From the NCBI RefSeq assembly GCF_000336575.1, contig NZ_AOPO01000001.1, positions 868,001-932,000 on the forward strand: a stretch of DNA of 64,000 bases, in the 5' to 3' direction. A program made the position numbers and the translations under genes. Below, in pieces: positions 1 to 64,000 of this stretch. The notes beneath the pieces are model-generated. The model saw nothing but the letters and a program-made list of their open reading frames with translations, had not been told where the DNA came from and ran no database searches. This stretch comes from Vreelandella titanicae BH1. Lineage in GTDB: Bacteria; Pseudomonadota; Gammaproteobacteria; Pseudomonadales; Halomonadaceae. How positions within the stretch are numbered: the stretch's first letter is position 1; each line of letters opens with the position of its first letter.

Positions 1-1242
1 CTTGACTCGGGTGAAACCTTTGCTGGTCAAGCTGTGCGCGAAGTCGCGCTACCCCAGCGAGCTGGGGATGAACGCCTCTACTTTACCGGCAACCAGGATA
101 TAGAGGGCGTTCGCTGGCGCTGGGTGGTGATTGATGAAATTGCCGAGCGCGCCCAGCCAGACGATTTGATTCGTCTTGATCGCAGCCCCTGGGGTGACTT
201 TATTGGCCGTTTGGTGGCCATTGAGCAGCATGATCAACGCTGGGAGGGAGACGCTGCCTGGCAGCGATTAAACGCTTTATTGGCACTTCCCGCCAGCCAA
301 CGCCAGGATAGCCAACTGCTGCTTACCACCGTGGACGGCCAAATCCTGCGCCAACCGCTGGCCAGCGTGGCGAGCGCTCAGGCTCCCAATGCCATGAGCG
401 TGTGGCAGAAAACGCTCGCCTGGGGGGATGCGGTTTGGCGGTTTCTGAGTGAGGGCCCACGGGCCGCCAATACCGACGGTGGCGTCTGGCCCGCGATATT
501 TGGCACGGTGCTGATGGTGATTTTAATGTCGGTGATGGTGACCCCGTTTGGGGTGCTGGCCGCTATTTATCTCAATGAAATCGCTCACCAGGGGCGGCTG
601 ACCCGGCTGGTACGTATTGGTGTGCGCAACCTGGCGGGCGTTCCGTCGATTGTGTATGGCGTATTTGGGTTGGGAGTGTTTGTTTACGGCATTGGCGGCT
701 CGCTGGATGAGTGGTTTTTCAGCGATACCCTACCTTCGCCCACCTTTGGCACCGGCGGCCTGTTATGGGCGTCGCTCACCCTGGCACTGCTGACCCTACC
801 GGTGGTGATTGTGGCAACAGAAGAGGGGTTAGCGCGGATTCCCGAGGCGCAGCGGGAAGGCGCCGTGGCGCTCGGCGCTACGCGCTTAGAGATGCTCACC
901 CGCATTGTACTGCCCATGGCAGCCCCTGCCATGCTGACAGGTATCATTCTAGCAGTAGCTCGCGCGGCCGGCGAAGTGGCGCCGCTAATGCTGGTTGGCG
1001 TCGCTAAGCTGGCGCCTCAAATGCCCATCGATGGTGAGTTTCCTTACCTACATTTAGAGCGCAAGTTCATGCACCTTGGCTATCATTTATTTGATACCGC
1101 CTTTCACGGCGAAGATGTGCAGGCTGCCATACCGCTGGTTTACGCCACAGCGCTACTTTTAGTGTTAATTGTGCTGGTGCTTAACCTAACTGCCATATTT
1201 CTGCGTCATTATCTTAGGCGTCAACGGGGAAACGAATGCTAG
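1..1242 (+). CDS. pstA: Phosphate ABC transporter permease PstA (5' end outside window)
   Basis: Inner-membrane permease of the high-affinity PstSCAB phosphate importer. The frame is open from base 1, so the true start lies upstream; a GTG at 34 is not the real start. The visible part has a soluble N-terminal region of about 150 residues, as in the long PstA forms of marine gammaproteobacteria, then about six hydrophobic segments. The permease EAA loop is visible as [20 protein letters not shown] near residue 275 of the visible part. It overlaps pstB by 7 bases, indicating translational coupling. Expected to be under PhoB control from a promoter outside the window. Identity is firm; only the N-terminus is unknown. 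Confidence 0.95.
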
Positions 1243-2051
1243 CGTCATTACATTCAGCCAATACCTCTCAGGCACCAGTGGCGCACTTTTCGTCCGAGCA
1301 CAGCTGCCTGAGTATCGATCACTTTAGCCTCGCCTACGCGGGGAAAGAGGCGTTGCGCGAGTTAACCCTCAGTGTTCCCCGGCATCGTGTAACGGCCTTT
1401 ATCGGCCCGTCAGGTTGCGGTAAGTCGACGTTGTTACGGGCAATTAACCGTTTGCACGATCTTAATGAGTCAGTCACCCACAGCGGCCAAATCACGCTGG
1501 AAGGGCAGGATATTCATGACCCGCAAATGAATGTGACTGAGCTGCGGCGGCGTGTCGGGATGGTGTTTCAAACGCCCAACCCCTTCCCTATGTCGATCTA
1601 TGAAAACGTGGCCTTTGGGCTACGACTGCAACAGCGCATGCCCAAGCGCAAAAGGGACGACATTATTGAGTGGGCGCTAACTTCCGCCGCTCTGTGGGAT
1701 GAAGTGAAAGACCGCCTACACCGTTCCGCTTGGCAGCTTTCCGGTGGCCAGCAGCAGCGTCTGGTGATCGCCCGTACCTTAGCAGTACAACCCGACGTGC
1801 TACTGCTTGATGAGCCAGCATCAGCTCTAGACCCAATTTCAACCCTCAAAATTGAGGAGTTGATCCGTAACCTCAAGTCGGAGCTGACGCTGATCCTGGT
1901 CACCCACAATATGCAACAAGCGGCGCGCGTATCGGATTACACCGCCTTTTTGCATCAAGGGGAGCTGGTTGAATACGGCCCTACCGATCAGGTCTTCACC
2001 AACCCCCGTTTGCAACGCACTGAAAACTACATCACCGGCCGTATCACCTAG
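1236..2051 (+). CDS. pstB: Phosphate ABC transporter ATP-binding protein PstB
   Basis: ATPase subunit that powers phosphate import through PstA/PstC. 271 residues, slightly longer than the usual ~255 because of a polar N-terminal extension of about 20 residues. Walker [10 protein letters not shown] at residues 57-65, ABC signature LSGGQQQR near 167, Walker B VLLLDEP near 188, switch histidine in LVTHNMQQA. The PstB-typical [20 protein letters not shown] stretch follows the Q-loop. The start ATG lies inside the end of pstA; phoU follows after 31 bases, the conserved pst-phoU order. Confidence 0.97.
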
Positions 2052-2082
2052 GCCTTAGCAACTGAACCGTCAGGAGTGCTCC

Positions 2083-2808
2083 ATGGATATTACTAGCGAC
2101 TCTCACAGCCAGCATATCTCTCGCCAGTTCAACCAGGAGCTGGAAGAGCTGAAAACCCACCTGATGGCCATGGGCGGTCTGGTGGAAAAACAAGTGCAGG
2201 ACGCTGTCTTTGCCCTACTGGAAGGAGACACCCGATTAGCCGAGCAGGTGCGTGACAATGACCGCCAAGTCAACGACCTGCAGCTGCAAATCGACGACGA
2301 ATGCACCCGCGTACTGGCGCGCCGCCAGCCTGCTGCTTCCGATTTGCGTCTGGTGCTGGCCGTCATCCGCGCCACCTCAGACTTAGAGCGCATTGGTGAT
2401 GAAGCCAGTAAAATCGCCCGCAACGCCCTGCTCCTGAGCGAAAGTTCTAGCACCATTCGTGGCCTGGTGGAGGTGCGTCACATTAGCGAGCACGTACGAA
2501 AAATGCTGCGCGATGCGCTCACCGCCTTTGCCCGCTTTGATACCGACCTAGCTATGCAGGTCGTACGCGAAGACGAACTGGTGGATGACGAGTACAGCAG
2601 CGCTATGCGCTCATTAATGACCTTTATGATGGAAGACTCACGCTCTATTACGTCAGTACTCAGCATCATGTGGGTACTGCGCGCGCTAGAGCGGGTAGGC
2701 GACCACGCCGATAACCTTGCTGAGTACGTGGTCTATCTCGTCAAAGGTCTGGATATTCGCCATAGCGACACCGATGAACTGGAACCACAGGTGCCAAAAA
2801 AGTCTTGA
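2083..2808 (+). CDS. phoU: Phosphate signalling protein PhoU
   Basis: Negative regulator linking the Pst transporter to the PhoR kinase; loss normally gives constitutive Pho expression. 241 residues, all-helical, with the two tandem PhoU three-helix repeats. The metal-binding E/DxxxD-type signatures are visible as DLERIGDEASKIAR near residue 105 and ALERVGDHADNLAEYV near 205. A Shine-Dalgarno-like CAGGAG lies just before ATG 2083. It closes the pst operon; its partners phoB and phoR are about 4 kb downstream on the opposite strand. Confidence 0.97.
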   Translation: MDITSDSHSQHISRQFNQELEELKTHLMAMGGLVEKQVQDAVFALLEGDTRLAEQVRDNDRQVNDLQLQIDDECTRVLARRQPAASDLRLVLAVIRATSDLERIGDEASKIARNALLLSESSSTIRGLVEVRHISEHVRKMLRDALTAFARFDTDLAMQVVREDELVDDEYSSAMRSLMTFMMEDSRSITSVLSIMWVLRALERVGDHADNLAEYVVYLVKGLDIRHSDTDELEPQVPKKS

Positions 2809-2833
2809 CCTGATGGGGCTTTCCTCCTGCAAT

Positions 2834-2862
2834 ACGTCCAGGCTGCCACGCAGCCTGGACGT
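2834..2862. other. Perfect 12-bp inverted repeat between phoU and cysZ
   Basis: ACGTCCAGGCTG at 2834-2845 pairs perfectly with its complement at 2851-2862 around a 5-base loop. No T-tract follows on either side, so this is not a canonical intrinsic terminator. It could stabilise the 3' end of the pst-phoU transcript or attenuate read-through into cysZ. Confidence 0.6.
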
Positions 2863-2886
2863 TGGAATCACGAGGAGCTCACCTAA

Positions 2887-3642
2887 ATGCTGGATGCTGT
2901 CACTGCGCTTAGCCGAGGTACACGCTGTGTGTATCAACCGGGTATGCGCCGCTATGTTTTTCTGCCTATTCTGGTCAACCTGATTGTCTACGTGAGCATG
3001 TTCAGCTTTGTGCTCAACCGTTTTGATGGCTGGCTCGCCCATTGGATGGGCATGGTACCCGCTTGGCTTGACTGGTTATCCTGGCTTATCTGGCCCCTGT
3101 TTGTGATTAGCCTGTTGGTGGTGGTGTTTTTTACCTTCACGCTGGTTACCAGCTTGATTGCAGCCCCTTTTTACGGCTTTTTAGCCGCCAAAGTTGAAAT
3201 CCAAGCCACTGGCCGCGAACCCATTGATGACCGAAACCTGACCAAAACAGCCATCGATGCTGTGGGACGCGAGTTTGTTAAGCTCGCCTATATTCTGCCT
3301 CGTGCCGCAGGCCTATTTGTGCTTAGCTGGATTCCAGGCGTCAATATAGTTGCTCCGCTACTCTGGGCACTGTTTTCTGCCTGGGTGATGGCAATCACTT
3401 ATCTAGACTACCCAATGGATAACAACAAAGTAACGTTTGCCGATATGCGCCAACGGCTCTCTAAGCGCTGGTGGCAAAGCCTCACCTTTGGGGGGTTAGT
3501 GACCTTAATTACCTGGATTCCGCTGGCCAACCTGTTTTTGATTCCCGGCGCCGTTGCGGGTGCCGTACTGCTGTGGGACGACCACTATAGAGACGTACGT
3601 AGCGACAAACGTGGCGATGCACGTGGCATTACACCGCAGTAG
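2887..3642 (+). CDS. cysZ: Sulfate transporter CysZ (EI24 family)
   Basis: Inner-membrane protein of the EI24/CysZ family, which mediates sulfate uptake for cysteine synthesis in Enterobacteria. 251 residues, close to the E. coli length. Hydrophobic segments lie near residues 24-45, 60-85, 135-165 and 200-225. The conserved SLIAAPFYGFLAAKVE and MAITYLDYPMDNN segments are present. It starts 78 bases after phoU with GAGGAG about 8 bases ahead of ATG. Co-transcription with phoU is possible, but a stable hairpin sits between them. Confidence 0.9.
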   Translation: MLDAVTALSRGTRCVYQPGMRRYVFLPILVNLIVYVSMFSFVLNRFDGWLAHWMGMVPAWLDWLSWLIWPLFVISLLVVVFFTFTLVTSLIAAPFYGFLAAKVEIQATGREPIDDRNLTKTAIDAVGREFVKLAYILPRAAGLFVLSWIPGVNIVAPLLWALFSAWVMAITYLDYPMDNNKVTFADMRQRLSKRWWQSLTFGGLVTLITWIPLANLFLIPGAVAGAVLLWDDHYRDVRSDKRGDARGITPQ

Positions 3643-3729
3643 GCGCCTATTACCCAGGCTACGTCACTTTGCTACCTTTATATTTTGTTCGTCTATCCTG
3701 GGCTCAATCAACAACAAAGGAATCACCGC

Positions 3730-4224
3730 ATGATAAAATCGATGGCTTGGCTGGGTGGCGTACTCTTGATTGGCGCTATGTCTATTTCGATGACATCTAT
3801 GGCGTTAGCCCACGACGTAAAAACAGAGACTCTTCGCATTGCGCACCCCTTCGCTACCCCAACCCCACCGGGTGCGGTAAACGGTGCCGCCTACCTTGAT
3901 ATCACCGCCGTTTCAGGCCCCGTCACTCTGGTTGGCGCGAGCAGTCCTGCGAGCAGCAACGTTGAGCTGCACGATATGCAAATGGACGGCGATATGATGC
4001 AGATGCGGCATGTGGACGAGATTCGTGTCGAGGCAGGGGAGACTTATACCATGCGCCCTGGTGGCGGCTTTCACTTAATGCTGATTGGCTTAACCGAGCC
4101 GCTGAAGGAGGGTGAGCGGTTTCCCCTCACGCTCACCTTCGCTGAACAAGGTGACGTAGACATCGAGGTCTGGATACAGAGCGCCCAAGACGGTAGCGAA
4201 GCTGCTGATGGGCATCACCACTGA
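3730..4224 (+). CDS. Periplasmic copper chaperone PCu(A)C
   Basis: Periplasmic Cu(I) carrier of the PCu(A)C family that supplies copper for the CuA site of cytochrome c oxidase. 164 residues from ATG 3730, chosen because an AAAGGA ribosome site lies about 8 bases upstream and because it begins a clean signal peptide (about residues 1-26, ending MALA before HDVKTE). The Cu ligand pattern is visible: ELHDMQMDGDMMQMR supplies His and Met ligands and GGFHLMLIG the later His/Met pair. The His-rich tail GHHH adds metal-binding capacity. Single gene followed by a strong hairpin terminator. Confidence 0.92.
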   Translation: MIKSMAWLGGVLLIGAMSISMTSMALAHDVKTETLRIAHPFATPTPPGAVNGAAYLDITAVSGPVTLVGASSPASSNVELHDMQMDGDMMQMRHVDEIRVEAGETYTMRPGGGFHLMLIGLTEPLKEGERFPLTLTFAEQGDVDIEVWIQSAQDGSEAADGHHH

Positions 4225-4248
4225 TGTCGTTGGCTTTTAACACATAGC

Positions 4249-4275
4249 AAAAACCCCGCCGAAGCGGGGTTTTTA
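4249..4275. terminator. Bidirectional intrinsic terminator
   Basis: CCCCGC and GCGGGG stems around a short loop, flanked by A-run and T-run (AAAAACCCCGCCGAAGCGGG then GTTTTT). It serves the copper chaperone gene on + and the small secreted protein gene on the - strand, which converge here. Confidence 0.9.
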
Positions 4276-4316
4276 GCGAGTAACGCTTACATTAGCAGTT
4301 ACACTTATCCTATTAT

Positions 4317-4646
4317 TTACCAGTCGGTGCTATCACCTTCATCCCGGTTGAGTTCTCCAGGAGTGTAACCCTCTTGGCGAGAAGTAGGCCCATTTTCAGC
4401 CGTAGAAGGACGGCTACTGGAAGGCGAAAAGTCCAAGCTATCAGCTTCGTCACGGTTCAAGTCGCCCGCAGAGACATGAGATGGTTTGGAAGCTGCATGC
4501 GACTCAGGTTTGTTGATGACATTCTGACCAGCGGTACGGTCTTGGTTCAGTTCAATAGATGAGTGCGCCATCGCCATGGGGCTCGCGACCAAACCAAAAG
4601 CAATACCTACTATGGCGACTTTTTGGCTCATTTCTTTTAACAGCAA
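4317..4646 (-). CDS. Small secreted acidic protein, paralog A of three
   Basis: Unrecognised family. About 109 residues from TTG 4646. That start has GAGGAG six bases upstream and gives an N-terminus (MLLKEMSQKVAIVGIAFGL) that aligns in length with the signal peptides of the two paralogs; ATG 4667 lacks a ribosome site and would add seven residues. Signal peptide cleavage is expected after MAMA. The mature part is short, acidic and Ser/Pro-rich, with two copies of a GD/ELNRDE[AG]DS motif, the second at the very C-terminus (RDEGDSTDW). Shares the 'E-x-N-Q-D' block just after the signal with paralog B. No catalytic motif seen. Part of a tandem trio downstream of phoBR. Confidence 0.75.
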   Translation of the reverse strand: MLLKEMSQKVAIVGIAFGLVASPMAMAHSSIELNQDRTAGQNVINKPESHAASKPSHVSAGDLNRDEADSLDFSPSSSRPSTAENGPTSRQEGYTPGELNRDEGDSTDW

Positions 4647-4906
4647 GATGTTCTCCTCATTATCCATGGATTCCGTTCATTGATGATTAGAACGGCTATT
4701 ACGCTTTGCGTTGCATATTAGGCGTCAAAAAAGTTAGCTCACCCTTTACGGTCAAAATGATTGTGAGACCGGATGCCTGAGACATAACCCACCGGCAGGC
4801 TGATGATGGGCAGTGTATAAATAGCGACGCAATGAAATTAGGCTCCGCTAGAAAGCCGTACCTTAAACTAAAACAAGAATAGTGTGGGAGAGGTGTTGGA
4901 TGCCAC

Positions 4907-4935
4907 AAAAAATCAGACCCCGCATCAGCAGGGTC
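4907..4935 (-). terminator. Intrinsic terminator at the end of the paralog B transcript
   Basis: Read on the - strand: GACCCTGC-TGAT-GCGGGGTC hairpin (4935-4916), then TGATTTTTT. It lies about 210 bases past the paralog B stop codon, leaving an unusually long 3' UTR. Homologous in position to the terminator at 5863-5889. Confidence 0.85.
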
Positions 4936-5113
4936 TAAGGACACAAGACTTTGACAATGACTAGCGCTAGCTTCCTTTCCTTTTGCGGGGCTGCTCCAAC
5001 CTTGGAATTTAACCCTGACCAACGCTCTGATTGTCGTTTGATTCATTCCTTGAATCGATATGCATCCGTATCGGTGTGACACGCTTTCGCGTGTTTAGAT
5101 CACATGTTAATCG
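4907..5113 (-). ncRNA. Long structured 3' UTR copy 1, candidate 3'-derived small RNA
   Basis: About 205 bases between the paralog B stop and its terminator align along their length with 5863-6046 downstream of paralog C. Shared blocks include CTAGCTTCC, TGCGGGGCT, CCAACCTTGGAA, TTAACCCTGAC, TTCTGATTG/CTCTGATTG and TGTTAATCG. A six-base-pair hairpin (ACACGC/GCGTGT, 5079-5094) sits at the same place as a hairpin of different sequence in the other copy, which suggests structure is conserved. No plausible ORF. Whether a separate RNA is released is inference. Confidence 0.5.
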
Positions 5114-5144
5114 TAATATATTTCTTCAGAATTGCAAATTTTTG

Positions 5145-5447
5145 TTACCAAACGTTTCCATCACCTACGTCTTGGGTCAAATCTTTTGCTGTGTACTCCG
5201 CTTGAGCGCTAGTGTGATGCGACTCTGCCTTGATGACTCGAGGGCGGTCGCCTTCGTCATACATCAAATCAGAGGGGCTAAATTTAGCCTGACCCGAGGT
5301 ATGATGTGATTGAGCTTGAATAGGCTCATCGTCAACGGTCAAATCTTGATTTGCTTCGATGGACATATGGGCAAAGGCAAGCGGGCTTGCCAGCAAACCA
5401 AAAGAGAGACCTACGACGGCTGCTTTTTTAACAAAATCGTTAAACAT
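5145..5447 (-). CDS. Small secreted acidic protein, paralog B of three
   Basis: Unrecognised family, 100 residues from ATG 5447 with AGGAG about 8 bases upstream. Signal peptide MFNDFVKKAAVVGLSFGLLA, cleavage expected after LAFA. The mature chain has the IEANQD block and repeated motifs FSPSDLMYDEGD (about residue 60) and YTAKDLTQDVGD (C-terminal), plus two Q/ESHHTSxQA segments, so the mature protein is essentially a duplicated unit of about 25 residues. Histidine pairs in each unit could bind metal, but this is only a guess. The gene has a 5' leader similar to paralog C and a long 3' UTR. Confidence 0.78.
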   Translation of the reverse strand: MFNDFVKKAAVVGLSFGLLASPLAFAHMSIEANQDLTVDDEPIQAQSHHTSGQAKFSPSDLMYDEGDRPRVIKAESHHTSAQAEYTAKDLTQDVGDGNVW

Positions 5448-5659
5448 ACTATTTACTCCTGGTGACCGTTTGATACCGCTGAAGTGAAGTGAGAAGGGCT
5501 CTCTGGCCAGATCTCACTGCGGCTAGCTTCACTACCTCTAGATAGCATATGTAATGCCAACTCTCTTATAAAAATAAAATAATTATATAAATCAATAATT
5601 TAAAATAAATACATTGTGCACAATTATACACCGCTAAAAACAAAAGCACGCTAATTACA

Positions 5660-5676
5660 TGTGCACTAATGACACA
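5660..5676. promoter_or_regulatory. 17-bp dyad, copy 1, upstream of paralog B
   Basis: TGTGCACTAATGACACA fits the pattern TGTG-N9-CACA. A second copy begins exactly 31 bp further on, about three helical turns. It sits 213 bp upstream of the paralog B start; a related dyad sits 218 bp upstream of paralog C. The binding protein is unknown; the spacing is one base longer than a CRP site. Confidence 0.45.
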
Positions 5677-5690
5677 TGCGCAAAACTGTC

Positions 5691-5707
5691 TGTGCCTTTA
5701 TGACACA
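5691..5707. promoter_or_regulatory. 17-bp dyad, copy 2, upstream of paralog B
   Basis: TGTGCCTTTATGACACA, same TGTG-N9-CACA form as the copy at 5660-5676 and sharing ATGACACA with it; phased 31 bp away. Confidence 0.45.
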
Positions 5708-5862
5708 CTCAGCAAAATAAAAGGCTCGATGCCAACAAAGCGCTACGGCATCAATTCATAAAAAACAAGACATGGCATTGGATAGAGAGGCGCAAAGAAA
5801 GATCGGCGGAAAAGATAGGGGAGAAAGTAGCGGGGGGATAAGCGAGATAAAAAGTAGGCAGC

Positions 5863-5889
5863 AAAAATTAGGCCCCGCATTGCGGGGCC
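5863..5889 (-). terminator. Intrinsic terminator at the end of the paralog C transcript
   Basis: On the - strand a perfect 8-bp stem GGCCCCGC/GCGGGGCC with a three-base loop, followed by TAATTTTT. It lies about 210 bases past the paralog C stop, matching the layout after paralog B. Confidence 0.88.
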
Positions 5890-6046
5890 CGATATCAGAA
5901 TTGGCTATAGGTAATAACTAACGCTAGCTTCCACTCCTTGTGCGGGGCTCCAACCTTGGAATTAACCCTGACTAGTGTTCTGATTGCCTACTGATTCATC
6001 CGTGAATCTTAAAAGCATTCTTGCTTTTGTAACATCCTGTTAATCG
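5863..6046 (-). ncRNA. Long structured 3' UTR copy 2, candidate 3'-derived small RNA
   Basis: Diverged duplicate of 4907-5113, located between paralog C and its terminator. The hairpin AAAAGC/GCTTTT (6011-6028) occupies the same place as ACACGC/GCGTGT in copy 1, with entirely different paired bases but the same six-base-pair stem. No ORF found. Could be only a long UTR left from the gene duplication. Confidence 0.5.
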
Positions 6047-6098
6047 CTTATTCATTCTCTGAAAAAGCTTTTAATGATATCTAAAAGGTCATTGATAA

Positions 6099-6413
6099 TT
6101 AGCTACCGCCATTTTCTTCTACAAGCTCATCCTTGTCATACTCAGCATCGTCTGAGTGACTGCTTGATTGCGGATCCATGTCGCTGGCACCATCACCTTC
6201 GTCATGGGTTAAATCGTCAGTCATGTCTGTTGTATCACTGCCAGTTGAACTACCGGTACCTTGGGAATCCATCGGTTGCTCGTCAGCGGTAATACCTTGG
6301 TTTTCGTCAATCGCCGAATTTTCATCGGTTTGTGCAAAAGCTAATGGGCTTGCCATCAGACCAAAAGATACACCTAAAATGCCAGCTTTCTTGAGAAAAT
6401 CCTTGGACGTCAT
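6099..6413 (-). CDS. Small secreted acidic protein, paralog C of three
   Basis: Unrecognised family, 104 residues from ATG 6413 with GGAGG six to seven bases upstream. Signal peptide MTSKDFLKKAGILGVSFGLM followed by ASPLAFA, nearly identical in its second half to paralog B. The mature part is very acidic, with MTDDLTHDEGDGAS near residue 65 and a degenerate second copy AEYDKDELVEENGG at the C-terminus. The ENQGITADEQP block matches ANQDLTVDDEP of paralog B. Nearest of the trio to phoR, 311 bp downstream in the same direction. Composition fits a periplasmic or exported protein of a halophile; no function can be named. Confidence 0.78.
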   Translation of the reverse strand: MTSKDFLKKAGILGVSFGLMASPLAFAQTDENSAIDENQGITADEQPMDSQGTGSSTGSDTTDMTDDLTHDEGDGASDMDPQSSSHSDDAEYDKDELVEENGGS

Positions 6414-6724
6414 ATCCTACCTCCGATCGCTGTTTAGTACCGCTTAATGAAGAAAGAAAGGCTTACTGAGAAGCCAGCAATTCCTGCGGTCATCTTCCTT
6501 CAATCTGTACTCTGCAGAAGGCATGCCAAAAAACTTAAGCATATAAATAAAAACAACAAAATCAGTCTCTTAATTAAAAATAAGTTATGCCAAAAAGGCA
6601 TCGACTGAGTCACGACACAACGCTTTAAGCTGTGTAAAAATGGCACATGGGTAAAGCTTTACCAACCTTGCATGCCAATATTGCACATTGCTACAAATAT
6701 TATGCGATGGGATGACTTGCTAAA
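6414..6724. other. Intergenic region between phoR and paralog C
   Basis: No gene. Holds the leader of paralog C next to its start, an AT-rich stretch at 6535-6590, a small hairpin with a five-base loop (6588-6602), the 17-bp dyad at 6631 and a perfect 14-bp palindrome GGTAAAGCTTTACC at 6650-6663. No clear terminator for phoR was found. Confidence 0.55.
6631..6647. promoter_or_regulatory. 17-bp dyad upstream of paralog C
   Basis: TGTGTAAAAATGGCACA fits the TGTG-N9-CACA form of the two dyads upstream of paralog B and lies at nearly the same distance (218 bp) from the start codon. Confidence 0.4.
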
Positions 6725-8011
6725 TTAAACAAGACGCGAGGGGGGGAAGGCGCAGCGAAACAACGCACCCTTGCCGGGAAGGGACTCAATTTGTAGTTGC
6801 GCATCGTGGCGCAACAGCACGTGCTTAACGATCGCCAAGCCTAAACCTGTGCCGCCAGTCGCAGTGCTGCGCCCCTTATCAACACGGTAAAAGCGTTCTG
6901 TTAGTCGGGGAATATGAACGGGATCAATCCCTTCACCGTTATCTTCCACATCGATATAGCCGCCACCAGTAGCGCTAGCTTTCCAGCGCAGGGTGATTTG
7001 GCTGCCAGCAGGCGTGTAGCGAACCGCATTAAAGGCAAGGTTAGAGACGGCGCTGCGAATCTCCTGTTCACTGCCTAACAGTCGGGCATCGCTCTCAAGG
7101 GCGACGGTGATAGTATGACGTTGATGCGATAGGGCCAGCGCATCATCACAAACGCTTTGCAGTAAAGGCTCGAGTGACAGTGGATGATGATCTTGGCCGC
7201 CCTGGTCAATTTCCAAACGCGAGAGCAGCAATAAATCGTTGACCAGATTCTGCATCCGCTGGGTCTGTTCCTGCATTTGCTGAATACTACGTCCCAAGCG
7301 CGGCGGAAGCTGGTCGGAGATATCACTGTAGGTTTCCAAATAGCCGGAGAGAACGGTCAGCGGCGTACGTAACTCATGGGAAACGTTGGCGACAAAGTCG
7401 CGCCGCATCTGCTCAAGACGATGCAAGCGGGTGATATCGCGAGCCATCACTAAGCGTTCGTCGTCACCGTAGAGGGTAATTTGATACTGCAGGATTCGCC
7501 GTTCATCAATCGGTGAGGTGAGCGTTAACGGCTCACTGTAGTTACGCGAATTAAAATAGCTGATAAAGCCCGGGTCGCGCAGCAGGTTGGTAATGTGTTG
7601 ACCACGATCATGGGCGGTTTGTAGCCCCAGCATGGCGGTGGCGGCGCTGTTCCACCACTCCAAATCACCGTGGCGATCAAGCATGACCACGCTATCACGC
7701 ATTGCTTCAGACGACTCTTGAATACGTGCCAAAGTAGCCCGCAGACGGCTTTGGGTGATGCGCTGACTTTTTTGATAGCGGTATAAACGATCGAATAGCT
7801 CGCCCCACATCCCGCGAGCGGCAGGCGGTTCATCGTTAGGGTGGAGGGTGAGCCACAAATAGAGTTCGCGTAACTGTCGTAAGTGGTAAAATAAGCATCC
7901 CGCAAGCCCTGCTGCAAGCCCCAGCCCAGCCGAGCCCAACAGCCAGCCCAAGCAAGTGCCCAGCGTGGCCAGCCACGCTATTCGCCACAGCTCACGACTC
8001 CATAAACGCAC
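6725..8011 (-). CDS. phoR: Phosphate regulon sensor kinase PhoR
   Basis: Membrane histidine kinase that phosphorylates PhoB under phosphate limitation. 428 residues: two short N-terminal membrane segments (about 10-45), a charged linker, a PAS domain (about 95-195), then HisKA with VSHELRTPLTVLSGYLETYS (His near 212) and HATPase with N-box NLAFNAVRYTP, G1 DNGEGID and G2 GTGLGLAIV. Length and arrangement match PhoR of Pseudomonas and E. coli. It starts two bases after the phoB stop codon, so the pair is co-transcribed. Confidence 0.96.
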   Translation of the reverse strand: MRLWSRELWRIAWLATLGTCLGWLLGSAGLGLAAGLAGCLFYHLRQLRELYLWLTLHPNDEPPAARGMWGELFDRLYRYQKSQRITQSRLRATLARIQESSEAMRDSVVMLDRHGDLEWWNSAATAMLGLQTAHDRGQHITNLLRDPGFISYFNSRNYSEPLTLTSPIDERRILQYQITLYGDDERLVMARDITRLHRLEQMRRDFVANVSHELRTPLTVLSGYLETYSDISDQLPPRLGRSIQQMQEQTQRMQNLVNDLLLLSRLEIDQGGQDHHPLSLEPLLQSVCDDALALSHQRHTITVALESDARLLGSEQEIRSAVSNLAFNAVRYTPAGSQITLRWKASATGGGYIDVEDNGEGIDPVHIPRLTERFYRVDKGRSTATGGTGLGLAIVKHVLLRHDAQLQIESLPGKGALFRCAFPPSRLV

Positions 8012-8013
8012 AT

Positions 8014-8703
8014 TTACACCCGTGCAGAGAAACGGTAACCGGTACCCCGAACCGTTTGGATCAGGTTTTGATGCACGTCGCCCAGCGCTTTACGCAAGCG
8101 GCGGATATGCACATCGACCGTGCGCTCTTCAACGTAAACATTGCCGCCCCACACTTGGTCAAGCAGCTGGCTACGTGTGTAAGCGCGCTCTTGGTGAGTC
8201 ATAAAAAACTGCAGCAAACGGTACTCGGTGGGGCCCATTTCCAGCGCTTTGCCGTGGGCACTTACCCGGTGGCTCACCGGATCAAGCAGCAGGCCGTTAA
8301 TCTCAATCGGGTCTTCAACGCCACGTGGCGTCGCACGGCGCAGCACCGCTTTTAGCCGTGCCACCAATTCCCGGGGTGAAAAAGGCTTGGTGATATAGTC
8401 ATCGGCACCGGCTTCAAGCCCTTGAATTTTATTATCCTCTTCGCCTTTCGCGGTGAGCATAATAATCGGGATTTCAGCGGTGGTTTCTTCACGTTTTAGG
8501 CGTCTCGCCAGCTCAATACCGCTAGTGCCGGGCATCATCCAGTCCAGCAGCAGTAAATCGGGTTGGTGGTCGACCACCATGGCATGGGCATCCTGGGCGT
8601 TATCCGCTTCGAGCACGCGATAGTCAGCCATTTCCAGCGCTACCGCGATCATCTCGCGAATCGACGCCTCATCATCGACAATCAGAACGGTCTTGGCGGT
8701 CAT
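8014..8703 (-). CDS. phoB: Phosphate regulon response regulator PhoB
   Basis: OmpR-family activator of the Pho regulon. 229 residues: receiver domain with acidic pocket DDE at 10-12, phospho-acceptor Asp54 (LLLLDWMMP), and YITKPFS lysine; C-terminal winged helix with [14 protein letters not shown] and TVRGTGYRF. The ATG has GAGG about 8 bases upstream. A Pho box lies about 100 bp upstream, so autoregulation is likely. The leader carries a 15-bp tandem repeat. Confidence 0.97.
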
Positions 8704-8719
8704 ACCAGAGCCTCACGGT

Positions 8720-8763
8720 GTTCAAAGAAACTAGTTCAAAGAAAAACAGTTCAAAGAAAAACA
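8720..8763. repeat. Tandem repeat in the phoB leader
   Basis: The 15-bp unit GTTCAAAGAAAAACA occurs twice in perfect tandem (8734-8748, 8749-8763), with a partial copy at 8720-8731. It lies between the Pho box and the phoB ribosome site, thus in the 5' UTR. Confidence 0.85.
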
Positions 8764-8801
8764 GATCAATGACATGTCAGTGACGATAACACCATGACTT
8801 G

Positions 8802-8819
8802 ATGACAATTACATGACAA
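8802..8819 (-). promoter_or_regulatory. Pho box upstream of phoB
   Basis: On the - strand, TTGTCAT-GTAA-TTGTCAT: two 7-bp direct half-sites with a 4-bp spacer, the 11-bp periodicity recognised by a PhoB dimer (consensus half-site CTGTCAT). Its position 100 bp upstream of phoB fits activation of phoBR by its own product. Confidence 0.8.
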
Positions 8820-8828
8820 TCGCCTCGA

Positions 8829-9719
8829 TCAGCCAGCCGCAGGCCACCAACTTAGCGCGATACCGGCAAAAATCAGCAGTCCCGACCAGTGATTATTGAG
8901 AAACGCCTGGAAGCAGGCATCCCGCTCCTGGTCGCGAATTAAGCGCTGCTGATGCAGAAAAGTCGCTGCCATTGCCGCTAGCCCTAACCAGAAGAAACCA
9001 CCTAAACCAACCCACCAGCCTACCCAAGCCAGCAACCCCAGGGTGGCTAGCTGGAGTAAGCCGATAATCAAACGATCCGCATTTCCAAACAGCACGGCCG
9101 TCGATTTAATGCCAATTTTTAAATCGTCGTCGCGATCGACCATGGCGTACTGGGTATCGTAGGCCACTGTCCAGCACACATTAGCGCAGAATAGCAGCCA
9201 TGCTTCCAGCGGCACGTGGCCGAGCACGGCGCCAAAAGCCATCGGAATTGCCCAGGAAAAAGCCGCGCCCAGCACCACCTGAGGAAAGTGGGTATAGCGC
9301 TTCATAAACGGATAAATAATCGCCAGCAGCACCCCGCCCAGCGAGAGCAGCACCGTAAACCAGTTGGTCAGTAATACCAGAATAAACGCAGCGGCCACCA
9401 GGGCGATAAACAGCAGTTGAGCTTCGGTTTCGCTGATACGGCCCGTCGCTAGCGGACGTTGTTTTGTGCGTTTCACATGCCCATCGAAGTGGCGATCCGC
9501 ATAGTCATTGACCACGCAGCCCGCAGCGCGCATCACATAAACGCCGGCCACAAAAATCAGCAGCACATTTCGCCCTGGTACACCTTCCGCAGCCACCCAT
9601 AATGCCCACAGCGTCGGCCACATCAAAAGCCATGTGCCTATCGGCCGATTCAAGCGCATCAGCTGTAAAAAATCTGCCACGCGAGCCCATCCCTTCGGCC
9701 GCAACAGTGAACGATCCAT
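8829..9719 (-). CDS. ubiA: 4-hydroxybenzoate polyprenyltransferase UbiA
   Basis: Integral membrane prenyltransferase that attaches the isoprenoid tail to 4-hydroxybenzoate in ubiquinone synthesis. 296 residues with about eight membrane segments. The two Mg-diphosphate motifs are visible: [20 protein letters not shown] near residue 72 and [20 protein letters not shown] near 190. It follows ubiC by 35 bases in the same direction, the ubiCA arrangement of E. coli and Pseudomonas. Confidence 0.96.
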
Positions 9720-9754
9720 GCTTACCTCACGAAGAATAAGATGCAGGCGCTAGC

Positions 9755-10330
9755 CTAGCGCGAAGGCAGGCCAAGATCATCCGCCATCGCCGTCAAAAAA
9801 TACTCTTGCACTAATAACGACAGACTGCCGTGCTTACAGCCGTGATAAAAAACAGAGCGCCTTCCCCAGGCACAGCCTTCCTGTATGCCGTTGACGCTAG
9901 CAAACTGGGGGGAATGCGTCGTTACTTCCAATGGCCCACGCACTAAACCCGGCTGGCGAAATAGCCAACTACCTAGCGAGCGCTCGCCCAGGCACTCTAG
10001 CCGTTGGCCCTTTACCTGTGAGAGCGGGGCGACCGAGCGCGCCACCACCCATGGCGTTCCATCTAAGCACAGCGCCACTTCCCGCAGCCAGGCGTAACGC
10101 TTGGCACCAATGCCCAGCGCCTGAGCCTCATCCTGGCGCGGCCAACCAACCCCCTGGCGCAGCAGTCGTACTCGAAACGGCTTCTCGCCACCTGCGACCA
10201 TTAAGCGGGCGGTTAACGAGTCGGTGGAGGCAACCCACTGCCACCAGGAAGCACTCATCGCCGGGCGCGCCGCATCAATCGGGCGCCAGCGGGAAAATAG
10301 AGGAGTTTGCCGAAAAGCAGCAGCCGTCAC
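9755..10330 (-). CDS. ubiC: Chorismate lyase UbiC
   Basis: Converts chorismate to 4-hydroxybenzoate and pyruvate, the first committed ubiquinone step. The start is placed at GTG 10330, which has GGAG six bases upstream and gives about 191 residues; the frame stays open to 10399 but that would be long for the family. Family landmarks: STDSLTARL near residue 30, WLREVALCLDG, ARSVAPLSQ, LGSWLFRQPGLVRGPLE and WGRRSVF, with the conserved active-site Arg and Glu in these blocks. The product feeds UbiA directly. Confidence 0.9.
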   Translation of the reverse strand: MTAAAFRQTPLFSRWRPIDAARPAMSASWWQWVASTDSLTARLMVAGGEKPFRVRLLRQGVGWPRQDEAQALGIGAKRYAWLREVALCLDGTPWVVARSVAPLSQVKGQRLECLGERSLGSWLFRQPGLVRGPLEVTTHSPQFASVNGIQEGCAWGRRSVFYHGCKHGSLSLLVQEYFLTAMADDLGLPSR

Positions 10331-10467
10331 CGAGTTCTCCAGGGCAATTAACGGGTTGGCTAGTGTAACATGGGCACTGAAAGGCTTTTGTTTCAGCAAC
10401 TTTTTTAACGACTCGGTTTAGCGCTTCTTTTTTCGCAATCTTATTTAGCAACTTTTTTGGTGTCTGC

Positions 10468-11658
10468 ATGCCCGCCACCCAAACACAAAAAACGTCTTCT
10501 CACGCTGCGCTGGTGATTATTGGCACTGGAATGGCAGGGGTTGGCCTTGCCCGGGCGTTGCGCCGATTGGGCGACCAACGCTCAATCACGCTGGTGAGCG
10601 CTGACAGCGGCGATGATTACAGCAAGCCGTTGCTCTCCACCGGCTTCGCCAAGGGCCTCGCGCCCGAACAATTAGCCCAGCGCAGCGCTACTGACCTGGG
10701 CGAAGAGCTAAATGCCCAAATGGTTATCCACACCCAGGTAACCGCACTGGATGTGGATAACCAAACAATTCTGCTTGAAGACGGCATGGTGCTCGGCTAC
10801 GAAACACTGGTACTGGCCACTGGCGCTGCACCACGGGCGCCCTTCAGCATTGAGCCCAGCGTAGCCCCACGCTGCTTTACCATTAACGACCTGGATGACT
10901 ACCGCCGCTTTCACACGGCGCTAGGCCATGGCCCCGCACGGATGGCGATTGTTGGCGCGGGGCTGGTCGGCTGTGAATTTGCCAACGATCTCCACGCTGG
11001 CGGCCATCGTGTCAGCCTCATTGCCCCAGAAGGAACCCTACTTCCTCGCTTGCTGCCACCGCCCTTAGGGAACGCCCTAGGCGATGCCTTTAGCGAAGCA
11101 GGTATCCATCTTCACCTTGCACGTTCGATTGATTCGATAGCGGCCGAAAGCGGCGAAGATATCGTATTACGTCTGGATAACGGCGACGCTGTCAGCGCTG
11201 ATCTCGTGTTGATGGCAACCGGCCTTGCACCTCGCACAGCACTTGCCGAATCGGCTGGTTTAAACGTATCACCTGGCGGTATAGTCGTTGACCGCCAGTT
11301 GCGTACATCGCACCCCAATATCTACGCCCTAGGCGATGCAGCCTGCGTAGACGGTGTTAATGCCATGTACGTGCAGCCACTACAAGCCAGCGTTAAGGCG
11401 CTGGCGGCAACCCTTTCAGGCGCGCCCACGCCGGTTAGCTTCGGTGCTTGGCCGGTAGTGGTTAAAACGCCGCTGCTACCAGTGGTGGCCTACCCGCCAA
11501 CGAACACGCCTGAGCACTGGCGAATTGAAGGCGAAGGCGGTGATATCAGTGCCTTGGCTGAAAATAAAGACGGTCGTTTGATTGGTTTTGCGTTGACAGG
11601 CGGCTGCGTGAGAAGGAAAGTGGAGCTTTCCAGAGCAGCACCTGCACTGCTAGGCTGA
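10468..11658 (+). CDS. Rubredoxin-NAD(+) reductase-like flavoprotein
   Basis: FAD/NADH-dependent reductase of the rubredoxin reductase (RubB/AlkT) type, passing electrons from NADH to rubredoxin. 396 residues: FAD-binding GTGMAGVGLARAL near residue 18, NAD-binding VGAGLVGCEFANDL near 156, second FAD motif YALGDAA near 288, and a C-terminal domain of the rubredoxin reductase kind. Placement between ubiC and HU matches the Pseudomonas order, but the rubredoxin genes that accompany it there are absent here. Divergent from ubiC, with 137 bp between starts. Confidence 0.85.
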   Translation: MPATQTQKTSSHAALVIIGTGMAGVGLARALRRLGDQRSITLVSADSGDDYSKPLLSTGFAKGLAPEQLAQRSATDLGEELNAQMVIHTQVTALDVDNQTILLEDGMVLGYETLVLATGAAPRAPFSIEPSVAPRCFTINDLDDYRRFHTALGHGPARMAIVGAGLVGCEFANDLHAGGHRVSLIAPEGTLLPRLLPPPLGNALGDAFSEAGIHLHLARSIDSIAAESGEDIVLRLDNGDAVSADLVLMATGLAPRTALAESAGLNVSPGGIVVDRQLRTSHPNIYALGDAACVDGVNAMYVQPLQASVKALAATLSGAPTPVSFGAWPVVVKTPLLPVVAYPPTNTPEHWRIEGEGGDISALAENKDGRLIGFALTGGCVRRKVELSRAAPALLG

Positions 11659-11766
11659 TTTTCGTCGCGTTCACGACTAGGCTAGAGAAGTTAACCTAAT
11701 CGGCTACGCACCCAACAACATGCATTTGTTTGATGTTTGATTTCTTTTAAAAAGGGGAGATTCCTT

Positions 11767-12039
11767 ATGCGCAAACCTGAACTCGCTGCAGCCATCGCTG
11801 AAAGTGCCGACCTATCCAAAGATAAAGCTGGCCAAGTGCTGAACGTTATTCTGGATGAGATCACCAACAGCGTTGCTAAGGGCGAAGATGTCGCTTTGAT
11901 TGGTTTTGGTACCTTCACGGTACGTGAGCGCGCAGCACGTACCGGCAAAAATCCGCAAACCGGTGCCCCGCTGCAGATTCCGGCCAGCAAAAACGTTGCC
12001 TTTAAGCCAGGCAAAGGACTTAAGGACGCCGTTTCTTAA
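11767..12039 (+). CDS. HU-family DNA-binding protein
   Basis: Nucleoid-associated histone-like protein. 90 residues from ATG 11767, chosen because GGGGAG lies 8-9 bases upstream; the frame opens ten codons earlier without a ribosome site. The signature GFGTFTVRERAARTGKNPQT spans residues 47-66, with the DNA-inserting arm proline in IPASK. It resembles the HU next to rubredoxin reductase in Pseudomonas. The next gene overlaps its stop codon (TAATG), so the pair is translationally coupled. Confidence 0.95.
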   Translation: MRKPELAAAIAESADLSKDKAGQVLNVILDEITNSVAKGEDVALIGFGTFTVRERAARTGKNPQTGAPLQIPASKNVAFKPGKGLKDAVS

Positions 12040-12395
12040 TGAAGCTCAAGCTGACGCTGTGGCTACTGGGCGTACTGCTCAAACGTGCCCTGCGCCGCAA
12101 GCCGCGCTTTCGTGAACAGTTAGAACGCATGCGCGGCCTGGACTGGGGGATTGCCACGGAAGATCTAAGTATTGCCCGCCACTACCGGATGACACCGAAA
12201 AGTATCAGTACCGGCAAAGGGCTGCCTGTGGACTTAGATCTTGAGCTACGCTTCCGTGATCAGAATACCGCCTTGAAAGTGCTCAAAAAGCCAACACAGC
12301 AGGCCTTTCTCGACGGCATGATAAACGGCGACGTGCGCTTAGTGGGTGATTCCGCCGATATGAATAAGCTGCAAAAACTACTCAAGTATTTGTAG
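12039..12395 (+). CDS. Small SCP2-like protein of unknown function
   Basis: 118 residues; not assigned to a named family with certainty. A hydrophobic basic N-terminus (about 1-22) could be a membrane anchor. The C-terminal half (LDLELRFRDQNTALKVL ... FLDGMINGDVRLVGDSADMNKLQKLL) resembles the sterol-carrier-protein-2 fold, in which a glycine-rich turn precedes a helix lining a lipid pocket. The start codon overlaps the HU stop. A role in lipid or quinone handling is only inference. Confidence 0.8.
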   Translation: MKLKLTLWLLGVLLKRALRRKPRFREQLERMRGLDWGIATEDLSIARHYRMTPKSISTGKGLPVDLDLELRFRDQNTALKVLKKPTQQAFLDGMINGDVRLVGDSADMNKLQKLLKYL

Positions 12396-12473
12396 CGGTT
12401 TACGATTGGCATAGGGTAACGGCTTAGATTAAATAAATTTAGGCTGAACAAGGTAGAGGTATAAAAGCTATCG

Positions 12474-13418
12474 ATGGACATACCTCATCAACGCCTCGTT
12501 TACTTTCGCGTTACCCTTGAGTCTGGCTCCGTGCGCCGCGCAGCGGCGCGCTTGGATATTGCTCCCTCGGCGGTAAGCCGGCAAATTGCTTTGCTGGAAG
12601 AAGCCTTGGGAGCGACGCTTATGGAGCGTCAGCGCGACGGCATTTCGCCTACTCCGGTAGGCGAAATGCTGCTTGAGTACTGCGAGCGCCGCGGCGCCCT
12701 TGATGAAGGGTTTATTGCGTCACTTGAATCCTACCAACGCATGGAAACCGGCAAGATATCGCTTACCGTCGGAGAAGGGTTTGTCAGTGACCTAGTAGCC
12801 TCCCCACTGCATGAATTTACCCAACGCTATGCGGGCATTCAGCTCGATATCCATACCGCAGGCACCTCGGGCATTATTGACGCTGTTGTCGGCGATCACA
12901 GTCATATCGGCTTGATGTTCCATGAGCGTACCCATCCCCAGCTGCGTTTCTGGTCATCTACTCCTCAGCCACTCATGGCCATTCTGCCGCCCGACCACCC
13001 GTTAACCAGCCAAACGGCGCCGCTCACCCTGACTCAGCTTAGCGACCAGCCCATGGCCATGTGGGACACCACTCATGGGGTACGTCAAATGGTCGACCAA
13101 GCGTTCCAGCAGTCACGCATAGCCCCGCGCATGGCGATGAATACCAACTCAATGGTGATTCTGGCTCAATATGTGCGCAGCGGCATGGGCATTACCCTGC
13201 TACCCGCCTTTGCCGTCGCCCACGATTTAGAGCTCGGCACGTTAGTGGCGCGCCCGGTAGATAATCCGCTTTTTCAGCGCTCCCAGGCCCACATGGTCAC
13301 GCGGGTAGGCCGCCAACAGCCCAAGGCCAGCATTCTGCTGCTACGCCACCTGCAGCGCTGGATGCAGGCGTTTCGCGCCCCAGGCTCGGTAAGCGATCAG
13401 CCAACACCGCTACCGTAA
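12474..13418 (+). CDS. LysR-family transcriptional regulator
   Basis: 314 residues: N-terminal winged helix-turn-helix (RRAAARLDIAPSAVSRQIALLEEALGATLMER, residues about 20-52), linker helix, then a periplasmic-binding-protein-like effector domain (about 90-300). It converges with the aldehyde dehydrogenase gene and overlaps its 3' end by 22 bases. It is the only regulator near the five-gene operon 18418-13397 and is the natural candidate to control it, though it sits at the operon's far end rather than divergent from its promoter. Confidence 0.92.
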   Translation: MDIPHQRLVYFRVTLESGSVRRAAARLDIAPSAVSRQIALLEEALGATLMERQRDGISPTPVGEMLLEYCERRGALDEGFIASLESYQRMETGKISLTVGEGFVSDLVASPLHEFTQRYAGIQLDIHTAGTSGIIDAVVGDHSHIGLMFHERTHPQLRFWSSTPQPLMAILPPDHPLTSQTAPLTLTQLSDQPMAMWDTTHGVRQMVDQAFQQSRIAPRMAMNTNSMVILAQYVRSGMGITLLPAFAVAHDLELGTLVARPVDNPLFQRSQAHMVTRVGRQQPKASILLLRHLQRWMQAFRAPGSVSDQPTPLP

Positions 13419-14947
13419 CCAAACGCCACGCTGGCTTCCGGGGCGGTTTCCACCCAGACGCTTTGCGGCACCGTGTATTCACGCAGGCCATCCAAGCCGC
13501 TGGAGCGACCGAAGCCGCTATCGCCAAAGCCACCAAACGGTGACATCACGCTGATCGCCTTATAGCTATTGATCCATACCGTACCAGCACGCAGTTGCCC
13601 AGCTACGCGATGCGCTCGCGCTACGTCCTGGCTCCAAACGGCGCCAGCCAAGCCAAAGCGGGTCTCGTTGGCGAGCTGAATGGCCTGATTTTCATTGTCA
13701 AAGGCCATGGCCACCAGCACCGGACCGAACACTTCTTGTTGAGCAATCTCCATATCCGGCGTGACATCGACCAGCACGGTAGGGGCGATAAAGTAGCCCT
13801 GAGCCTCGGTAGGTAATCCCTCTGGCCGTTTACCGCCCGTTAACAACGTTGCGCCAGCGGCTACCGCCGCGTCGATCATGCGGGTGACCTGCTCAAATTG
13901 GCGGTGATTCTGCAAAGGCCCCATGCGGGTCGCTTCATCGTTAGGCAGGCCCACCGAAATCTGTTCCGCCGCCCGCGCCAAACGGCTGGTGACTTGCTCA
14001 AACACCGGGCGCTCGATCAACAGCCGCGAGCCCGCCACACAGCTCTGGCCGGCGGCGGCAAAAATGGCCGCCTGGGCACCCGCGACAGCTTCATCCAGCT
14101 TGGCATCGGCAAAGACGATATTGGCGGATTTACCCCCCAGCTCTAACACGCTGGGCACCAACCGCCTCGCGCCCGCTTCAGCAATCATGCGACCACTCTG
14201 GGGAGAGCCCACGAACACCAGTTTGCTGATGGCAGGGTGGTCGGTCAGCGCTGCGCCGGTCGACTTGCCCAGCCCGTTGACGATATTGATCAGCCCTTTA
14301 GGAAGTCCGCCGCTTTCAAGTAGCTTGGCAATCACCACCGATGAAAAGGGCGTCAGTTCGGAAGGCTTTAGCACCACACCATTGCCCGCCGCAATGGCAG
14401 GGGCTAACTGCCAGGCACAGGTGAACATCGGGGCATTCCAGGGGGTAATCTGCCCCACCACGCCGTAAGGTACATGGCGCACATAGTTAAGATGCGAGGT
14501 AGGCACTGGAATCACTTCGCCATGCTGCTTGTCGCACCAACCCGCGTAGTACTCGAACATCTCGCGTACTTTGCCTACTTCAGCCCGGCAGTCACGAATC
14601 GGCTTACCGGCCACCACACTTTCCAGCTGAGCCAGCGCCTCTTCATGGCCCGCCAGGCCGCGTATGGCGGCATTCATACGCCGTCCACGCTCGCTGGCGG
14701 TTAGCGCCATCCATTCACGTTGGCCTCGCTGTGCCGCTTGGGTAGCACGCTCAATCAGTCCAGCACCCGCATCGCGATAGCTCACCAGCGTTTCGCCGGT
14801 GGCTGGATTGGTCAGGGTGATCACGTCCCCCTCTCCTGCCACTAAACCGCCATCAACCCAGTTGCTCAGCAGCGTGGTGGCCGTTAATCCAAAACCTTCG
14901 AGTAGCGTGGCAAGGTGATCTTGGGCATGTTGGCTAAGTGCGTTCAT
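13397..14947 (-). CDS. Aldehyde dehydrogenase family protein
   Basis: NAD(P)-dependent oxidation of an aldehyde to an acid. 516 residues, a standard ALDH length. Visible landmarks: TPWNAPMFTCAWQLAPAIAAG (cofactor region), general-base Glu in LELGGKSANIVFAD near residue 268, catalytic Cys in FAAAGQSCVAGSRLL near 303, and the C-terminal FGPV motif. Last gene of the operon; its start overlaps the stop of the preceding dehydrogenase gene by one base. Substrate unknown; similar enzymes act on semialdehydes or amino-aldehydes. Confidence 0.93.
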   Translation of the reverse strand: MNALSQHAQDHLATLLEGFGLTATTLLSNWVDGGLVAGEGDVITLTNPATGETLVSYRDAGAGLIERATQAAQRGQREWMALTASERGRRMNAAIRGLAGHEEALAQLESVVAGKPIRDCRAEVGKVREMFEYYAGWCDKQHGEVIPVPTSHLNYVRHVPYGVVGQITPWNAPMFTCAWQLAPAIAAGNGVVLKPSELTPFSSVVIAKLLESGGLPKGLINIVNGLGKSTGAALTDHPAISKLVFVGSPQSGRMIAEAGARRLVPSVLELGGKSANIVFADAKLDEAVAGAQAAIFAAAGQSCVAGSRLLIERPVFEQVTSRLARAAEQISVGLPNDEATRMGPLQNHRQFEQVTRMIDAAVAAGATLLTGGKRPEGLPTEAQGYFIAPTVLVDVTPDMEIAQQEVFGPVLVAMAFDNENQAIQLANETRFGLAGAVWSQDVARAHRVAGQLRAGTVWINSYKAISVMSPFGGFGDSGFGRSSGLDGLREYTVPQSVWVETAPEASVAFGYGSGVG

Positions 14948-15849
14948 TACTGCTCCTCCGCCTGGCTGGCACGAGCTAATATCGGCGTGGTGATATGGTT
15001 AAAGTCATCGCTATCGGTTGGTTGTTCGGGGTTCGCGTGCCAGGCATCGACCACGGCTTGTAACAGCGGCGAGGGGATATCCAGTTGCTCAGCGGCATCC
15101 CGGGCCAAACGTAAATCCTTACGCATCAAACCGGTGGTAAAGCCTGAGTCGAAACGCTCACTCAACACCCACTCTGGGAAGTTCACCTCGCTGACCGCGC
15201 TGCGCCCCGAGCCACTGTTAAGGCCCGCCAAGCAGGCCGCGGGGTCAACGCCCGCCTTGACTGCCATAGCAACGGCTTCGGCGGTGGTTAACAAGTGCGC
15301 GGCACACAGGTAGTTATTGGCAAGTTTGACCACATGGCCGCTGCCCGGGCCGCCCACATGGGTACGCTTGGCCGACATGGCTTCCAGCATCGGCAATACC
15401 CGCTCAATGGTGGCGACATCGCCTCCTAACAGCATCCCTAGCTTGCCGCTGGCAGCGCCTTTCGGGCCGCCGCTGACCGGGGCATCCAACCATAGAAGGC
15501 CCGCTGCGGTTACTTTTTCGGCCAGTTCACGCGTCACGGCGGGGTCACTGGTGGAGGTATCGACAATCACGCTACCTTTCGGCGCAAGGTCAAGCAGGCC
15601 TGGCGATTGCTCGATCACCTCACGCACATGGGCAGAGGTGGGCAACGACAGCAGGTAAACGTCGCTAGCGGGTAATTCTTCGGGAGCCACAACGGTTAGT
15701 CCTTGAGCAGCAAGACGCGATCGCGCTTGCTCAAATACATCGCTACCCGTTACTTCAAACCCTGCTGCTTTGAGGGTGAGCGCCATATTGCCGCCCATCT
15801 GCCCCAAACCAATGACGGTAATCGATAAAGGGGTGGTGACTAAAGACAT
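14947..15849 (-). CDS. Beta-hydroxyacid dehydrogenase (3-hydroxyisobutyrate dehydrogenase family)
   Basis: NAD(P)-dependent oxidoreductase, 300 residues. N-terminal Rossmann motif VIGLGQMGGNMALTL, substrate-binding block DAPVSGGPKGAASGKLGMLL near residue 122, and catalytic lysine in GHVVKLANNYLCAAHLL near 172. The family oxidises beta-hydroxyacids to semialdehydes or reduces the latter, which fits its pairing with an aldehyde dehydrogenase immediately downstream. GGAG lies about 8 bases before ATG. Exact substrate not readable from sequence. Confidence 0.92.
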   Translation of the reverse strand: MSLVTTPLSITVIGLGQMGGNMALTLKAAGFEVTGSDVFEQARSRLAAQGLTVVAPEELPASDVYLLSLPTSAHVREVIEQSPGLLDLAPKGSVIVDTSTSDPAVTRELAEKVTAAGLLWLDAPVSGGPKGAASGKLGMLLGGDVATIERVLPMLEAMSAKRTHVGGPGSGHVVKLANNYLCAAHLLTTAEAVAMAVKAGVDPAACLAGLNSGSGRSAVSEVNFPEWVLSERFDSGFTTGLMRKDLRLARDAAEQLDIPSPLLQAVVDAWHANPEQPTDSDDFNHITTPILARASQAEEQ

Positions 15850-15950
15850 AGTAAAGCTCCTTTAAACGTCATGAAGACGCTATGTTCCGGGTAGACGCTC
15901 CCCTACCCAGAGGGCATCAGAGAGCGAATAACGTGTATTAAGTCAGGAAT

Positions 15951-17108
15951 TTAGACGAGTAACGCCCTTACCAGCTCCACCCAGTAGCGCGTGCCCAGCG
16001 GCAGCAACGCGTCGTTAAAGTCATAGCGGGGGTTATGCAGCGAAGCGGACTCCTCGCCATTGCCCATCCAGATATAGGCACCTGGGCGCTCGGCCAGCAG
16101 GAACGAGAAATCCTCAGAGGCCATACTGGGCGGCGGGTTGCGCACCACATTGTCGCTGCCGAGTAAGCTTTCCAGCACCGAGGCGCAGTGCTGGGCATGT
16201 TCAGGGGTATTGATAGTGGCGGGATAGCAGCGCTGGTAATCCAGCTCAACGGTTAAGCCGTGAAACTCTGCCAAGCTGGCAATCGCCTGCTTAAAGCGTG
16301 TCTCCAAGTGCTCTTTAAGCACCATATCAAAACAGCGCAGCGTGCCGCGAAGCGCCACCTGTTCGGGAATCACATTGAAGGTATCCCCCGCGTTAATACT
16401 GGTAATACTCAGCACGGCAGATTTGTCTGGCGGCGTTTCGCGGCTCACCAGCCCTTGCAGTTGGCTGATCAGTTGGCAGCTCGCCAACACCGTATCAGTA
16501 CCTAAATGGGGCATCGCCGCATGGCAGCCCTTGCCAGTCAGCGTCAGGCTAAAGATATCGAAGGCGGCCATGACGTCGGTATCGTGCACCGCGGCGACGC
16601 CTACGGGCAGACCCGGCCAGTTATGCAAGCCGTACACGGCATCCATGGGAAAGCGCTCAAACAGGCCCTCTTCAACCATCACCCGCCCGCCGCCTGCGTT
16701 CTCTTCGGCGGGTTGAAAGATGAACACCACCCGGCCTTTGAAATCCGGCTGCTGCTTTAACGCCCAGGCAGCGCCCAACAGCATGGTGGTGTGTCCATCG
16801 TGGCCGCAAGCGTGCATTTTGCCCGGCGTTTGCGACGCGTAGGCAAGCGCAGTCTCTTCACGAATATCCAAGGCGTCGATATCGGCCCGCAGGCCGATGG
16901 TTTTACCTTCACCTTGTTGACCATCCAACGCGGCTACCACACCCGTTCCGGCAATCCCGGTGGTTACCTCAAAGCCCCACTCAGTCAGCAGCTCGGCAAT
17001 GCGTGCGCTGGTGCGGTGCTCTTCAAAAGCCGTTTCCGGGTGCTGGTGAAAATCATGGCGCCACGCTTTTAGTTCTGCGTGATCCGGTAAGTCTACTGAA
17101 GCAGTCAT
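15951..17108 (-). CDS. M20-family amidohydrolase / aminoacylase
   Basis: Zinc-dependent amidase that releases an acid from an N-acyl amino acid or similar conjugate. 385 residues. Metal ligands and base are visible: ACGHDGHTTMLLGAA near residue 100, PAEENAGGGRVMVEEG near 133, and MASEDFSFLL near 325. A small dimerisation domain lies in between. No signal peptide, so cytoplasmic. It lies 10 bases downstream of the small membrane protein gene, implying that the conjugate is imported by the adjacent membrane pair and split here. Confidence 0.92.
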   Translation of the reverse strand: MTASVDLPDHAELKAWRHDFHQHPETAFEEHRTSARIAELLTEWGFEVTTGIAGTGVVAALDGQQGEGKTIGLRADIDALDIREETALAYASQTPGKMHACGHDGHTTMLLGAAWALKQQPDFKGRVVFIFQPAEENAGGGRVMVEEGLFERFPMDAVYGLHNWPGLPVGVAAVHDTDVMAAFDIFSLTLTGKGCHAAMPHLGTDTVLASCQLISQLQGLVSRETPPDKSAVLSITSINAGDTFNVIPEQVALRGTLRCFDMVLKEHLETRFKQAIASLAEFHGLTVELDYQRCYPATINTPEHAQHCASVLESLLGSDNVVRNPPPSMASEDFSFLLAERPGAYIWMGNGEESASLHNPRYDFNDALLPLGTRYWVELVRALLV

Positions 17109-17118
17109 CGTCTTATCC

Positions 17119-17613
17119 TTAAAGCATCACATGGGCGACAACAGCAGAGCCAATAAAAGTACCGGTAAAGACCAGCAGGGCCACAATCACCAGCTTCCAG
17201 CCAGTCTGCTTGAACATGGCAAACTCACGACCGGTAAGCGCCAGCCCTGCGTAGGCCAATACCGGCGTGACCACTGCCAGGAAATCCACCTCGGCCAACC
17301 GTGCGATGATCCACCCATTACCCGGGAAGAACGGCAGCGTCGCGATAATACTCACCAGCGACACCCAGGCCACGCTGGGCAGGTAAAAAGGGCAAAACCG
17401 CCCAACCACCAAGCCGATAATGACCATGACATAGAGAATCAACATGCCGGGCAGCGCATCTAATAAAGGTGAACCGTTGACGATATTGCTAAACCACGCC
17501 GCCACACACACTGCCGCCAGTACCAACGCGGTTTTGCCTAGCTGATTTTCGGGACGTAGCTCTTTTAACGCCTCAGCATCGAACTGATCGATTGGGCTCT
17601 CATGAGTTTTCAT
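17119..17613 (-). CDS. Small integral membrane protein, partner of the DUF3100 protein
   Basis: 164 residues, family not recognised. After a polar N-terminus of about 25 residues there are about five hydrophobic segments (about 28-45, 50-70, 78-95, 105-128, 138-162). Its start overlaps the DUF3100 gene by 14 bases, so the two are translationally coupled and probably form one complex. A two-part membrane arrangement recalls malonate MadL/MadM or LrgA/LrgB pairs, but that is analogy, not demonstrated homology. Confidence 0.85.
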   Translation of the reverse strand: MKTHESPIDQFDAEALKELRPENQLGKTALVLAAVCVAAWFSNIVNGSPLLDALPGMLILYVMVIIGLVVGRFCPFYLPSVAWVSLVSIIATLPFFPGNGWIIARLAEVDFLAVVTPVLAYAGLALTGREFAMFKQTGWKLVIVALLVFTGTFIGSAVVAHVML

Positions 17614-18418
17614 GGCTAACCTCCTGGCGCGAGCCTTTTAAGCGCTTGTACATCCACTCGGTGATCGGTAGCGCGATAAATAGCGAGATATACAGACCGG
17701 TGGCGTAGGTAAGCAGGTTGCTTGCCCCGGCAAAGGCGAGTAGTTCGTCTTTGGATGCGGGTACCGCTTCAGCTAAAGCTGCTGAACACGCCGCCACCAT
17801 ACTGCCACTGCCCACCCCGCAGGCCATGGCCAGAGCACGAATATCGAGAATATCCAGCGAGGCGATGTAGCCCGCCATTAAGGCGAAGTAGAGCGTACCG
17901 AACATGGTGCCCACTACGTAAACGCCCATAATGCCGATACCTTCAGGGCTTCTCAGCCCGTAACGGTCTGAAATAATGGCAATATTGGGCTCACGGGCGA
18001 TAGAGTAAGTGGCACCGATCGCTTCACGTCCCATTTTGAGGACTAATACTGCAAAGGGGAGAGCTATGAGCATGGTGCCCAGATTACCCAATTCCTGGAG
18101 AATCAGTGCAGGGCCGGCGGCGATGATCTGCTCGATCGCTGGGCCAATGGTGGAACCGAATTTGGCGATAAACGGCAGGATGGCGATTAGAATAATCGGG
18201 CCCGCCGCATTGCTGACCGGCTTGGGAATGACCTTACCCATTGCCGAAAAAAGATGAGGGTTGAACAGAACACCAATCACAAAGGCGTAGAGCAGCGGTA
18301 ATAACAACAGTGTTCCAGGCCCGAGGGGGATGCGTGCGATGCCGACCCACTCGGCAAACATCGACGTCACAATCACCGTAAGGTGAAGACGCCAGTCCAG
18401 CAGCAGTTTGATATTCAT
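17600..18418 (-). CDS. DUF3100 family membrane protein, probable transporter
   Basis: 272 residues with about seven or eight membrane segments. I recognise the DUF3100 family from the LGPGTLLLLPLLYAFVIGVL, AREPNIAIISDRYGLRSPEG and ACGVGSGSMVAACSAAL blocks; the glycine/serine-rich last block recalls substrate-binding re-entrant loops of secondary transporters. First gene of an operon leading to the small membrane protein, M20 amidohydrolase and two dehydrogenases, so uptake of an acylated or amide substrate is a reasonable guess. No experimentally known function that I can recall with confidence. Confidence 0.85.
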   Translation of the reverse strand: MNIKLLLDWRLHLTVIVTSMFAEWVGIARIPLGPGTLLLLPLLYAFVIGVLFNPHLFSAMGKVIPKPVSNAAGPIILIAILPFIAKFGSTIGPAIEQIIAAGPALILQELGNLGTMLIALPFAVLVLKMGREAIGATYSIAREPNIAIISDRYGLRSPEGIGIMGVYVVGTMFGTLYFALMAGYIASLDILDIRALAMACGVGSGSMVAACSAALAEAVPASKDELLAFAGASNLLTYATGLYISLFIALPITEWMYKRLKGSRQEVSHENS

Positions 18419-18589
18419 AGGAGTGTCCCTGTTTTTTTTAGAGTCACTCCGAGTATCGAAAGGTTACTGTTTCAATCATAGGGCTTTAGTGCGCTATTTT
18501 TTAGAACACCCAAACGTTGAGTGCTGAGTAGCGACATCCAACGCCTACGCATTTATACTAAAGTCTAACAACCATCTATAAGAGCTTTT

Positions 18590-20794
18590 ATGCCCATATC
18601 TTTGCCGCTACGGCGCCTTTGGACTCTCGATAAATTCGCCTACAGTCTGCGCGTTTTTATAGCGTTCAGCGGAGCGTTGCTATTTAGCGGTTTAATGGGC
18701 GATGTGGCGCTGGTCATTCCGCTTTTTCTCGGCATTATCGCCTGTGCGCTGTCTGAAACTGACGATAGCTGGCAAGGCCGTCTTCAAGCGCTGCTGGTAA
18801 CGTTGGTGTGTTTTACGTCAGCGTCCTTTATCGTGCAGTGGCTATTTCCCTGGCCGTGGCTATTTGTAGTGGGCCTAGGGCTTTCGACCTTTTGCCTAAT
18901 TATGCTCGGTGCTATCGGACAGCGTTATGCCACCATCGCTTCCGGCACGCTAATACTCTCGATCTACTCGATGATCAACATCGAGCAGCACGGCGGGGTC
19001 GATGAAGACGTGGCGGCGCGCCAACTGCTGCTGTTGGCTGGGGCGGTGTGGTACGGGCTAATTTCGGTGGTGTGGTGCGCACTGTTTTCGCGCCAGCCGG
19101 TCAAGCAGAGCATGGCGCGAGTGTACAAAGCGCTGGGCGAGTTTCTGATACTGAAATCGGCGCTGTTTGAACCGGTGCGCGGTGTCGATGTGGAAGCGCG
19201 TCGGGTGGCCTTGGCGCGCCAGAACGGCAAAGTCGTCGCTGCGCTCAATCAAGCCAAAGAGATGATTTTTAGGCGGCTGGAAGGCCAGCGCGGCGACCAA
19301 AAACTCAACCGCTACCTGCGTATCTACTTTATTGCCCAGGATATTCACGAACGCGCCAGCTCCACCCATTACCCCTACAGCGCGCTCAGCAAAGCCTTTT
19401 TCCACCACGATGTGCTGTTTCGCTGCCAGAGGCTGCTGGATCAACAGGGGCGCTCCTGCCGTCAGCTAGCCAAATCGCTGCTACTCAATAGGCCGTTTGA
19501 TCATCAGCAGAGTGAAGAGGCGCTGGCCGACCTTCACGCCTCGATTGAGAACCTGCGCGGCCGTGGCAAGCCCGAGTGGCGCCCACTGCTTTACCCATTG
19601 AGCGCGCTGGCAGAGAACCTGGCCACTCTGGAAAACCAGCTCGCCAGCGCCCACAATCCCGGTGTCAGCGATGAGCGGCGCGACAGTTCGCTGTATGACC
19701 GCTCGCCATCGAGTGTGCAGGAAGCGTGGAAGCGGGTGCGCCTAAACTTTACTCTCGGCTCCCCCACTTTTCGCCATGCAGTGCGGCTCTCCATTGCCCT
19801 CACGACCGGCTATGGGCTGATGCAGTGGATCGACCCCGAGCAGGGCTTTTGGATTCTGTTGACCACGCTGTTTGTTTGCCGGCCCAACTTTGCCACCACA
19901 CGGCGGTTTTTGTCCCAACGGATAATGGGCACGGTACTTGGCTTGGTAGTGGGCTGGGCGTCGATCAGCCTCTTTCCGCACCCGCTGGTGCAGAGCATGA
20001 TCGCCGTGGCCGCCGGGGTCTCGTTCTTCGCTAACCGCGAAAAACACTATGTAATCGCTACTGCCTCTATCACCCTGCTCGTGCTGTGCAGCTTCAACCA
20101 GGTAGGCGACGGCTATAACCTGATCCTACCGCGGCTGCTCGACACCCTGCTTGGCTCACTCATCGCCGGCTTAGCGGTGTTTTTTATTCTGCCCGACTGG
20201 CAGGGTCGCAGGCTTTATCGCGAAGCCGCCAACGCGCTCAATAACCACCGCCGCTACCTGGAGGAGATTATCCACCAGTACGAGGAGGGTAAGCAGGATG
20301 ACTTGGCCTATCGCCTGGCGCGGCGCAATGCCCATAACGCCGATGCAGCGCTCTCCACCCTGCTCACCAATATGCTCCATGAGCCGGGGCATTACCGGAA
20401 ACTGGACGCGGACAACGGACTGCGCTTTCTGGTGCTCTCCAATACCCTACTCAGCCACCTCTCTGCACTGGGCGCCCATCGCCACCAGTTGGCAGACGAT
20501 GAAGACGATGCCACGCTAGTGCCGGTAGCAAAACGTATTGGTGAGCTGCTGGGACAAATCGCCGAGCGATTAAACCAGCGCCAGCCGGTTGAGCCACTAG
20601 CGGATCAAGCTGCCGAGTTATTAGCCCAGCTAGAAGAGAAAAGTGCGCTATCAGCAGATGAAAAAGCCGTCACGCTCTACCGCCCTATTCAAAGCCAGCT
20701 ACGCCTTATTACCGAGCAGCTCGCCCCGCTGGGTGAAGCTGCGAATCGTCTGGTGGGAAGTGAAGAGTATACGCCAAGCACCGCTAGCGTCTAA
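18590..20794 (+). CDS. yccS: YccS-like FUSC family inner-membrane protein
   Basis: 734 residues, matching the YccS/YhfK group of the FUSC family, related to aromatic acid exporters such as AaeB. Two clusters of membrane helices (about residues 15-165 and 395-530) are each followed by a long cytoplasmic helical region (170-380 and 530-725). The block WILLTTLFVCRPNFATTRRFLSQRIMGTV is typical. Function in E. coli is not firmly established; efflux of an anionic compound is inferred. Ends nine bases before the convergent recG. Confidence 0.9.
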   Translation: MPISLPLRRLWTLDKFAYSLRVFIAFSGALLFSGLMGDVALVIPLFLGIIACALSETDDSWQGRLQALLVTLVCFTSASFIVQWLFPWPWLFVVGLGLSTFCLIMLGAIGQRYATIASGTLILSIYSMINIEQHGGVDEDVAARQLLLLAGAVWYGLISVVWCALFSRQPVKQSMARVYKALGEFLILKSALFEPVRGVDVEARRVALARQNGKVVAALNQAKEMIFRRLEGQRGDQKLNRYLRIYFIAQDIHERASSTHYPYSALSKAFFHHDVLFRCQRLLDQQGRSCRQLAKSLLLNRPFDHQQSEEALADLHASIENLRGRGKPEWRPLLYPLSALAENLATLENQLASAHNPGVSDERRDSSLYDRSPSSVQEAWKRVRLNFTLGSPTFRHAVRLSIALTTGYGLMQWIDPEQGFWILLTTLFVCRPNFATTRRFLSQRIMGTVLGLVVGWASISLFPHPLVQSMIAVAAGVSFFANREKHYVIATASITLLVLCSFNQVGDGYNLILPRLLDTLLGSLIAGLAVFFILPDWQGRRLYREAANALNNHRRYLEEIIHQYEEGKQDDLAYRLARRNAHNADAALSTLLTNMLHEPGHYRKLDADNGLRFLVLSNTLLSHLSALGAHRHQLADDEDDATLVPVAKRIGELLGQIAERLNQRQPVEPLADQAAELLAQLEEKSALSADEKAVTLYRPIQSQLRLITEQLAPLGEAANRLVGSEEYTPSTASV

Positions 20795-20803
20795 CCAAGC
20801 TAA

Positions 20804-22882
20804 CTACACCTGCCCATAGCGCCCTGCCGCCTCGCCAAGCCAGCGGCGCACCAGGACAGCGGTAACGTCTGGGCTGCCCTGCAGCGTTTGGGCCATGGCG
20901 CTGACTCGTTCCAGAAGGTCGGCATCGCGCTCCAGGTCGGCAATTTTCATCTGCGCAAGGCCGGTTTGGCGGGTGCCGAGCACTTCGCCGGGGCCGCGGA
21001 TTTCCAGGTCTTTCTCGGCGATGCGGAAGCCATCGGTGGTTTCGCGCATGACCGCCAAGCGCTGGCGGGAGCTTTTCGACAGCGGCGGGTGGTAGAGCAG
21101 CACACAGAAGCTTTCCGTGCTGCCACGCCCTACCCGGCCGCGCAGCTGGTGCAGTTGGGAAAGCCCCAGACGCTCGGGGTTTTCGATAATCATCAGGCTG
21201 GCGTTGGGTACATCCACTCCCACCTCGATCACCGTGGTAGCCACCAGCAAATCCAGCTCCCCCGCTTTGAAGGCGGTCATCACCTCGGCTTTCTCGCTCG
21301 ACTTCATGCGCCCGTGAACCAAGCCCACCGCCAACTCGGGCAGCGCTATGGTTAGCTCATCGCGGGTAACCTCGGCCGCCTGGCACTGCAACGCCTCGGA
21401 TTCATCAATCAACGTGCACACCCAATACGCCTGACGACCTTCGCTGCAGGCCAGCCGAATACGCTCAACCACTTCAGGGCGGCGTTCGTCGGGCACCACC
21501 ACGGTTTTTACCGGTGTACGGCCGGGGGGTAGCTCGTCGATCACCGAAACATCCAGATCCGCGTAGGCGCTCATGGCCAAAGTGCGCGGAATCGGCGTGG
21601 CAGTCATGATCAACTGGTGTGGGGTTAGCCCGCCCGCCTCGCCCTTCTCGCGTAACGCCAGGCGCTGATGCACGCCAAAGCGGTGCTGCTCGTCAATGAT
21701 CGCCAATCCCAGGCACTGGAAGTGCACGTCGTCCTGAAACAGTGCGTGAGTGCCCACCACCATACGCGCACGCCCGTCGGCAATCGCCGCCTTGGCATCC
21801 AACCGTGCTTTGCCTTTGAGCTTGCCCGCCAGCCACGCCACTTCGATGCCCAATGGTTCAAACCAAGCTTTAAACGAGCGGTAGTGCTGCTCGGCGAGGA
21901 TCTCGGTCGGCGCCATGATCGCCGCCTGGCAGTTGCCCGCCAGAGCGCTCAGCGCGGCCATGGCGGCGACCACGGTTTTTCCCGAGCCAACATCGCCCTG
22001 GATCAGCCGCAGCATCGGCGCTGGGCGACTTAAATCGTGGCTAATCTCCTCCAACACGCGGCGCTGGGCGCCGGTCAGTGCAAACGGCAGTTGGGCCAAA
22101 AAGCGTGCCTGTAGGCTGCGCCCAGAGGGAAGTGTGGGCGCGCCATCCGCCTGAATACGCAGGCGAACTTCACGCAGGCTTAGTTGGTGGGCGAGCAGCT
22201 CCTCCAGCGCCAGCCGCCGAGTGGCCGGGTGCTGGCCACTGGTCAACTGCTCTATATTCACATCGGGAGGCGGCTGGTGCAGCAAGTGCAGGCTGGCGTG
22301 TAGGCCTGGCAACTGAAAGCGTTGAAGCAGGGCATCGGGTATTACATCGGGCAAGGCCTCGGGGGCGCTGTCCAGTAAACCGAGCGCCTGCTGAGCCAGA
22401 GCACGCAGCCGCGGCTGGTTCAACCCTTCGGTGGTGGGATAAATAGGCGTGAAATACTCCTCCACCGGGGTCTCACTACCGCCACTGAGCCGGTATTCCG
22501 GGTGGTAGATCTCTAAACCGGTCGCCCCAGCCCGCGCTTCGCCAAAGGCGCGCACGGTCGCACCTGAGCGCATCTGTTGCTGCTGGGCCGGTGAGAAGTG
22601 AAAAAACCGCAGGCTCAAAATACCGCTAGCATCACGCAGGCGCACCAGCAGGCTGCGGCGGCGCCCTTTAACTACGTCGCAAGCGGTCACTTCGCCCTCT
22701 ATCACCGCCTCCTGACCTGCACGCAGCAGGCCAATAGGCGTAAGCCGCGTGCGATCCTGATAGCGCATCGGCAGGTGGAACAACAGGTCGCTTACCTGCT
22801 CAATACCCAATCGACCCAGTTTCAGCGCCAGCGCTTCGCCTACGCCCTTCAGAGCGGTGATGGGCGCGGAAAGATCACTCAT
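20804..22882 (-). CDS. recG: ATP-dependent DNA helicase RecG
   Basis: Branch-migration helicase acting on stalled forks and recombination intermediates. 692 residues: N-terminal wedge OB domain (about 1-160), then motor domains with Walker A QGDVGSGKTVVAAM near 295, DEQH box IIDEQHRFGVHQRLALREK near 395, and helicase-C motifs ATTVIEVGVDVPNASLMII and QLRGRVGRG. The start overlaps the oxyR stop codon by four bases (ATGA), as in the Pseudomonas oxyR-recG pair. Confidence 0.97.
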   Translation of the reverse strand: MSDLSAPITALKGVGEALALKLGRLGIEQVSDLLFHLPMRYQDRTRLTPIGLLRAGQEAVIEGEVTACDVVKGRRRSLLVRLRDASGILSLRFFHFSPAQQQQMRSGATVRAFGEARAGATGLEIYHPEYRLSGGSETPVEEYFTPIYPTTEGLNQPRLRALAQQALGLLDSAPEALPDVIPDALLQRFQLPGLHASLHLLHQPPPDVNIEQLTSGQHPATRRLALEELLAHQLSLREVRLRIQADGAPTLPSGRSLQARFLAQLPFALTGAQRRVLEEISHDLSRPAPMLRLIQGDVGSGKTVVAAMAALSALAGNCQAAIMAPTEILAEQHYRSFKAWFEPLGIEVAWLAGKLKGKARLDAKAAIADGRARMVVGTHALFQDDVHFQCLGLAIIDEQHRFGVHQRLALREKGEAGGLTPHQLIMTATPIPRTLAMSAYADLDVSVIDELPPGRTPVKTVVVPDERRPEVVERIRLACSEGRQAYWVCTLIDESEALQCQAAEVTRDELTIALPELAVGLVHGRMKSSEKAEVMTAFKAGELDLLVATTVIEVGVDVPNASLMIIENPERLGLSQLHQLRGRVGRGSTESFCVLLYHPPLSKSSRQRLAVMRETTDGFRIAEKDLEIRGPGEVLGTRQTGLAQMKIADLERDADLLERVSAMAQTLQGSPDVTAVLVRRWLGEAAGRYGQV

Positions 22883-23808
22883 AGGGCGCTTTTCACGGCT
22901 TTAGTAGGTTGGCGGCAGTGGCTGATCGCCTGAATCAGCGCCTCAATAGCCTTGGGACGGGGAAAGCTCGCCCGCCAGGCGATCGCCACGGTGCGCGACG
23001 GCGCTGGCTCCACAAATGGCCGACTGGCCAGCATGGCATTTTCATACTGGTCGGTGCCCAGCGCAGACTGCGGCAGCACCGTAATACCTAATCGAGAGGC
23101 CACCATATGGCGAATGGTTTCCAGTGACCCGCCTTCGGCGATCAGCGTATTGTTGGGGCTGTTGAGTTTTTGGGTAATCGCCGGGCAGGCTTCCAAAATT
23201 TGATCGCGAAAACAGTGTCCTTCGCCGAGCAGCAGCAGGCGCTCTTCGAGTAAGTCCTCTTTATTGATCGCTTCCCGCTCGACCCATGGGTGGTTAGCGG
23301 GAATGAGAACTTCAAAGGCTTCGTCGTAGATTGGCTTGGTGACCACATCGGTTTCAGTAAACGGCAATGCCACAATAATCACATCCAGCTCACCGCTTCT
23401 TAGCTTGGCGCGCAGCGTACCGGTCATGCCCTCTTCAATATAAAGAGGCATTTGCGGGGCCGCGTTCGCCAGGGCAGGCACTAGATGAGGAAACAGGTAG
23501 GGCCCAATGGTGTAAATCGCCCCAATGCGCAGCGGGTTGGCCAACTGATCTTTACCCGCACTGGCGAGCTCAAAAATCAGGCTACTCTGCTCCAGCACAC
23601 GCTGGGCCTGGGCGACGATTTTTTCACCCAGCGGGGTAACCTGGACGGTGGACTTGGAACGCTCAAAGAGCGGCGTTTCGAGCTCTTCTTCCAGCTTTTT
23701 CACCGCCACCGAGAGCGTGGGCTGTGAAACGTGGCAGCGTTCCGCCGCACGGCCAAAGTGACGCTCCTGGGCAAGGGTTACGATGTAGCGAAGTTCTGTT
23801 AAAGTCAT
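22879..23808 (-). CDS. oxyR: Hydrogen peroxide-responsive regulator OxyR
   Basis: LysR-family sensor of H2O2. 309 residues from ATG 23808 (MTLTELRYIVTLAQERHFGR). The frame opens 38 codons earlier but that N-terminus is foreign to the family. The redox cysteines sit in GEGHCFRDQILEACP and by count are Cys199 and Cys208, the E. coli numbering. The helix-turn-helix is AAERCHVSQPTLSVAVKKLE. Co-transcribed with recG; the upstream 200 bp up to the divergent gene is free for its autoregulatory operator. Confidence 0.96.
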   Translation of the reverse strand: MTLTELRYIVTLAQERHFGRAAERCHVSQPTLSVAVKKLEEELETPLFERSKSTVQVTPLGEKIVAQAQRVLEQSSLIFELASAGKDQLANPLRIGAIYTIGPYLFPHLVPALANAAPQMPLYIEEGMTGTLRAKLRSGELDVIIVALPFTETDVVTKPIYDEAFEVLIPANHPWVEREAINKEDLLEERLLLLGEGHCFRDQILEACPAITQKLNSPNNTLIAEGGSLETIRHMVASRLGITVLPQSALGTDQYENAMLASRPFVEPAPSRTVAIAWRASFPRPKAIEALIQAISHCRQPTKAVKSAL

Positions 23809-24025
23809 AGCGGTGCCAGTGGCATCCTCTCGTAGCAGCTCGTGACTAGGGCTTGTATGAAAAAAATGTTGTATGCAAGGCCTTGCATCATGACAGTCAG
23901 CGAGACGGAAAAGGACAAGCAAGCTCTGCCGTCGGTCTTCTCAACCGACAATATCTCGGTTCAATGTCATCGTTGGTAGAGACTTTGCATCTAATAGGGA
24001 ATATTAATCAAGAGGAGTGAGCACG

Positions 24026-24907
24026 GTGAAGCTAACCGTACTGATTATCGGCTGTGGCGATATAGGGATCAACCTTGGGCGCGAGCTGCTTGAGGAAGGG
24101 CACCAAGTGATTGGCCTACGCCGCAACGTGGAAGCCTTAAAAGACACCGGTATCAAACCGCTGGCGTTAGACCTGGATAGCCTTGAAGAGGCCGATGCCA
24201 AAAGCCTGCCCCAGGCTGACTACGTGGTCTATACCGTCAGCGCTGATCGTTTCGAAGAGAGCGCCTATCAAAGTGCCTACCCTGAAGGTTTAAAGCGCGT
24301 GCTGAGCGTGATGGAGCAGCACAAAACGCCTCCACGTAGGGTGTTTTTCGTCTCTTCAACTAGCGTGCATGGCCAGCAGGAGGGCGAGGTCGTTAACGAA
24401 GAGAGCCCCACCGACCCCACTAGCTTCTCTGGCACCCTAATGTGCGAGGCTGAGCAGGCGCTGATCAATCACCCCCTGCCGGGCACGGTGATTCGCTTTT
24501 CCGGCATTTACGGCCCTGGCCGCGATCGACTGATTCATCAGGTTGCTGAAGGCCGCGTGGCTGCGATCACTCCTGTGGTGTACTCAAACCGCATTCACCG
24601 CGACGACTGCACCGGCATTATTGCCCACCTGATTCGCTATCAGGAGAGCGGTGAGACGCTGGATGATATCTACCTGGGCAGCGACTGCGAACCGGTCACC
24701 ATGCATAACGTAATGATGTGGCTGGCCGAGCAGTTAAAAGTAGAGGCCACAGAGACCATGCAGTCCCCTTTACGTCGGCGAACGAGCAAACGCTGCGATA
24801 ACCAGCGCATATTGAGCACTGGTTATCAGTTCCGCTTTCCCAGCTACCGCGAAGGCTATGCACAGGTACTCAAAGAGGGCGGCTTTCTAGAGCTAAACAA
24901 AGCCTAG
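24026..24907 (+). CDS. NAD(P)-dependent epimerase/reductase-like protein (YeeZ type SDR)
   Basis: Extended short-chain dehydrogenase-like protein, about 293 residues. Start placed at GTG 24026 with AGAGGAG eight bases upstream; a GTG at 24017 overlaps the ribosome site itself. N-terminal Rossmann motif [15 protein letters not shown], then [14 protein letters not shown] and [14 protein letters not shown] blocks typical of YeeZ and nucleoside-sugar epimerase relatives. The canonical YxxxK catalytic pair is not evident, as in other YeeZ-like members. Substrate unknown. Converges with ridA, overlapping it by 4 bases. Confidence 0.85.
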
Positions 24908-25293
24908 TCACCGATAACCATCACCGCTTCCGCTTCCACCTGGCTGCCTTTGGGTAGTGCTTTGACGCCAACGGCGGCGCGGGCGGGGAAAGGAGCGGTG
25001 AAGAACTCCTCCATGACTTGGTTAACAATCGCAAAGTTATCCAAGTCCACCAGGTAGAGATTCAGCTTCACGATATCGCTTAGCGAACCCGCCGCTTCTT
25101 CGCATACTGCCTGTAGATTGGTGAAGACTTGGCGTGCCTGAGCTTCGAAATCCTCAGACACAATCGCCATGGTCGCGGGATCCAGCGGGATCTGGCCAGA
25201 GAGATAAACCGTGTTGCCCGCTTTAATGGCCTGGGAGTAAGGACCAATAGCCGCGGGGGCTTTGCTGGTGTTGATAACGGCCTTATTGCTCAT
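24904..25293 (-). CDS. ridA: RidA family enamine/imine deaminase
   Basis: Hydrolyses reactive enamine/imine intermediates made by PLP-dependent dehydratases. 129 residues, standard for RidA. The substrate-binding arginine lies in [19 protein letters not shown] near residue 105, and [18 protein letters not shown] is near the N-terminus. It lies 97 bp downstream of spoT in the same direction, the order found in Pseudomonas. Confidence 0.95.
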
Positions 25294-25390
25294 ACGTTGT
25301 TTCGCTCCTGTAATGGGTAATACTTAATTATTTGATACTGAAAAATAGCGATCGCTGCCGATTTATATCAGCATGTTGTTATGTATAGTA

Positions 25391-27535
25391 TTAATTAGCG
25401 AGTCGGGTAATTTTGCCAACGTTGGGAAGGTTACGGATGCGTTTAATGATGCGTGCCAGATGCACACGACCTTTCACCGACAGCGTCAGATTGACGGTGG
25501 AAAGGTGGGCATCGCGCTCTTCAATACCAATCCGCTCAATATTGGCATCGGCATCGGTGACCAGCCCGGCAAGCTCTGCGACTAGCCCACGACGGCTCTC
25601 AATTTCGATACGCAGCGCGACCGGGAAATCTTCATCAATGGTGTCCGACCACTCCAGCGCGAAGAGCTTATCAGGGTCATTTTTATCGGCGAAGTTCTTA
25701 TCCACCACGTTTTTACACTCAGCGCGATGCACCACCAACCCTTTGCCTGTGGAAAGGTGGCCCACCACGGGGTCGCCTGGTAGCGGATGGCAGCAGCGCG
25801 CAAAGTTAATCACCATGCCTTCGCTGCCGCTGATCATGACGGCTTTGCTACCCTCCCCGCCTACAGGGTGCTCATAGCTTTCGCCATGCGCCGCAGCCAC
25901 TAGGCGGCGTGCCACCACGTGGGTCATGCGGTTGCCCATCCCGAGCGACTCCAACAGAGCATCCTCAGAAGAGACATCCAACTCTTTGAAGGCGCGCTTA
26001 AGGGCGCTCTCATCCAGTTCTTCCAGGCTGGTATCGAATGGCGCCAGGGCTTTATTGAGCAACCGTCGTCCCAGCATGACCGCTTCGGTCTGCTGCTGAT
26101 ATTTAAGCGCGTGACGGATTGCCGAACGCGCCTTTGCGGTGGTCACAAAATTGAGCCAGGTAATATTGGGCTTCGCACCGGGGGCGGTGATAATTTCCAG
26201 CGTCTGACCGCTCTCTAAGCGCGTCGAGAGCGGCGCCAAATGGCGATCAATACGGCAAGCGATACAGTTATTGCCGATATCCGTGTGCACGGTGTAGGCG
26301 AAGTCGATTACGGTAGCGCCCTGGGGCAGCTCCATAATATCGCCTTTAGGTGTGAACACGTAGATATCGTCGGGGAACAGATCGTTTTTAACGTGTTCGA
26401 TAAACTCCAGCGAGTCGCCAGCGTGGCGCTGCATTTCCAGCAGGCCCTTAACCCAGGCGCGAGCACGTGCATGGCTGCCCTCGGCAATCGGATGGGAAGT
26501 CTGCCCCGCTTTATAAAGCCAGTGGGCAGCGATACCGTTATTGGCCATGGCCTCCATTTCACGGGTGCGTATCTGCACCTCAATGGGCATACCGCGGGGG
26601 CCAAACAAAGTGGTATGCAGGCTCTGGTAACCGTTAGCTTTGGGAATCGCAATGTAGTCTTTAAAGCGCCCCGGTACCGGCTTATAGAGGTTATGCACCA
26701 CGCCTAGAATACGGTAGCAGCTGGCCACATCTTCGGTAATGATGCGAAAGCCAAACACATCCATAATTTCGACAAAGGGCTTACGCTGGTCGCGCATTTT
26801 TTTATAGATCGACAGCAGATGCTTTTGGCGTCCAATGACGGTGCCATTAAGCCCGTCATCGTCCAGGCTTTTTTGCAGGGAGGACTGTATTTCGCGCATG
26901 GCACTGCGCCGGTGCCCCCGCGCTTTGGCAACCGCACGCTTGATGCGCTCCGAGCGCATGGGGTGAATCGCCTGAAAGGAGAGATCCTCAAGCTCGATAC
27001 GAATCGTATTGATACCCAGCCGTCCGGCAATTCGCGCGTAAATTTCCAGCGTTTCACGGGCAATGCGACGCTTTTTATCTGGGCGTAGGGCGCCCAGGGT
27101 GCGCATGTTATGCAACCGGTCTGCCAGCTTGACGATGATAACGCGAATATCCCGCGACATCGCCAGCACCATCTTCTGGAAATTTTCCGCCTGGGCGACG
27201 GCTTTGTCTTCAAAGGTGATTTGGGTAAGTTTGGATACCCCGTCTACCAGCTCTGCTACCGGCTTGCCAAACTGAGCCTCCAGGGCTTTTTTGGATACGC
27301 CGGTGTCTTCGATAACATCGTGCAGCATGGCAGCCATCAGGCTTTGATGATCCATGTGCATATTGGCAAGAATATTCGCTACCGCCAGTGGGTGGGTAAC
27401 GTATGGCTCGCCGGAACGCCGCCGTTGGCCGTCGTGGGCCTGCTCAGCATAGTAAAAGGCGCGTTTGACCTGCTGGATCTCATCCGAGGGTAAATAGCCG
27501 CCGAGTCTATCGGCCAGGTCATCAATGGTGAACAT
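25391..27535 (-). CDS. spoT: Bifunctional (p)ppGpp synthetase/hydrolase SpoT
   Basis: Makes and degrades the stringent-response alarmones. 714 residues: HD hydrolase domain with HDVIEDTGVSKKALEAQFG near 70, synthetase domain with IPKANGYQSLHTTLFGPRG near 300 and EVQIRTREMEAMANNGIAAHW, TGS domain near 390-450, and ACT domain at the C-terminus. The intact HD motif and length indicate SpoT rather than RelA. Part of the gmk-rpoZ-spoT-ridA run, 32 bp after rpoZ. Confidence 0.97.
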   Translation of the reverse strand: MFTIDDLADRLGGYLPSDEIQQVKRAFYYAEQAHDGQRRRSGEPYVTHPLAVANILANMHMDHQSLMAAMLHDVIEDTGVSKKALEAQFGKPVAELVDGVSKLTQITFEDKAVAQAENFQKMVLAMSRDIRVIIVKLADRLHNMRTLGALRPDKKRRIARETLEIYARIAGRLGINTIRIELEDLSFQAIHPMRSERIKRAVAKARGHRRSAMREIQSSLQKSLDDDGLNGTVIGRQKHLLSIYKKMRDQRKPFVEIMDVFGFRIITEDVASCYRILGVVHNLYKPVPGRFKDYIAIPKANGYQSLHTTLFGPRGMPIEVQIRTREMEAMANNGIAAHWLYKAGQTSHPIAEGSHARARAWVKGLLEMQRHAGDSLEFIEHVKNDLFPDDIYVFTPKGDIMELPQGATVIDFAYTVHTDIGNNCIACRIDRHLAPLSTRLESGQTLEIITAPGAKPNITWLNFVTTAKARSAIRHALKYQQQTEAVMLGRRLLNKALAPFDTSLEELDESALKRAFKELDVSSEDALLESLGMGNRMTHVVARRLVAAAHGESYEHPVGGEGSKAVMISGSEGMVINFARCCHPLPGDPVVGHLSTGKGLVVHRAECKNVVDKNFADKNDPDKLFALEWSDTIDEDFPVALRIEIESRRGLVAELAGLVTDADANIERIGIEERDAHLSTVNLTLSVKGRVHLARIIKRIRNLPNVGKITRLAN

Positions 27536-27567
27536 CTACCGCGCCTCTATCGGTTTCGTTGAAAACG

Positions 27568-27825
27568 TTAGTCGTCGATATGAGTAGGCGCCATAGCCGG
27601 GCGCGGACGAACAGCGGCTTCAACGGGCTCGTCCAGTACAGTGTGATCGACCAGGCCTGCGGCAATTTCACGCAGCGCCATCACCGTAGGTTTATCATTT
27701 TCCCAAGGTAGCAGAGCATCGCGGGAGCCGCGCGCCAGCTGACGAGCACGCTGGGTGGAAATCATCACCAGCTTGAAACGGTTTTCAACATTTTCAAGAC
27801 AATCTTCAACGGTTACGCGAGCCAT
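27568..27825 (-). CDS. rpoZ: RNA polymerase omega subunit RpoZ
   Basis: Small RNA polymerase subunit that helps assemble beta-prime and contributes to the ppGpp site. 85 residues from ATG 27825, preceded by [27 protein letters not shown] and [14 protein letters not shown] are the family signature. The upstream in-frame extension overlaps gmk and is not coding. Grouping with spoT, whose product acts through this subunit, is conserved. Confidence 0.96.
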
Positions 27826-27940
27826 GGGAGCCTTCCTGTTATGACGGAACCGGGCCGACGCCGTTATAAAAAAACTAACGGCACCGACCCAGCGAAAAAG
27901 ATGTACTGCAATGCAATAGAAAGTAGTAGAACCGTATAGA

Positions 27941-28591
<651 letters not shown>

Positions 28592-28721
28592 TTAGCAAAA
28601 TAAGTAGCGGAAAACGTAGTAAACGCAAGTAAAGCGACTGCAGCAGAGCAGCAAGGCTGCGCAGTATCGCACACCCAGCGCGACGACTGTAGCGTTGGTG
28701 GTGACATACAGGGAGGTAGGC

Positions 28722-29417
28722 ATGCGCAGTACGCTATTTATTTTAGCCCTGATTGCGCTGGGCGTAGCCCTGCAAAAAGGCATCATTGAGATTCCCCGCC
28801 ACTGGGCGCCATGGGCTCCGCTGCATATTGACGACCCCATTACGCCGGTCACACAGCTTAAGTTAAGCCGCTTGGCAGACGACCGCGCAGGCTGTTTAGC
28901 TGCGTTAGATACCGTCCCCGAGGGCGAGCTGCGCTATACGCCATTGGCCGATTACGCCCCCACGGCGAGCTGCCCGCTTGCCAATATCGTGCGCATGCAC
29001 TCTAGCGGGGTCGCGTTCAATCAGAGTTTCGTGGCCTCCTGCCCGATGGCACTGGCGTGGGTCATGTATGAACGCCACGCGTTACAGCCTGCCGCCAAGG
29101 AGATTATGGGTAGCCGAGTGAGCCAGGTTAACCACGTAGGTAGCTTTGCCTGCCGTAACGTTTATGGCCGCGAAGCCGGCAGGCGAAGCGAACACGCCAC
29201 CGCCGAAGCGCTGGATGTAGTGGGATTTCAGTTTGAGAACGGCCAGCGTATTACGCTGATCAATGACTGGGATGATGAAGGCGAGGTAGGTGAGTTTTTA
29301 CGCGCTGCGCGGGATGGCGCCTGCCATACCTTCGGTAATGTATTGGGGCCCGATTACAACGCCGCGCATGCGGATCACTTTCATATGGGCATGCGCGGAT
29401 TTAGGCTGTGTCGCTAA
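28722..29417 (+). CDS. Extensin-like C-terminal domain protein
   Basis: 231 residues from ATG 28722, with GGAGG seven bases upstream. An N-terminal hydrophobic segment (about 3-20) acts as signal or anchor. The rest matches the extensin-like C-terminal family found in many proteobacteria: paired cysteines, SEHATAEALDVVGFQFENG near 165 and the HADHFHMGMRG end, a D/H-rich pattern reminiscent of M15-type metallopeptidases. A cell-envelope hydrolase role is plausible but unproven. Confidence 0.85.
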   Translation: MRSTLFILALIALGVALQKGIIEIPRHWAPWAPLHIDDPITPVTQLKLSRLADDRAGCLAALDTVPEGELRYTPLADYAPTASCPLANIVRMHSSGVAFNQSFVASCPMALAWVMYERHALQPAAKEIMGSRVSQVNHVGSFACRNVYGREAGRRSEHATAEALDVVGFQFENGQRITLINDWDDEGEVGEFLRAARDGACHTFGNVLGPDYNAAHADHFHMGMRGFRLCR

Positions 29418-29432
29418 GAGATCAACCATTAC

Positions 29433-29684
29433 TTATTCGAGATTGATGTCATCTGCATCGGTGGCGGCACCGGTGGCAGCACCAACGCCACCGCCGATAA
29501 CGGCGCCTTGAACGACGCTACCACCGGTTACGGCTGCGGCACCCGCGCCAATGGCAGCACCGACACCCGCGCCGCTAGTAGCGCGCTCTCCGGTAGTGGT
29601 ACCACAACCCACCAAGCCAATGGTTAACGCCACCACCGCGCCGAGGGTCAATATGCGTGTCAAATTCAATACCTGAATGTGCAT
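29433..29684 (-). CDS. Small glycine-zipper lipoprotein
   Basis: 83 residues from ATG 29684; AAGGAG six bases upstream decides this start over ATG 29690, which touches the ribosome site. Lipobox LVGC near residue 27 predicts an acylated cysteine. The mature part carries two glycine-zipper helices (GAGVGAAIGAGAAAVTGG and VVQGAVIGGGVGAATGAA), as in OsmB/SlyB-like outer membrane lipoproteins. Likely envelope stress or structural role. Converges with the extensin-like gene. Confidence 0.85.
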   Translation of the reverse strand: MHIQVLNLTRILTLGAVVALTIGLVGCGTTTGERATSGAGVGAAIGAGAAAVTGGSVVQGAVIGGGVGAATGAATDADDINLE

Positions 29685-29805
29685 GGTCATCTCCTTATGG
29701 GTTACTACTCTTACACAGTAGAGAGAATTCGACTTTTTAGCCATGTTAATTATCACTGTTCGATAACTAAGCAGCTGGCCAATCACAATGCAACGTTAGC
29801 CAACG

Positions 29806-31017
29806 CTAGGCTCGCTGGGCCACGGCGCCGTAGGTGCGCTTTTCCAACCATCGCCCAGCGGCAAAAATCACCAAGCCACAGAGTGCCAATCCCGCACCGA
29901 CCAAGCCCGTGCTCGACCAGCTAAAGCCAGCGCTGATTGCCAGGCCAGCAAGCCACGCCCCTAGGGCATTGGCACCGTTAAAGGCCGCGTGGTTGAGTGA
30001 GGCCGCCATGGTTTGGGCATCCTCTGCCACATCCATTAAGCGGGTTTGTAATGAAGGCGCTAGCGCCATACTGGTGCCCACCAGGCCAACGAACAACAGC
30101 CCCGTCCAAACGTTATTCGCCGCAAAGTAAAACAACCCTTGTACCACGCCACACCAGAGCAGAATGGTAGGTATGGCACGCATCAGGTTTTTATCCGCCA
30201 TGCGCCCGCCGATTAAGTTACCGGCAATAGAGCCCAGGCCGAAAATGACCAGCACCAACGGCCCCAGCGCTTCGCTCATACCCGCCTGCTGGGTTAATGT
30301 CGGCATCACATAGCTAAAAATGGCGAACATGCCGCCGCAGCCGATGCAGGCAAGCGCCAGGGTAACCAACACCCGCTGCTTAAGCAGCGCTGAAAGCTCA
30401 CGCACCGGGCTTGCTAGAGTATCGACGGGCTGCACCGGTACATAGAAGCGGATCAACAGGGCGGTGAGCAACGCAATACCACCGACACCCGCAAAGGCGA
30501 TCTGCCAGCCCAACAGGTTACCCGCCCAGGTACCCAGCGGCGCACCGATCAGAATCGCCACGGTTAAGCCCATCATCACCCGAGAAACGGCCCGCGCCCG
30601 TTGGTCTATCGGCACGGCTCCCGCGGCCACCAGTGCGGCGATGCCAAAATAGGCGCCGTGAGGCAAACCAGCCAGAAAACGCAGCCCTACGAATGACCAG
30701 AACCCTGGTGCCATGGCACTGGCAATATTGCCCACCGCAAATACCAGCATCAGCATAATCAACAGCGACCGCCTAGGTACTCGCGCGGCCAGCGCCGAAA
30801 TCAGCGGCGCACCGACTACCACGCCCAAGGCGTAGCTGCTTATTGCGTAACCCACTTGCGGCACCGTTACCGCTAAATCACCCGCCACACGGTTCATCAG
30901 GCCCATAATGACGAACTCGCTGGTGCCGATTCCAAAGCCGCCCAGCGCCAACACAAATTCGGCCAAACGCGGGTTGCGCGCCAGCCCTTGAGACGACGAT
31001 GCTGTCGAATCCTGCAT
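29806..31017 (-). CDS. MFS transporter, drug/sugar efflux type
   Basis: 403 residues from ATG 31017, with AAGGAG about 6 bases upstream. Twelve membrane segments with the DHA1-type N-terminal block GFGIGTSEFVIMGLMNRVAGDL and a PRRSLLIMLM loop after segment 2. Resembles the AraJ/YdhP group of small-molecule exporters. Substrate cannot be deduced. No divergent regulator gene is present. Confidence 0.9.
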   Translation of the reverse strand: MQDSTASSSQGLARNPRLAEFVLALGGFGIGTSEFVIMGLMNRVAGDLAVTVPQVGYAISSYALGVVVGAPLISALAARVPRRSLLIMLMLVFAVGNIASAMAPGFWSFVGLRFLAGLPHGAYFGIAALVAAGAVPIDQRARAVSRVMMGLTVAILIGAPLGTWAGNLLGWQIAFAGVGGIALLTALLIRFYVPVQPVDTLASPVRELSALLKQRVLVTLALACIGCGGMFAIFSYVMPTLTQQAGMSEALGPLVLVIFGLGSIAGNLIGGRMADKNLMRAIPTILLWCGVVQGLFYFAANNVWTGLLFVGLVGTSMALAPSLQTRLMDVAEDAQTMAASLNHAAFNGANALGAWLAGLAISAGFSWSSTGLVGAGLALCGLVIFAAGRWLEKRTYGAVAQRA

Positions 31018-31175
31018 GCTTAACTCCTTGGGATACCGCCCGGTTGGTATCACGATGGCGCAAATGATCGCAGGATTAGACGAAAGTAGAAACATGCTGC
31101 GTTTAAAAAGTTAGCGGGCGAACACAATCGTTAAGTTGGGTTGAATAGGAAATGTTTGGATAAGGTGTTTGGCGG

Positions 31176-31496
31176 TCAGGCGATAGGGGATTCCACTGAA
31201 AGCAACCGCTCACGCAGACGACGGTTACGCGGCACCAAGCCGGTTTGCAGACCCAAGGGGCGGAATACTTGGTTTAGCAGCGCCAGTGTAGGGCTTGCTT
31301 TATCGGCTTCCAGATCAGACAAGGTGCGGCGACTGATACCTACCAACTCGGCATATTGTGTCTGCGACATTCCCAACACTTCGCGGCGTAGTTGACGCAG
31401 CACCTGCCCTGAGCTGATCTCTTCCCGCAGCAGCTGGGACAATAGCGCCATAAGTAGTGCCTCGCGCTCAATGCTAGAGAGTTCTTTGCGTTTCAT
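31176..31496 (-). CDS. HipB-like XRE antitoxin/repressor
   Basis: 106 residues with a Cro/C1-type helix-turn-helix in the middle to C-terminal part (RREVLGMSQTQYAELVGISRRTLSDLEADKASPTLALLNQV). Its start overlaps the hipA-like stop by four bases (ATGA), so expression is coupled. In classical hip loci the repressor precedes the kinase; here it follows. It would bind the evenly spaced TGAGCA-type dyads in the promoter region upstream of hipA. Confidence 0.88.
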   Translation of the reverse strand: MKRKELSSIEREALLMALLSQLLREEISSGQVLRQLRREVLGMSQTQYAELVGISRRTLSDLEADKASPTLALLNQVFRPLGLQTGLVPRNRRLRERLLSVESPIA

Positions 31497-32836
31497 ACCA
31501 GCCCCCAGCGGCGCAGCTTAGCATCCAGATAATTTAACCCCACCGCATTCGATGCTAGCAACGCTTCCGGCACTCCCCGCGCAGCAAGTCGTTCTTTTAG
31601 CCCGACTAACTGCCTCCCCAGCGCTTTTAGCTCTGCCATCAACTGCTCGGCTGGCACATAGGCATTTAAGTTCTCCGCAATGGCGACCCAGTTGAATTCA
31701 GGACCCTCTTCAAACGGCGCGCCCCAAGTGGTGGTGCGAATAATACTTTCTGGGTCAGCCTTCATGGGCGCAAAATCGTAGACTGGCGCCAGCCAGATTC
31801 CCTGAGGCGTTTTCAACAGCGCCGTATTGCGGCCATGGTTATCGCTATTAGCAAAAGCGACATTAAGCAGATCACGTTTCACCCACTCGCTCACGAAACG
31901 CGCCGTATCAAAATGACCTCCTAACTCGCGAACGCGGTATTGCTGGCTCAACAGGCCAACCAGTGCCTCAATCACGTCAAAATGGTTTAAGAAGCTTCCC
32001 GGCTGACGCTTCATCGCGGAATAAACCGACTCCAGCCCATACAGCGTTCGCTTCCCAGCGGGGTAATCAACATCAAAGCGGGGCAACCAGAGAGATGGAT
32101 AGCGCTCGCCTTCCAGTAGCCGCATCCCTTGAGTGTCGATCGTCGCTATGCCGAGTGACGCCAGCTCATGATAGAAATGGTATTCGGCGCGAAGGATATT
32201 GTTATCAAGCTCGGTGCGCTGGCCGCGAGGAAATTTCACCAGATAGTGCTGGTCGGTATTCGCCGGATCATCCTGATAGGTATCGATCCAGACCTGATCG
32301 TTTGGCGAACAGCGTAGCAGTAGCTTAGGCGCTTCGCCGCCAGCGCCGGTCGCCCCCCCCCCAGCGGCTCCCATTTGCTGCGCATAAGCAAGAAAATCGC
32401 TATCTCGATCCACAACATCGCGTAAGGCAAAGCGCTGCTGCTCTAGCGTGCTACCTACTGGACGCTCGGGAAGGGCCTCTTTAATACGTAAATTACCCAC
32501 CGGAGCAATCGTCCCTTTAGCCAATAGGGCGTAATCTTGTTCAGCCTCAGTAAGCGCCGATATCCCCAACTGCGTGACCCAGTAACGACGGCTGGCCCCA
32601 GAAGGCATGATATCGTCTAAAAAAGCGAACCAGCGTGGCGATTGATGAGTATTCATGAGTTCAATCGGCAAAAGCAGGCTGCAAGCATGCTCATCATCGC
32701 GATCCAACCATTCAAGGGCATAATCGGTGATATAGCCCAAACGCGCAGGTCCTCGACGACCTTGCTCTGGGTGCTCAATCACCAGCTCAGCGGCATCGTG
32801 CCACTGGCCATGATGAAATGCCTGGATGGTTAGCAA
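31493..32836 (-). CDS. HipA-like serine/threonine kinase toxin
   Basis: 447 residues, the usual HipA length. N-terminal HipA domain (about 1-120), then the kinase: glycine-rich loop GAAGGGATGAGGEAPKLLL near 165, catalytic block NVAFANSDNHGRNTALL near 320 with the Asp/Asn pair, and APVYDFAPM metal-binding Asp near 350. All key residues are intact. HipA-type toxins phosphorylate targets such as glutamyl-tRNA synthetase and cause dormancy; the target here is unknown. The glycine loop is encoded by a run of ten G (32353-32362 on the complement), a potential slippage site. Start chosen at the first codon after the promoter dyads. Confidence 0.9.
   Translation of the reverse strand: MLTIQAFHHGQWHDAAELVIEHPEQGRRGPARLGYITDYALEWLDRDDEHACSLLLPIELMNTHQSPRWFAFLDDIMPSGASRRYWVTQLGISALTEAEQDYALLAKGTIAPVGNLRIKEALPERPVGSTLEQQRFALRDVVDRDSDFLAYAQQMGAAGGGATGAGGEAPKLLLRCSPNDQVWIDTYQDDPANTDQHYLVKFPRGQRTELDNNILRAEYHFYHELASLGIATIDTQGMRLLEGERYPSLWLPRFDVDYPAGKRTLYGLESVYSAMKRQPGSFLNHFDVIEALVGLLSQQYRVRELGGHFDTARFVSEWVKRDLLNVAFANSDNHGRNTALLKTPQGIWLAPVYDFAPMKADPESIIRTTTWGAPFEEGPEFNWVAIAENLNAYVPAEQLMAELKALGRQLVGLKERLAARGVPEALLASNAVGLNYLDAKLRRWGLV
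32353..32362 (-). repeat. Homopolymeric G10 tract inside hipA
   Basis: Ten consecutive C on +, read as G10 in the coding strand, spanning the GGGA codons of the kinase glycine-rich region. A one-base slip would shift the frame of the remaining two thirds of the gene. Confidence 0.9.
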
Positions 32837-32867
32837 CGTGGGACACCTTAATTGAGCAGTTAATAAC

Positions 32868-32885
32868 TGAGCAGCTTAATGCTCA
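32868..32885. promoter_or_regulatory. Operator-like dyad 1 (hipA-proximal)
   Basis: TGAGCAGCTTAATGCTCA: TGAGCA-N6-TGCTCA, perfect outer arms, 32 bp upstream of the hipA start. An overlapping partial copy, TGAGCA-N6-AACTGA, begins at 32853. Confidence 0.65.
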
Positions 32886-32909
32886 ATAGTGTAGTCCAAG
32901 GCTCCGGAA

Positions 32910-32927
32910 TGTGCATTTTAATACTCA
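32910..32927. promoter_or_regulatory. Operator-like dyad 2 (central)
   Basis: TGTGCATTTTAATACTCA, one arm mismatch against TGAGCA-N6-TACTCA, starting 42 bp after dyad 1. Confidence 0.5.
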
Positions 32928-32950
32928 TAAATATATAAAAACCCAAATAG

Positions 32951-32968
32951 TGAGCAATATAATACTCA
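32951..32968. promoter_or_regulatory. Operator-like dyad 3 (glycosylase-proximal)
   Basis: TGAGCAATATAATACTCA, starting 41 bp after dyad 2 and ending 18 bp before the glycosylase ATG, where it would overlap the promoter or transcription start of that gene. Confidence 0.6.
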
Positions 32969-32986
32969 TTTTAACCAGGAGTAATA

Positions 32987-33613
32987 ATGCCAGCTAATAC
33001 CTCATCTTTTAACACGATCGAACACGCCATGGCTGAACTCGTCGAGGCCGACCCCGATATCGCCCACGCCCTACCTCTAGTGGGGGCACCCTCGCCTCGG
33101 GAGCGCGATAAAGGCTTTGCGACGTTCTTCTCGACTATCGTTAGCCAGCAGCTATCCACCGAAGCGGCTCGCGCGATTATGGGTCGTGTAAATACACTGC
33201 TGCCCGAGCTTCACGCCAAGGCAGTGATGGAGGTAGAGGGCCAAGCGCTACGCGATGCGGGGCTTTCCTGGCGTAAGATCGAGTACGCTAAAGGGCTGGC
33301 AGAAGCAGAGTTGGCAGGCACTTTTAGCGCCGTGGGGCTTGAACAGCTAAGCGACGACGAGGCGATTGCCGCGATTACCGAGCTACGCGGCTTTGGCCGC
33401 TGGAGCGCTGAGATTTACCTGATGTTCTCGCTGCAACGCCCAGATATTTTCCCCGCTGATGACCTTGCCCTGCGGGTAGCGCTGGGCCGCTTAAAAGGCA
33501 TGGACGACAAACCCACGCCCAAGCAGGCCCGCCAGTTGGTAGAACACTGGGCGCCCTGGCGCAGCGTGGGTTCGCTGTTTCTGTGGCACTACTATCGCGG
33601 CGAGCCGCTTTAA
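32987..33613 (+). CDS. DNA-3-methyladenine glycosylase (HhH-GPD, AlkA-like)
   Basis: Base-excision glycosylase removing alkylated purines. 208 residues, shorter than E. coli AlkA because the N-terminal TBP-like domain is absent, as in Mag1-type enzymes. Helix-hairpin-helix ELRGFGRWSAEIYLMFSLQ near 130 and catalytic Asp in IFPADDLALRVALGRL near 155; the SWRKIEYAKGLAE segment is conserved. CAGGAG lies about 8 bases before ATG. It is divergent from hipA with a 150-bp shared promoter region containing three dyads, suggesting shared control. Confidence 0.92.
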   Translation: MPANTSSFNTIEHAMAELVEADPDIAHALPLVGAPSPRERDKGFATFFSTIVSQQLSTEAARAIMGRVNTLLPELHAKAVMEVEGQALRDAGLSWRKIEYAKGLAEAELAGTFSAVGLEQLSDDEAIAAITELRGFGRWSAEIYLMFSLQRPDIFPADDLALRVALGRLKGMDDKPTPKQARQLVEHWAPWRSVGSLFLWHYYRGEPL

Positions 33614-34485
33614 GCATCCAGCCCGCCAAACTTACCGTTCTGGTAGTCCTCGACCGCCTGAACGATCTCTTCACGGGTATTCATTACAAAAGGGCCGTGG
33701 GAGTAAACAGGCTCATCGATCACCTCACCATGACCAAACAGCAAGCGCGCGTCGCTACTGGCTTCGATATCGAGGTTATCGCCATCGCGATCTACTTCAA
33801 TCAGATGGTGCGGCTTGACTGGCTCGCCTCCCACCGTGACATCGCCATCCACCACGTAGAGAAACACCTGCCGTCCAGGTGCTACGGGCAGTTGCTCGTG
33901 GCTACCGGCAGGCAGCCGCAGCGTCGACATAAACACGCCGGTTAGCGTGTCGATAGGGCCAGCACTACCCTGCCACTCACCTGAGATCAGGTTCAGCTCA
34001 CCGCCACCCGGCAACTTAATAGCGGGAATGGATTCTTGCTGCAGCCCCACATAGCGCGGCGCGCTCATTTTCAAGCGCGACGGCAGGTTGATCCATAGCT
34101 GCAGAATTTCCAACGGGCCGCCGTCGCGCAGAAACTCCTCCGGCGAAATTTCCGCATGCACAATGCCGCTGCCCGCGGTCATCCACTGCACGCCGCCCGC
34201 ATTGATCACGCTTTGATGCTTGGCGCTATCGGCGTGGGCCAATGAGCCTTCCAAGATAAAGGTGACCGTTTCAAAGCCCCGGTGCGGATGCGGGCCGAAC
34301 GGCAGGCCACGATTATTGGCCGGATACGTCTGCGGTCCGTGATGGTTAAGAAACAGAAACGGATCGAGCTGTTCAAGCTGCGGCCCCGGCAGCGGGCGCC
34401 GGGTAACTAAATCGCCTATATCATCGCGCTTGGCTGGATGCTGGGCGATCACGCGGCGTGCTGATTGAATAGTGTCTGATGGCAT
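33610..34485 (-). CDS. Pirin family protein
   Basis: Bicupin protein, 291 residues. N-terminal cupin has the Fe-binding pattern HPHRGFETVTFILEGSLAHAD near 68 and a later His/Glu (GSGIVHAEISPEE); the C-terminal cupin follows from about 180. Bacterial pirins include quercetin dioxygenases and regulators of redox enzymes; the specific role here is unknown. Its 3' end overlaps the convergent glycosylase gene by 4 bases. Confidence 0.93.
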   Translation of the reverse strand: MPSDTIQSARRVIAQHPAKRDDIGDLVTRRPLPGPQLEQLDPFLFLNHHGPQTYPANNRGLPFGPHPHRGFETVTFILEGSLAHADSAKHQSVINAGGVQWMTAGSGIVHAEISPEEFLRDGGPLEILQLWINLPSRLKMSAPRYVGLQQESIPAIKLPGGGELNLISGEWQGSAGPIDTLTGVFMSTLRLPAGSHEQLPVAPGRQVFLYVVDGDVTVGGEPVKPHHLIEVDRDGDNLDIEASSDARLLFGHGEVIDEPVYSHGPFVMNTREEIVQAVEDYQNGKFGGLDA

Positions 34486-34597
34486 AACTTACTCCTTATC
34501 AATACGCCCAGCGTAAAACCTCAACCCGCAGATGAGGAGCGAATAATTTGCCTTGTTTCATTGAAGGAAATTGTTATTAAACGTCTCAGCGGTTTCC

Positions 34598-35638
34598 TCA
34601 AAACTCGGTCACCACCGTCACGCCCGCCCCTTCGAACTTATCCATGTTCATCAGCGCATCAATCGACTGCTCAAGATTGATTCGTTTGCCGATTAGTTTT
34701 TCAGGCGCCAGCTTTCCCGACTCGATCATCGCCAGCATGGCGTCATAACGGTGGGCCTGCATGCCGTGGCTACCCAGTATTTCAAGCTCATGGGCAATGA
34801 CCTTGCTCATGGGAATGGCGGGCGTGCTGTTCTCGGCCAACATCAACCCGACCTGGACATGCTTGCCACGTTTACGCAGGTTACTGATGGAGTTAAAGCA
34901 GGTCGTCGGGTGGCCCAGCGCATCCAGCGATACGTGAGCGCCTCCCCGGGTTATCTCTGCAACTGCTTCCACCACATTGGGTACCTTGGCAGCATTCACG
35001 GTGGCAGTGGCACCCAGTTGACGGGCCAGATCAAGCGCCTCTTCCGAAATATCGATGGCCACCACGTTAGCACCGACGGCGTTGGCAATCATTACAGCAG
35101 AAAGCCCAACCCCACCGCAGCCGTGGACGGCCACCCACTGGCCTGCCGCTGTTTTGCCCTGATCCACCACGGCCCGAAAAGAGGTAACGAACCGGCAACC
35201 CAAGCTCGCCGCCGTCGCAAAGTCGAGTGTCTCTGGCAGCGCGACCAAATTCACATCAGCGTAGTGAATACTCACATACTCGGCAAATGAGCCCCAGTGC
35301 GTGAAACCGGGCTGAAACTGACTATCGCAAACCTGATGATTGCCGGAGTGGCACTCAGGGCAAGTGCCACAGCCACCCACGAACGGCACCGTGACGCGGT
35401 CGCCAATGCGCCACTTTTTTACGTCTTTACCCACAGCTTCGACTACGCCGGAAAGCTCATGCCCCGGCACATGGGGAAGTTGAATATCGGTGTCATGCCC
35501 CACCCAGCCATGCCAGTCGCTGCGACAAACTCCGGTCGCCATGACTTTCACCACAACGCCATGCGGCTCAGGGGTGGGATCCGGCAGTTGCTGGATCTGT
35601 GGTGGGGCGGAAAATTGCTCAAAAACAACGGCTTTCAT
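34598..35638 (-). CDS. Zinc-dependent alcohol dehydrogenase
   Basis: Medium-chain dehydrogenase, 346 residues. Catalytic zinc ligands in [13 protein letters not shown] and PGHELSG, structural zinc cysteines in [15 protein letters not shown] near 92-106, and NAD-binding [20 protein letters not shown] near 175. The four structural cysteines are all present. Substrate not deducible; sequence type resembles broad-range or polyol-acting members. Single gene. Confidence 0.93.
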
Positions 35639-35699
35639 AAAGGATTCCTAAACTCTATCGTTCTTCACTTTATAAAGTCTCATGCGGATAAGAAGCAAA

Positions 35700-36026
35700 T
35701 TATTGGTCGCTAACGCTTAATCGCCCCACTACCTGAAACAAATCATCCGTTGGACGCACCACGATCATCTCACCCGAGCCAACGCCGCCACCCATCAGTG
35801 CGGTGATATTGACCTGATGGGTGAGCAGCAACAAATTCTCCGGCCCCTGCCATGCAGCGATTTGCTCTTGAGCGGCTTGAGTAATTGACGCCTGATCACC
35901 GCGCCCGCGGAAGAACGAATCCAGCCAGGGGGGGGGTAGGCGCATGAGAATCACCAAGCCGCCTTCCTCAAGCGCCTGCCAGGTTGCCTCGTTTACCGGG
36001 GCAGTGGCCGAGAATATGCTCAACAC
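35700..36026 (-). pseudogene. Histidine phosphatase family remnant, internally deleted
   Basis: A 108-residue frame reads as the two ends of a periplasmic histidine phosphatase joined together. The front (ATWQALEEGGLVILMR) stops exactly where the catalytic RHG should follow, and the text resumes at LDSFFRGRGDQASITQAA and runs through LLLLTHQVNITALMGG to the C-terminus. About 60-80 codons with the catalytic histidine are missing. The seam lies at a run of nine G on + (35928-35936). The signal-peptide start is also lost, cut off by the neighbouring broken gene near 36020. Confidence 0.75.
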
Positions 36027-36185
36027 AGCGAGCAGCAGCTCTCACAACAGCTTACCGAGCGGCTGGGAAAGGGTTTTGATATCTCTCATCTACGCAATAT
36101 GCGCCAGTTTTATCAAAGCTTTCCAAAACGGAACGCAGTGCGTACCGTTTTGAGCTGGACTCACTATCGGACTCTGCTGCTGTGA
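36021..36185 (+). pseudogene. Fragment of a DUF1016/YhcG-like nuclease domain protein
   Basis: Reading + from 36021 gives QHSEQQLSQQLTERLGKGFD then ISHLRNMRQFYQSFP...LSWTHYRTLLL and a stop at 36183. This matches the N-terminal DUF1016 domain (consensus of the type L..RFGRGFS..NLRNMRQFY...LSWSHY..LL). There is no start codon in a proper context, and the PDDEXK nuclease part is absent. It abuts the broken phosphatase gene, so both were damaged by one event or successive events. Confidence 0.72.
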
Positions 36186-36387
36186 TCAGTTTCTGTTTAT
36201 TTGGTTGTAATAGGTGCTAATTTCTCAAGAGAAACATGTGCGGTATTGGCTCTACTCGCTGATCATGCAGAGAGCGCACCTAGCACTTTAACCCTGGGTT
36301 CATAAACAACTGAAAAGCTTTGGTTTTCACCTAAAATAGGTGTGCCTGTTATTAGCTGACGATACCCGTTTCAAAAAAAAATAATAT

Positions 36388-37185
36388 TTAACCCAGTAGA
36401 AAATTTAAACCAACAACAATCAGTAGACCTGCAAACGTTAGCTTTAGCACTTTAGCTTTAAGGCGGGAGGCGACTAGTGCCCCCAGCTTAGCGCCGGGCA
36501 TACTAAGGATCACAATCCCAACAAAAGCGGGCCAATAGACATAGCCAGTTGTCCAGCTCACCGAGGTTTTCGTATCGCCGACGACCATAGCGGTAATAGC
36601 ACCGACGATAGCAATAGGAATACCAGCCGCTGCCGAGGTGCCTACTGCTTGACGCATAGGAATACTGTGTCTTTCTAGAAATGGCACCATCAATGTACCA
36701 CCACCGATTCCAAATAGAGCCGAGGCTAAGCCGATCGAACTACCCGCTATGAGCATGCCGTTACGACCGGGTAACGGATAACTGCCTACCGAGCGAGAGT
36801 TAACCAGCACTTTAATTGCCAATATTAAGAAAAATACTCCCAGTAACAGCGAAAGAGTTTTTCCAGAGAGCACGTCACCCACAACAACACCGTTGATCGC
36901 TCCGAAAACCAAGCCAGGCAACAGCAACCACACGCAATCCCTCCGAACATTGCCGTGGCGGTAATGTGCTCGCGCCGATGATATGGAAGTAACGGCGATC
37001 GTAGCTAGCGAAGTTCCCACCGCCAGGGATAAGGCTAAATCGTCATCGACCTGTTGCCATCCCAATATCGTAACCAATAACGGCACTATCACTACTCCCC
37101 CACCGATACCAAATATACCTGCGAGAAAGCCAGCTAACAGGCCGATAAGCGGATAGATCGCTATTTCATTCACCTGTGCCTCCAC
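36388..37185 (-). CDS. Sulfite exporter TauE/SafE family permease
   Basis: 265 residues with about eight membrane segments and the paired family motifs GLLAGFLAGIFGIGGGVVIVPLL near 17 and LASALFGIGGGTLMVPFLE near 155. Family members export sulfite, sulfoacetate or other organosulfur anions. It diverges from the CocE-type hydrolase gene with 87 bp between starts, so probably belongs to the same accessory unit. Upstream 36186-36387 is non-coding. Confidence 0.9.
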   Translation of the reverse strand: MEAQVNEIAIYPLIGLLAGFLAGIFGIGGGVVIVPLLVTILGWQQVDDDLALSLAVGTSLATIAVTSISSARAHYRHGNVRRDCVWLLLPGLVFGAINGVVVGDVLSGKTLSLLLGVFFLILAIKVLVNSRSVGSYPLPGRNGMLIAGSSIGLASALFGIGGGTLMVPFLERHSIPMRQAVGTSAAAGIPIAIVGAITAMVVGDTKTSVSWTTGYVYWPAFVGIVILSMPGAKLGALVASRLKAKVLKLTFAGLLIVVGLNFLLG

Positions 37186-37272
37186 GGTGAAATTTTATAC
37201 AAATAAATTTGACATGTTAAAAACTAAAATACAACCTTACAAAAACCAATCACAAAATATGGAACCTGATGC

Positions 37273-39096
37273 ATGGAAAATATGGCTCTATTTTGGCCCG
37301 AAAATTGGCTGGCAAATCGACCACCCTGCTTTGAAGGTCAGCGCTTATTCTCGCGCTATCTCACCATGCGTGATGGGGTTCAGATCGCCATCGACGTACA
37401 TCTGCCTGGCACAATAGAGGCTGAAAATGACCGCTTCCCGGTAGTGGTATTTTTTACTCCTTATTATCGGCGAATGAAGTTAAAGCCGGGAGCACCAGAG
37501 GGAACCGAAGATTGCCCGAATATCGCCATTTTTCGTTCGCTCCTTCTTGCTCGTGGCTATGCATTGGTAGCTGTCGACGTACGCGGTAGCGGGGCATCCT
37601 TCGGTACACGAAATGGACTCCGCTCGCCGAATGAACGTGGCGATTATCTGGAAATTGTTGAGTGGATTAACCAGCAACCTTGGTGCAAGGGATCAATAGG
37701 GGTTACGGGCATCTCCTACTTGGGCGCTGCTGCCGATTTCACTGCTTCTTGGGCTCATCCCGCTGTAAAAGCTATCGTGCCGCATTCCGCAGTATGGGAT
37801 ACCTGGTCAAACCAGCTCTATCCTGGGGGAGTCATGTGCCGCCGACTAGTTAAGGAGTACGGCAATCTGATGGAGGCTCTTGATGACGACAGAGCTGAAG
37901 TCCGCAGTAAATTCCCCTATTTTAAAGGTGATTACTACGATGGCCCCGCACCCGTCGACGAAGATGAAGACGGGAGCATTTTAGAGAAAGCGCTGAAAGA
38001 TCATGTTGCTAACTTCGACATGGCAGACTTTGTCCATCAGCTAACGTTTAGAGACCGTGCACTACATACCGATCCTGACTTTACATCAGAAATCATTAGT
38101 CCCTACTACTACGCCAACCAGACAGCGGATGCACAAACTGCTGTCTATACCATCTCTGGCTGGATGGATGGACACTATTCCCGGGGAGCGGCGCTCCGCT
38201 ACCAATGGCAGCAAAACCCGCACAAGCGTCTGATGCTTGGGGCCTGGGATCACGGTGCTCGTACCGGCTCTAGCCCTTACCATAACGATAAGACCCCACA
38301 GACTAAAGCTTTGGCAGAAACCTTACGCTTCTTCGACGAATACCTAATGGGTCTTGATACTGGAATGAGCGATGAGGCCCCAGTTCACTACTACACCGTA
38401 GGTGAAGAGCGATGGAAATCAGCCAATGAATGGCCACCAGCAGAAACTAACTACCGCACACTCTTCTTTCAAGAAAGCCACCGGTTAGGCATAGAGCCAC
38501 CAGCCACGAAAGAGGCTTTTGACCACTACGTAGGTGATTATAGCTGCGGTACAGGTGAAAGCTCCCGCTACAATCGGCTATATGCTCAAAACGTCGATAA
38601 TTACTACTCCGACTGGCACGATCGCGATAAACGGATGCTGTGCTACACCACCGATGTTTTTGAGAAGAATATAGAAGTGACCGGTCATCCGATCATTCGG
38701 TTGTATCTGACCAGTGATACGCAGGACTGTGCTTTGTTCGTTTATCTGGAGGATATAGATAAGAGTGGCAAGGTTCACTATGTAACCGAAGGAGTTTTCC
38801 GAGCTTTACACCGGCGTATTGCAGAAGGCCATACCAATATACCCAACATTGGCCCCAGTCATAGTTTTCTAGAACGTGACGCTCGTTACATGACTCCCGG
38901 TGAATGCAGTGAAATCACTTTTGATCTTTTGCCAACCTCGTGGCTGTTTAAGGCTGGCCATCGATTACGGATCGCTATTGCTCTGGCAGATAGCGATCAC
39001 TTCTCGCGCATTCCAGATGGAGTAATTCCCACAATCGAAGTTTATCGCAACTCAATACAAGCATCCTGCATAGAGTTGCCAATCATTGAGAGTTAG
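37273..39096 (+). CDS. CocE/NonD family hydrolase
   Basis: Serine hydrolase of the X-Pro dipeptidyl-peptidase/cocaine esterase superfamily, 607 residues. Alpha/beta-hydrolase core with DGVQIAIDVHLPG near 33, the nucleophile elbow in GVTGISYLGAAADF near 142, and a C-terminal jelly-roll domain from about 400 (YTTDVFEKNIEVTGHPIIRL). No signal peptide, so cytoplasmic. Members cleave esters, amides or cephalosporin precursors. It heads an operon with a short-chain fatty acid transporter and a GntR regulator, suggesting that it acts on an acyl ester or amide. Codon use is AT-richer than the backbone. Confidence 0.9.
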   Translation: MENMALFWPENWLANRPPCFEGQRLFSRYLTMRDGVQIAIDVHLPGTIEAENDRFPVVVFFTPYYRRMKLKPGAPEGTEDCPNIAIFRSLLLARGYALVAVDVRGSGASFGTRNGLRSPNERGDYLEIVEWINQQPWCKGSIGVTGISYLGAAADFTASWAHPAVKAIVPHSAVWDTWSNQLYPGGVMCRRLVKEYGNLMEALDDDRAEVRSKFPYFKGDYYDGPAPVDEDEDGSILEKALKDHVANFDMADFVHQLTFRDRALHTDPDFTSEIISPYYYANQTADAQTAVYTISGWMDGHYSRGAALRYQWQQNPHKRLMLGAWDHGARTGSSPYHNDKTPQTKALAETLRFFDEYLMGLDTGMSDEAPVHYYTVGEERWKSANEWPPAETNYRTLFFQESHRLGIEPPATKEAFDHYVGDYSCGTGESSRYNRLYAQNVDNYYSDWHDRDKRMLCYTTDVFEKNIEVTGHPIIRLYLTSDTQDCALFVYLEDIDKSGKVHYVTEGVFRALHRRIAEGHTNIPNIGPSHSFLERDARYMTPGECSEITFDLLPTSWLFKAGHRLRIAIALADSDHFSRIPDGVIPTIEVYRNSIQASCIELPIIES

Positions 39097-39151
39097 CAAC
39101 CCCGCCCCCTCAACTATTTGAAGGGCCAAAATCTTAAAAAGGTAAAACAAA

Positions 39152-40510
39152 ATGTCAAAAAGAGATGCCTACATAAGCAAAAGTTGGAGCCCAATGCAGG
39201 CTTTAACAAGAATAAGCCTTAAGTTTGTTGAGAAATGCTTGCCTAACGCGTTTCTGCTTGCCATGGTGCTAAGCATTGTAGTCTTTCTTCTTGGCATGAT
39301 ATTTGGGGGGCAAAGTGCCAGCACAATGTTTAACGGGTGGGGAGAAGGTTTTTCAAAACTTTTTACGTTTGCTATGCAAATGTCTCTGATTCTACTTACC
39401 GGGTTTGTAATAGCAAAGACGCCTTCCGTATCGAATATGATCGATCGACTTGCGTCTATAGCTAAAACACCTACTCAGGCTATCGGTATTATAGCAGTAT
39501 TTGGAATGGTCACATTCTACATAAATTGGGGTTTTGGTATGATCGCCGGTGCATTCATGGCCCGAGAAATGGGGCGCCGAGTGCCAGGCTTGCACTTTCC
39601 TCTAGCCGTTGCTGCAGCTTATGCTGGTGATATTATTCGTGGTATGACTGCATCTATTCCGTTACTGATGGCGACTGAGGGAAACTTCATGCAAAGTGTG
39701 GTGGGAGTTATTCCTGTTACAGATACGCTTTTCTCTTGGTGGAACCTTGGGCTATCTGCTGCCCTGCTTTTTTTAGTTTATTGGGTCTTTACTAGAATCA
39801 AACCAGAAGTGGATGAAATAAGGCCGTTTAAAGACGTAATACTAGACACCCCTGCCGAGAAAGTGAATACCAAAGGAATGCCCTGGGTTGAAAAACTTGA
39901 GCACTATCGGATTCTTAACCTTGCACTCGCTATATTGCCTATTGGTTACATCATAGTTAATTTTCAACAAATTGGATTCAACCTGAACCTAAACATGTTA
40001 ATTGTAATTTTTTTAGCAATAGGGTTATTACTTCAACCGAGCCCAGCATCTATTGGAACTGCAGTCAAAGAAGGCGTTCTAGCATGCCGTGGCATCATTA
40101 TGCAGTTCCCGTTATATGCAGGTATTGCTGGCATGGTTCAAGTATCAGGACTCGCTGATGGAATATCTAATTGGTTTGTTAGCATTGCCAATGTTCATAC
40201 TTTTCCAATTGTGACATTCATTTCTGCAGGCATTGTTAATATTTTTATACCATCAGGGGGAGGCCAGTGGGCTATTCAAGGGCCGATAATGCTTGAAGCG
40301 GCTAAAAATTTAGGCGCCGATATTCCTCAGACGATTATGGCTTTTACTTGGGGCGATGCTTGGACTAACCAAATGCAACCATTTTGGGCTCTTCCACTGC
40401 TCGGTGTAGCTGGGCTTTCGGCGCGCGATATCATGGGATACTGCCTTATGTGGACGTTGATCTGCGGGGCGGCAATCATGGCGACTTTCGTGCTGCTATC
40501 AATGGTCTAG
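39152..40510 (+). CDS. Short-chain fatty acid transporter (AtoE family)
   Basis: 452 residues, about 11-12 membrane segments, matching the AtoE/short-chain fatty acid transporter family: TRISLKFVEKCLPNAFLLAM at the N-terminus, GMVTFYINWGFGMIAGAFMAREMGRRVPGLHFP near 128, and IPSGGGQWAIQGPIMLEAA near 368. Expected to import butyrate-like acids. The DNA is clearly AT-richer than neighbouring backbone genes, a sign of horizontal transfer. It lies 55 bp after the hydrolase gene; ribosome site AAAAAGG is weak. Confidence 0.9.
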   Translation: MSKRDAYISKSWSPMQALTRISLKFVEKCLPNAFLLAMVLSIVVFLLGMIFGGQSASTMFNGWGEGFSKLFTFAMQMSLILLTGFVIAKTPSVSNMIDRLASIAKTPTQAIGIIAVFGMVTFYINWGFGMIAGAFMAREMGRRVPGLHFPLAVAAAYAGDIIRGMTASIPLLMATEGNFMQSVVGVIPVTDTLFSWWNLGLSAALLFLVYWVFTRIKPEVDEIRPFKDVILDTPAEKVNTKGMPWVEKLEHYRILNLALAILPIGYIIVNFQQIGFNLNLNMLIVIFLAIGLLLQPSPASIGTAVKEGVLACRGIIMQFPLYAGIAGMVQVSGLADGISNWFVSIANVHTFPIVTFISAGIVNIFIPSGGGQWAIQGPIMLEAAKNLGADIPQTIMAFTWGDAWTNQMQPFWALPLLGVAGLSARDIMGYCLMWTLICGAAIMATFVLLSMV

Positions 40511-40590
40511 GCTTTACCATCGAACTGCCGGTAAATGTTAGAATTAGGCGGCGCTGGGATAATATCAACCAGCGCCGTCACGCGTTCAAC

Positions 40591-41283
40591 ATGGAACAGT
40601 TCATGGCAACAACACAGAAAGGCAGTCTCAACGACCAGGCATTCGATATACTGAGAAGCGACATCATTTCCTGCCACCTCAAGCCTGGAGCCACCATTAC
40701 AGAGGTATGGCTCACCAAACATTATGCCCTAGGGAAGGCGGCTATACGTCACGCTTTGGCCCGCTTGACCCAGCAGGGATTAACGGTCAACCAGGGACGG
40801 CTTGGCTACATCGTCGCTCCAATCACTATTAAGAGCATTCGTGAAAGCTACCAGATACGTCGTTTGGTGGAACCTGAACTCTGCCGACTAGCGGCTGGCA
40901 AGCTTGATGCTGAGACTTTAGCGATGCTGCGAACTTGCAGCGAGGCCACCTATGATAGCCAAAAGGCTAGCGAAATAATTACCTTCTCACATGCAAATCA
41001 CCGTTTTCATTGTCTGATCGCACAAGCCGCTGGTAACGACCGTTTAGCACGCCTAATCCAGGAGCTATCAGACGATCATTTACGTATCTCTTATGTCAGC
41101 ATGGTATATAACCAATCAGATAAAAGATGGAGCGACGACCACTCTAAAATTGTGGATGCGCTTTATGCCAATAATGGAGAAGAGGCTGCCCAGCTTATGG
41201 CTGAGCATTTACTTCTAGGCGAAGAAGCAACTATGCGAGCTATTCTCAACCTTCCAGAGCTGCTGGAGACCTCTTTAAGTTAG
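40591..41283 (+). CDS. GntR-family transcriptional regulator (FadR/FCD subgroup)
   Basis: About 230 residues from ATG 40591; ATG 40603 is an alternative, and neither has a strong ribosome site. N-terminal winged helix (DQAFDILRSDIISCHLKPGA ... IRHALARLTQQGL) and a helical FCD effector domain with metal-binding His residues (SHANHRFHCLIAQAAGNDRL, AQLMAEHLLLGEE). Third gene of the hydrolase-transporter operon and likely its ligand-responsive regulator. Confidence 0.88.
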   Translation: MEQFMATTQKGSLNDQAFDILRSDIISCHLKPGATITEVWLTKHYALGKAAIRHALARLTQQGLTVNQGRLGYIVAPITIKSIRESYQIRRLVEPELCRLAAGKLDAETLAMLRTCSEATYDSQKASEIITFSHANHRFHCLIAQAAGNDRLARLIQELSDDHLRISYVSMVYNQSDKRWSDDHSKIVDALYANNGEEAAQLMAEHLLLGEEATMRAILNLPELLETSLS

Positions 41284-41382
41284 GACAGCACAGAAAGAGT
41301 AGCCACCATCAATGAAGCACTCTCAACAACCAGCAAATAATCCATGCCCGGTCAGCGAGATATATTCATCAAATCCTTTCCA

Positions 41383-42261
41383 CTACTCAATATTCTGAAT
41401 CTGCTCCCGCATCTGCTCAATCAACACCTTTAGCTCAACCGCGCAGCGTGTCGTCTCAGCTACCACGGATTTTGATGAGAGGGTGTTGGCTTCGCGGTTG
41501 AGTTCCTGCATCAGGAAGTCCAAACGGCGGCCTTTGGGGCCTTTTTGAGAGAGCTGGTGGCCCACTTCTTCTATATGTGCGGTCAGGCGATCCAGCTCTT
41601 CATCCACATCGGCTTTTTGCGCCACAAGCACCAGTTCGGCTTCCAGGCGCTGGGGGTCGAGTTCAGTTTTGGCGACTTCCAGGCGTTCCAGTAGTTGGGC
41701 GCGTTGGCGCTCAAGAATCTGCGGCAGCAGGCTACGCACGGTGGCTACCTGCTCGCTTACGGCGGTTAGTCGGGTGGTGATCATCTCGGCGAGCTTTGCG
41801 CCTTCTCGGGCGCGAGCGTCGATTAGCTCATTCAGTGCCTGATCAAACAGGGTTTTGGCGGCGGCTTTGATGGCGTCTTGGTCGAGATGCTGGGCTTCCA
41901 TCACACCGGGCTGGTTGAGTAGCGCAAGCGTGGTGGGCGGCACGGCGCTGGGCACTTGTTGCTGTATGGCGGTTAGCGCATCAGCAATAGCGGCTAAGCG
42001 GGCGCTGTTAACGGCGGGGGCTTGGGCAGTTTCGGCGCTCTCAAAGCGAACACTGCACTCGACTTTGCCACGGGCTAAACGGGTGCGCAGCGCTTCACGC
42101 AGCCCTGGCTCTAGGTCACGCAGGCTTTCATGCAGGCGGAAGTGAGGCTCTAAATAGCGCTGGTTCACCGAGCGAATTTCCACCTGCAGGGTGCCAAACG
42201 GGGCAGCCTGCTCGGTGCGGGCAAAGGCGGTCATGCTGTGTACGCGGCTGGAAGTGGCCAT
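41383..42261 (-). CDS. yicC: YicC family endoribonuclease-like protein
   Basis: 292 residues of the YicC/YloC family; E. coli YicC has been described as an endoribonuclease acting on small RNAs. N-terminal MTAFARTEQAAPFGTLQVEIRSVNQRYLEPHFRL and C-terminal GPKGRRLDFLMQELNREANTLSSKS...VELKVLIEQMREQIQN are the family signature. Usually divergent from rph; here 9.2 kb of accessory genes separate them. Confidence 0.95.
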   Translation of the reverse strand: MATSSRVHSMTAFARTEQAAPFGTLQVEIRSVNQRYLEPHFRLHESLRDLEPGLREALRTRLARGKVECSVRFESAETAQAPAVNSARLAAIADALTAIQQQVPSAVPPTTLALLNQPGVMEAQHLDQDAIKAAAKTLFDQALNELIDARAREGAKLAEMITTRLTAVSEQVATVRSLLPQILERQRAQLLERLEVAKTELDPQRLEAELVLVAQKADVDEELDRLTAHIEEVGHQLSQKGPKGRRLDFLMQELNREANTLSSKSVVAETTRCAVELKVLIEQMREQIQNIE

Positions 42262-42366
42262 GTTTCATCCTGGTAGTGAATAACGGTGTATAAAGCATTG
42301 CCAACAGTCGTGTCTAAATGGCTAGCCTATTCATTCGATTCAGTAAATGCTGTGCGAAAGAGCGTA

Positions 42367-43383
42367 TCAAACACCCATTATTTCTGGCTGAACCTCTATG
42401 AGCAGACGGGAATCCCGCGGTGGCGTATCAATCAGCTCGAAGACGCGGTCGATCATCTCGATCACATTTTGCCGAACCATCATCAAACGCGGATGAAAGG
42501 CAGCGGCAAGAGGATCCCAGTCAAAACAACCAAAAATAATGTCATCTAGATAATAGCCATTTAGCTGTAACCCACGAACGATGCCCTCAAGAGAAATCGT
42601 GGAGTTGACGAACATAGCGCTGGGCAGAGTAGACCGGTTACGCATGTATGTTGCCAACGCAGCCTGGGCCTTATCGGCAGCATAATCGCAGGGGAGGATA
42701 TTCTCTTCCGCCGTCGCCAGCCCCACCTCCTCTCTCGCTTGCTTGAAGCCGGCAATACGCTCGCGGGTATTGTGATCCTCATCACGGCCGCCAATAAATA
42801 GCACAGGGTCATCACTGCGCTTCTCTTCAGCAAGGCGGTTGAGGATGGCATGGGTAAGCTGTCGCGCGCCATCACGGTTATTGGAAATCACCGACGGTGC
42901 CTTACTGCCAGGAAGATCGAGATTAATGCTTTGCACGCCGCTCTCTGCACACATCTGTGCAATCGTATCCGGATCCGTTGCGCCGGTGCATACCAGGCAC
43001 TCAACACGGTAAGCCAGCATCATTCGGGCTGCTTCACACTCTTGCTTGGGATCTCGATTCGTACACGAAACAATCGCAAACAGCCCCCGTCGACGTGCTT
43101 CTGATTCGAAATGTTGGGCTATCGAACTGAAATAGCGGTTGTCGTACAGCGGCAGGATCATGCCGATGATACCTGAGCGTTCGCGCCGCAAGGCACGGGC
43201 CTGCATGTTGGCCGAGTAGCCTTCCGACTGGGCGAGCGAAAGAATTTTGCTGGCAAGTTTCTTGCTGATGCGACGGCGCTGCCAAGTGCCGTTGAGCACG
43301 GCACTGACGGTACTGGGCGATGTTTCTGCCAACCTCGCCAGGTCGTAAATAGTCAGCCGCTTGGATGAAGAGTCGCTAACCAC
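42367..43383 (-). CDS. LacI-family transcriptional regulator
   Basis: 338 residues: N-terminal LacI helix-turn-helix (TIYDLARLAETSPSTVSAVLNGTWQRRRISKKLASKIL), hinge, and a periplasmic-binding-protein-like effector domain (SGIIGMILPLYDNRYFSSIA onward). Divergent from the sugar-binding protein gene across a 300-bp region with a near-perfect 20-bp palindrome. Natural repressor of the adjacent sugar transport operon. Confidence 0.93.
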   Translation of the reverse strand: MVSDSSSKRLTIYDLARLAETSPSTVSAVLNGTWQRRRISKKLASKILSLAQSEGYSANMQARALRRERSGIIGMILPLYDNRYFSSIAQHFESEARRRGLFAIVSCTNRDPKQECEAARMMLAYRVECLVCTGATDPDTIAQMCAESGVQSINLDLPGSKAPSVISNNRDGARQLTHAILNRLAEEKRSDDPVLFIGGRDEDHNTRERIAGFKQAREEVGLATAEENILPCDYAADKAQAALATYMRNRSTLPSAMFVNSTISLEGIVRGLQLNGYYLDDIIFGCFDWDPLAAAFHPRLMMVRQNVIEMIDRVFELIDTPPRDSRLLIEVQPEIMGV

Positions 43384-43683
43384 GTGGCAGCTCCTTGCGA
43401 TTAGATAAAAGTAGCATTGACGTGATGATGCAATAGATCAATCCTACGCTATGCACAACCGATTGTGCATTCTCGACTAAATGACAATAACGATAGCGAT
43501 GACGCATCGCTTAGGCACCACTCAACGTATCCAGCACTGTGTAAAGCTCCTATGCATTGTGAGGCTCGGAAGCGTCTGCGCCATTTTATTTGACCATGAC
43601 GCAACGTACAGCAGCACTATTAAAGCGCTTCAATGCACTCTATTCCACTGACTGGGTCAGCCAACAGCAAGCAGGAAATCACA
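43384..43683. promoter_or_regulatory. Divergent promoter region of the sugar ABC operon
   Basis: 300 bp between lacI-type gene and transporter genes. Contains the 20-bp palindrome at 43451-43470 and an AAAGCGCTT core at 43623-43631 that resembles the centre of LacI/PurR-type operators. No gene seen. Confidence 0.6.
43451..43470. promoter_or_regulatory. Candidate LacI-family operator
   Basis: ATGCACAACCGATTGTGCAT: 8-bp perfect arms around CCGA. It lies 68 bp upstream of the LacI-type gene and 214 bp upstream of the binding-protein gene. Confidence 0.65.
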
Positions 43684-44667
43684 ATGAAATACAAAGCACT
43701 TCTTACCGCAGCTACGCTAACAGGCATTATCGGCAGCACCGGCGCAATGGCTCAGGAGTCTCCTACGATTGCCGTGGTCGCCAAGGTGGGGGGCATCCCC
43801 TGGTTCAATGCCATGGAAATGGGCATCGAACAAATGGGTGAAGAGCTTGGAGTAGAAGCCTATATGGTAGGCCCCACCAGTGCTGACCCCGCCCTGCAGG
43901 TACGCGCGATAGAGGATCTGATCAGCCGTGGCGTTGATGTCATTGGCGTTGTCCCGAATGATCGTGAGGTTCTTGAGCCGGTATTGGAACGAGCACGTGA
44001 TCAGGGAATTATCGTACTGACCCATGAAAGCCCCGAATCGGTCAACATCGACTACGACTTTGAAATGATTTCAGCGCAGCAGTTAGGTGAAGAGCACGCC
44101 AAGCTATTGGCTGACACCACCGGCTGCGAAGGCTCTTATGCCGTTTACGTTGGCGGCCTCAGCGTTCCCGCTCACAACGCCTGGGCAGATGCTGCCGTGA
44201 GCTGGCTCGATGATAACTGCTCGGGCTTGACCCAGGCCGCTGATCGTTTCGGCGTGGCCGAAAGCGTCGATGACAGCCGCAACACCACCCTGGACTTGCT
44301 GCGTGCCCACGAAGATTTGGCCGGCATCATGTCATTTGGTAGCCAGGGAACCATCGGCGCTGCTCGGGCCGTGAAAGAGCGGGGGCTGGAAGGGGATGTG
44401 GCCGTTATGGGCCTGTTCTCTCCTGGCCAGGGGCGCCGTCTGGTGCACGAAGGTGTGATTACCGGTGGTTTCCAGTGGAGCCCTCTGGACGCGGGCAAAG
44501 CGTTCGTTGCCCTGGGTGAAATGCTCTATAACGGCGAAGAGATTACCGATGGCGCCGAATTGCCGGTACTGGGTGAAATTACCCTGGACGGCAAAACGAT
44601 CTTTGCCTCACAGCCACTCAAGCTGAGCAAAGATACCGTGGATGAGCTGGCAGAGCTCGGCCTGTAA
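43684..44667 (+). CDS. Periplasmic sugar-binding protein of an ABC transporter
   Basis: 327 residues from ATG 43684, with AGGAA about 8 bases upstream. Signal peptide MKYKALLTAATLTGIIGSTG followed by AMA. Mature chain is a type I sugar-binding fold of the RbsB/LsrB group (IAVVAKVGGIPWFNAMEMGI, ISRGVDVIGVVPNDREVLEP, ITGGFQWSPLDAGKAFVALG). First gene of the import operon. Ligand not readable; the FGGY kinase at the end suggests a pentulose, pentitol or similar polyol. Confidence 0.9.
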   Translation: MKYKALLTAATLTGIIGSTGAMAQESPTIAVVAKVGGIPWFNAMEMGIEQMGEELGVEAYMVGPTSADPALQVRAIEDLISRGVDVIGVVPNDREVLEPVLERARDQGIIVLTHESPESVNIDYDFEMISAQQLGEEHAKLLADTTGCEGSYAVYVGGLSVPAHNAWADAAVSWLDDNCSGLTQAADRFGVAESVDDSRNTTLDLLRAHEDLAGIMSFGSQGTIGAARAVKERGLEGDVAVMGLFSPGQGRRLVHEGVITGGFQWSPLDAGKAFVALGEMLYNGEEITDGAELPVLGEITLDGKTIFASQPLKLSKDTVDELAELGL

Positions 44668-44743
44668 GACTGCGCTTATTGATCGTGTAAAGGCTGCCGC
44701 GCTCCTGAAGAGCGCGGCAGTGATGTTGAGAGAGGAGCCTCCA

Positions 44744-46231
44744 ATGGGCGATATCGCGATTCGAGCGCGTCACGTTAGCAAGATTTTCGGTCAAAGCCGG
44801 GTGCTCGATGATGTCGAATTCGAACTTCGCCGGGGTGAGGTGCTTTGCCTTGCAGGTGAAAACGGTTGTGGCAAAAGCACGCTCATTAAAATTATTAACG
44901 GCGTATACACGCCTGAAGAGGGGGTAGAGCTTTCGTTTGGCGATGAAACGCTCTCTGCCATTAGCCCGATAGAGGCGCGCAACCGGGGCATCCATGTGAT
45001 CTGGCAAGATCTCGCGCTGTTCCCGCACCTGACCGTCGCGGAAAATATCGTCTTCGATGACTACGTTGCCAAGCCTTGGCGGCCTATTTCCTACAAAGAT
45101 GCGCTGACGCAATCCCGCGAGATCATTCAGCAGTTTGGCCTCGACCTGGATCCGATGGCCCGTGTTGAAGACCTTTCGATTGCCCATCGTCAACTCGTTG
45201 CGATTTGCCGCGTGCTGCGTGCAGGGGCCAGTATCATTTTTATGGATGAGCCCACCGCCTCGCTTACCTATAAAGAGGTGCAGACGCTGCTGGGCATTAC
45301 CCGCTCACTGGCGGCGAAAGGCATTTCCATTGTCTTGATCAGCCACCGGCTGGTGGAAGTGTTGGAGGTGTGTCAACGCGTCACCGTGCTCCGCAACGGG
45401 AAGTTGGTCGGCACCTACCCCACCGAGGGGATGACCCAGGCACGACTTTCAACCCTGATGACCGGGCTTGAACTTGAGTTTACCCCTCGTGCTGAAACAC
45501 ACAAAGGCGCCCCGGTACTGGAGCTTAAAAACTTAAGTCGTGAAGGGGAATTTGAAAATGTCTCTTTCACCCTGCATCGCGGTGAAATTCTTGGCCTGAC
45601 GGGTTTGCTGGGCGCAGGGCGTACCGAAATAGCCCACACGATTTTTGGGATGACCCAGCCCACTTCAGGGCAGTTGCTAAAAGAGGGGCAGCCGCTGGCG
45701 CTGCGTTCCAACCGCGATGCCGTGCGCCATCGCATTGCCTATCTTTCTGAAGACCGACTCAATCTTGGCCTGGTGCAAAACCAGTCCATCAATATGAATA
45801 CCGCAGTGACCGTATTACCAAGGCTGGAAAAACCGCGCTTTTTTCTCTCCCCTCAGCGCATCAAGGCACTGACCGCCCACTGGATTGAGCAGCTTAAAAC
45901 CAAGGTGAGTGATCCCGAGCTTGCGGTCTCCTCATTATCCGGCGGTAACCAGCAACGCATTGCACTCGCCAAATGGCTAGCCACCGAACCCGACGTTCTC
46001 ATTCTTGACTGCCCGACGATTGGCGTCGATGTAGGCGCCAAAGCCGGTATTTTCGACATCATCAGAAATCTTGCCGACCAGGGCATGGCCATCATTCTGA
46101 TTTCGGATGAAGCAGGAGAAATCTGGATGAACGCAGACCGTGCGCTCGTATTGCGCGAGGGGCGCATCTACTCCGAGGTTATACCTGCGGAGACCACGGA
46201 AGAAGCGCTGGAGGCGATCATCAATGCATAA
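44744..46231 (+). CDS. Sugar ABC transporter ATP-binding protein, double domain
   Basis: 495 residues from ATG 44744, with AGAGGAG about 6 bases upstream. First nucleotide-binding domain is canonical: GENGCGKSTLIKII Walker A, IIFMDEPTASL Walker B. Second has a degenerate Walker A (GLLGAGRTEIAHTIFG), intact signature LSGGNQQRIALAKWL, and Walker B VLILDCPTIGVDVGAK, where the usual catalytic Glu is replaced by Cys. This suggests that one ATP site is impaired. Overlaps the next gene by 8 bases. Confidence 0.92.
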   Translation: MGDIAIRARHVSKIFGQSRVLDDVEFELRRGEVLCLAGENGCGKSTLIKIINGVYTPEEGVELSFGDETLSAISPIEARNRGIHVIWQDLALFPHLTVAENIVFDDYVAKPWRPISYKDALTQSREIIQQFGLDLDPMARVEDLSIAHRQLVAICRVLRAGASIIFMDEPTASLTYKEVQTLLGITRSLAAKGISIVLISHRLVEVLEVCQRVTVLRNGKLVGTYPTEGMTQARLSTLMTGLELEFTPRAETHKGAPVLELKNLSREGEFENVSFTLHRGEILGLTGLLGAGRTEIAHTIFGMTQPTSGQLLKEGQPLALRSNRDAVRHRIAYLSEDRLNLGLVQNQSINMNTAVTVLPRLEKPRFFLSPQRIKALTAHWIEQLKTKVSDPELAVSSLSGGNQQRIALAKWLATEPDVLILDCPTIGVDVGAKAGIFDIIRNLADQGMAIILISDEAGEIWMNADRALVLREGRIYSEVIPAETTEEALEAIINA

Positions 46232-47222
46232 ACGACTGCTAAACAGAAGGATCGGCACTGAAGGTACTCTATTGAGCATCCTCATGCTGCTGTGCGTGGT
46301 GTTAGCACTTGCGACCGACAGCTTTCTCACCTTTCAGAACCTGTTTGACCTGCTTAACAATCAGTCGGTCAATATCATCTTTGCAGTGGGCCTGGTCGTC
46401 GTTCTGATTGCGGGTGGGATAGATATTTCCTTCGCCGTGGCGGCATCCGTGGTGCAGTACGTGGTGCTGTCACTCCTGATGAATTACCTGGGCGGAGGCA
46501 ACTGGTTACTTGGCATCCTGCTTTCGATGCTGGTTGGTATGCTACTGGGGCTCTTCAATGCGCTGCTGATCCACCGCTTCCGAATTGTTTCGATCATCGT
46601 CACTATCGGCACATTTAACCTGTTTTTCGGCCTCTTGATGTACTTCACCAGCGGGGTATCCATCTACGACATCCCCGATTGGCTCTACTACTCGGTTCCG
46701 TTGCTTGACCTACCCGCCGAACGCGGATCAGCCACGCTCTACTTACCCGCGGCAGTTATGGTGGTGATGGTAATACTCACCTGGTTCATTCTGGCCCGCA
46801 CCGGTTTTGGGCGCGCGATCTACGGTTTCGGATCAAATCCCGAGTCCGCCCGCCGCTCTGGCGTTAGTGTCTGGAAGATCCATGCCTTTGCCTACGGCTG
46901 GCTGGGTCTATGCGCGGGGGTGGCGGGCCTGATGCAGGCTCATATCGTACAAGAGGTCGTGCCCAACGCCTTGATAGGCCAGGAGTTGCCAATTCTGGCG
47001 GCTGTCGTGCTAGGCGGCGCCACCCTGGGCGGCGGGCGCGGCTCAGTGCTCGGCGCTGTACTGGGCGTGCTGCTTCTCGCCGTTGTCCAAAACGGCCTGA
47101 ACCTGCTGGGCGTCACTCCTTACGCCTTCCGCATGATTGTCGGGCTGATTATCTTGATTGCGATCACCACCAGCAACCTAGGCAACCTGTTGCCCCGCAC
47201 CACCAAGGCGAGGAACGTATGA
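46224..47222 (+). CDS. Sugar ABC transporter permease 1
   Basis: 332 residues, about nine membrane segments, BPD_transp_2 family (RbsC/LsrC type): GLVVVLIAGGIDISFAVAAS near 55, SGVSVWKIHAFAYGWLGLCAG near 215 and LPILAAVVLGGATLGGGRGS near 260. Starts inside the end of the ATPase gene and overlaps permease 2 by 4 bases. Confidence 0.92.
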   Translation: MHKRLLNRRIGTEGTLLSILMLLCVVLALATDSFLTFQNLFDLLNNQSVNIIFAVGLVVVLIAGGIDISFAVAASVVQYVVLSLLMNYLGGGNWLLGILLSMLVGMLLGLFNALLIHRFRIVSIIVTIGTFNLFFGLLMYFTSGVSIYDIPDWLYYSVPLLDLPAERGSATLYLPAAVMVVMVILTWFILARTGFGRAIYGFGSNPESARRSGVSVWKIHAFAYGWLGLCAGVAGLMQAHIVQEVVPNALIGQELPILAAVVLGGATLGGGRGSVLGAVLGVLLLAVVQNGLNLLGVTPYAFRMIVGLIILIAITTSNLGNLLPRTTKARNV

Positions 47223-48211
47223 ATAAGCGCCTGAATAAACAGCCCTCCACGGCCGGACTCCGCCTGGGGGGCGATAGCATTGAAGTGGCCGCCATGACGG
47301 CTCTGCTCATCGGCAGTATTGGACTCTTCTCGCTATTGGCACCGGGCTTTCTGACCGCCACTAATTTTGGCTCGATGTCGATGCAGCTGCCGGAGCTGGG
47401 GTTACTCTCACTGGCGATGTTGCTGCCCATCATTTCCGGTGGCCTGAACCTCTCGGTTACCTTTACCGCCAATATCGCAGGGCTGATGACCGCTTGGCTG
47501 GTACAGGGGTTACTGGCGGGCATGGGCATACTAAGCGTTCCCATAGCGATTATCGCCGGGCTTGCCGTCGGCGCTGCCGCAGGCTTTTTGATTGGCGTTA
47601 TCGTTGCCTATGTGGGCGCCCACCCCATTTTGGTTTCCCTTGGGGCAATGATCTTTCTGCAGGGTGTGGGTGAGTTTTTAACCCGCGGTGGCGGTATTTC
47701 AGGCATGCCGGAGGTATTTCAAACCATCGGCAGCGGCAGTTTTCTGGGCATACCAATCCCCATGCTGATCTTTCTCGCCGCTGCCGCAGGGTTGATCTAC
47801 ATCATGCATTTCACCCGCACTGGCTTTTCGATTTATATGCTGGGCTCCAACTCTCGGGCGACGGAGTACTCGGGCATTAACGTCAAGCGCGTGCTGATCA
47901 CCGTCTACACGATTTCCGGCATTTTGGCAGGGTTAGCGGGCATGGTGATGCTCGCCCGCTTTAACTCTGTACGTGTAGGCCACGGCGAGAGCTACCTACT
48001 GATTACGGTTTTGGCCTGTTTTCTGGCCGGGGCAAACCCCTTTGGTGGCTTTGGCCGCGTACTGCCACTGGTGCTGGGCTTGATGAGCCTGCAGGTAATC
48101 GCTTCCGGCATGAATCTGATGGGCGCCAGCCAGCATCTAGCCACCGCGGTATGGGGGGCTTTTCTAATTATTGTAATGGCACTACGTATGCCATTTATTA
48201 AACAGTCGTGA
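47219..48211 (+). CDS. Sugar ABC transporter permease 2
   Basis: 330 residues, same family as permease 1: LPIISGGLNLSVTFTANIAG near 70, YSGINVKRVLITVYTISGIL near 220 and LITVLACFLAGANPFGGFGR near 260. A second distinct permease makes this a heterodimeric LsrCD-like channel rather than an RbsC homodimer. ATG overlaps the permease 1 stop. Confidence 0.92.
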   Translation: MNKRLNKQPSTAGLRLGGDSIEVAAMTALLIGSIGLFSLLAPGFLTATNFGSMSMQLPELGLLSLAMLLPIISGGLNLSVTFTANIAGLMTAWLVQGLLAGMGILSVPIAIIAGLAVGAAAGFLIGVIVAYVGAHPILVSLGAMIFLQGVGEFLTRGGGISGMPEVFQTIGSGSFLGIPIPMLIFLAAAAGLIYIMHFTRTGFSIYMLGSNSRATEYSGINVKRVLITVYTISGILAGLAGMVMLARFNSVRVGHGESYLLITVLACFLAGANPFGGFGRVLPLVLGLMSLQVIASGMNLMGASQHLATAVWGAFLIIVMALRMPFIKQS

Positions 48212-48224
48212 GTAAGGTTTTCCC

Positions 48225-49781
48225 ATGAGTCATCAAGAACATGTTCTAGGCATTGATATCGGTACGGGCAGCGCCCGAGCAGGCATTTTCACGCCGGATG
48301 GCGTGATGCTTGCCGAAGCGAAAACACCCATTGCAATGCATCGCCCTGCCGAGCATCACGTGGAGCAAAGCTCAGCGGATATCTGGCGCGCGGTATGCAG
48401 TGCAACCCAGTGCGCCCGCGAGGCTGCCGGTGTAACGTCCGATTCCATCACCAGTATGTCGGTGAGCGCCACCTGCTCGTTGGTGCTCCTTGATAAGCAG
48501 GATAAGCCGCTAGCGCTCTCACCGGGCGATGAGGCGTGGAATATCATTGTGTGGATGGATCATCGGGCAACCGCAGAAGCCGCTGAGTGCACGGCTACCC
48601 AGGCAGCGCCGCTGCGCAATCTGGGTGGCGTCATGTCTCCAGAGATGCAGATGCCTAAGCTCATGTGGTTGAAGCGGCACCGGCCCGAGCTCTATGCAAA
48701 GATCGGCTACGCTGGTGATCTAGGCGATTGGCTGGGCTTTAAATGCACCGGCTCTCTTGAACGCTCGGTCTGCATGCTCTCCTGCAAGTGGACGTTTGAC
48801 CCACGCCCTGGTCATGGCTGGGATCACGACTTTCTAAAGCAGATAGATATGCAGGATGTACTCGAGTGCGCCCGATTACCCGACCAAGCCCTTCCCGTGG
48901 GCGTAGCACTTGGGCAGTTGACCGAAGAAGCCGCCGATGACTTGGGACTGACGACTCGGTGTACCTTCGCAGTGGGCATGATTGATGCCTATGCCGGTGC
49001 GCTTGGCACGCTAGGCAGAAGCCTCGCTGATGCTCCCGAGCGCCGCCTTGCCGTGATTGGCGGCACTTCCACCTGCCATATCGGCGCCCAGCCGGTGCGG
49101 CGAGAGGTACCCGGCGTGTGGGGTCCTTATCCGGGGGCGCTATGCGACGGTTTTGTTGCCAACGAAGGGGGGCAAAGCATTACCGGTGCCCTTCTAGATC
49201 ACCTGGCGGCACTATTTTCAGCCAGCAGTGAATTCGGCGACGATCTTCACGGCGCGTTATCAGACCTTCTACTCGAGCGCTTGGCATCCGGCGACCCAGC
49301 TCCTGACACCCATGTTTGTCCTGACTTCATTGGCAACCGCTCACCCTTGGCGGATCCGGAAATTCGCGGCTCCATCACGGGATTGACCCTTGATACTCCT
49401 CGCGAGAGCTTCATCAAGGTCTATTGGGCGGCAGCCACCTCGCTGGTTTACGGCACCCGCGCCATCATAGAGCGTATGAATTCCCATGGTTATGCCATCG
49501 ATACCCTGCACCTCAGCGGAGGGCATGGACGTTCAGCACTGCTGCGAAAGCTCTATGCCGACGGTACCGGTTGTCGGGTTGTGCTGGCGGATGCGCCGGA
49601 ACCCGTACTACTTGGGGTAGCCGTGGCGGCGCTGGCTGCTCAGGCCAATGGTGAGATGCTTAGCGTTGCCAATGGCCTCGCCCCAGGCGAACAAACATTA
49701 GAGCCCGACCAGGCAATGCAGGCGCTGCACACTGCGCGTTATGCCGCTTTCAAGAAACTTTACGAAGGGCGTCTCGACTGA
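48225..49781 (+). CDS. FGGY-family carbohydrate kinase (ribulokinase-like)
   Basis: Phosphorylates the imported sugar or polyol. 518 residues. N-terminal phosphate loop GIDIGTGSARAGIFTPDG, IIVWMDHRATAEAAE near 103, FAVGMIDAYAGALGT near 245, GGTSTCHIG near 283, FIGNRSPLADPEIRGSITGL near 365 and adenosine motif LSGGHGRSALLRKL near 428. Overall pattern is that of the ribulokinase/5-carbon carbohydrate kinase group. Last gene of the operon, 13 bp after permease 2; no partner dehydrogenase or isomerase in the window. Confidence 0.9.
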   Translation: MSHQEHVLGIDIGTGSARAGIFTPDGVMLAEAKTPIAMHRPAEHHVEQSSADIWRAVCSATQCAREAAGVTSDSITSMSVSATCSLVLLDKQDKPLALSPGDEAWNIIVWMDHRATAEAAECTATQAAPLRNLGGVMSPEMQMPKLMWLKRHRPELYAKIGYAGDLGDWLGFKCTGSLERSVCMLSCKWTFDPRPGHGWDHDFLKQIDMQDVLECARLPDQALPVGVALGQLTEEAADDLGLTTRCTFAVGMIDAYAGALGTLGRSLADAPERRLAVIGGTSTCHIGAQPVRREVPGVWGPYPGALCDGFVANEGGQSITGALLDHLAALFSASSEFGDDLHGALSDLLLERLASGDPAPDTHVCPDFIGNRSPLADPEIRGSITGLTLDTPRESFIKVYWAAATSLVYGTRAIIERMNSHGYAIDTLHLSGGHGRSALLRKLYADGTGCRVVLADAPEPVLLGVAVAALAAQANGEMLSVANGLAPGEQTLEPDQAMQALHTARYAAFKKLYEGRLD

Positions 49782-49800
49782 CACAGCCAACCTGTTTCAT

Positions 49801-49850
49801 GGGGTCATTACATGAGTAGTGCGTAGGCGTCCGAAATCCGGGAACAAAAC
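49801..49850 (+). repeat. Left terminal inverted repeat of the cassette
   Basis: Core GAGTAGTGCGTAGGCGTCCG then AAATCCG (49814-49840). The matching right copy differs at two positions. Confidence 0.8.
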
Positions 49851-49904
49851 ATAAACATCGTTCCCACCCGGAGCAATGATGCATCAGCGGTGCAAGGTAC
49901 AGAT

Positions 49905-50789
49905 TCAGACGGTGCCACGTGCTAATTCATTACTGAGGTCAACCAATTTTAAATAGTCGTGGTATCGCTCCTCTACTGTTGGTGACCCAAACGATACTGA
50001 GACGCAGATCCCTCCGTTCTTAGTTGCCGAAACAGATGCCAGGTTGAATATAGCTGGCCACAGCGTGCCCGTTTTCCCGCCAAGATATTGCGGAAGCGAG
50101 AATTCCGGTACAGCCCGTCGCGTTGAGGAGTGAAAAGCAGACTTTAAAACCAGCCTGCGCGGCACCGGTCCCGTTATCCCGATAGCAAAAGCTTTGGCCC
50201 CCCAAACCCTCGTAATCGGGCCATAGATCAGACATTTCTTCACCAACAATGATAAATCTCGGGCGGTAGATCGTTGTCCGCGTACCGCCAACCCGTGTGG
50301 GTTTAGGAATTGCGATTTCGTCATCCCAAGATTTCGAGCGGTCGTGTTCATTTCCGCAACGAAGCGTTGCACGGCGTCGTGACTTGTGCATGTCTTCGAT
50401 CCCAGCATCATTTGGCCAAATGTCCGCGCAATCAGATTGGCTGCTACATTTGATGACGGCACCAAAAGGTTAGCGATGCTGTCGCCGAGTGAAAGGCGGT
50501 CTCCTGCATGAAGGTTACGACCAGATCCTTCGACATCATCTTCAGGAACCATCTCTAGCTTGAAGCTTTTCGGCAACTGGAAGTTACTTGCCATCTCGAT
50601 AGCAACGATGGCCGTCATCAGCTTGACGATTGACGCAGGCGCCATTGCCTTGTCGGCATCCTTCTCATAGATGATGACATCAGAGCCAGTGGAGTTGTGG
50701 GGCAACTGCAAACAGATCGCACTTTTCGCGGCGAGGTCGGGCGTAGGGCCTATTGATTTGCGTTCATCATACGGAGCGTGATTAGCCAA
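49905..50789 (-). CDS. Signal-less serine hydrolase, DD-carboxypeptidase-like (PBP5/beta-lactamase fold)
   Basis: About 294 residues from TTG 50789, the first start codon after an in-frame TAG, with AGGGA about 9 bases upstream. All three penicillin-binding motifs are intact: SxxK in APASIVKLMTAI near residue 54, SxN in VPSSNVAANLIA near 110, and KTG in LGGKTGTLWPA near 240. The protein begins almost directly at the catalytic domain; no signal peptide or C-terminal amphipathic anchor is visible, unlike DacA/DacC. So it may act in the cytoplasm or on a small peptide rather than on peptidoglycan. Lies 41 bp downstream of a 61-residue ORF in the same direction, inside the inverted-repeat cassette. 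Confidence 0.82.
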   Translation of the reverse strand: MANHAPYDERKSIGPTPDLAAKSAICLQLPHNSTGSDVIIYEKDADKAMAPASIVKLMTAIVAIEMASNFQLPKSFKLEMVPEDDVEGSGRNLHAGDRLSLGDSIANLLVPSSNVAANLIARTFGQMMLGSKTCTSHDAVQRFVAEMNTTARNLGMTKSQFLNPHGLAVRGQRSTARDLSLLVKKCLIYGPITRVWGAKAFAIGITGPVPRRLVLKSAFHSSTRRAVPEFSLPQYLGGKTGTLWPAIFNLASVSATKNGGICVSVSFGSPTVEERYHDYLKLVDLSNELARGTV

Positions 50790-50830
50790 TTCCGTTATTC
50801 CCTACTGTTGTCGTCAACGGTCACTAGGAT

Positions 50831-51016
50831 TCAGATGACAAAGATGTCGTCTGCGCTCAGCGACGACGAATTTGTCAAAGTTGCAAACCAGATAGCAGTC
50901 ATCGCTCCGTTGCCATCCGGGTCGTAGGATAGGTGGTTAGCCCATGTCACGTTATCATTTGTGATTGCATCCGCGATTTCTTCAATTGTGGCGACGTAGT
51001 TTGGATCGAATGACAT
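50831..51016 (-). CDS. 61-residue small protein upstream of the serine hydrolase
   Basis: Unrecognised. ATG 51016 is preceded by AGAGG about 9 bases upstream; in-frame sequence further up is not convincing. The protein is acidic, cysteine-free and without signal peptide: a predicted helix (YVATIEEIADAITND), then NVTWANHLSYDPDGNGAMTA and IWFATLTNSSSLSADDIFVI. The gene pair order and 41-bp spacing suggest co-transcription with the hydrolase. It could be a partner, inhibitor or peptide substrate; nothing in the sequence decides. Confidence 0.6.
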   Translation of the reverse strand: MSFDPNYVATIEEIADAITNDNVTWANHLSYDPDGNGAMTAIWFATLTNSSSLSADDIFVI

Positions 51017-51121
51017 GATCTGTTGCCTCTGCTGCGAAATCGATAATGACCATACCCAAGCTGATTTTGCGCAAGGCTGGTTGCTTATGCAATGTTGAAT
51101 AGGCGACGTTTCCCGCATTTT

Positions 51122-51311
51122 CTAGGGCGTAGTGGCTTGGCGATTTCCTTTCCCTTGGCTCCAAGCAAATACCGCCAGAGGCCCATAAATCTTATAGCCA
51201 CCGATTTCCTGCTCACCGAACACATCGCAGATATGGTGCTTTGTTGCCAATTTTGAGCCGCGCAGCAGCTTCTATTCCTTGTTGCGTGAGACGGAAGTAC
51301 CATCCGTCCAT
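51122..51311 (-). pseudogene. Frameshifted small ORF at the right end of the cassette
   Basis: From ATG 51311, with AGGA a few bases upstream inside the inward part of the repeat, the frame reads [28 protein letters not shown] and stops at 51213. The next frame continues as [36 protein letters not shown] to a stop at 51122. One base change would join them into about 62 residues; the first half resembles the end of a winged-helix domain. Low certainty. Confidence 0.35.
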
Positions 51312-51318
51312 AAGTTCC

Positions 51319-51368
51319 TATTTCGCTCACGTATTTCGGACGCCTACGTACTACTCTTGAAACGCCCC
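51319..51368 (-). repeat. Right terminal inverted repeat of the cassette
   Basis: Core 51330-51356 is the reverse complement of 49814-49840 with two mismatches. A separate small hairpin CTTGAAA/TTTCAAG (51356-51375) straddles the outer edge and complicates reading the target duplication. Confidence 0.8.
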
Positions 51369-51467
51369 TTTCAAGACGCTAGCTGGATGTTAAGCCCATC
51401 AGCGCACTCCCAGACGTGTACAATGGACGGCTTTTCCCAGTTACGCGTTTATCGAGAGGTAATATTT

Positions 51468-52217
51468 GTGAGCAGTGCTAAGCGTCCTGATGTTGTGCGC
51501 CCCAGTGGTCGCGAAGCCGACCAGCTCCGTGAGATTCGCCTGACCCGCGATTACACCCGTCATGCGGAAGGCTCCGTACTGGTGGAGTTTGGCGATACCA
51601 AAGTGCTGTGTAATGCCAGCGTAGAAGCCGGTGTGCCGCGCTGGCTGCGCGGCAAGAATCAGGGCTGGGTCACCGCTGAGTACGGCATGCTGCCCCGCGC
51701 CACTCACACCCGTAGTGGCCGTGAAGCGACCCGCGGCAAGCAAGGCGGTCGCACGCTGGAAATCCAGCGTTTGATTGGCCGTAGCCTGCGCGCCGCGGTG
51801 AATTTGAAGAAGCTGGGTGAGTTCACCATTACTGTGGATTGCGATGTGATTCAGGCCGATGGCGGTACCCGTACCGCGGCGATTACCGGGGGCTGCGTAG
51901 CACTGATCGATGCGATCCGTTATCTGCAACGCGAGAAGAAGATCAAGGGCGATCCCTTCAAGCAGTTGGTGAGCGCCATTTCCGTGGGTATTTATAAAGG
52001 CGTGCCGGTGCTGGATCTGGACTACCCGGAAGACAGCAAGGCCGATACCGACCTGAACGTGGTAATGACCGAAAGCGGCGAGCTGATCGAAGTACAGGGA
52101 ACCGCCGAGGCCGGCGCCTTCACCCGTGCCGAGCTAAATGACATGCTCGATTTAGCCGAGAAAGCAGGCGATGCACTTCGCGACCATCAGCGCGAAGCGC
52201 TGGGTATTCGAGGGTAA
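51468..52217 (+). CDS. rph: Ribonuclease PH
   Basis: Phosphorolytic 3'-5' exoribonuclease trimming tRNA 3' ends. 249 residues from GTG 51468, with GAGAGG eight bases upstream; open frame further upstream runs into the inverted repeat and is not coding. [60 protein letters not shown] and [19 protein letters not shown] are all present. Normally divergent from yicC. Its upstream flank is the edge of the mobile-looking cassette. Confidence 0.97.
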
Positions 52218-52250
52218 TGAAGGTGAGGTGTGAAGAGTAAGGCGTATAAA

Positions 52251-52284
52251 AACAACAGGCCAGCTAAATGCTGGCCTGTTGTTT
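52251..52284 (+). terminator. Intrinsic terminator after rph
   Basis: Perfect 14-bp stem AACAACAGGCCAGC with its complement around TAAAT, ending in TTGTTTG; may work in both directions for the convergent crc-like gene. Confidence 0.85.
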
Positions 52285-52344
52285 GTCACCCCGGCTAATC
52301 AGCAAGGGTGACAGGCGACGCGGGAAAAGTTCGTTGCCTAGCGC

Positions 52345-53112
52345 TTAAAGCGCTAGGTCGTACTCAACGATTAGCGGTGCGAACTCTGAGAAGGTCGCAT
52401 CGTAATCGATCCACGCGTCGACCACGTGGCGGCGGAAGTTGGGGCCGACTAACTGATAGTCGATCCGCCAGCCTTCCTGGCGCTCACGAGGCACGTCTTG
52501 GTCAAGCTTCGGCCACCAGGTGTACTCACCTGCATCGCGGTTAATTTCGCGGAAGGTGTCGATAAACCCGGTGGGACCAAGCACCTGATCCATCCAGGCG
52601 CGCTCTTCCGGGCGGAAGCCTGAGGTCAGTTGATTATCCGACCAGTTAGCCAAATCGACGGTTTTATGGGCAATATGCCAGGTACCGCAGAGGATGTATT
52701 CGCGGCGTTTGCGCGACATCTTCGTCAGGTACTCTTGATACTGCTCCATAAACGCCTGTTTGGCTTTTTGGTCACTTCCGTCAGGCATCAGGAAGGAGAC
52801 GATACTGAAGCGTTCATAATCCGCCTGCAGAAAACGTCCTTCATGATCACACTGTGGAAACCCAAGGCCATACATAATCGCCTTGGGAATTTTGCGGCAA
52901 TAGAGTGCCACACCGGAGAAACCGTCCTCTTCGGCATCCAGGAAATAGCCTTCATAGCCTTCCGGATACAGAATGTGGTCACCCAGTTCAAAACTTTTTG
53001 CCTTGATGTTCTGCACGCAGACCACGTCGACATCCTGCTGAGCCAGCCAGTCCAGGAAGCCACGATCGACGGCATCACGAATACCATTGACATTGATGCT
53101 GGCAATTTTCAT
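52345..53112 (-). CDS. crc: Crc-like protein (catalytically degenerate exonuclease III homolog)
   Basis: 255 residues of the ExoIII/APE fold. Position between rph and pyrE is that of Pseudomonas crc, whose product works with Hfq in catabolite repression and is not a nuclease. Active-site blocks are altered: the usual Q-E-T-K reads VQNIKA, GDxN reads CGTWHIAH (Asp and Asn lost), and the terminal SDHxP reads FAPLIVEYD (Asp-His lost). RKRREYILCG and GYxxxLREVxR-like blocks match Pseudomonas Crc as I recall it. It is therefore better called Crc than an active nuclease. Divergent from pyrE. Confidence 0.82.
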   Translation of the reverse strand: MKIASINVNGIRDAVDRGFLDWLAQQDVDVVCVQNIKAKSFELGDHILYPEGYEGYFLDAEEDGFSGVALYCRKIPKAIMYGLGFPQCDHEGRFLQADYERFSIVSFLMPDGSDQKAKQAFMEQYQEYLTKMSRKRREYILCGTWHIAHKTVDLANWSDNQLTSGFRPEERAWMDQVLGPTGFIDTFREINRDAGEYTWWPKLDQDVPRERQEGWRIDYQLVGPNFRRHVVDAWIDYDATFSEFAPLIVEYDLAL

Positions 53113-53253
53113 AAATCGTCCCTTTTGCGTCGCTGCTGTATGATACCCGACGTTTAGACGTTTGGGTAAAGGCAGCTAGTAAAACTTGCCATTTACCCCA
53201 CTTTTATTGTTGCTTTCGTACTGATTTAAACCTACCGCCTAGTGAGGAATGCC

Positions 53254-53919
53254 GTGGCCACCACTCTACAACCCTACCAGCGCGATTTCATTGCCTTTGC
53301 CATTGAGCAAGGCGTGCTTAAGTTTGGCGAGTTTACGCTTAAATCTGGCCGCGTTAGCCCCTACTTTTTCAACGCAGGGCTGTTTCAAACCGGTCGTGCG
53401 CTGGCCAAACTGGGGCGTTTTTACGCCCAGGCGATTGTCGATAGCGGCTTAAACGCCGATGTGTTGTTTGGCCCGGCGTACAAAGGTATCCCACTGGCGG
53501 CAGTCACCGCGGCGGCACTGGCCGATCATCACGACCGGGATATGCCCTACGCCTTCAACCGCAAAGAGGCTAAAACCCACGGAGAAGGCGGCAATATTGT
53601 GGGCGCACCGCTTGCTGGCGATATTTTGATCATTGATGACGTGATTACCGCGGGCACCGCGATTCGCGAAGTGATGACGCTGATTGAGCAGAGCGGTGCT
53701 CAGGCCGCCGGGGTAATTATCGCACTCGACCGTCAAGAGCGCGGCCAGGGCGAGCAGAGCGCGATTCAGGAAGTGCAGGCTCAGTATGCCATGCCGGTGG
53801 TCAGTATCGTTACCCTGGAGCAAGTGCTCACTTATCTGGAAGAGCATGCCGGTGGCGAAATGCTCGCCTACGCTGAAGCGATCAGGGCTTATCGTGACCG
53901 CTATGGGATTGCTGGCTGA
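53254..53919 (+). CDS. pyrE: Orotate phosphoribosyltransferase PyrE
   Basis: Makes orotidine 5'-phosphate in pyrimidine synthesis. 221 residues from GTG 53254, with GAGG six bases upstream. [19 protein letters not shown] near 28, [11 protein letters not shown] near 72, mobile-loop [12 protein letters not shown] near 98 and PRPP motif [17 protein letters not shown] near 125. Convergent with trmL, adjacent without gap. Confidence 0.97.
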
Positions 53920-54390
53920 TTAGACCTGCAACGCGCCAGCAAAACCTTGCTGGCGCCACGCCTCGTAGCTCACAATAGCCACGGCGTTGGACAGGTTTAG
54001 GCTACGGTTGTTCGGCTGCATGGGCAGGCGCAATTTATGCTCCGAAGTTAGCGCTTCATGCACCTGGGGTGAGAGCCCAGCGGTTTCAGAGCCAAACAGC
54101 AGTACATCGCCTGGGGCAAAGTCCGCATCGCTGTAGGTGCGCGTGCCTTTGGTAGTGATCGCCCAGATGCGCCGCCCCTGCATGGTTTGCTGAAAGGCGC
54201 TAAAATCGGCGTGGCGAGTGACGTTGTCGAGGTCGCGGTAATCCAGCCCGGCGCGACGCAGCTTCTTCTCTTCCAGGTCGAAGCCAAGCGGCTCAATCAG
54301 GTGTAACCGGCAGCCATTATTGGCCACCAAGCGCATGATATTGCCCGTATTGGGCGCCATACGCGGTTCAAAAAGCGCTACTTCAAACAT
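53920..54390 (-). CDS. trmL: tRNA (cytidine(34)-2'-O)-methyltransferase TrmL
   Basis: SPOUT methyltransferase for the wobble base of tRNA-Leu isoacceptors. 156 residues from ATG 54390. [20 protein letters not shown] at the N-terminus and the knotted C-terminus with [17 protein letters not shown] and [28 protein letters not shown]. Longer in-frame reading upstream is not supported. Divergent from rep with about 110 bp between starts. Confidence 0.95.
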
Positions 54391-54500
54391 CTCCACCTGC
54401 CTGTTTATTATGCATTCGCCAAGCGGACGATTGTACTTGAAACCGTACTTGAAATCGTAATTGAAACCGCCTGCAACTCTCGTAGAGGACGACCGACGCC

Positions 54501-56570
54501 ATGACGCCCGCAACGCCCAAGAGCATTCTTAGCCGCATCAAAGGGCTAAACCCGCGCCAACAGGAAGCCGTGCGCTACATTGATGGCCCTTGCCTGGTGT
54601 TGGCGGGTGCAGGTTCCGGTAAAACCAGCGTTATCACCACTAAAATTGCCTATTTGGTGCAAGAGTGTGGGATGAGCGCGCGCAGAATCGCCGCGGTGAC
54701 CTTTACCAATAAAGCCGCCCGAGAGATGAAAGAGCGCGTGGGCCAGATGCTCCACGGCAAGGAGGGCCACGGGTTGACGGTCTCTACCTTTCACACCCTG
54801 GGGCTGAATATTATCCGTGGCGAGCTTAAAACCCTGGGCTATAAACCGGGCTTTTCGCTATTTGACCCGGAAGACGCTAAAGCACTACTGCGCGATTTGA
54901 TGAATAAAGACGCTCAGGTGGACGCCGAGCAGATCAACGCCGTGCAGAGCAAAATTTCCACCTGGAAGAACGACTTGGTGCTGCCCAGCGATGCGCTCTC
55001 GTTTGCGGCTGATGACGATGAGCACTTTGCCGCTCGGGTGTATGAAGCCTACGTACGCCATTTAAAAGCCTACAACGCGGTGGATTTCGATGATCTGATT
55101 CTGCTGCCGGTGGTACTGCTCAAGAACGATACGGAAGCACTAGAGCGCTGGCGGCGCAAAATCCACTATATGCTCGTCGATGAGTATCAAGACACCAACG
55201 TCTCCCAGTACCTGCTGGTGAAACTGCTGATGGCGGAGCGCTCCACCTTTACCGTGGTAGGCGACGATGACCAGTCGATCTACGCCTGGCGCGGTGCACG
55301 CCCTGAAAACCTGATTACCCTGGGTGAGGATTTCCCACGCCTGAAAGTCATCAAGCTGGAGCAAAACTACCGCTCTACCGCCACGATACTGCGCGCCGCC
55401 AACACACTGATCGCCAATAACCCCCACGTTTACGAGAAGACACTATGGTCTGATATGGGCGACGGCGCGCCTATTCGAGTAATCGTGAATCGTCATGAAG
55501 AGGCGGAGTCTGAGCGGGTCGCCAGCGAAATGCTCACCCGGCGTATCAAGGAAAAGGCCGAGTGGCGGGACTTTGCGGTGCTTTATCGGGGCAATTTCCA
55601 GGCCCGCTTGTTAGAGCTTAAGCTGCAGCACTACCAAATTCCTTACAAGCTCTCCGGTGGTACGTCGTTTTTCTCGCGCAACGAGATTAAAGACACCATG
55701 GCTTACCTGCGCCTGCTGATTAATCCCGCCGACGACAACGCTTTTTTGCGCATTGTGAACGTGCCACGCCGCGAAGTGGGCCCTGGAACGGTAGAGAAGC
55801 TCGCCAACTATGCTACAGAACGCTCAATTTCGCTGTTTGCCGCCTGCCATGAGCTTGGGTTGGAGCAAGTATTACCGACCCGAGCCGTGGAGCGGTTGTC
55901 GCGCTTTACCCACTTTATCGACGGCGTGCGCAAGCGCATGGATCAAGGCGATGCCATTGCCGCCATTCGCGACATGCTGCGGGATATGGATTACGAAGCT
56001 TGGCTGTATCAAAACGCCAGCGCGCCCACCGTCGCCGAACGTCGCATGGCCAACGTGTGGATTCTAATCGACCAGCTAGAAAAATCCCTCAACCGCGACC
56101 CAGAGGACGATACCGATTCCACCGAGACCGAAACCGACGGCGTAGAAGCAGCTATTTCACGCTTGGTACTGCGCGATATTCTGGAGCAGCAGGCGGAAGA
56201 GGATGACTCGGATAGAGTACAGCTACTCACCATGCACGCCTCAAAAGGCCTGGAGTTCCCCCACGTCTATTTAATGGGCTTGGAAGAGGATCTACTGCCT
56301 CACCGCAACGCCATCGAAGTAGGCACTGTGGAGGAGGAGCGGCGGCTGGCCTATGTGGGCATTACCCGGGCGCGGCGCACGCTAACGCTGACGCTTGCCC
56401 GCCAGCGCAAAGCCTACGGTGAACTGATGGACTGTACGCCCAGCCGCTTTTTAGACGAGCTTCCCGGGGAGGATTTGGAGTGGGAAGGTCGTGCCGATAA
56501 AGAGGATCCGGATAAGAAGCAGGCCCGCGGTAAAGACGCCATTGCCGGGCTGCGTTCGCTGCTGGGGTGA
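54501..56570 (+). CDS. rep: ATP-dependent DNA helicase Rep
   Basis: UvrD/Rep-type 3'-5' helicase that clears proteins ahead of replication forks. 689 residues. Q-motif [14 protein letters not shown], Walker [21 protein letters not shown] near 34, motif [10 protein letters not shown] near 222, motif [17 protein letters not shown], and late motifs [20 protein letters not shown] and [15 protein letters not shown]. Length and the NPRQQEAV start fit Rep rather than UvrD. Confidence 0.95.
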
Positions 56571-56609
56571 TAAAGTGGGAGTTATAAAATTAGGCTTTTA
56601 AAAAAAGAA

Positions 56610-56645
56610 TATCCACAGGGCGGCGACTAAAACACCCTGTGGATA
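56610..56645. terminator. Hairpin between convergent rep and cytochrome genes
   Basis: TATCCACAGGG (56610-56620) pairs with CCCTGTGGATA (56635-56645) across a 14-base loop; modest T/A runs on both sides. Probable bidirectional terminator. Confidence 0.6.
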
Positions 56646-56676
56646 AATTTACCAAGCTAAATCATTGCTGCTTACT

Positions 56677-57552
56677 TTACTGGGCTTCAGCCATTAAATA
56701 ATCGACAACGGCCATCACTTCTTCATCGGAAAGATTGGGATTACCGCCTTTGGCTGGCATAGCGCCGATACCGTTAATGGCGCTGGCGTAGAGCTCATCA
56801 GCCCCCTTCTCTAAACGCGCCGCCCAAGCTTCTGAATCGCCAATTGTCGGTGCGCCAGCAACGCCGTTATCGTGACATGCCACACAGCCAGAGCTTGCGT
56901 AGAGGGCTTCACCGTCTAAGTCGCTGCCACCGCTGGCTTCTTTAACTGCTGCCGCGTCTTCTTCACTCGCTGCATCGTCGTTAGAAGCCATTTCTTCAGT
57001 TGCCGCTTCACCTTCAGCAGCGGCGGTCTCTTCGGTAGCGGCCTCATCGGCGGCACCTTCGTCGCTAGAAGCTTCGGCCTCTGCAGCAGCTTCATCACCG
57101 CCACTCAACTCGGGCACTTCCATAACCGGCTCAACCATATAGGCGACCGCCGCTTCCACTTCTTCATCGGAAAGGTTGGGGTTACCGCCTTTCGCCGGCA
57201 TGGCGCCAATACCGTTAATAGCGTGATCTAGCAGCGTGGCGAAGCCTTGTTCAGCACGTTCAGCCCAGGCCTCTTCATCACCACGAATAGGTGCGCCCGC
57301 AGCGCCCGATTCATGACAGGCGCTACATACATTACCGTAGATGCCCTCACCGTCGATATCACCGCCACTGCTACTATCGCTAGGAGGTGCCGCTGCGGTG
57401 CCACAGTCTTGGCCTTGTAAACAGAGTTGACCCACCGGCGCCAAACGCTCGGCAATCGCATCACGTGCGGCGTCATCTTGGGCATAAACACTGGATGTGC
57501 CCGCCATGAAGCCGAGGGCCGCCAGCCCGCTCATGATCAGCTTAGCTTTCAC
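56677..57552 (-). CDS. Di-domain periplasmic cytochrome c (c5-like)
   Basis: About 291 residues from GTG 57552, chosen for the AGAGG eight bases upstream and a clean signal peptide (MKAKLIMSGLAALGFMAGTS then SVYA). Two c5-type heme domains: CSACH near residue 78 and CVACH near 226, each with a distal Met in the GIGAMPAKGGNPNLSDEEV repeat. Between them lies an Ala/Glu/Asp-rich, repetitive linker of about 70 residues (EAATEETAAAEGEAATEEMA type). Likely an electron carrier between the bc1 complex and terminal oxidases. Duplication of one domain is evident. Confidence 0.92.
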   Translation of the reverse strand: MKAKLIMSGLAALGFMAGTSSVYAQDDAARDAIAERLAPVGQLCLQGQDCGTAAAPPSDSSSGGDIDGEGIYGNVCSACHESGAAGAPIRGDEEAWAERAEQGFATLLDHAINGIGAMPAKGGNPNLSDEEVEAAVAYMVEPVMEVPELSGGDEAAAEAEASSDEGAADEAATEETAAAEGEAATEEMASNDDAASEEDAAAVKEASGGSDLDGEALYASSGCVACHDNGVAGAPTIGDSEAWAARLEKGADELYASAINGIGAMPAKGGNPNLSDEEVMAVVDYLMAEAQ

Positions 57553-57736
57553 TCTCACCACCTCTTGAGTATTGTCATCAAACTTTTATCCTCAACCCCT
57601 GTGCGTGGCAGCGCCAATATCGACGGTGCGCAGCTGAGACGCCAAGACGTGCATATAGGACTAGTATAACGGCAACGCAAAGCGCAAGAAAATGCTACTA
57701 AGCGCGCCTATTCAACCGTTGACTACTATTGGCAGC

Positions 57737-58687
57737 TTAATTTGGCAAACTCCTCCTCTCACCACTGCCTTTCCAGGCGAATAAACGTTGCTGCGCATAG
57801 CGTATGAAACCCGCCTGCTGGTAAAGCCGTTTAGCCGGTAAATTTATGTCATCTACCGCCAGCGTGACCTCCTGCACGCCAGCCTGCTGGGCAAGCGCGA
57901 GGCCTTTATTTAACAACGAGCGCCCCAAGCCTTTGCCACGCCAATTCGGTGTTAGTCCCATTAACATTAGCTCCCAACGGCCTAGCGCAGGGCGCGGCGC
58001 AAGCAGTAGCACACCCACCACAGCCTCGTGATAGCCCACTGCGTACCAGTGCTGTGGCGCTTGGGGATCCTGCTGATAAAACCCATTCAATAACTCTTCC
58101 ACTGAGAGTACGTCGCGCAGGGGTCGGCTATCCAGCGAACCCTGACCCACTGCGGCCAGCAGATTCAGCTGTTCCGCCCAAGAAAACTCGCAAAGAGGCT
58201 GCAGTGAAAGCGGCAGCGCTTCATTCATCGCTAAGCGGTAGCGGCTACTGCCGGTTAAATGATCCAAGCAAGCCAAACGCTGCATGCCATGCTCACGTAG
58301 CAGCGCTTCTGATACGGGCGCCTGGGATGACAGCTCCAAGTGGCACAAGCGAATATTGTGGGCTTCTACCCATGCATTGGCCGCACGCAATAGCTCGCTA
58401 GTATGCACACCCTGTTCGCTGGGCAACGGCTTGGGTAACCATAGCTGCGCCATATTCATGGGCAGAGGTTGTACCCAGATGGCGCTCACTAACTGGCCTG
58501 CCTCAATAGTTATCCATAGCCCATCCCACTGGACATCTGGTTGATTGTACATTGCCTTTACGGCAGCGCTCAGTGCCGCTTGCTGTTCAGGGTCATGAGC
58601 AGCAGCCAGCTGCAGCAGTGCCTCGCGACGCCGTGCTGGCGGGCAAAGTACTACCTCTGGGCTATTTGAGGGGTCACTAGACGTCAT
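57737..58687 (-). CDS. GNAT family acetyltransferase
   Basis: 316 residues. C-terminal GNAT domain with acetyl-CoA motif LTPNWRGKGLGRSLLNKGLALAQ near 232 and AVDDINLPAKRLYQQAGFIR. The N-terminal half (PARRREALLQLAAAHDP onward) may be a second, degenerate GNAT repeat. Substrate unknown. ATG 58687 is followed by a plausible short polar start. Single gene; divergent from the two-component operon with 169 bp between starts. Confidence 0.85.
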   Translation of the reverse strand: MTSSDPSNSPEVVLCPPARRREALLQLAAAHDPEQQAALSAAVKAMYNQPDVQWDGLWITIEAGQLVSAIWVQPLPMNMAQLWLPKPLPSEQGVHTSELLRAANAWVEAHNIRLCHLELSSQAPVSEALLREHGMQRLACLDHLTGSSRYRLAMNEALPLSLQPLCEFSWAEQLNLLAAVGQGSLDSRPLRDVLSVEELLNGFYQQDPQAPQHWYAVGYHEAVVGVLLLAPRPALGRWELMLMGLTPNWRGKGLGRSLLNKGLALAQQAGVQEVTLAVDDINLPAKRLYQQAGFIRYAQQRLFAWKGSGERRSLPN

Positions 58688-58856
58688 GGCTGATCAATCA
58701 AATGCCGAGCTCCGAAGAAGTAATAAAGCGTGCTACGTTATTAGCCTACAATTTATAACCTCATCCTGACGGCCTAAGCCTTTGCACGCCACCCTTATCC
58801 GTGCTTATTTCAAAGGTTAATGGCAGCGAATGATTTAAAGGAGTAACCATCCCGCC

Positions 58857-59537
58857 ATGCGTATATTGTTGGTAGAAGACGATCCGAGCTTAGCCTCGGG
58901 CATTCGCTTGGCATTAAAGCCCGAGAATTTCACGGTGGATCACCTGAGTGATGGCGTTAGCGCCTTGGCCGCGTTAAAGGAAGGTGAACCTTTTGATGCG
59001 GTCATTCTCGATCTGGGGCTACCGCGTATGGATGGTATGCAGGTACTGGAAGCCGTGCGGCGGCAGGGCAATCGCGTGCCCATTTTGGTATTAACCGCTC
59101 GCGATGCCGTCGATGAACGTATCGCCGGGTTGGATGCAGGTGCCGATGATTATTTAACCAAGCCGTTTGAGGTCGCTGAATTAAAAGCCCGCCTGAGAGC
59201 CTTGTTGAGACGTAGCAGTGACCAGGTAAACAGCGCCCTGGAGTGCCGAGGTATTCGCCTTGATCCGTTAACCATGCAGGTTAGCTACCAGGGGAAACCC
59301 GTGGTGTTATCACGACGGGAATTAACCCTGCTGCAAGAGTTTATGAGTCACCCTGGGCGAGTGTTCACCCGCGATACCCTAACGCGCTTGGTCTATGGCT
59401 GGGATGAAGATGTAGAAAGCAATGCCATTGAAGTACATGTGCACCACCTTCGGAGAAAATTCTTTCCTCACCTGATTCGCACACTACGCGGCATTGGTTA
59501 CGTAATGGATAAAACGGACCAGGATCAGCACTCATGA
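58857..59537 (+). CDS. OmpR-family response regulator (PmrA/QseB-like)
   Basis: 226 residues: receiver with acidic EDD at 7-9, phospho-acceptor Asp52 (VILDLGLPRMDG), lysine in DDYLTKPFE, and a winged-helix output domain (RRELTLLQEFMSHPGRVFTR, SNAIEVHVHHLRRKF). Overlaps the kinase gene by 4 bases. Sequence type resembles QseB/PmrA/TctD regulators; the signal cannot be named. Confidence 0.93.
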   Translation: MRILLVEDDPSLASGIRLALKPENFTVDHLSDGVSALAALKEGEPFDAVILDLGLPRMDGMQVLEAVRRQGNRVPILVLTARDAVDERIAGLDAGADDYLTKPFEVAELKARLRALLRRSSDQVNSALECRGIRLDPLTMQVSYQGKPVVLSRRELTLLQEFMSHPGRVFTRDTLTRLVYGWDEDVESNAIEVHVHHLRRKFFPHLIRTLRGIGYVMDKTDQDQHS

Positions 59538-60919
59538 CCTCTATCCGCCAACGCACTCTGGGGCTAGCGCTGCTGGTGTTTGGCATTAGCATGCTGGTGA
59601 TTGGCTTTATCAGCTATCGCTACGCTGCCCATGAAATTGAAGCACTGTACGATGCCAGTCTTGAGCAAAATGCGCGCTTATTAGAAGGTTTGTTGCAAGC
59701 ACCGCTGCCAGATGAGGCCCGGGGAGTACTGCTCAACAGCCTAGAAAGCGCTCTAGGCAAAACGGCGAGATCTGATCGACGCTTTGCAGGTTACCGGGCG
59801 GATAGCCAGCTGGGCTTTCAGCTATGGGAACGGAACCGCCTCCTGTTGCGCTCAGCTAATGCCCCTGAGTCGCCGTTGGCCGATCTCCCTTTGGGTTTCA
59901 CTAGTCAGTCTATTGATGAGATCCAATGGCGCATTTATGTACTCGACATCCCCAACTCCATACAGCGGATTGTGGTTAGCGAGCGCGAAGACGTTCGCGG
60001 GGAGCTGATCAGGGCGGTAGCATTGCGCACGTTACTGCCCGACCTGATTGGCCTGCCGCTACTCACCGCCCTGCTGTGGTGGTCGATTGGCTGGGGCTTG
60101 GTACCACTGTTGCGCATGGCCGAGCAAATTCGCAATCGTGATCCGCATAATTTACAGCCCCTCACCCTCAGCCCACTGCCCCAGGAACTAGATACTATCG
60201 CCGGTGCGCTCAACCGGCTGTTAGAGCGAATCCGCATAATGCGCGTGCGTGAAAAGCGCTTTATTGCCGATGCCGCGCATGAATTACGTACCCCGTTAGC
60301 AGTGCTTGATCTACACGCCCAGAATGCCCTGACTGCCGACAATCTTGAAGATCGTCAGGAGGCGCTCAGTCACCTTCGCGGCGGCGTTGCACGGGCCACG
60401 CGCTTGGTTACCCAACTCTTAACGCTGGCTCGCCTGGAGCCTGAAGAGGAGTCGCAGCCTGAATACCGCACTAGCCAGTTGCTTAGTGAAGTGCGTGAGA
60501 CCCTGGCCAAGCTTTCGCCGCTGGCCGCTGAGCGCGAACAGCAGCTACTGTTAAATGCAGATGAGCAGGCAGATTGGTCGATATTAGAAGAGCCCGGTGC
60601 CATTGAAACCCTGGTACAGAATCTGGTCGGTAATGCTATCCAACACTCGCCTAACCATAGTGTCATCAGCATCACCCTAGCGACGACGCCACAAAGCTTT
60701 CAATTAACGGTGGATGACCAAGGCCCGGGGATACCAATCAATGAACGCAAAAAAGTGGTTGAGCGCTTTCAACGCTCGGGCCCCAGTGCTGGTTCAGGAT
60801 TAGGACTTTCCATCGTTGAGCGGCTGGTCACACGCCATAGCGGCACCCTTCAGCTTGATGATGCCCCCAGTGGGGGATTGCGTGTGCGTATTGTTTTACA
60901 GCGCCTAAAAGAGGAGTAG
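59534..60919 (+). CDS. Sensor histidine kinase, partner of the preceding regulator
   Basis: 461 residues: membrane helix near 11-32, periplasmic sensor region (about 35-165), second membrane helix near 168-192, HisKA with FIADAAHELRTPLAVLDLHAQ near 250, HATPase with N-box LVQNLVGNAIQHSPN and G-boxes DDQGPGIP and GSGLGLSIVE. QseC/TctE-like architecture. Starts inside the end of the regulator gene. Confidence 0.93.
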   Translation: MTSIRQRTLGLALLVFGISMLVIGFISYRYAAHEIEALYDASLEQNARLLEGLLQAPLPDEARGVLLNSLESALGKTARSDRRFAGYRADSQLGFQLWERNRLLLRSANAPESPLADLPLGFTSQSIDEIQWRIYVLDIPNSIQRIVVSEREDVRGELIRAVALRTLLPDLIGLPLLTALLWWSIGWGLVPLLRMAEQIRNRDPHNLQPLTLSPLPQELDTIAGALNRLLERIRIMRVREKRFIADAAHELRTPLAVLDLHAQNALTADNLEDRQEALSHLRGGVARATRLVTQLLTLARLEPEEESQPEYRTSQLLSEVRETLAKLSPLAAEREQQLLLNADEQADWSILEEPGAIETLVQNLVGNAIQHSPNHSVISITLATTPQSFQLTVDDQGPGIPINERKKVVERFQRSGPSAGSGLGLSIVERLVTRHSGTLQLDDAPSGGLRVRIVLQRLKEE

Positions 60920-61050
60920 CACCCTCTTTTCTTGCTAAACTGAGTTTTATGAGTCTCTTAAGGTTGCGATAAGAATTGCGTGCAACTGTGGAGGTGCAAG
61001 GCGAGCCAGACACCCACGGCTCCCTCTTTTCTCCACATGGAGGTACCCTG

Positions 61051-61650
61051 ATGAACCAAGTGACTTTTTCACCTAAACCCTTAATTCAACTAGGCTCAGC
61101 ACCACTGCTAGCCAAGCCAACGGCGCGGCGGCTACTGCCTACTAGCCCAGCGATGACGGTACTGACCGACTTTTCCCAAGTCATGCCTCAATCCGTTGAT
61201 GCCGACACGCCTATCGACGAGGCGCATCTCAAGATGCGTTATAGCGGTGTAAGACTGCTGTTCGTGATGGATCACCAAGCGCACTGCATCGGCATTATTA
61301 ACTCAAAAGAAGTGATTGGTACGCGGCGTATCAACATCGCCATGCAGCAGCGTAACCTCAGCCGCGAAGAAGTGACCGCTGAAATGATCATGACCCCGTG
61401 GCACAAGCTTAGCGCCATGACCATCGCCCAGCTGGCATCGCTGACCATTGAGGATCTGGTGCTGTCGATGGAAGCCGTGACCGATCAACACCTGTTAATC
61501 ACAGAGCAAAACGATAACCACGAACTTAGAATTCGCGGCATTATCTCAGCCAGTGATATACAGAGCGCGGTAGGTAAAGAAATCAACCCGGTGCCTATGG
61601 CGAAAAGCTTCGCTGATATTTGCCAAGTCATAACTGGCCACGATCTATAA
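61051..61650 (+). CDS. CBS-domain protein
   Basis: 199 residues from ATG 61051, with GGAGG seven bases upstream. Tandem CBS domains at about 40-105 and 120-190 (VDADTPIDEAHLKMRYSGVRLLFVMDH and MIMTPWHKLSAMTIAQLASL) with no attached enzyme or channel domain. Such stand-alone pairs bind adenosine nucleotides and act as energy sensors; no partner is evident. Follows the histidine kinase gene by 131 bp, so co-expression is possible. Confidence 0.85.
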   Translation: MNQVTFSPKPLIQLGSAPLLAKPTARRLLPTSPAMTVLTDFSQVMPQSVDADTPIDEAHLKMRYSGVRLLFVMDHQAHCIGIINSKEVIGTRRINIAMQQRNLSREEVTAEMIMTPWHKLSAMTIAQLASLTIEDLVLSMEAVTDQHLLITEQNDNHELRIRGIISASDIQSAVGKEINPVPMAKSFADICQVITGHDL

Positions 61651-61684
61651 CGACTGATCGTTAACCCATTTAATTTACATCTAG

Positions 61685-61721
61685 AAACGCCCCTCACTGG
61701 TTACTCAGTGAGGGGCGTTTT
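61685..61721. terminator. Bidirectional terminator between CBS protein and nhaD
   Basis: AAACGCCCCTCACTG stem with its complement around GTTACT, followed by TTTT on + and preceded by A-run on the other side. Serves both convergent genes. Confidence 0.9.
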
Positions 61722-61739
61722 CAGTTTGCTATACAGCGT

Positions 61740-63206
61740 TTAAAACAACGCGCCGTTAATCCAAAGATGCGTCGCAATGCTGGCGGCATAGCCCAGCAAT
61801 ATTGCCGGTACCCAGCGAAGGTGTACGGCAAAGGTATAAATACCTCGCGCCTGCCCCATAAGGGCAACCCCCGCGGCTGAGCCCATAGAGAGCAAACTAC
61901 CCCCCACGCCTGCGGTTAAGGTAATCAACAGCCAGTTACCCTCCGTCATATCCGGGGCCATGGAAAGTACTGCGAACATCACCGGGATGTTGTCCACGAC
62001 TGCCGAGATAAGCCCCAGCACCACGTTCGCCCACACCGGGTTCCAACTGCCGTAGAGCGTTTCGGAAAGCAGGCTGAGGTAGCCCATAAAGCCAAGGCCA
62101 CCCACACACATTACAACCCCGTAGAAGAACAGCAGTGTATCCCACTCGGAACGAGCGATACGGCTGAAAATATCGAAGGGAACCACGCTACCCAGCTGCT
62201 CCAGCTTCTTCCAATCGCCCCGGCGGGAGTAGCGCTCACGCTTGCGTTCAAGCGAACGCGGCAGGCTGCGGCGTAGGTAGTAACCAAAGAACTGCAGCAG
62301 GCCTAAACCAAACATCATGCCCATGGCAGGCGGTAAGTAGAGGATAGAATGGCACAGTACCGAGATGGCCACGGTAATCAAAAACAGTACGATAATTCGC
62401 CGTGCGCCGCGCTTGAGCCAGACATTCTCTTTAAGCGAAGCAGGCTGACGATTGACGATAAAGAAATTCATGATAACCGCAGGCACCATGAAATTAACCA
62501 CCGCCGGAAGCAGCAGCGCGAAGAAGCCTTCAAATGGTACTTGGCCCGCCTGCCACACCATCAGCGTGGTGATATCGCCAAATGGGCTAAAAGCACCACC
62601 CGCGTTAGAAGCTACCACCACATTGACACAGCAAAGGCCGATAAACTTATTATCACCCTCGGCCACTTTGAGTACCACGGCGCACATCAGCATGGCGGTG
62701 GTCATATTGTTGGCAATCGCCGAAATACCGAATGCCATGACACCGGTAATCCAGAACAAGGAGCGATAGCTGAAGCCTTTACGCACTAGCCAAGAACGTA
62801 GCGCATCAAATACCCGACGCTCTTCCATGGCGTTGATATAGGTCATTGCCACCAGCAAAAACAGCAGTAGCTCAGCGTATTCAAGCAGTGTTTCACGGAA
62901 GGCGGTTTCCGCCTCTTCCGGCATCCCCGCTTGTACATAGACCCAGGCCACTAGCGCCCAGATAAGCCCTGCCGCAACCAGCACCGGCTTAGACTTACGC
63001 ATATGCAGTAGCTCTTCACTCATCACCAACGCATAGGCGAGCACGAAGATCACGACAGAAGAGATACCGGCAAGCGAAAGAGTAAGATCAAGGGGCCCAG
63101 CGGCGGCATAAGAGAGGGAAGGAAAGACAAAAAGCGTGCAGGCGAGCAACAACCAAGCGACCCGGCTAGCATAATGCCGGGTTACGTGGACGTTTGGTGG
63201 TTTCAT
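61740..63206 (-). CDS. nhaD: NhaD-type Na+/H+ antiporter
   Basis: Secondary antiporter exporting Na+ or Li+ in halophiles. 488 residues from ATG 63206; a TTG five codons upstream lacks support. About 12-13 membrane segments; N-terminal hydrophobic region may be a cleavable signal (FVFPSLSYAAAG). NhaD landmarks: SAIANNMTTAMLMCAVVLKV near 170, NVVVASNAGGAFSPFGDITT near 200, ISAVVDNIPVMFAVLSMAPD near 408 and GSLLSMGSAAGVALMG near 445, with the Asn-Asn and Asp-Asn pairs typical of the ion transporter superfamily. Confidence 0.92.
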   Translation of the reverse strand: MKPPNVHVTRHYASRVAWLLLACTLFVFPSLSYAAAGPLDLTLSLAGISSVVIFVLAYALVMSEELLHMRKSKPVLVAAGLIWALVAWVYVQAGMPEEAETAFRETLLEYAELLLFLLVAMTYINAMEERRVFDALRSWLVRKGFSYRSLFWITGVMAFGISAIANNMTTAMLMCAVVLKVAEGDNKFIGLCCVNVVVASNAGGAFSPFGDITTLMVWQAGQVPFEGFFALLLPAVVNFMVPAVIMNFFIVNRQPASLKENVWLKRGARRIIVLFLITVAISVLCHSILYLPPAMGMMFGLGLLQFFGYYLRRSLPRSLERKRERYSRRGDWKKLEQLGSVVPFDIFSRIARSEWDTLLFFYGVVMCVGGLGFMGYLSLLSETLYGSWNPVWANVVLGLISAVVDNIPVMFAVLSMAPDMTEGNWLLITLTAGVGGSLLSMGSAAGVALMGQARGIYTFAVHLRWVPAILLGYAASIATHLWINGALF

Positions 63207-63363
63207 GGCGATGTTATCCAATCAGAAGGGAAAAAGACCGCCACGATCATAAGCACCCTAATGACATGCTGCAACGCAACGGTTGCGCATAAGATGCGAC
63301 TTATTGCCGCATCTCGTAAAGCGTTTTTATTAGTTCAACTACTCACAAGGTTTGGCGTCGTCG

Positions 63364-64000
63364 TCACTCCACCGTCACGCTCTTGGCCAGATTACGGGGC
63401 TGGTCAACATCTGTACCCTTGAGCACGGCCACGTGGTAACTCAATAGCTGTAGCGGCAGGGTATACAGCAGCGGCGCCAGCGCTTCGTGCACGTGTGGCA
63501 GGGTCAGCACACGAATATCTTCCTGAACGTCGATACCCACGCTTTCATCGGCGAACACAAACAGTTTGCCGCCGCGGGCACGGACTTCCTGAAGGTTGGA
63601 TTTTAGCTTTTCAAGCAGATCATCGTTGGGGGCGACCGATATTACTGGCATTTCGCTATCCACTAGCGCCAGCGGGCCATGCTTTAACTCCCCTGCGGGA
63701 TACGCCTCGGCATGAATATAGGAAATCTCTTTGAGCTTTAACGCCCCTTCAAGGGCAATCGGATAGTGAGCTCCGCGCCCCAAGAAGAGCGCATGATGTT
63801 TCTCTGCAAACGCTTGGGAAAGTATTTCGATCTGGCTATCCAACGCCAACACCCGCTGACACACCTCCGGCAACGTGCGCAGCGCAGCGATAATATCCAG
63901 ATACTCAACCTGATTTTTGGCTTTACTGACCGAAAGCGTCAGCAGCATTAACGCCACTAACTGGGTAGTAAAGGCTTTGGTAGAGGCCACGCCAATTTCA
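63364..64000 (-). CDS. glmS: Glucosamine-6-phosphate synthase GlmS, C-terminal part (runs off window)
   Basis: Isomerase half of L-glutamine:fructose-6-phosphate aminotransferase, the entry enzyme of UDP-GlcNAc synthesis. About 211 codons are visible and the frame is open to base 64000. [18 protein letters not shown] at the sugar-binding site, [39 protein letters not shown] and the invariant C-terminal [15 protein letters not shown]. The N-terminal glutaminase domain lies outside the window. Confidence 0.96.

Follow-up and report, generated by a model that had tools for sequence, protein, structure and literature searches.

What kind of DNA separates a sugar-kinase gene from rph in Vreelandella titanicae BH1, and how it came to lie there, are the questions raised by the 64,000-nucleotide stretch analysed here (the window). 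The original prediction had singled out a cassette bounded by long inverted repeats and had placed it in the interval between yicC and rph. The cassette does adjoin rph on the Halomonas chromosome, but its left neighbour is the kinase gene: it lies between this gene (48225-49781) and the GTG start of rph at 51468, and the yicC-like open reading frame ends some 7.5 kb to its left. Going by gene names read from the translations, we take the yicC-like frame (41383-42261, minus strand) to be followed by a regulator and a sugar ABC-transporter operon, of which the kinase gene is presumably the last member. A TACAAT hexamer about 50 bp to the right of the element, which is kept in genomes lacking it, may be the -10 box of rph. 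The insertion spans 49801-51369 (1,569 bp), and its features, some of them defined by comparison with a longer copy in Halomonas sp. SpR1, are the following:

49796-49800, no strand: left target duplication, TTCAT, from the sequence and the empty sites (alternative register TTTCA, 49795-49799)
49801-49856, plus strand: left terminal inverted repeat, beginning GGGGTCATTACATGAG and resembling rhizobial Tn3 ends
49905-50789, minus strand: S11 peptidase of the D-Ala-D-Ala carboxypeptidase family, 294 aa from a TTG start, recognized by PF00768 and its motifs
50831-51016, minus strand: serralysin-like RTX protease remnant, 61 residues in frame, deletion joint at about 50934-50939 (intact gene at L007:6205-7959)
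51186-51272, no strand: 87-bp stretch without match in the SpR1 element, from the alignment blocks
51314-51369, minus strand: right terminal inverted repeat, outer end CCCC or CCCCT
51370-51374, no strand: right target duplication, TTCAA (TTCAT in SpR1), from the sequence and the empty sites (alternative register TTTCA, 51369-51373)

The long inverted repeats initially described are confirmed, in an imperfect form. Their 55-nt arms (49802-49856 and 51314-51368) are 78% complementary, and the best inverted pair in window positions 49000-52500 scores 25.5 (ungapped, +1/-1.5), above all 40 dinucleotide shuffles, the highest of which reached 17.5. Each arm finds its partner as the sole reported non-self match in the 5.34-Mb genome (E 4.9e-5), in which the whole element is present as a single copy. 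The G+C content of the element is 50.7%, against 54.7% for the window, and its interior contains one sizeable open reading frame, the S11 peptidase gene. None of the four small frames tested had a Pfam match, in agreement with the earlier description of a hydrolase accompanied by tiny frames and no transposase.

That this DNA was gained can be read from related genomes. Of 196 genomes, 22 gave a match to the kinase gene (the window's own included, and G110, G112 and G115 with short pieces only) and 188 a match to rph. The kinase end and the rph start fell within one fetched locus in 14 genomes, two of them filled (the window strain and SpR1) and 12 devoid of the element at this junction (G027, G005, G045, G074, G032, G030, G058, G054, G011, G006, G023 and G066), which supplies the empty site in relatives that had been proposed as a check; the first six of these present empty-site stretches of equal length, 137 bp. 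The junction reads CAACCTG-TTTCA-AGACG in G027 and CAACCTG-TTTCA-T-GGGG...CCCC-TTTCA-AGACG in the window, and the empty site predicted from the window flanks with a single duplicate retained agrees with G027 at 69 of 72 bases. Hence, 1,574 bp were gained, which demands either a 5-bp duplicate plus 1,569 bp or a 6-bp duplicate plus 1,568 bp.

The TTTCA pentamer initially noticed at either flank, the left copy being followed by an extra T, is indeed seen in the sequence. The 5-bp duplication deduced from it is upheld by the empty sites, but TTCAT/TTCAA is the better reading of its register and moves the right end outward by one base: the pairing of 49802 with 51368 sets 49801 opposite 51369, so that one extra T belongs to the right end. 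In this preferred register the duplicates are TTCAT (left) and TTCAA (right) in the window, with one mismatch, and TTGAT and TTCAT in SpR1. TTCAT is thus retained on one side in both copies, and the empty sites show TTCAT in G005 and TTCAA in G027. TTTCA repeated with an extra left T, or a 6-bp TTTCAT, are possible alternative registers. A 5-bp target duplication is a trait of the Tn3 family, according to the available portion of PMC4133298.

The origin of the element is best approached through the copy in SpR1. A scan of species genomes confirmed this single relative among 111 candidate stretches, and in the 196 genomes element matches were restricted to the window's own, G077 (taken as SpR1 from its matching contig coordinates) and G079 (28 bases only). 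The SpR1 insertion occupies the identical place and comprises 3,911 bp between GGGG and CCCC. It contains, in order toward its right end, collinear pieces matching residues 1-42, 276-398 and 958-991 of rhizobial TnpA (tblastn E 5e-5, 9e-24 and 0.009, respectively), the remainder of TnpA being missing. The longest piece is 41-43% identical to the rhizobial protein and matches profile NF033527 over positions 252-378 (E 1.7e-9) at 36 bits, far below the model cut-off of 500. The same element carries a 584-aa open reading frame with RTX repeats (PF08548, E 1.2e-20) that resembles serralysin-type NF035945 (E 5.3e-71, 240 bits against a cut-off of 500) and displays the sequence HEIGHVLVFRH as well as nine GGxGxD repeats. 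On the same strand, 30-40 bp beyond it, comes the S11 gene, and the two passengers would presumably form an operon. These TnpA pieces, enclosed by the same ends, lend support to the original guess of a non-autonomous Tn3-family element, and the 3.9-kb copy is the fuller relative that had been sought in order to name the transposase. No autonomous element with these ends, nor any copy at another site, was encountered in the genomes, plasmids and viral contigs searched, and the further copies with different flanks that had been anticipated thus failed to appear.

In tblastn searches the main TnpA piece matched 217 plasmid records, of which Agrobacterium contributed the most (59), followed by Rhizobium (30), and 10 of the 20 listed among them are annotated as Tn3 family transposase. 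These matches would suggest a placement in the Tn163 subgroup of Tn3. Tn3-family ends start with GGGG, as seen also in the rhizobial relatives here, and the rhizobial transposons with matching TnpA end GGGGTCAGAACAAGAG.... When six rhizobial loci were first scanned with a profile built from the Halomonas ends, nothing rose above the shuffled level except marginally, and the likeness emerges only when the comparison is anchored on GGGG. In this register, the left end of the window element agrees with the rhizobial ends at 19 of the 34 bases that follow GGGG, a score reached by 0 of 2500 GGGG-anchored controls, and that of SpR1 at 17 of 34 (1 of 2500). The right ends show no likeness in the GGGG register, where over bases 5-25 the score of the window end is reached by 2441 of 2500 controls and that of the SpR1 end by 2334. 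After a shift of one base the right ends agree at 18 of 34, and 10 and 11 of 2540 controls, from a set not purged of real ends, do as well, a match that fits a right end lying one base further out.

Members of the Tn3 family share related TnpA and ends and differ in their passengers, and their terminal inverted repeats measure about 38-40 bp or longer, according to the available portion of PMC7157771. By these standards, the window element has 55-nt repeats, a left end like rhizobial ends and a right end like them only after a one-base shift, and a 5-bp duplication with one mismatch in the preferred register, whereas related TnpA is found solely in the sister copy, as pieces, and is absent from the window copy. 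A tblastn search with three rhizobial resolvases yielded nothing significant in either copy, as expected of a deletion derivative, and we therefore speak of a remnant of the family and not of a complete member. We are highly confident that a Tn3-family transposon has decayed here, and that the element is its non-autonomous remnant.

Comparison with known systems places it among ordinary elements that have lost their own transposase. The closest are the rhizobial-plasmid Tn3 transposons with a 991-aa TnpA, such as the mer transposon of Agrobacterium pAtCFBP6623b (L068), which have related TnpA and GGGG ends. Nine end pairs from eleven rhizobial loci show, in four cases, duplications like that of the window element (6 bp in L068; 5 bp in L079, L083 and L084, the last two being one insertion) and none in the other five. 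In contrast to the window element, which lacks both genes and carries a peptidase, these transposons possess a whole tnpA and a resolvase, with cargo such as mer. TIMEs and TIME-COMPs are likewise non-autonomous, with Tn3-type ends and 5-bp duplications; as described in the available portions of PMC4133298 and PMC13367494, however, TIME-COMPs have a miniature at each end where the window element has single ends, and TIMEs (PMC4133298) are short and have been caught moving, whereas the window element is a 1,569-bp remnant without sign of later movement. A truncated Tn3-family transposon, likewise decayed in Halomonas, is described on plasmid pZM3H1 of Halomonas sp. ZM3 in the available portion of PMC3606827; set against the window element by this description only, it differs in being plasmid-borne, Tn4651-related and equipped with mer and czcD.

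The window copy itself is, on alignment to SpR1, evidently a deletion derivative from which the transposase pieces were lost and the protease cut while the S11 peptidase was kept. Element positions 1-1134 align with SpR1 1-1134 (96.7%), 1139-1385 with 2666-2912 (95.1%, 247 bp) and 1473-1568 with 3816-3911 (89.6%). The first gap corresponds to about 1.5 kb of the protease gene, of which the 61-residue in-frame remnant is left, and at the second, 87 unmatched bp in the window take the place of about 900 bp with TnpA pieces in SpR1. Because these 87 bp match nothing in the SpR1 element, the latter is a sister and not the ancestor; they are perhaps an ancestral segment that SpR1 lost. In the ancestor, repeats with GGGG ends would have enclosed a tnpA directed toward the right end, together with two closely spaced passengers on one strand, the genes for an S11 peptidase and a serralysin-like RTX metalloprotease. 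It inserted between the sugar-kinase gene and rph, presumably by paste-and-copy transposition, as its family membership implies, and duplicated 5 bp; internal deletions in the window lineage then took away the transposase and almost the whole protease, leaving 1,569 bp with the S11 gene. The locus offers decay stages of one Tn3-family insertion, cargo with a broken tnpA in SpR1 and ends with a single cargo gene in the window strain, alongside clean empty sites in relatives. It leaves the general view of transposition unchanged and adds S11 peptidases and serralysin-like proteases as possible Tn3 passengers, a literature search on the Tn3 family and serralysin having returned no account of such cargo in the portions of the sources available. 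This two-peptidase cargo, together with a likeness between species that exceeds that of most flanking DNA, is mildly unusual.

The retained peptidase matches PF00768 (E 8.2e-23, 81.5 bits against a cut-off of 27.6), has its SIVK, SSN and KTG motifs intact at residues 53, 112 and 239, and has an orthologue in SpR1 that matches the DD-transpeptidase 1es4 (E 4.4e-13). Between both copies there are 17 synonymous changes over 218 sites and 11 non-synonymous changes over 664 sites, the latter fewer than neutrality predicts (binomial 5.6e-5, or 7e-4 if the expected share is set at 0.70). Purifying selection has probably acted on the gene during part of the period since the copies diverged, and we infer that the peptidase is still functional. 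An apparent loss of the start codon, which is ATG in SpR1 but ATA in the window, was rejected, for both copies share a TTG three codons on, nine bases after AGGGA. Relatives of the S11 protein in 108 plasmid and 56 phage records, and of the protease in 1047 plasmid records, stay below 60% identity at all of the best places, and viral contigs contain no S11 relatives. No annotated protease partner accompanies the S11 relatives in two plasmid neighbourhoods, where the PLSDB gene tables are incomplete. The plasmid S11 relative listed first (36.6%), on plasmid P2 of Pseudosulfitobacter pseudonitzschiae (L075), has a cas9 gene at a distance of about 4 kb.

Both ends, a 5-bp duplication and the absence of a transposase are also what a TIME-like miniature would show, and such elements, as well as cargo-bearing forms, are known to move in trans (PMC4133298, available portion). 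That the window element is still moving with a Tn3 transposase supplied in trans is nonetheless unlikely: it is single copy in its genome, its ends have drifted to 78% likeness, and the repeat pattern (up to 3 mismatches) has two carriers among 82 genomes of the genus, that of the window and G077, each with the pattern at this site. A Tn3 transposase profile, positive in 3 of 14 control genomes, gave no match in the window genome or in G027, and a broken piece only in G077. The remnant is hence probably immobile at present, unless a transposase were to arrive in trans. Among the 196 genomes the element is shared by SpR1 alone, at the same place; the repeat pattern (up to 3 mismatches) retrieved only the window's own in 398 genomes of the phylum, a set that excludes G077; neither the exact repeat pattern in viral contigs nor the whole element in plasmids was found; and the TnpA piece had no match in 390 genomes of the order, a set without known positive that shows little. 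Against plasmids, the right repeat had one chance-level match (E 6), and the sole match of the left repeat was a solo end, 84% like it, on plasmid pOM4 of Mesorhizobium onobrychidis, with no second end nearby. In this region (L073:9001-11432) the solo end stands directly beside a shortened ATPase gene similar to IteA (profile positions 186-322 of 367) and an S8 peptidase weakly like IteS; IteA and IteS constitute an anti-phage pair.

The presence of the element in two species can be most simply accounted for by one insertion whose allele was passed between the species through homologous recombination. In trees of the kinase gene (support 0.94), of rph and downstream DNA (1.00) and of the 1.5-kb stretch preceding the kinase gene (0.98), the window strain pairs with the empty G027, and SpR1 pairs with the empty G054 upstream and the empty G074 downstream, the downstream tree being the weakest, with four genomes only 62-64% alike there. 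It is improbable that the site received related elements independently in SpR1 and in the window lineage, a course of events that would imply a target preference. The empty state of G027, the nearest relative of the window strain, would favour it, as would the first two element blocks, which exceed in identity both the kinase gene (90.9%) and its 1.5-kb upstream region (83.2%); rph is 87.9% identical, and the synonymous divergence of the S11 gene (0.08) is below that of seven validly measured flanking genes (0.17-0.83). On the other hand, the copies share the same base, the same orientation and the one-base-shifted right end, and flanks that form a mosaic of 0-26% divergence per 150 bp fit exchange by homologous recombination. 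Moreover, the right 96 bp of the element have 10 differences, much like the flank beyond (13 per 100), and the right junction thus looks like one old event. A more elaborate proposal, in which a rare Tn3 branch with secreted-protease and cell-wall-peptidase cargo prefers one site upstream of rph and entered two Halomonas species separately, the S11 gene being kept by selection after the death of the transposon, seems to us quite doubtful. An old intergenic region lost by the 12 other genomes, although in keeping with its presence at one place in two species, is scarcely credible, as it needs precise losses that include one duplication copy in the other junctions, G027 has the exact pre-insertion sequence and TnpA pieces lie inside.

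The sugar ABC operon and kinase gene between yicC and rph (42367-49781) are patchy, and their divergence from SpR1 varies strongly along the operon. To the right of rph, an exonuclease-type gene (52345-53112) has a dS of 0.17 between the window and SpR1, against 0.49 in the neighbouring pyrE, a low value that is a sign of between-species recombination.
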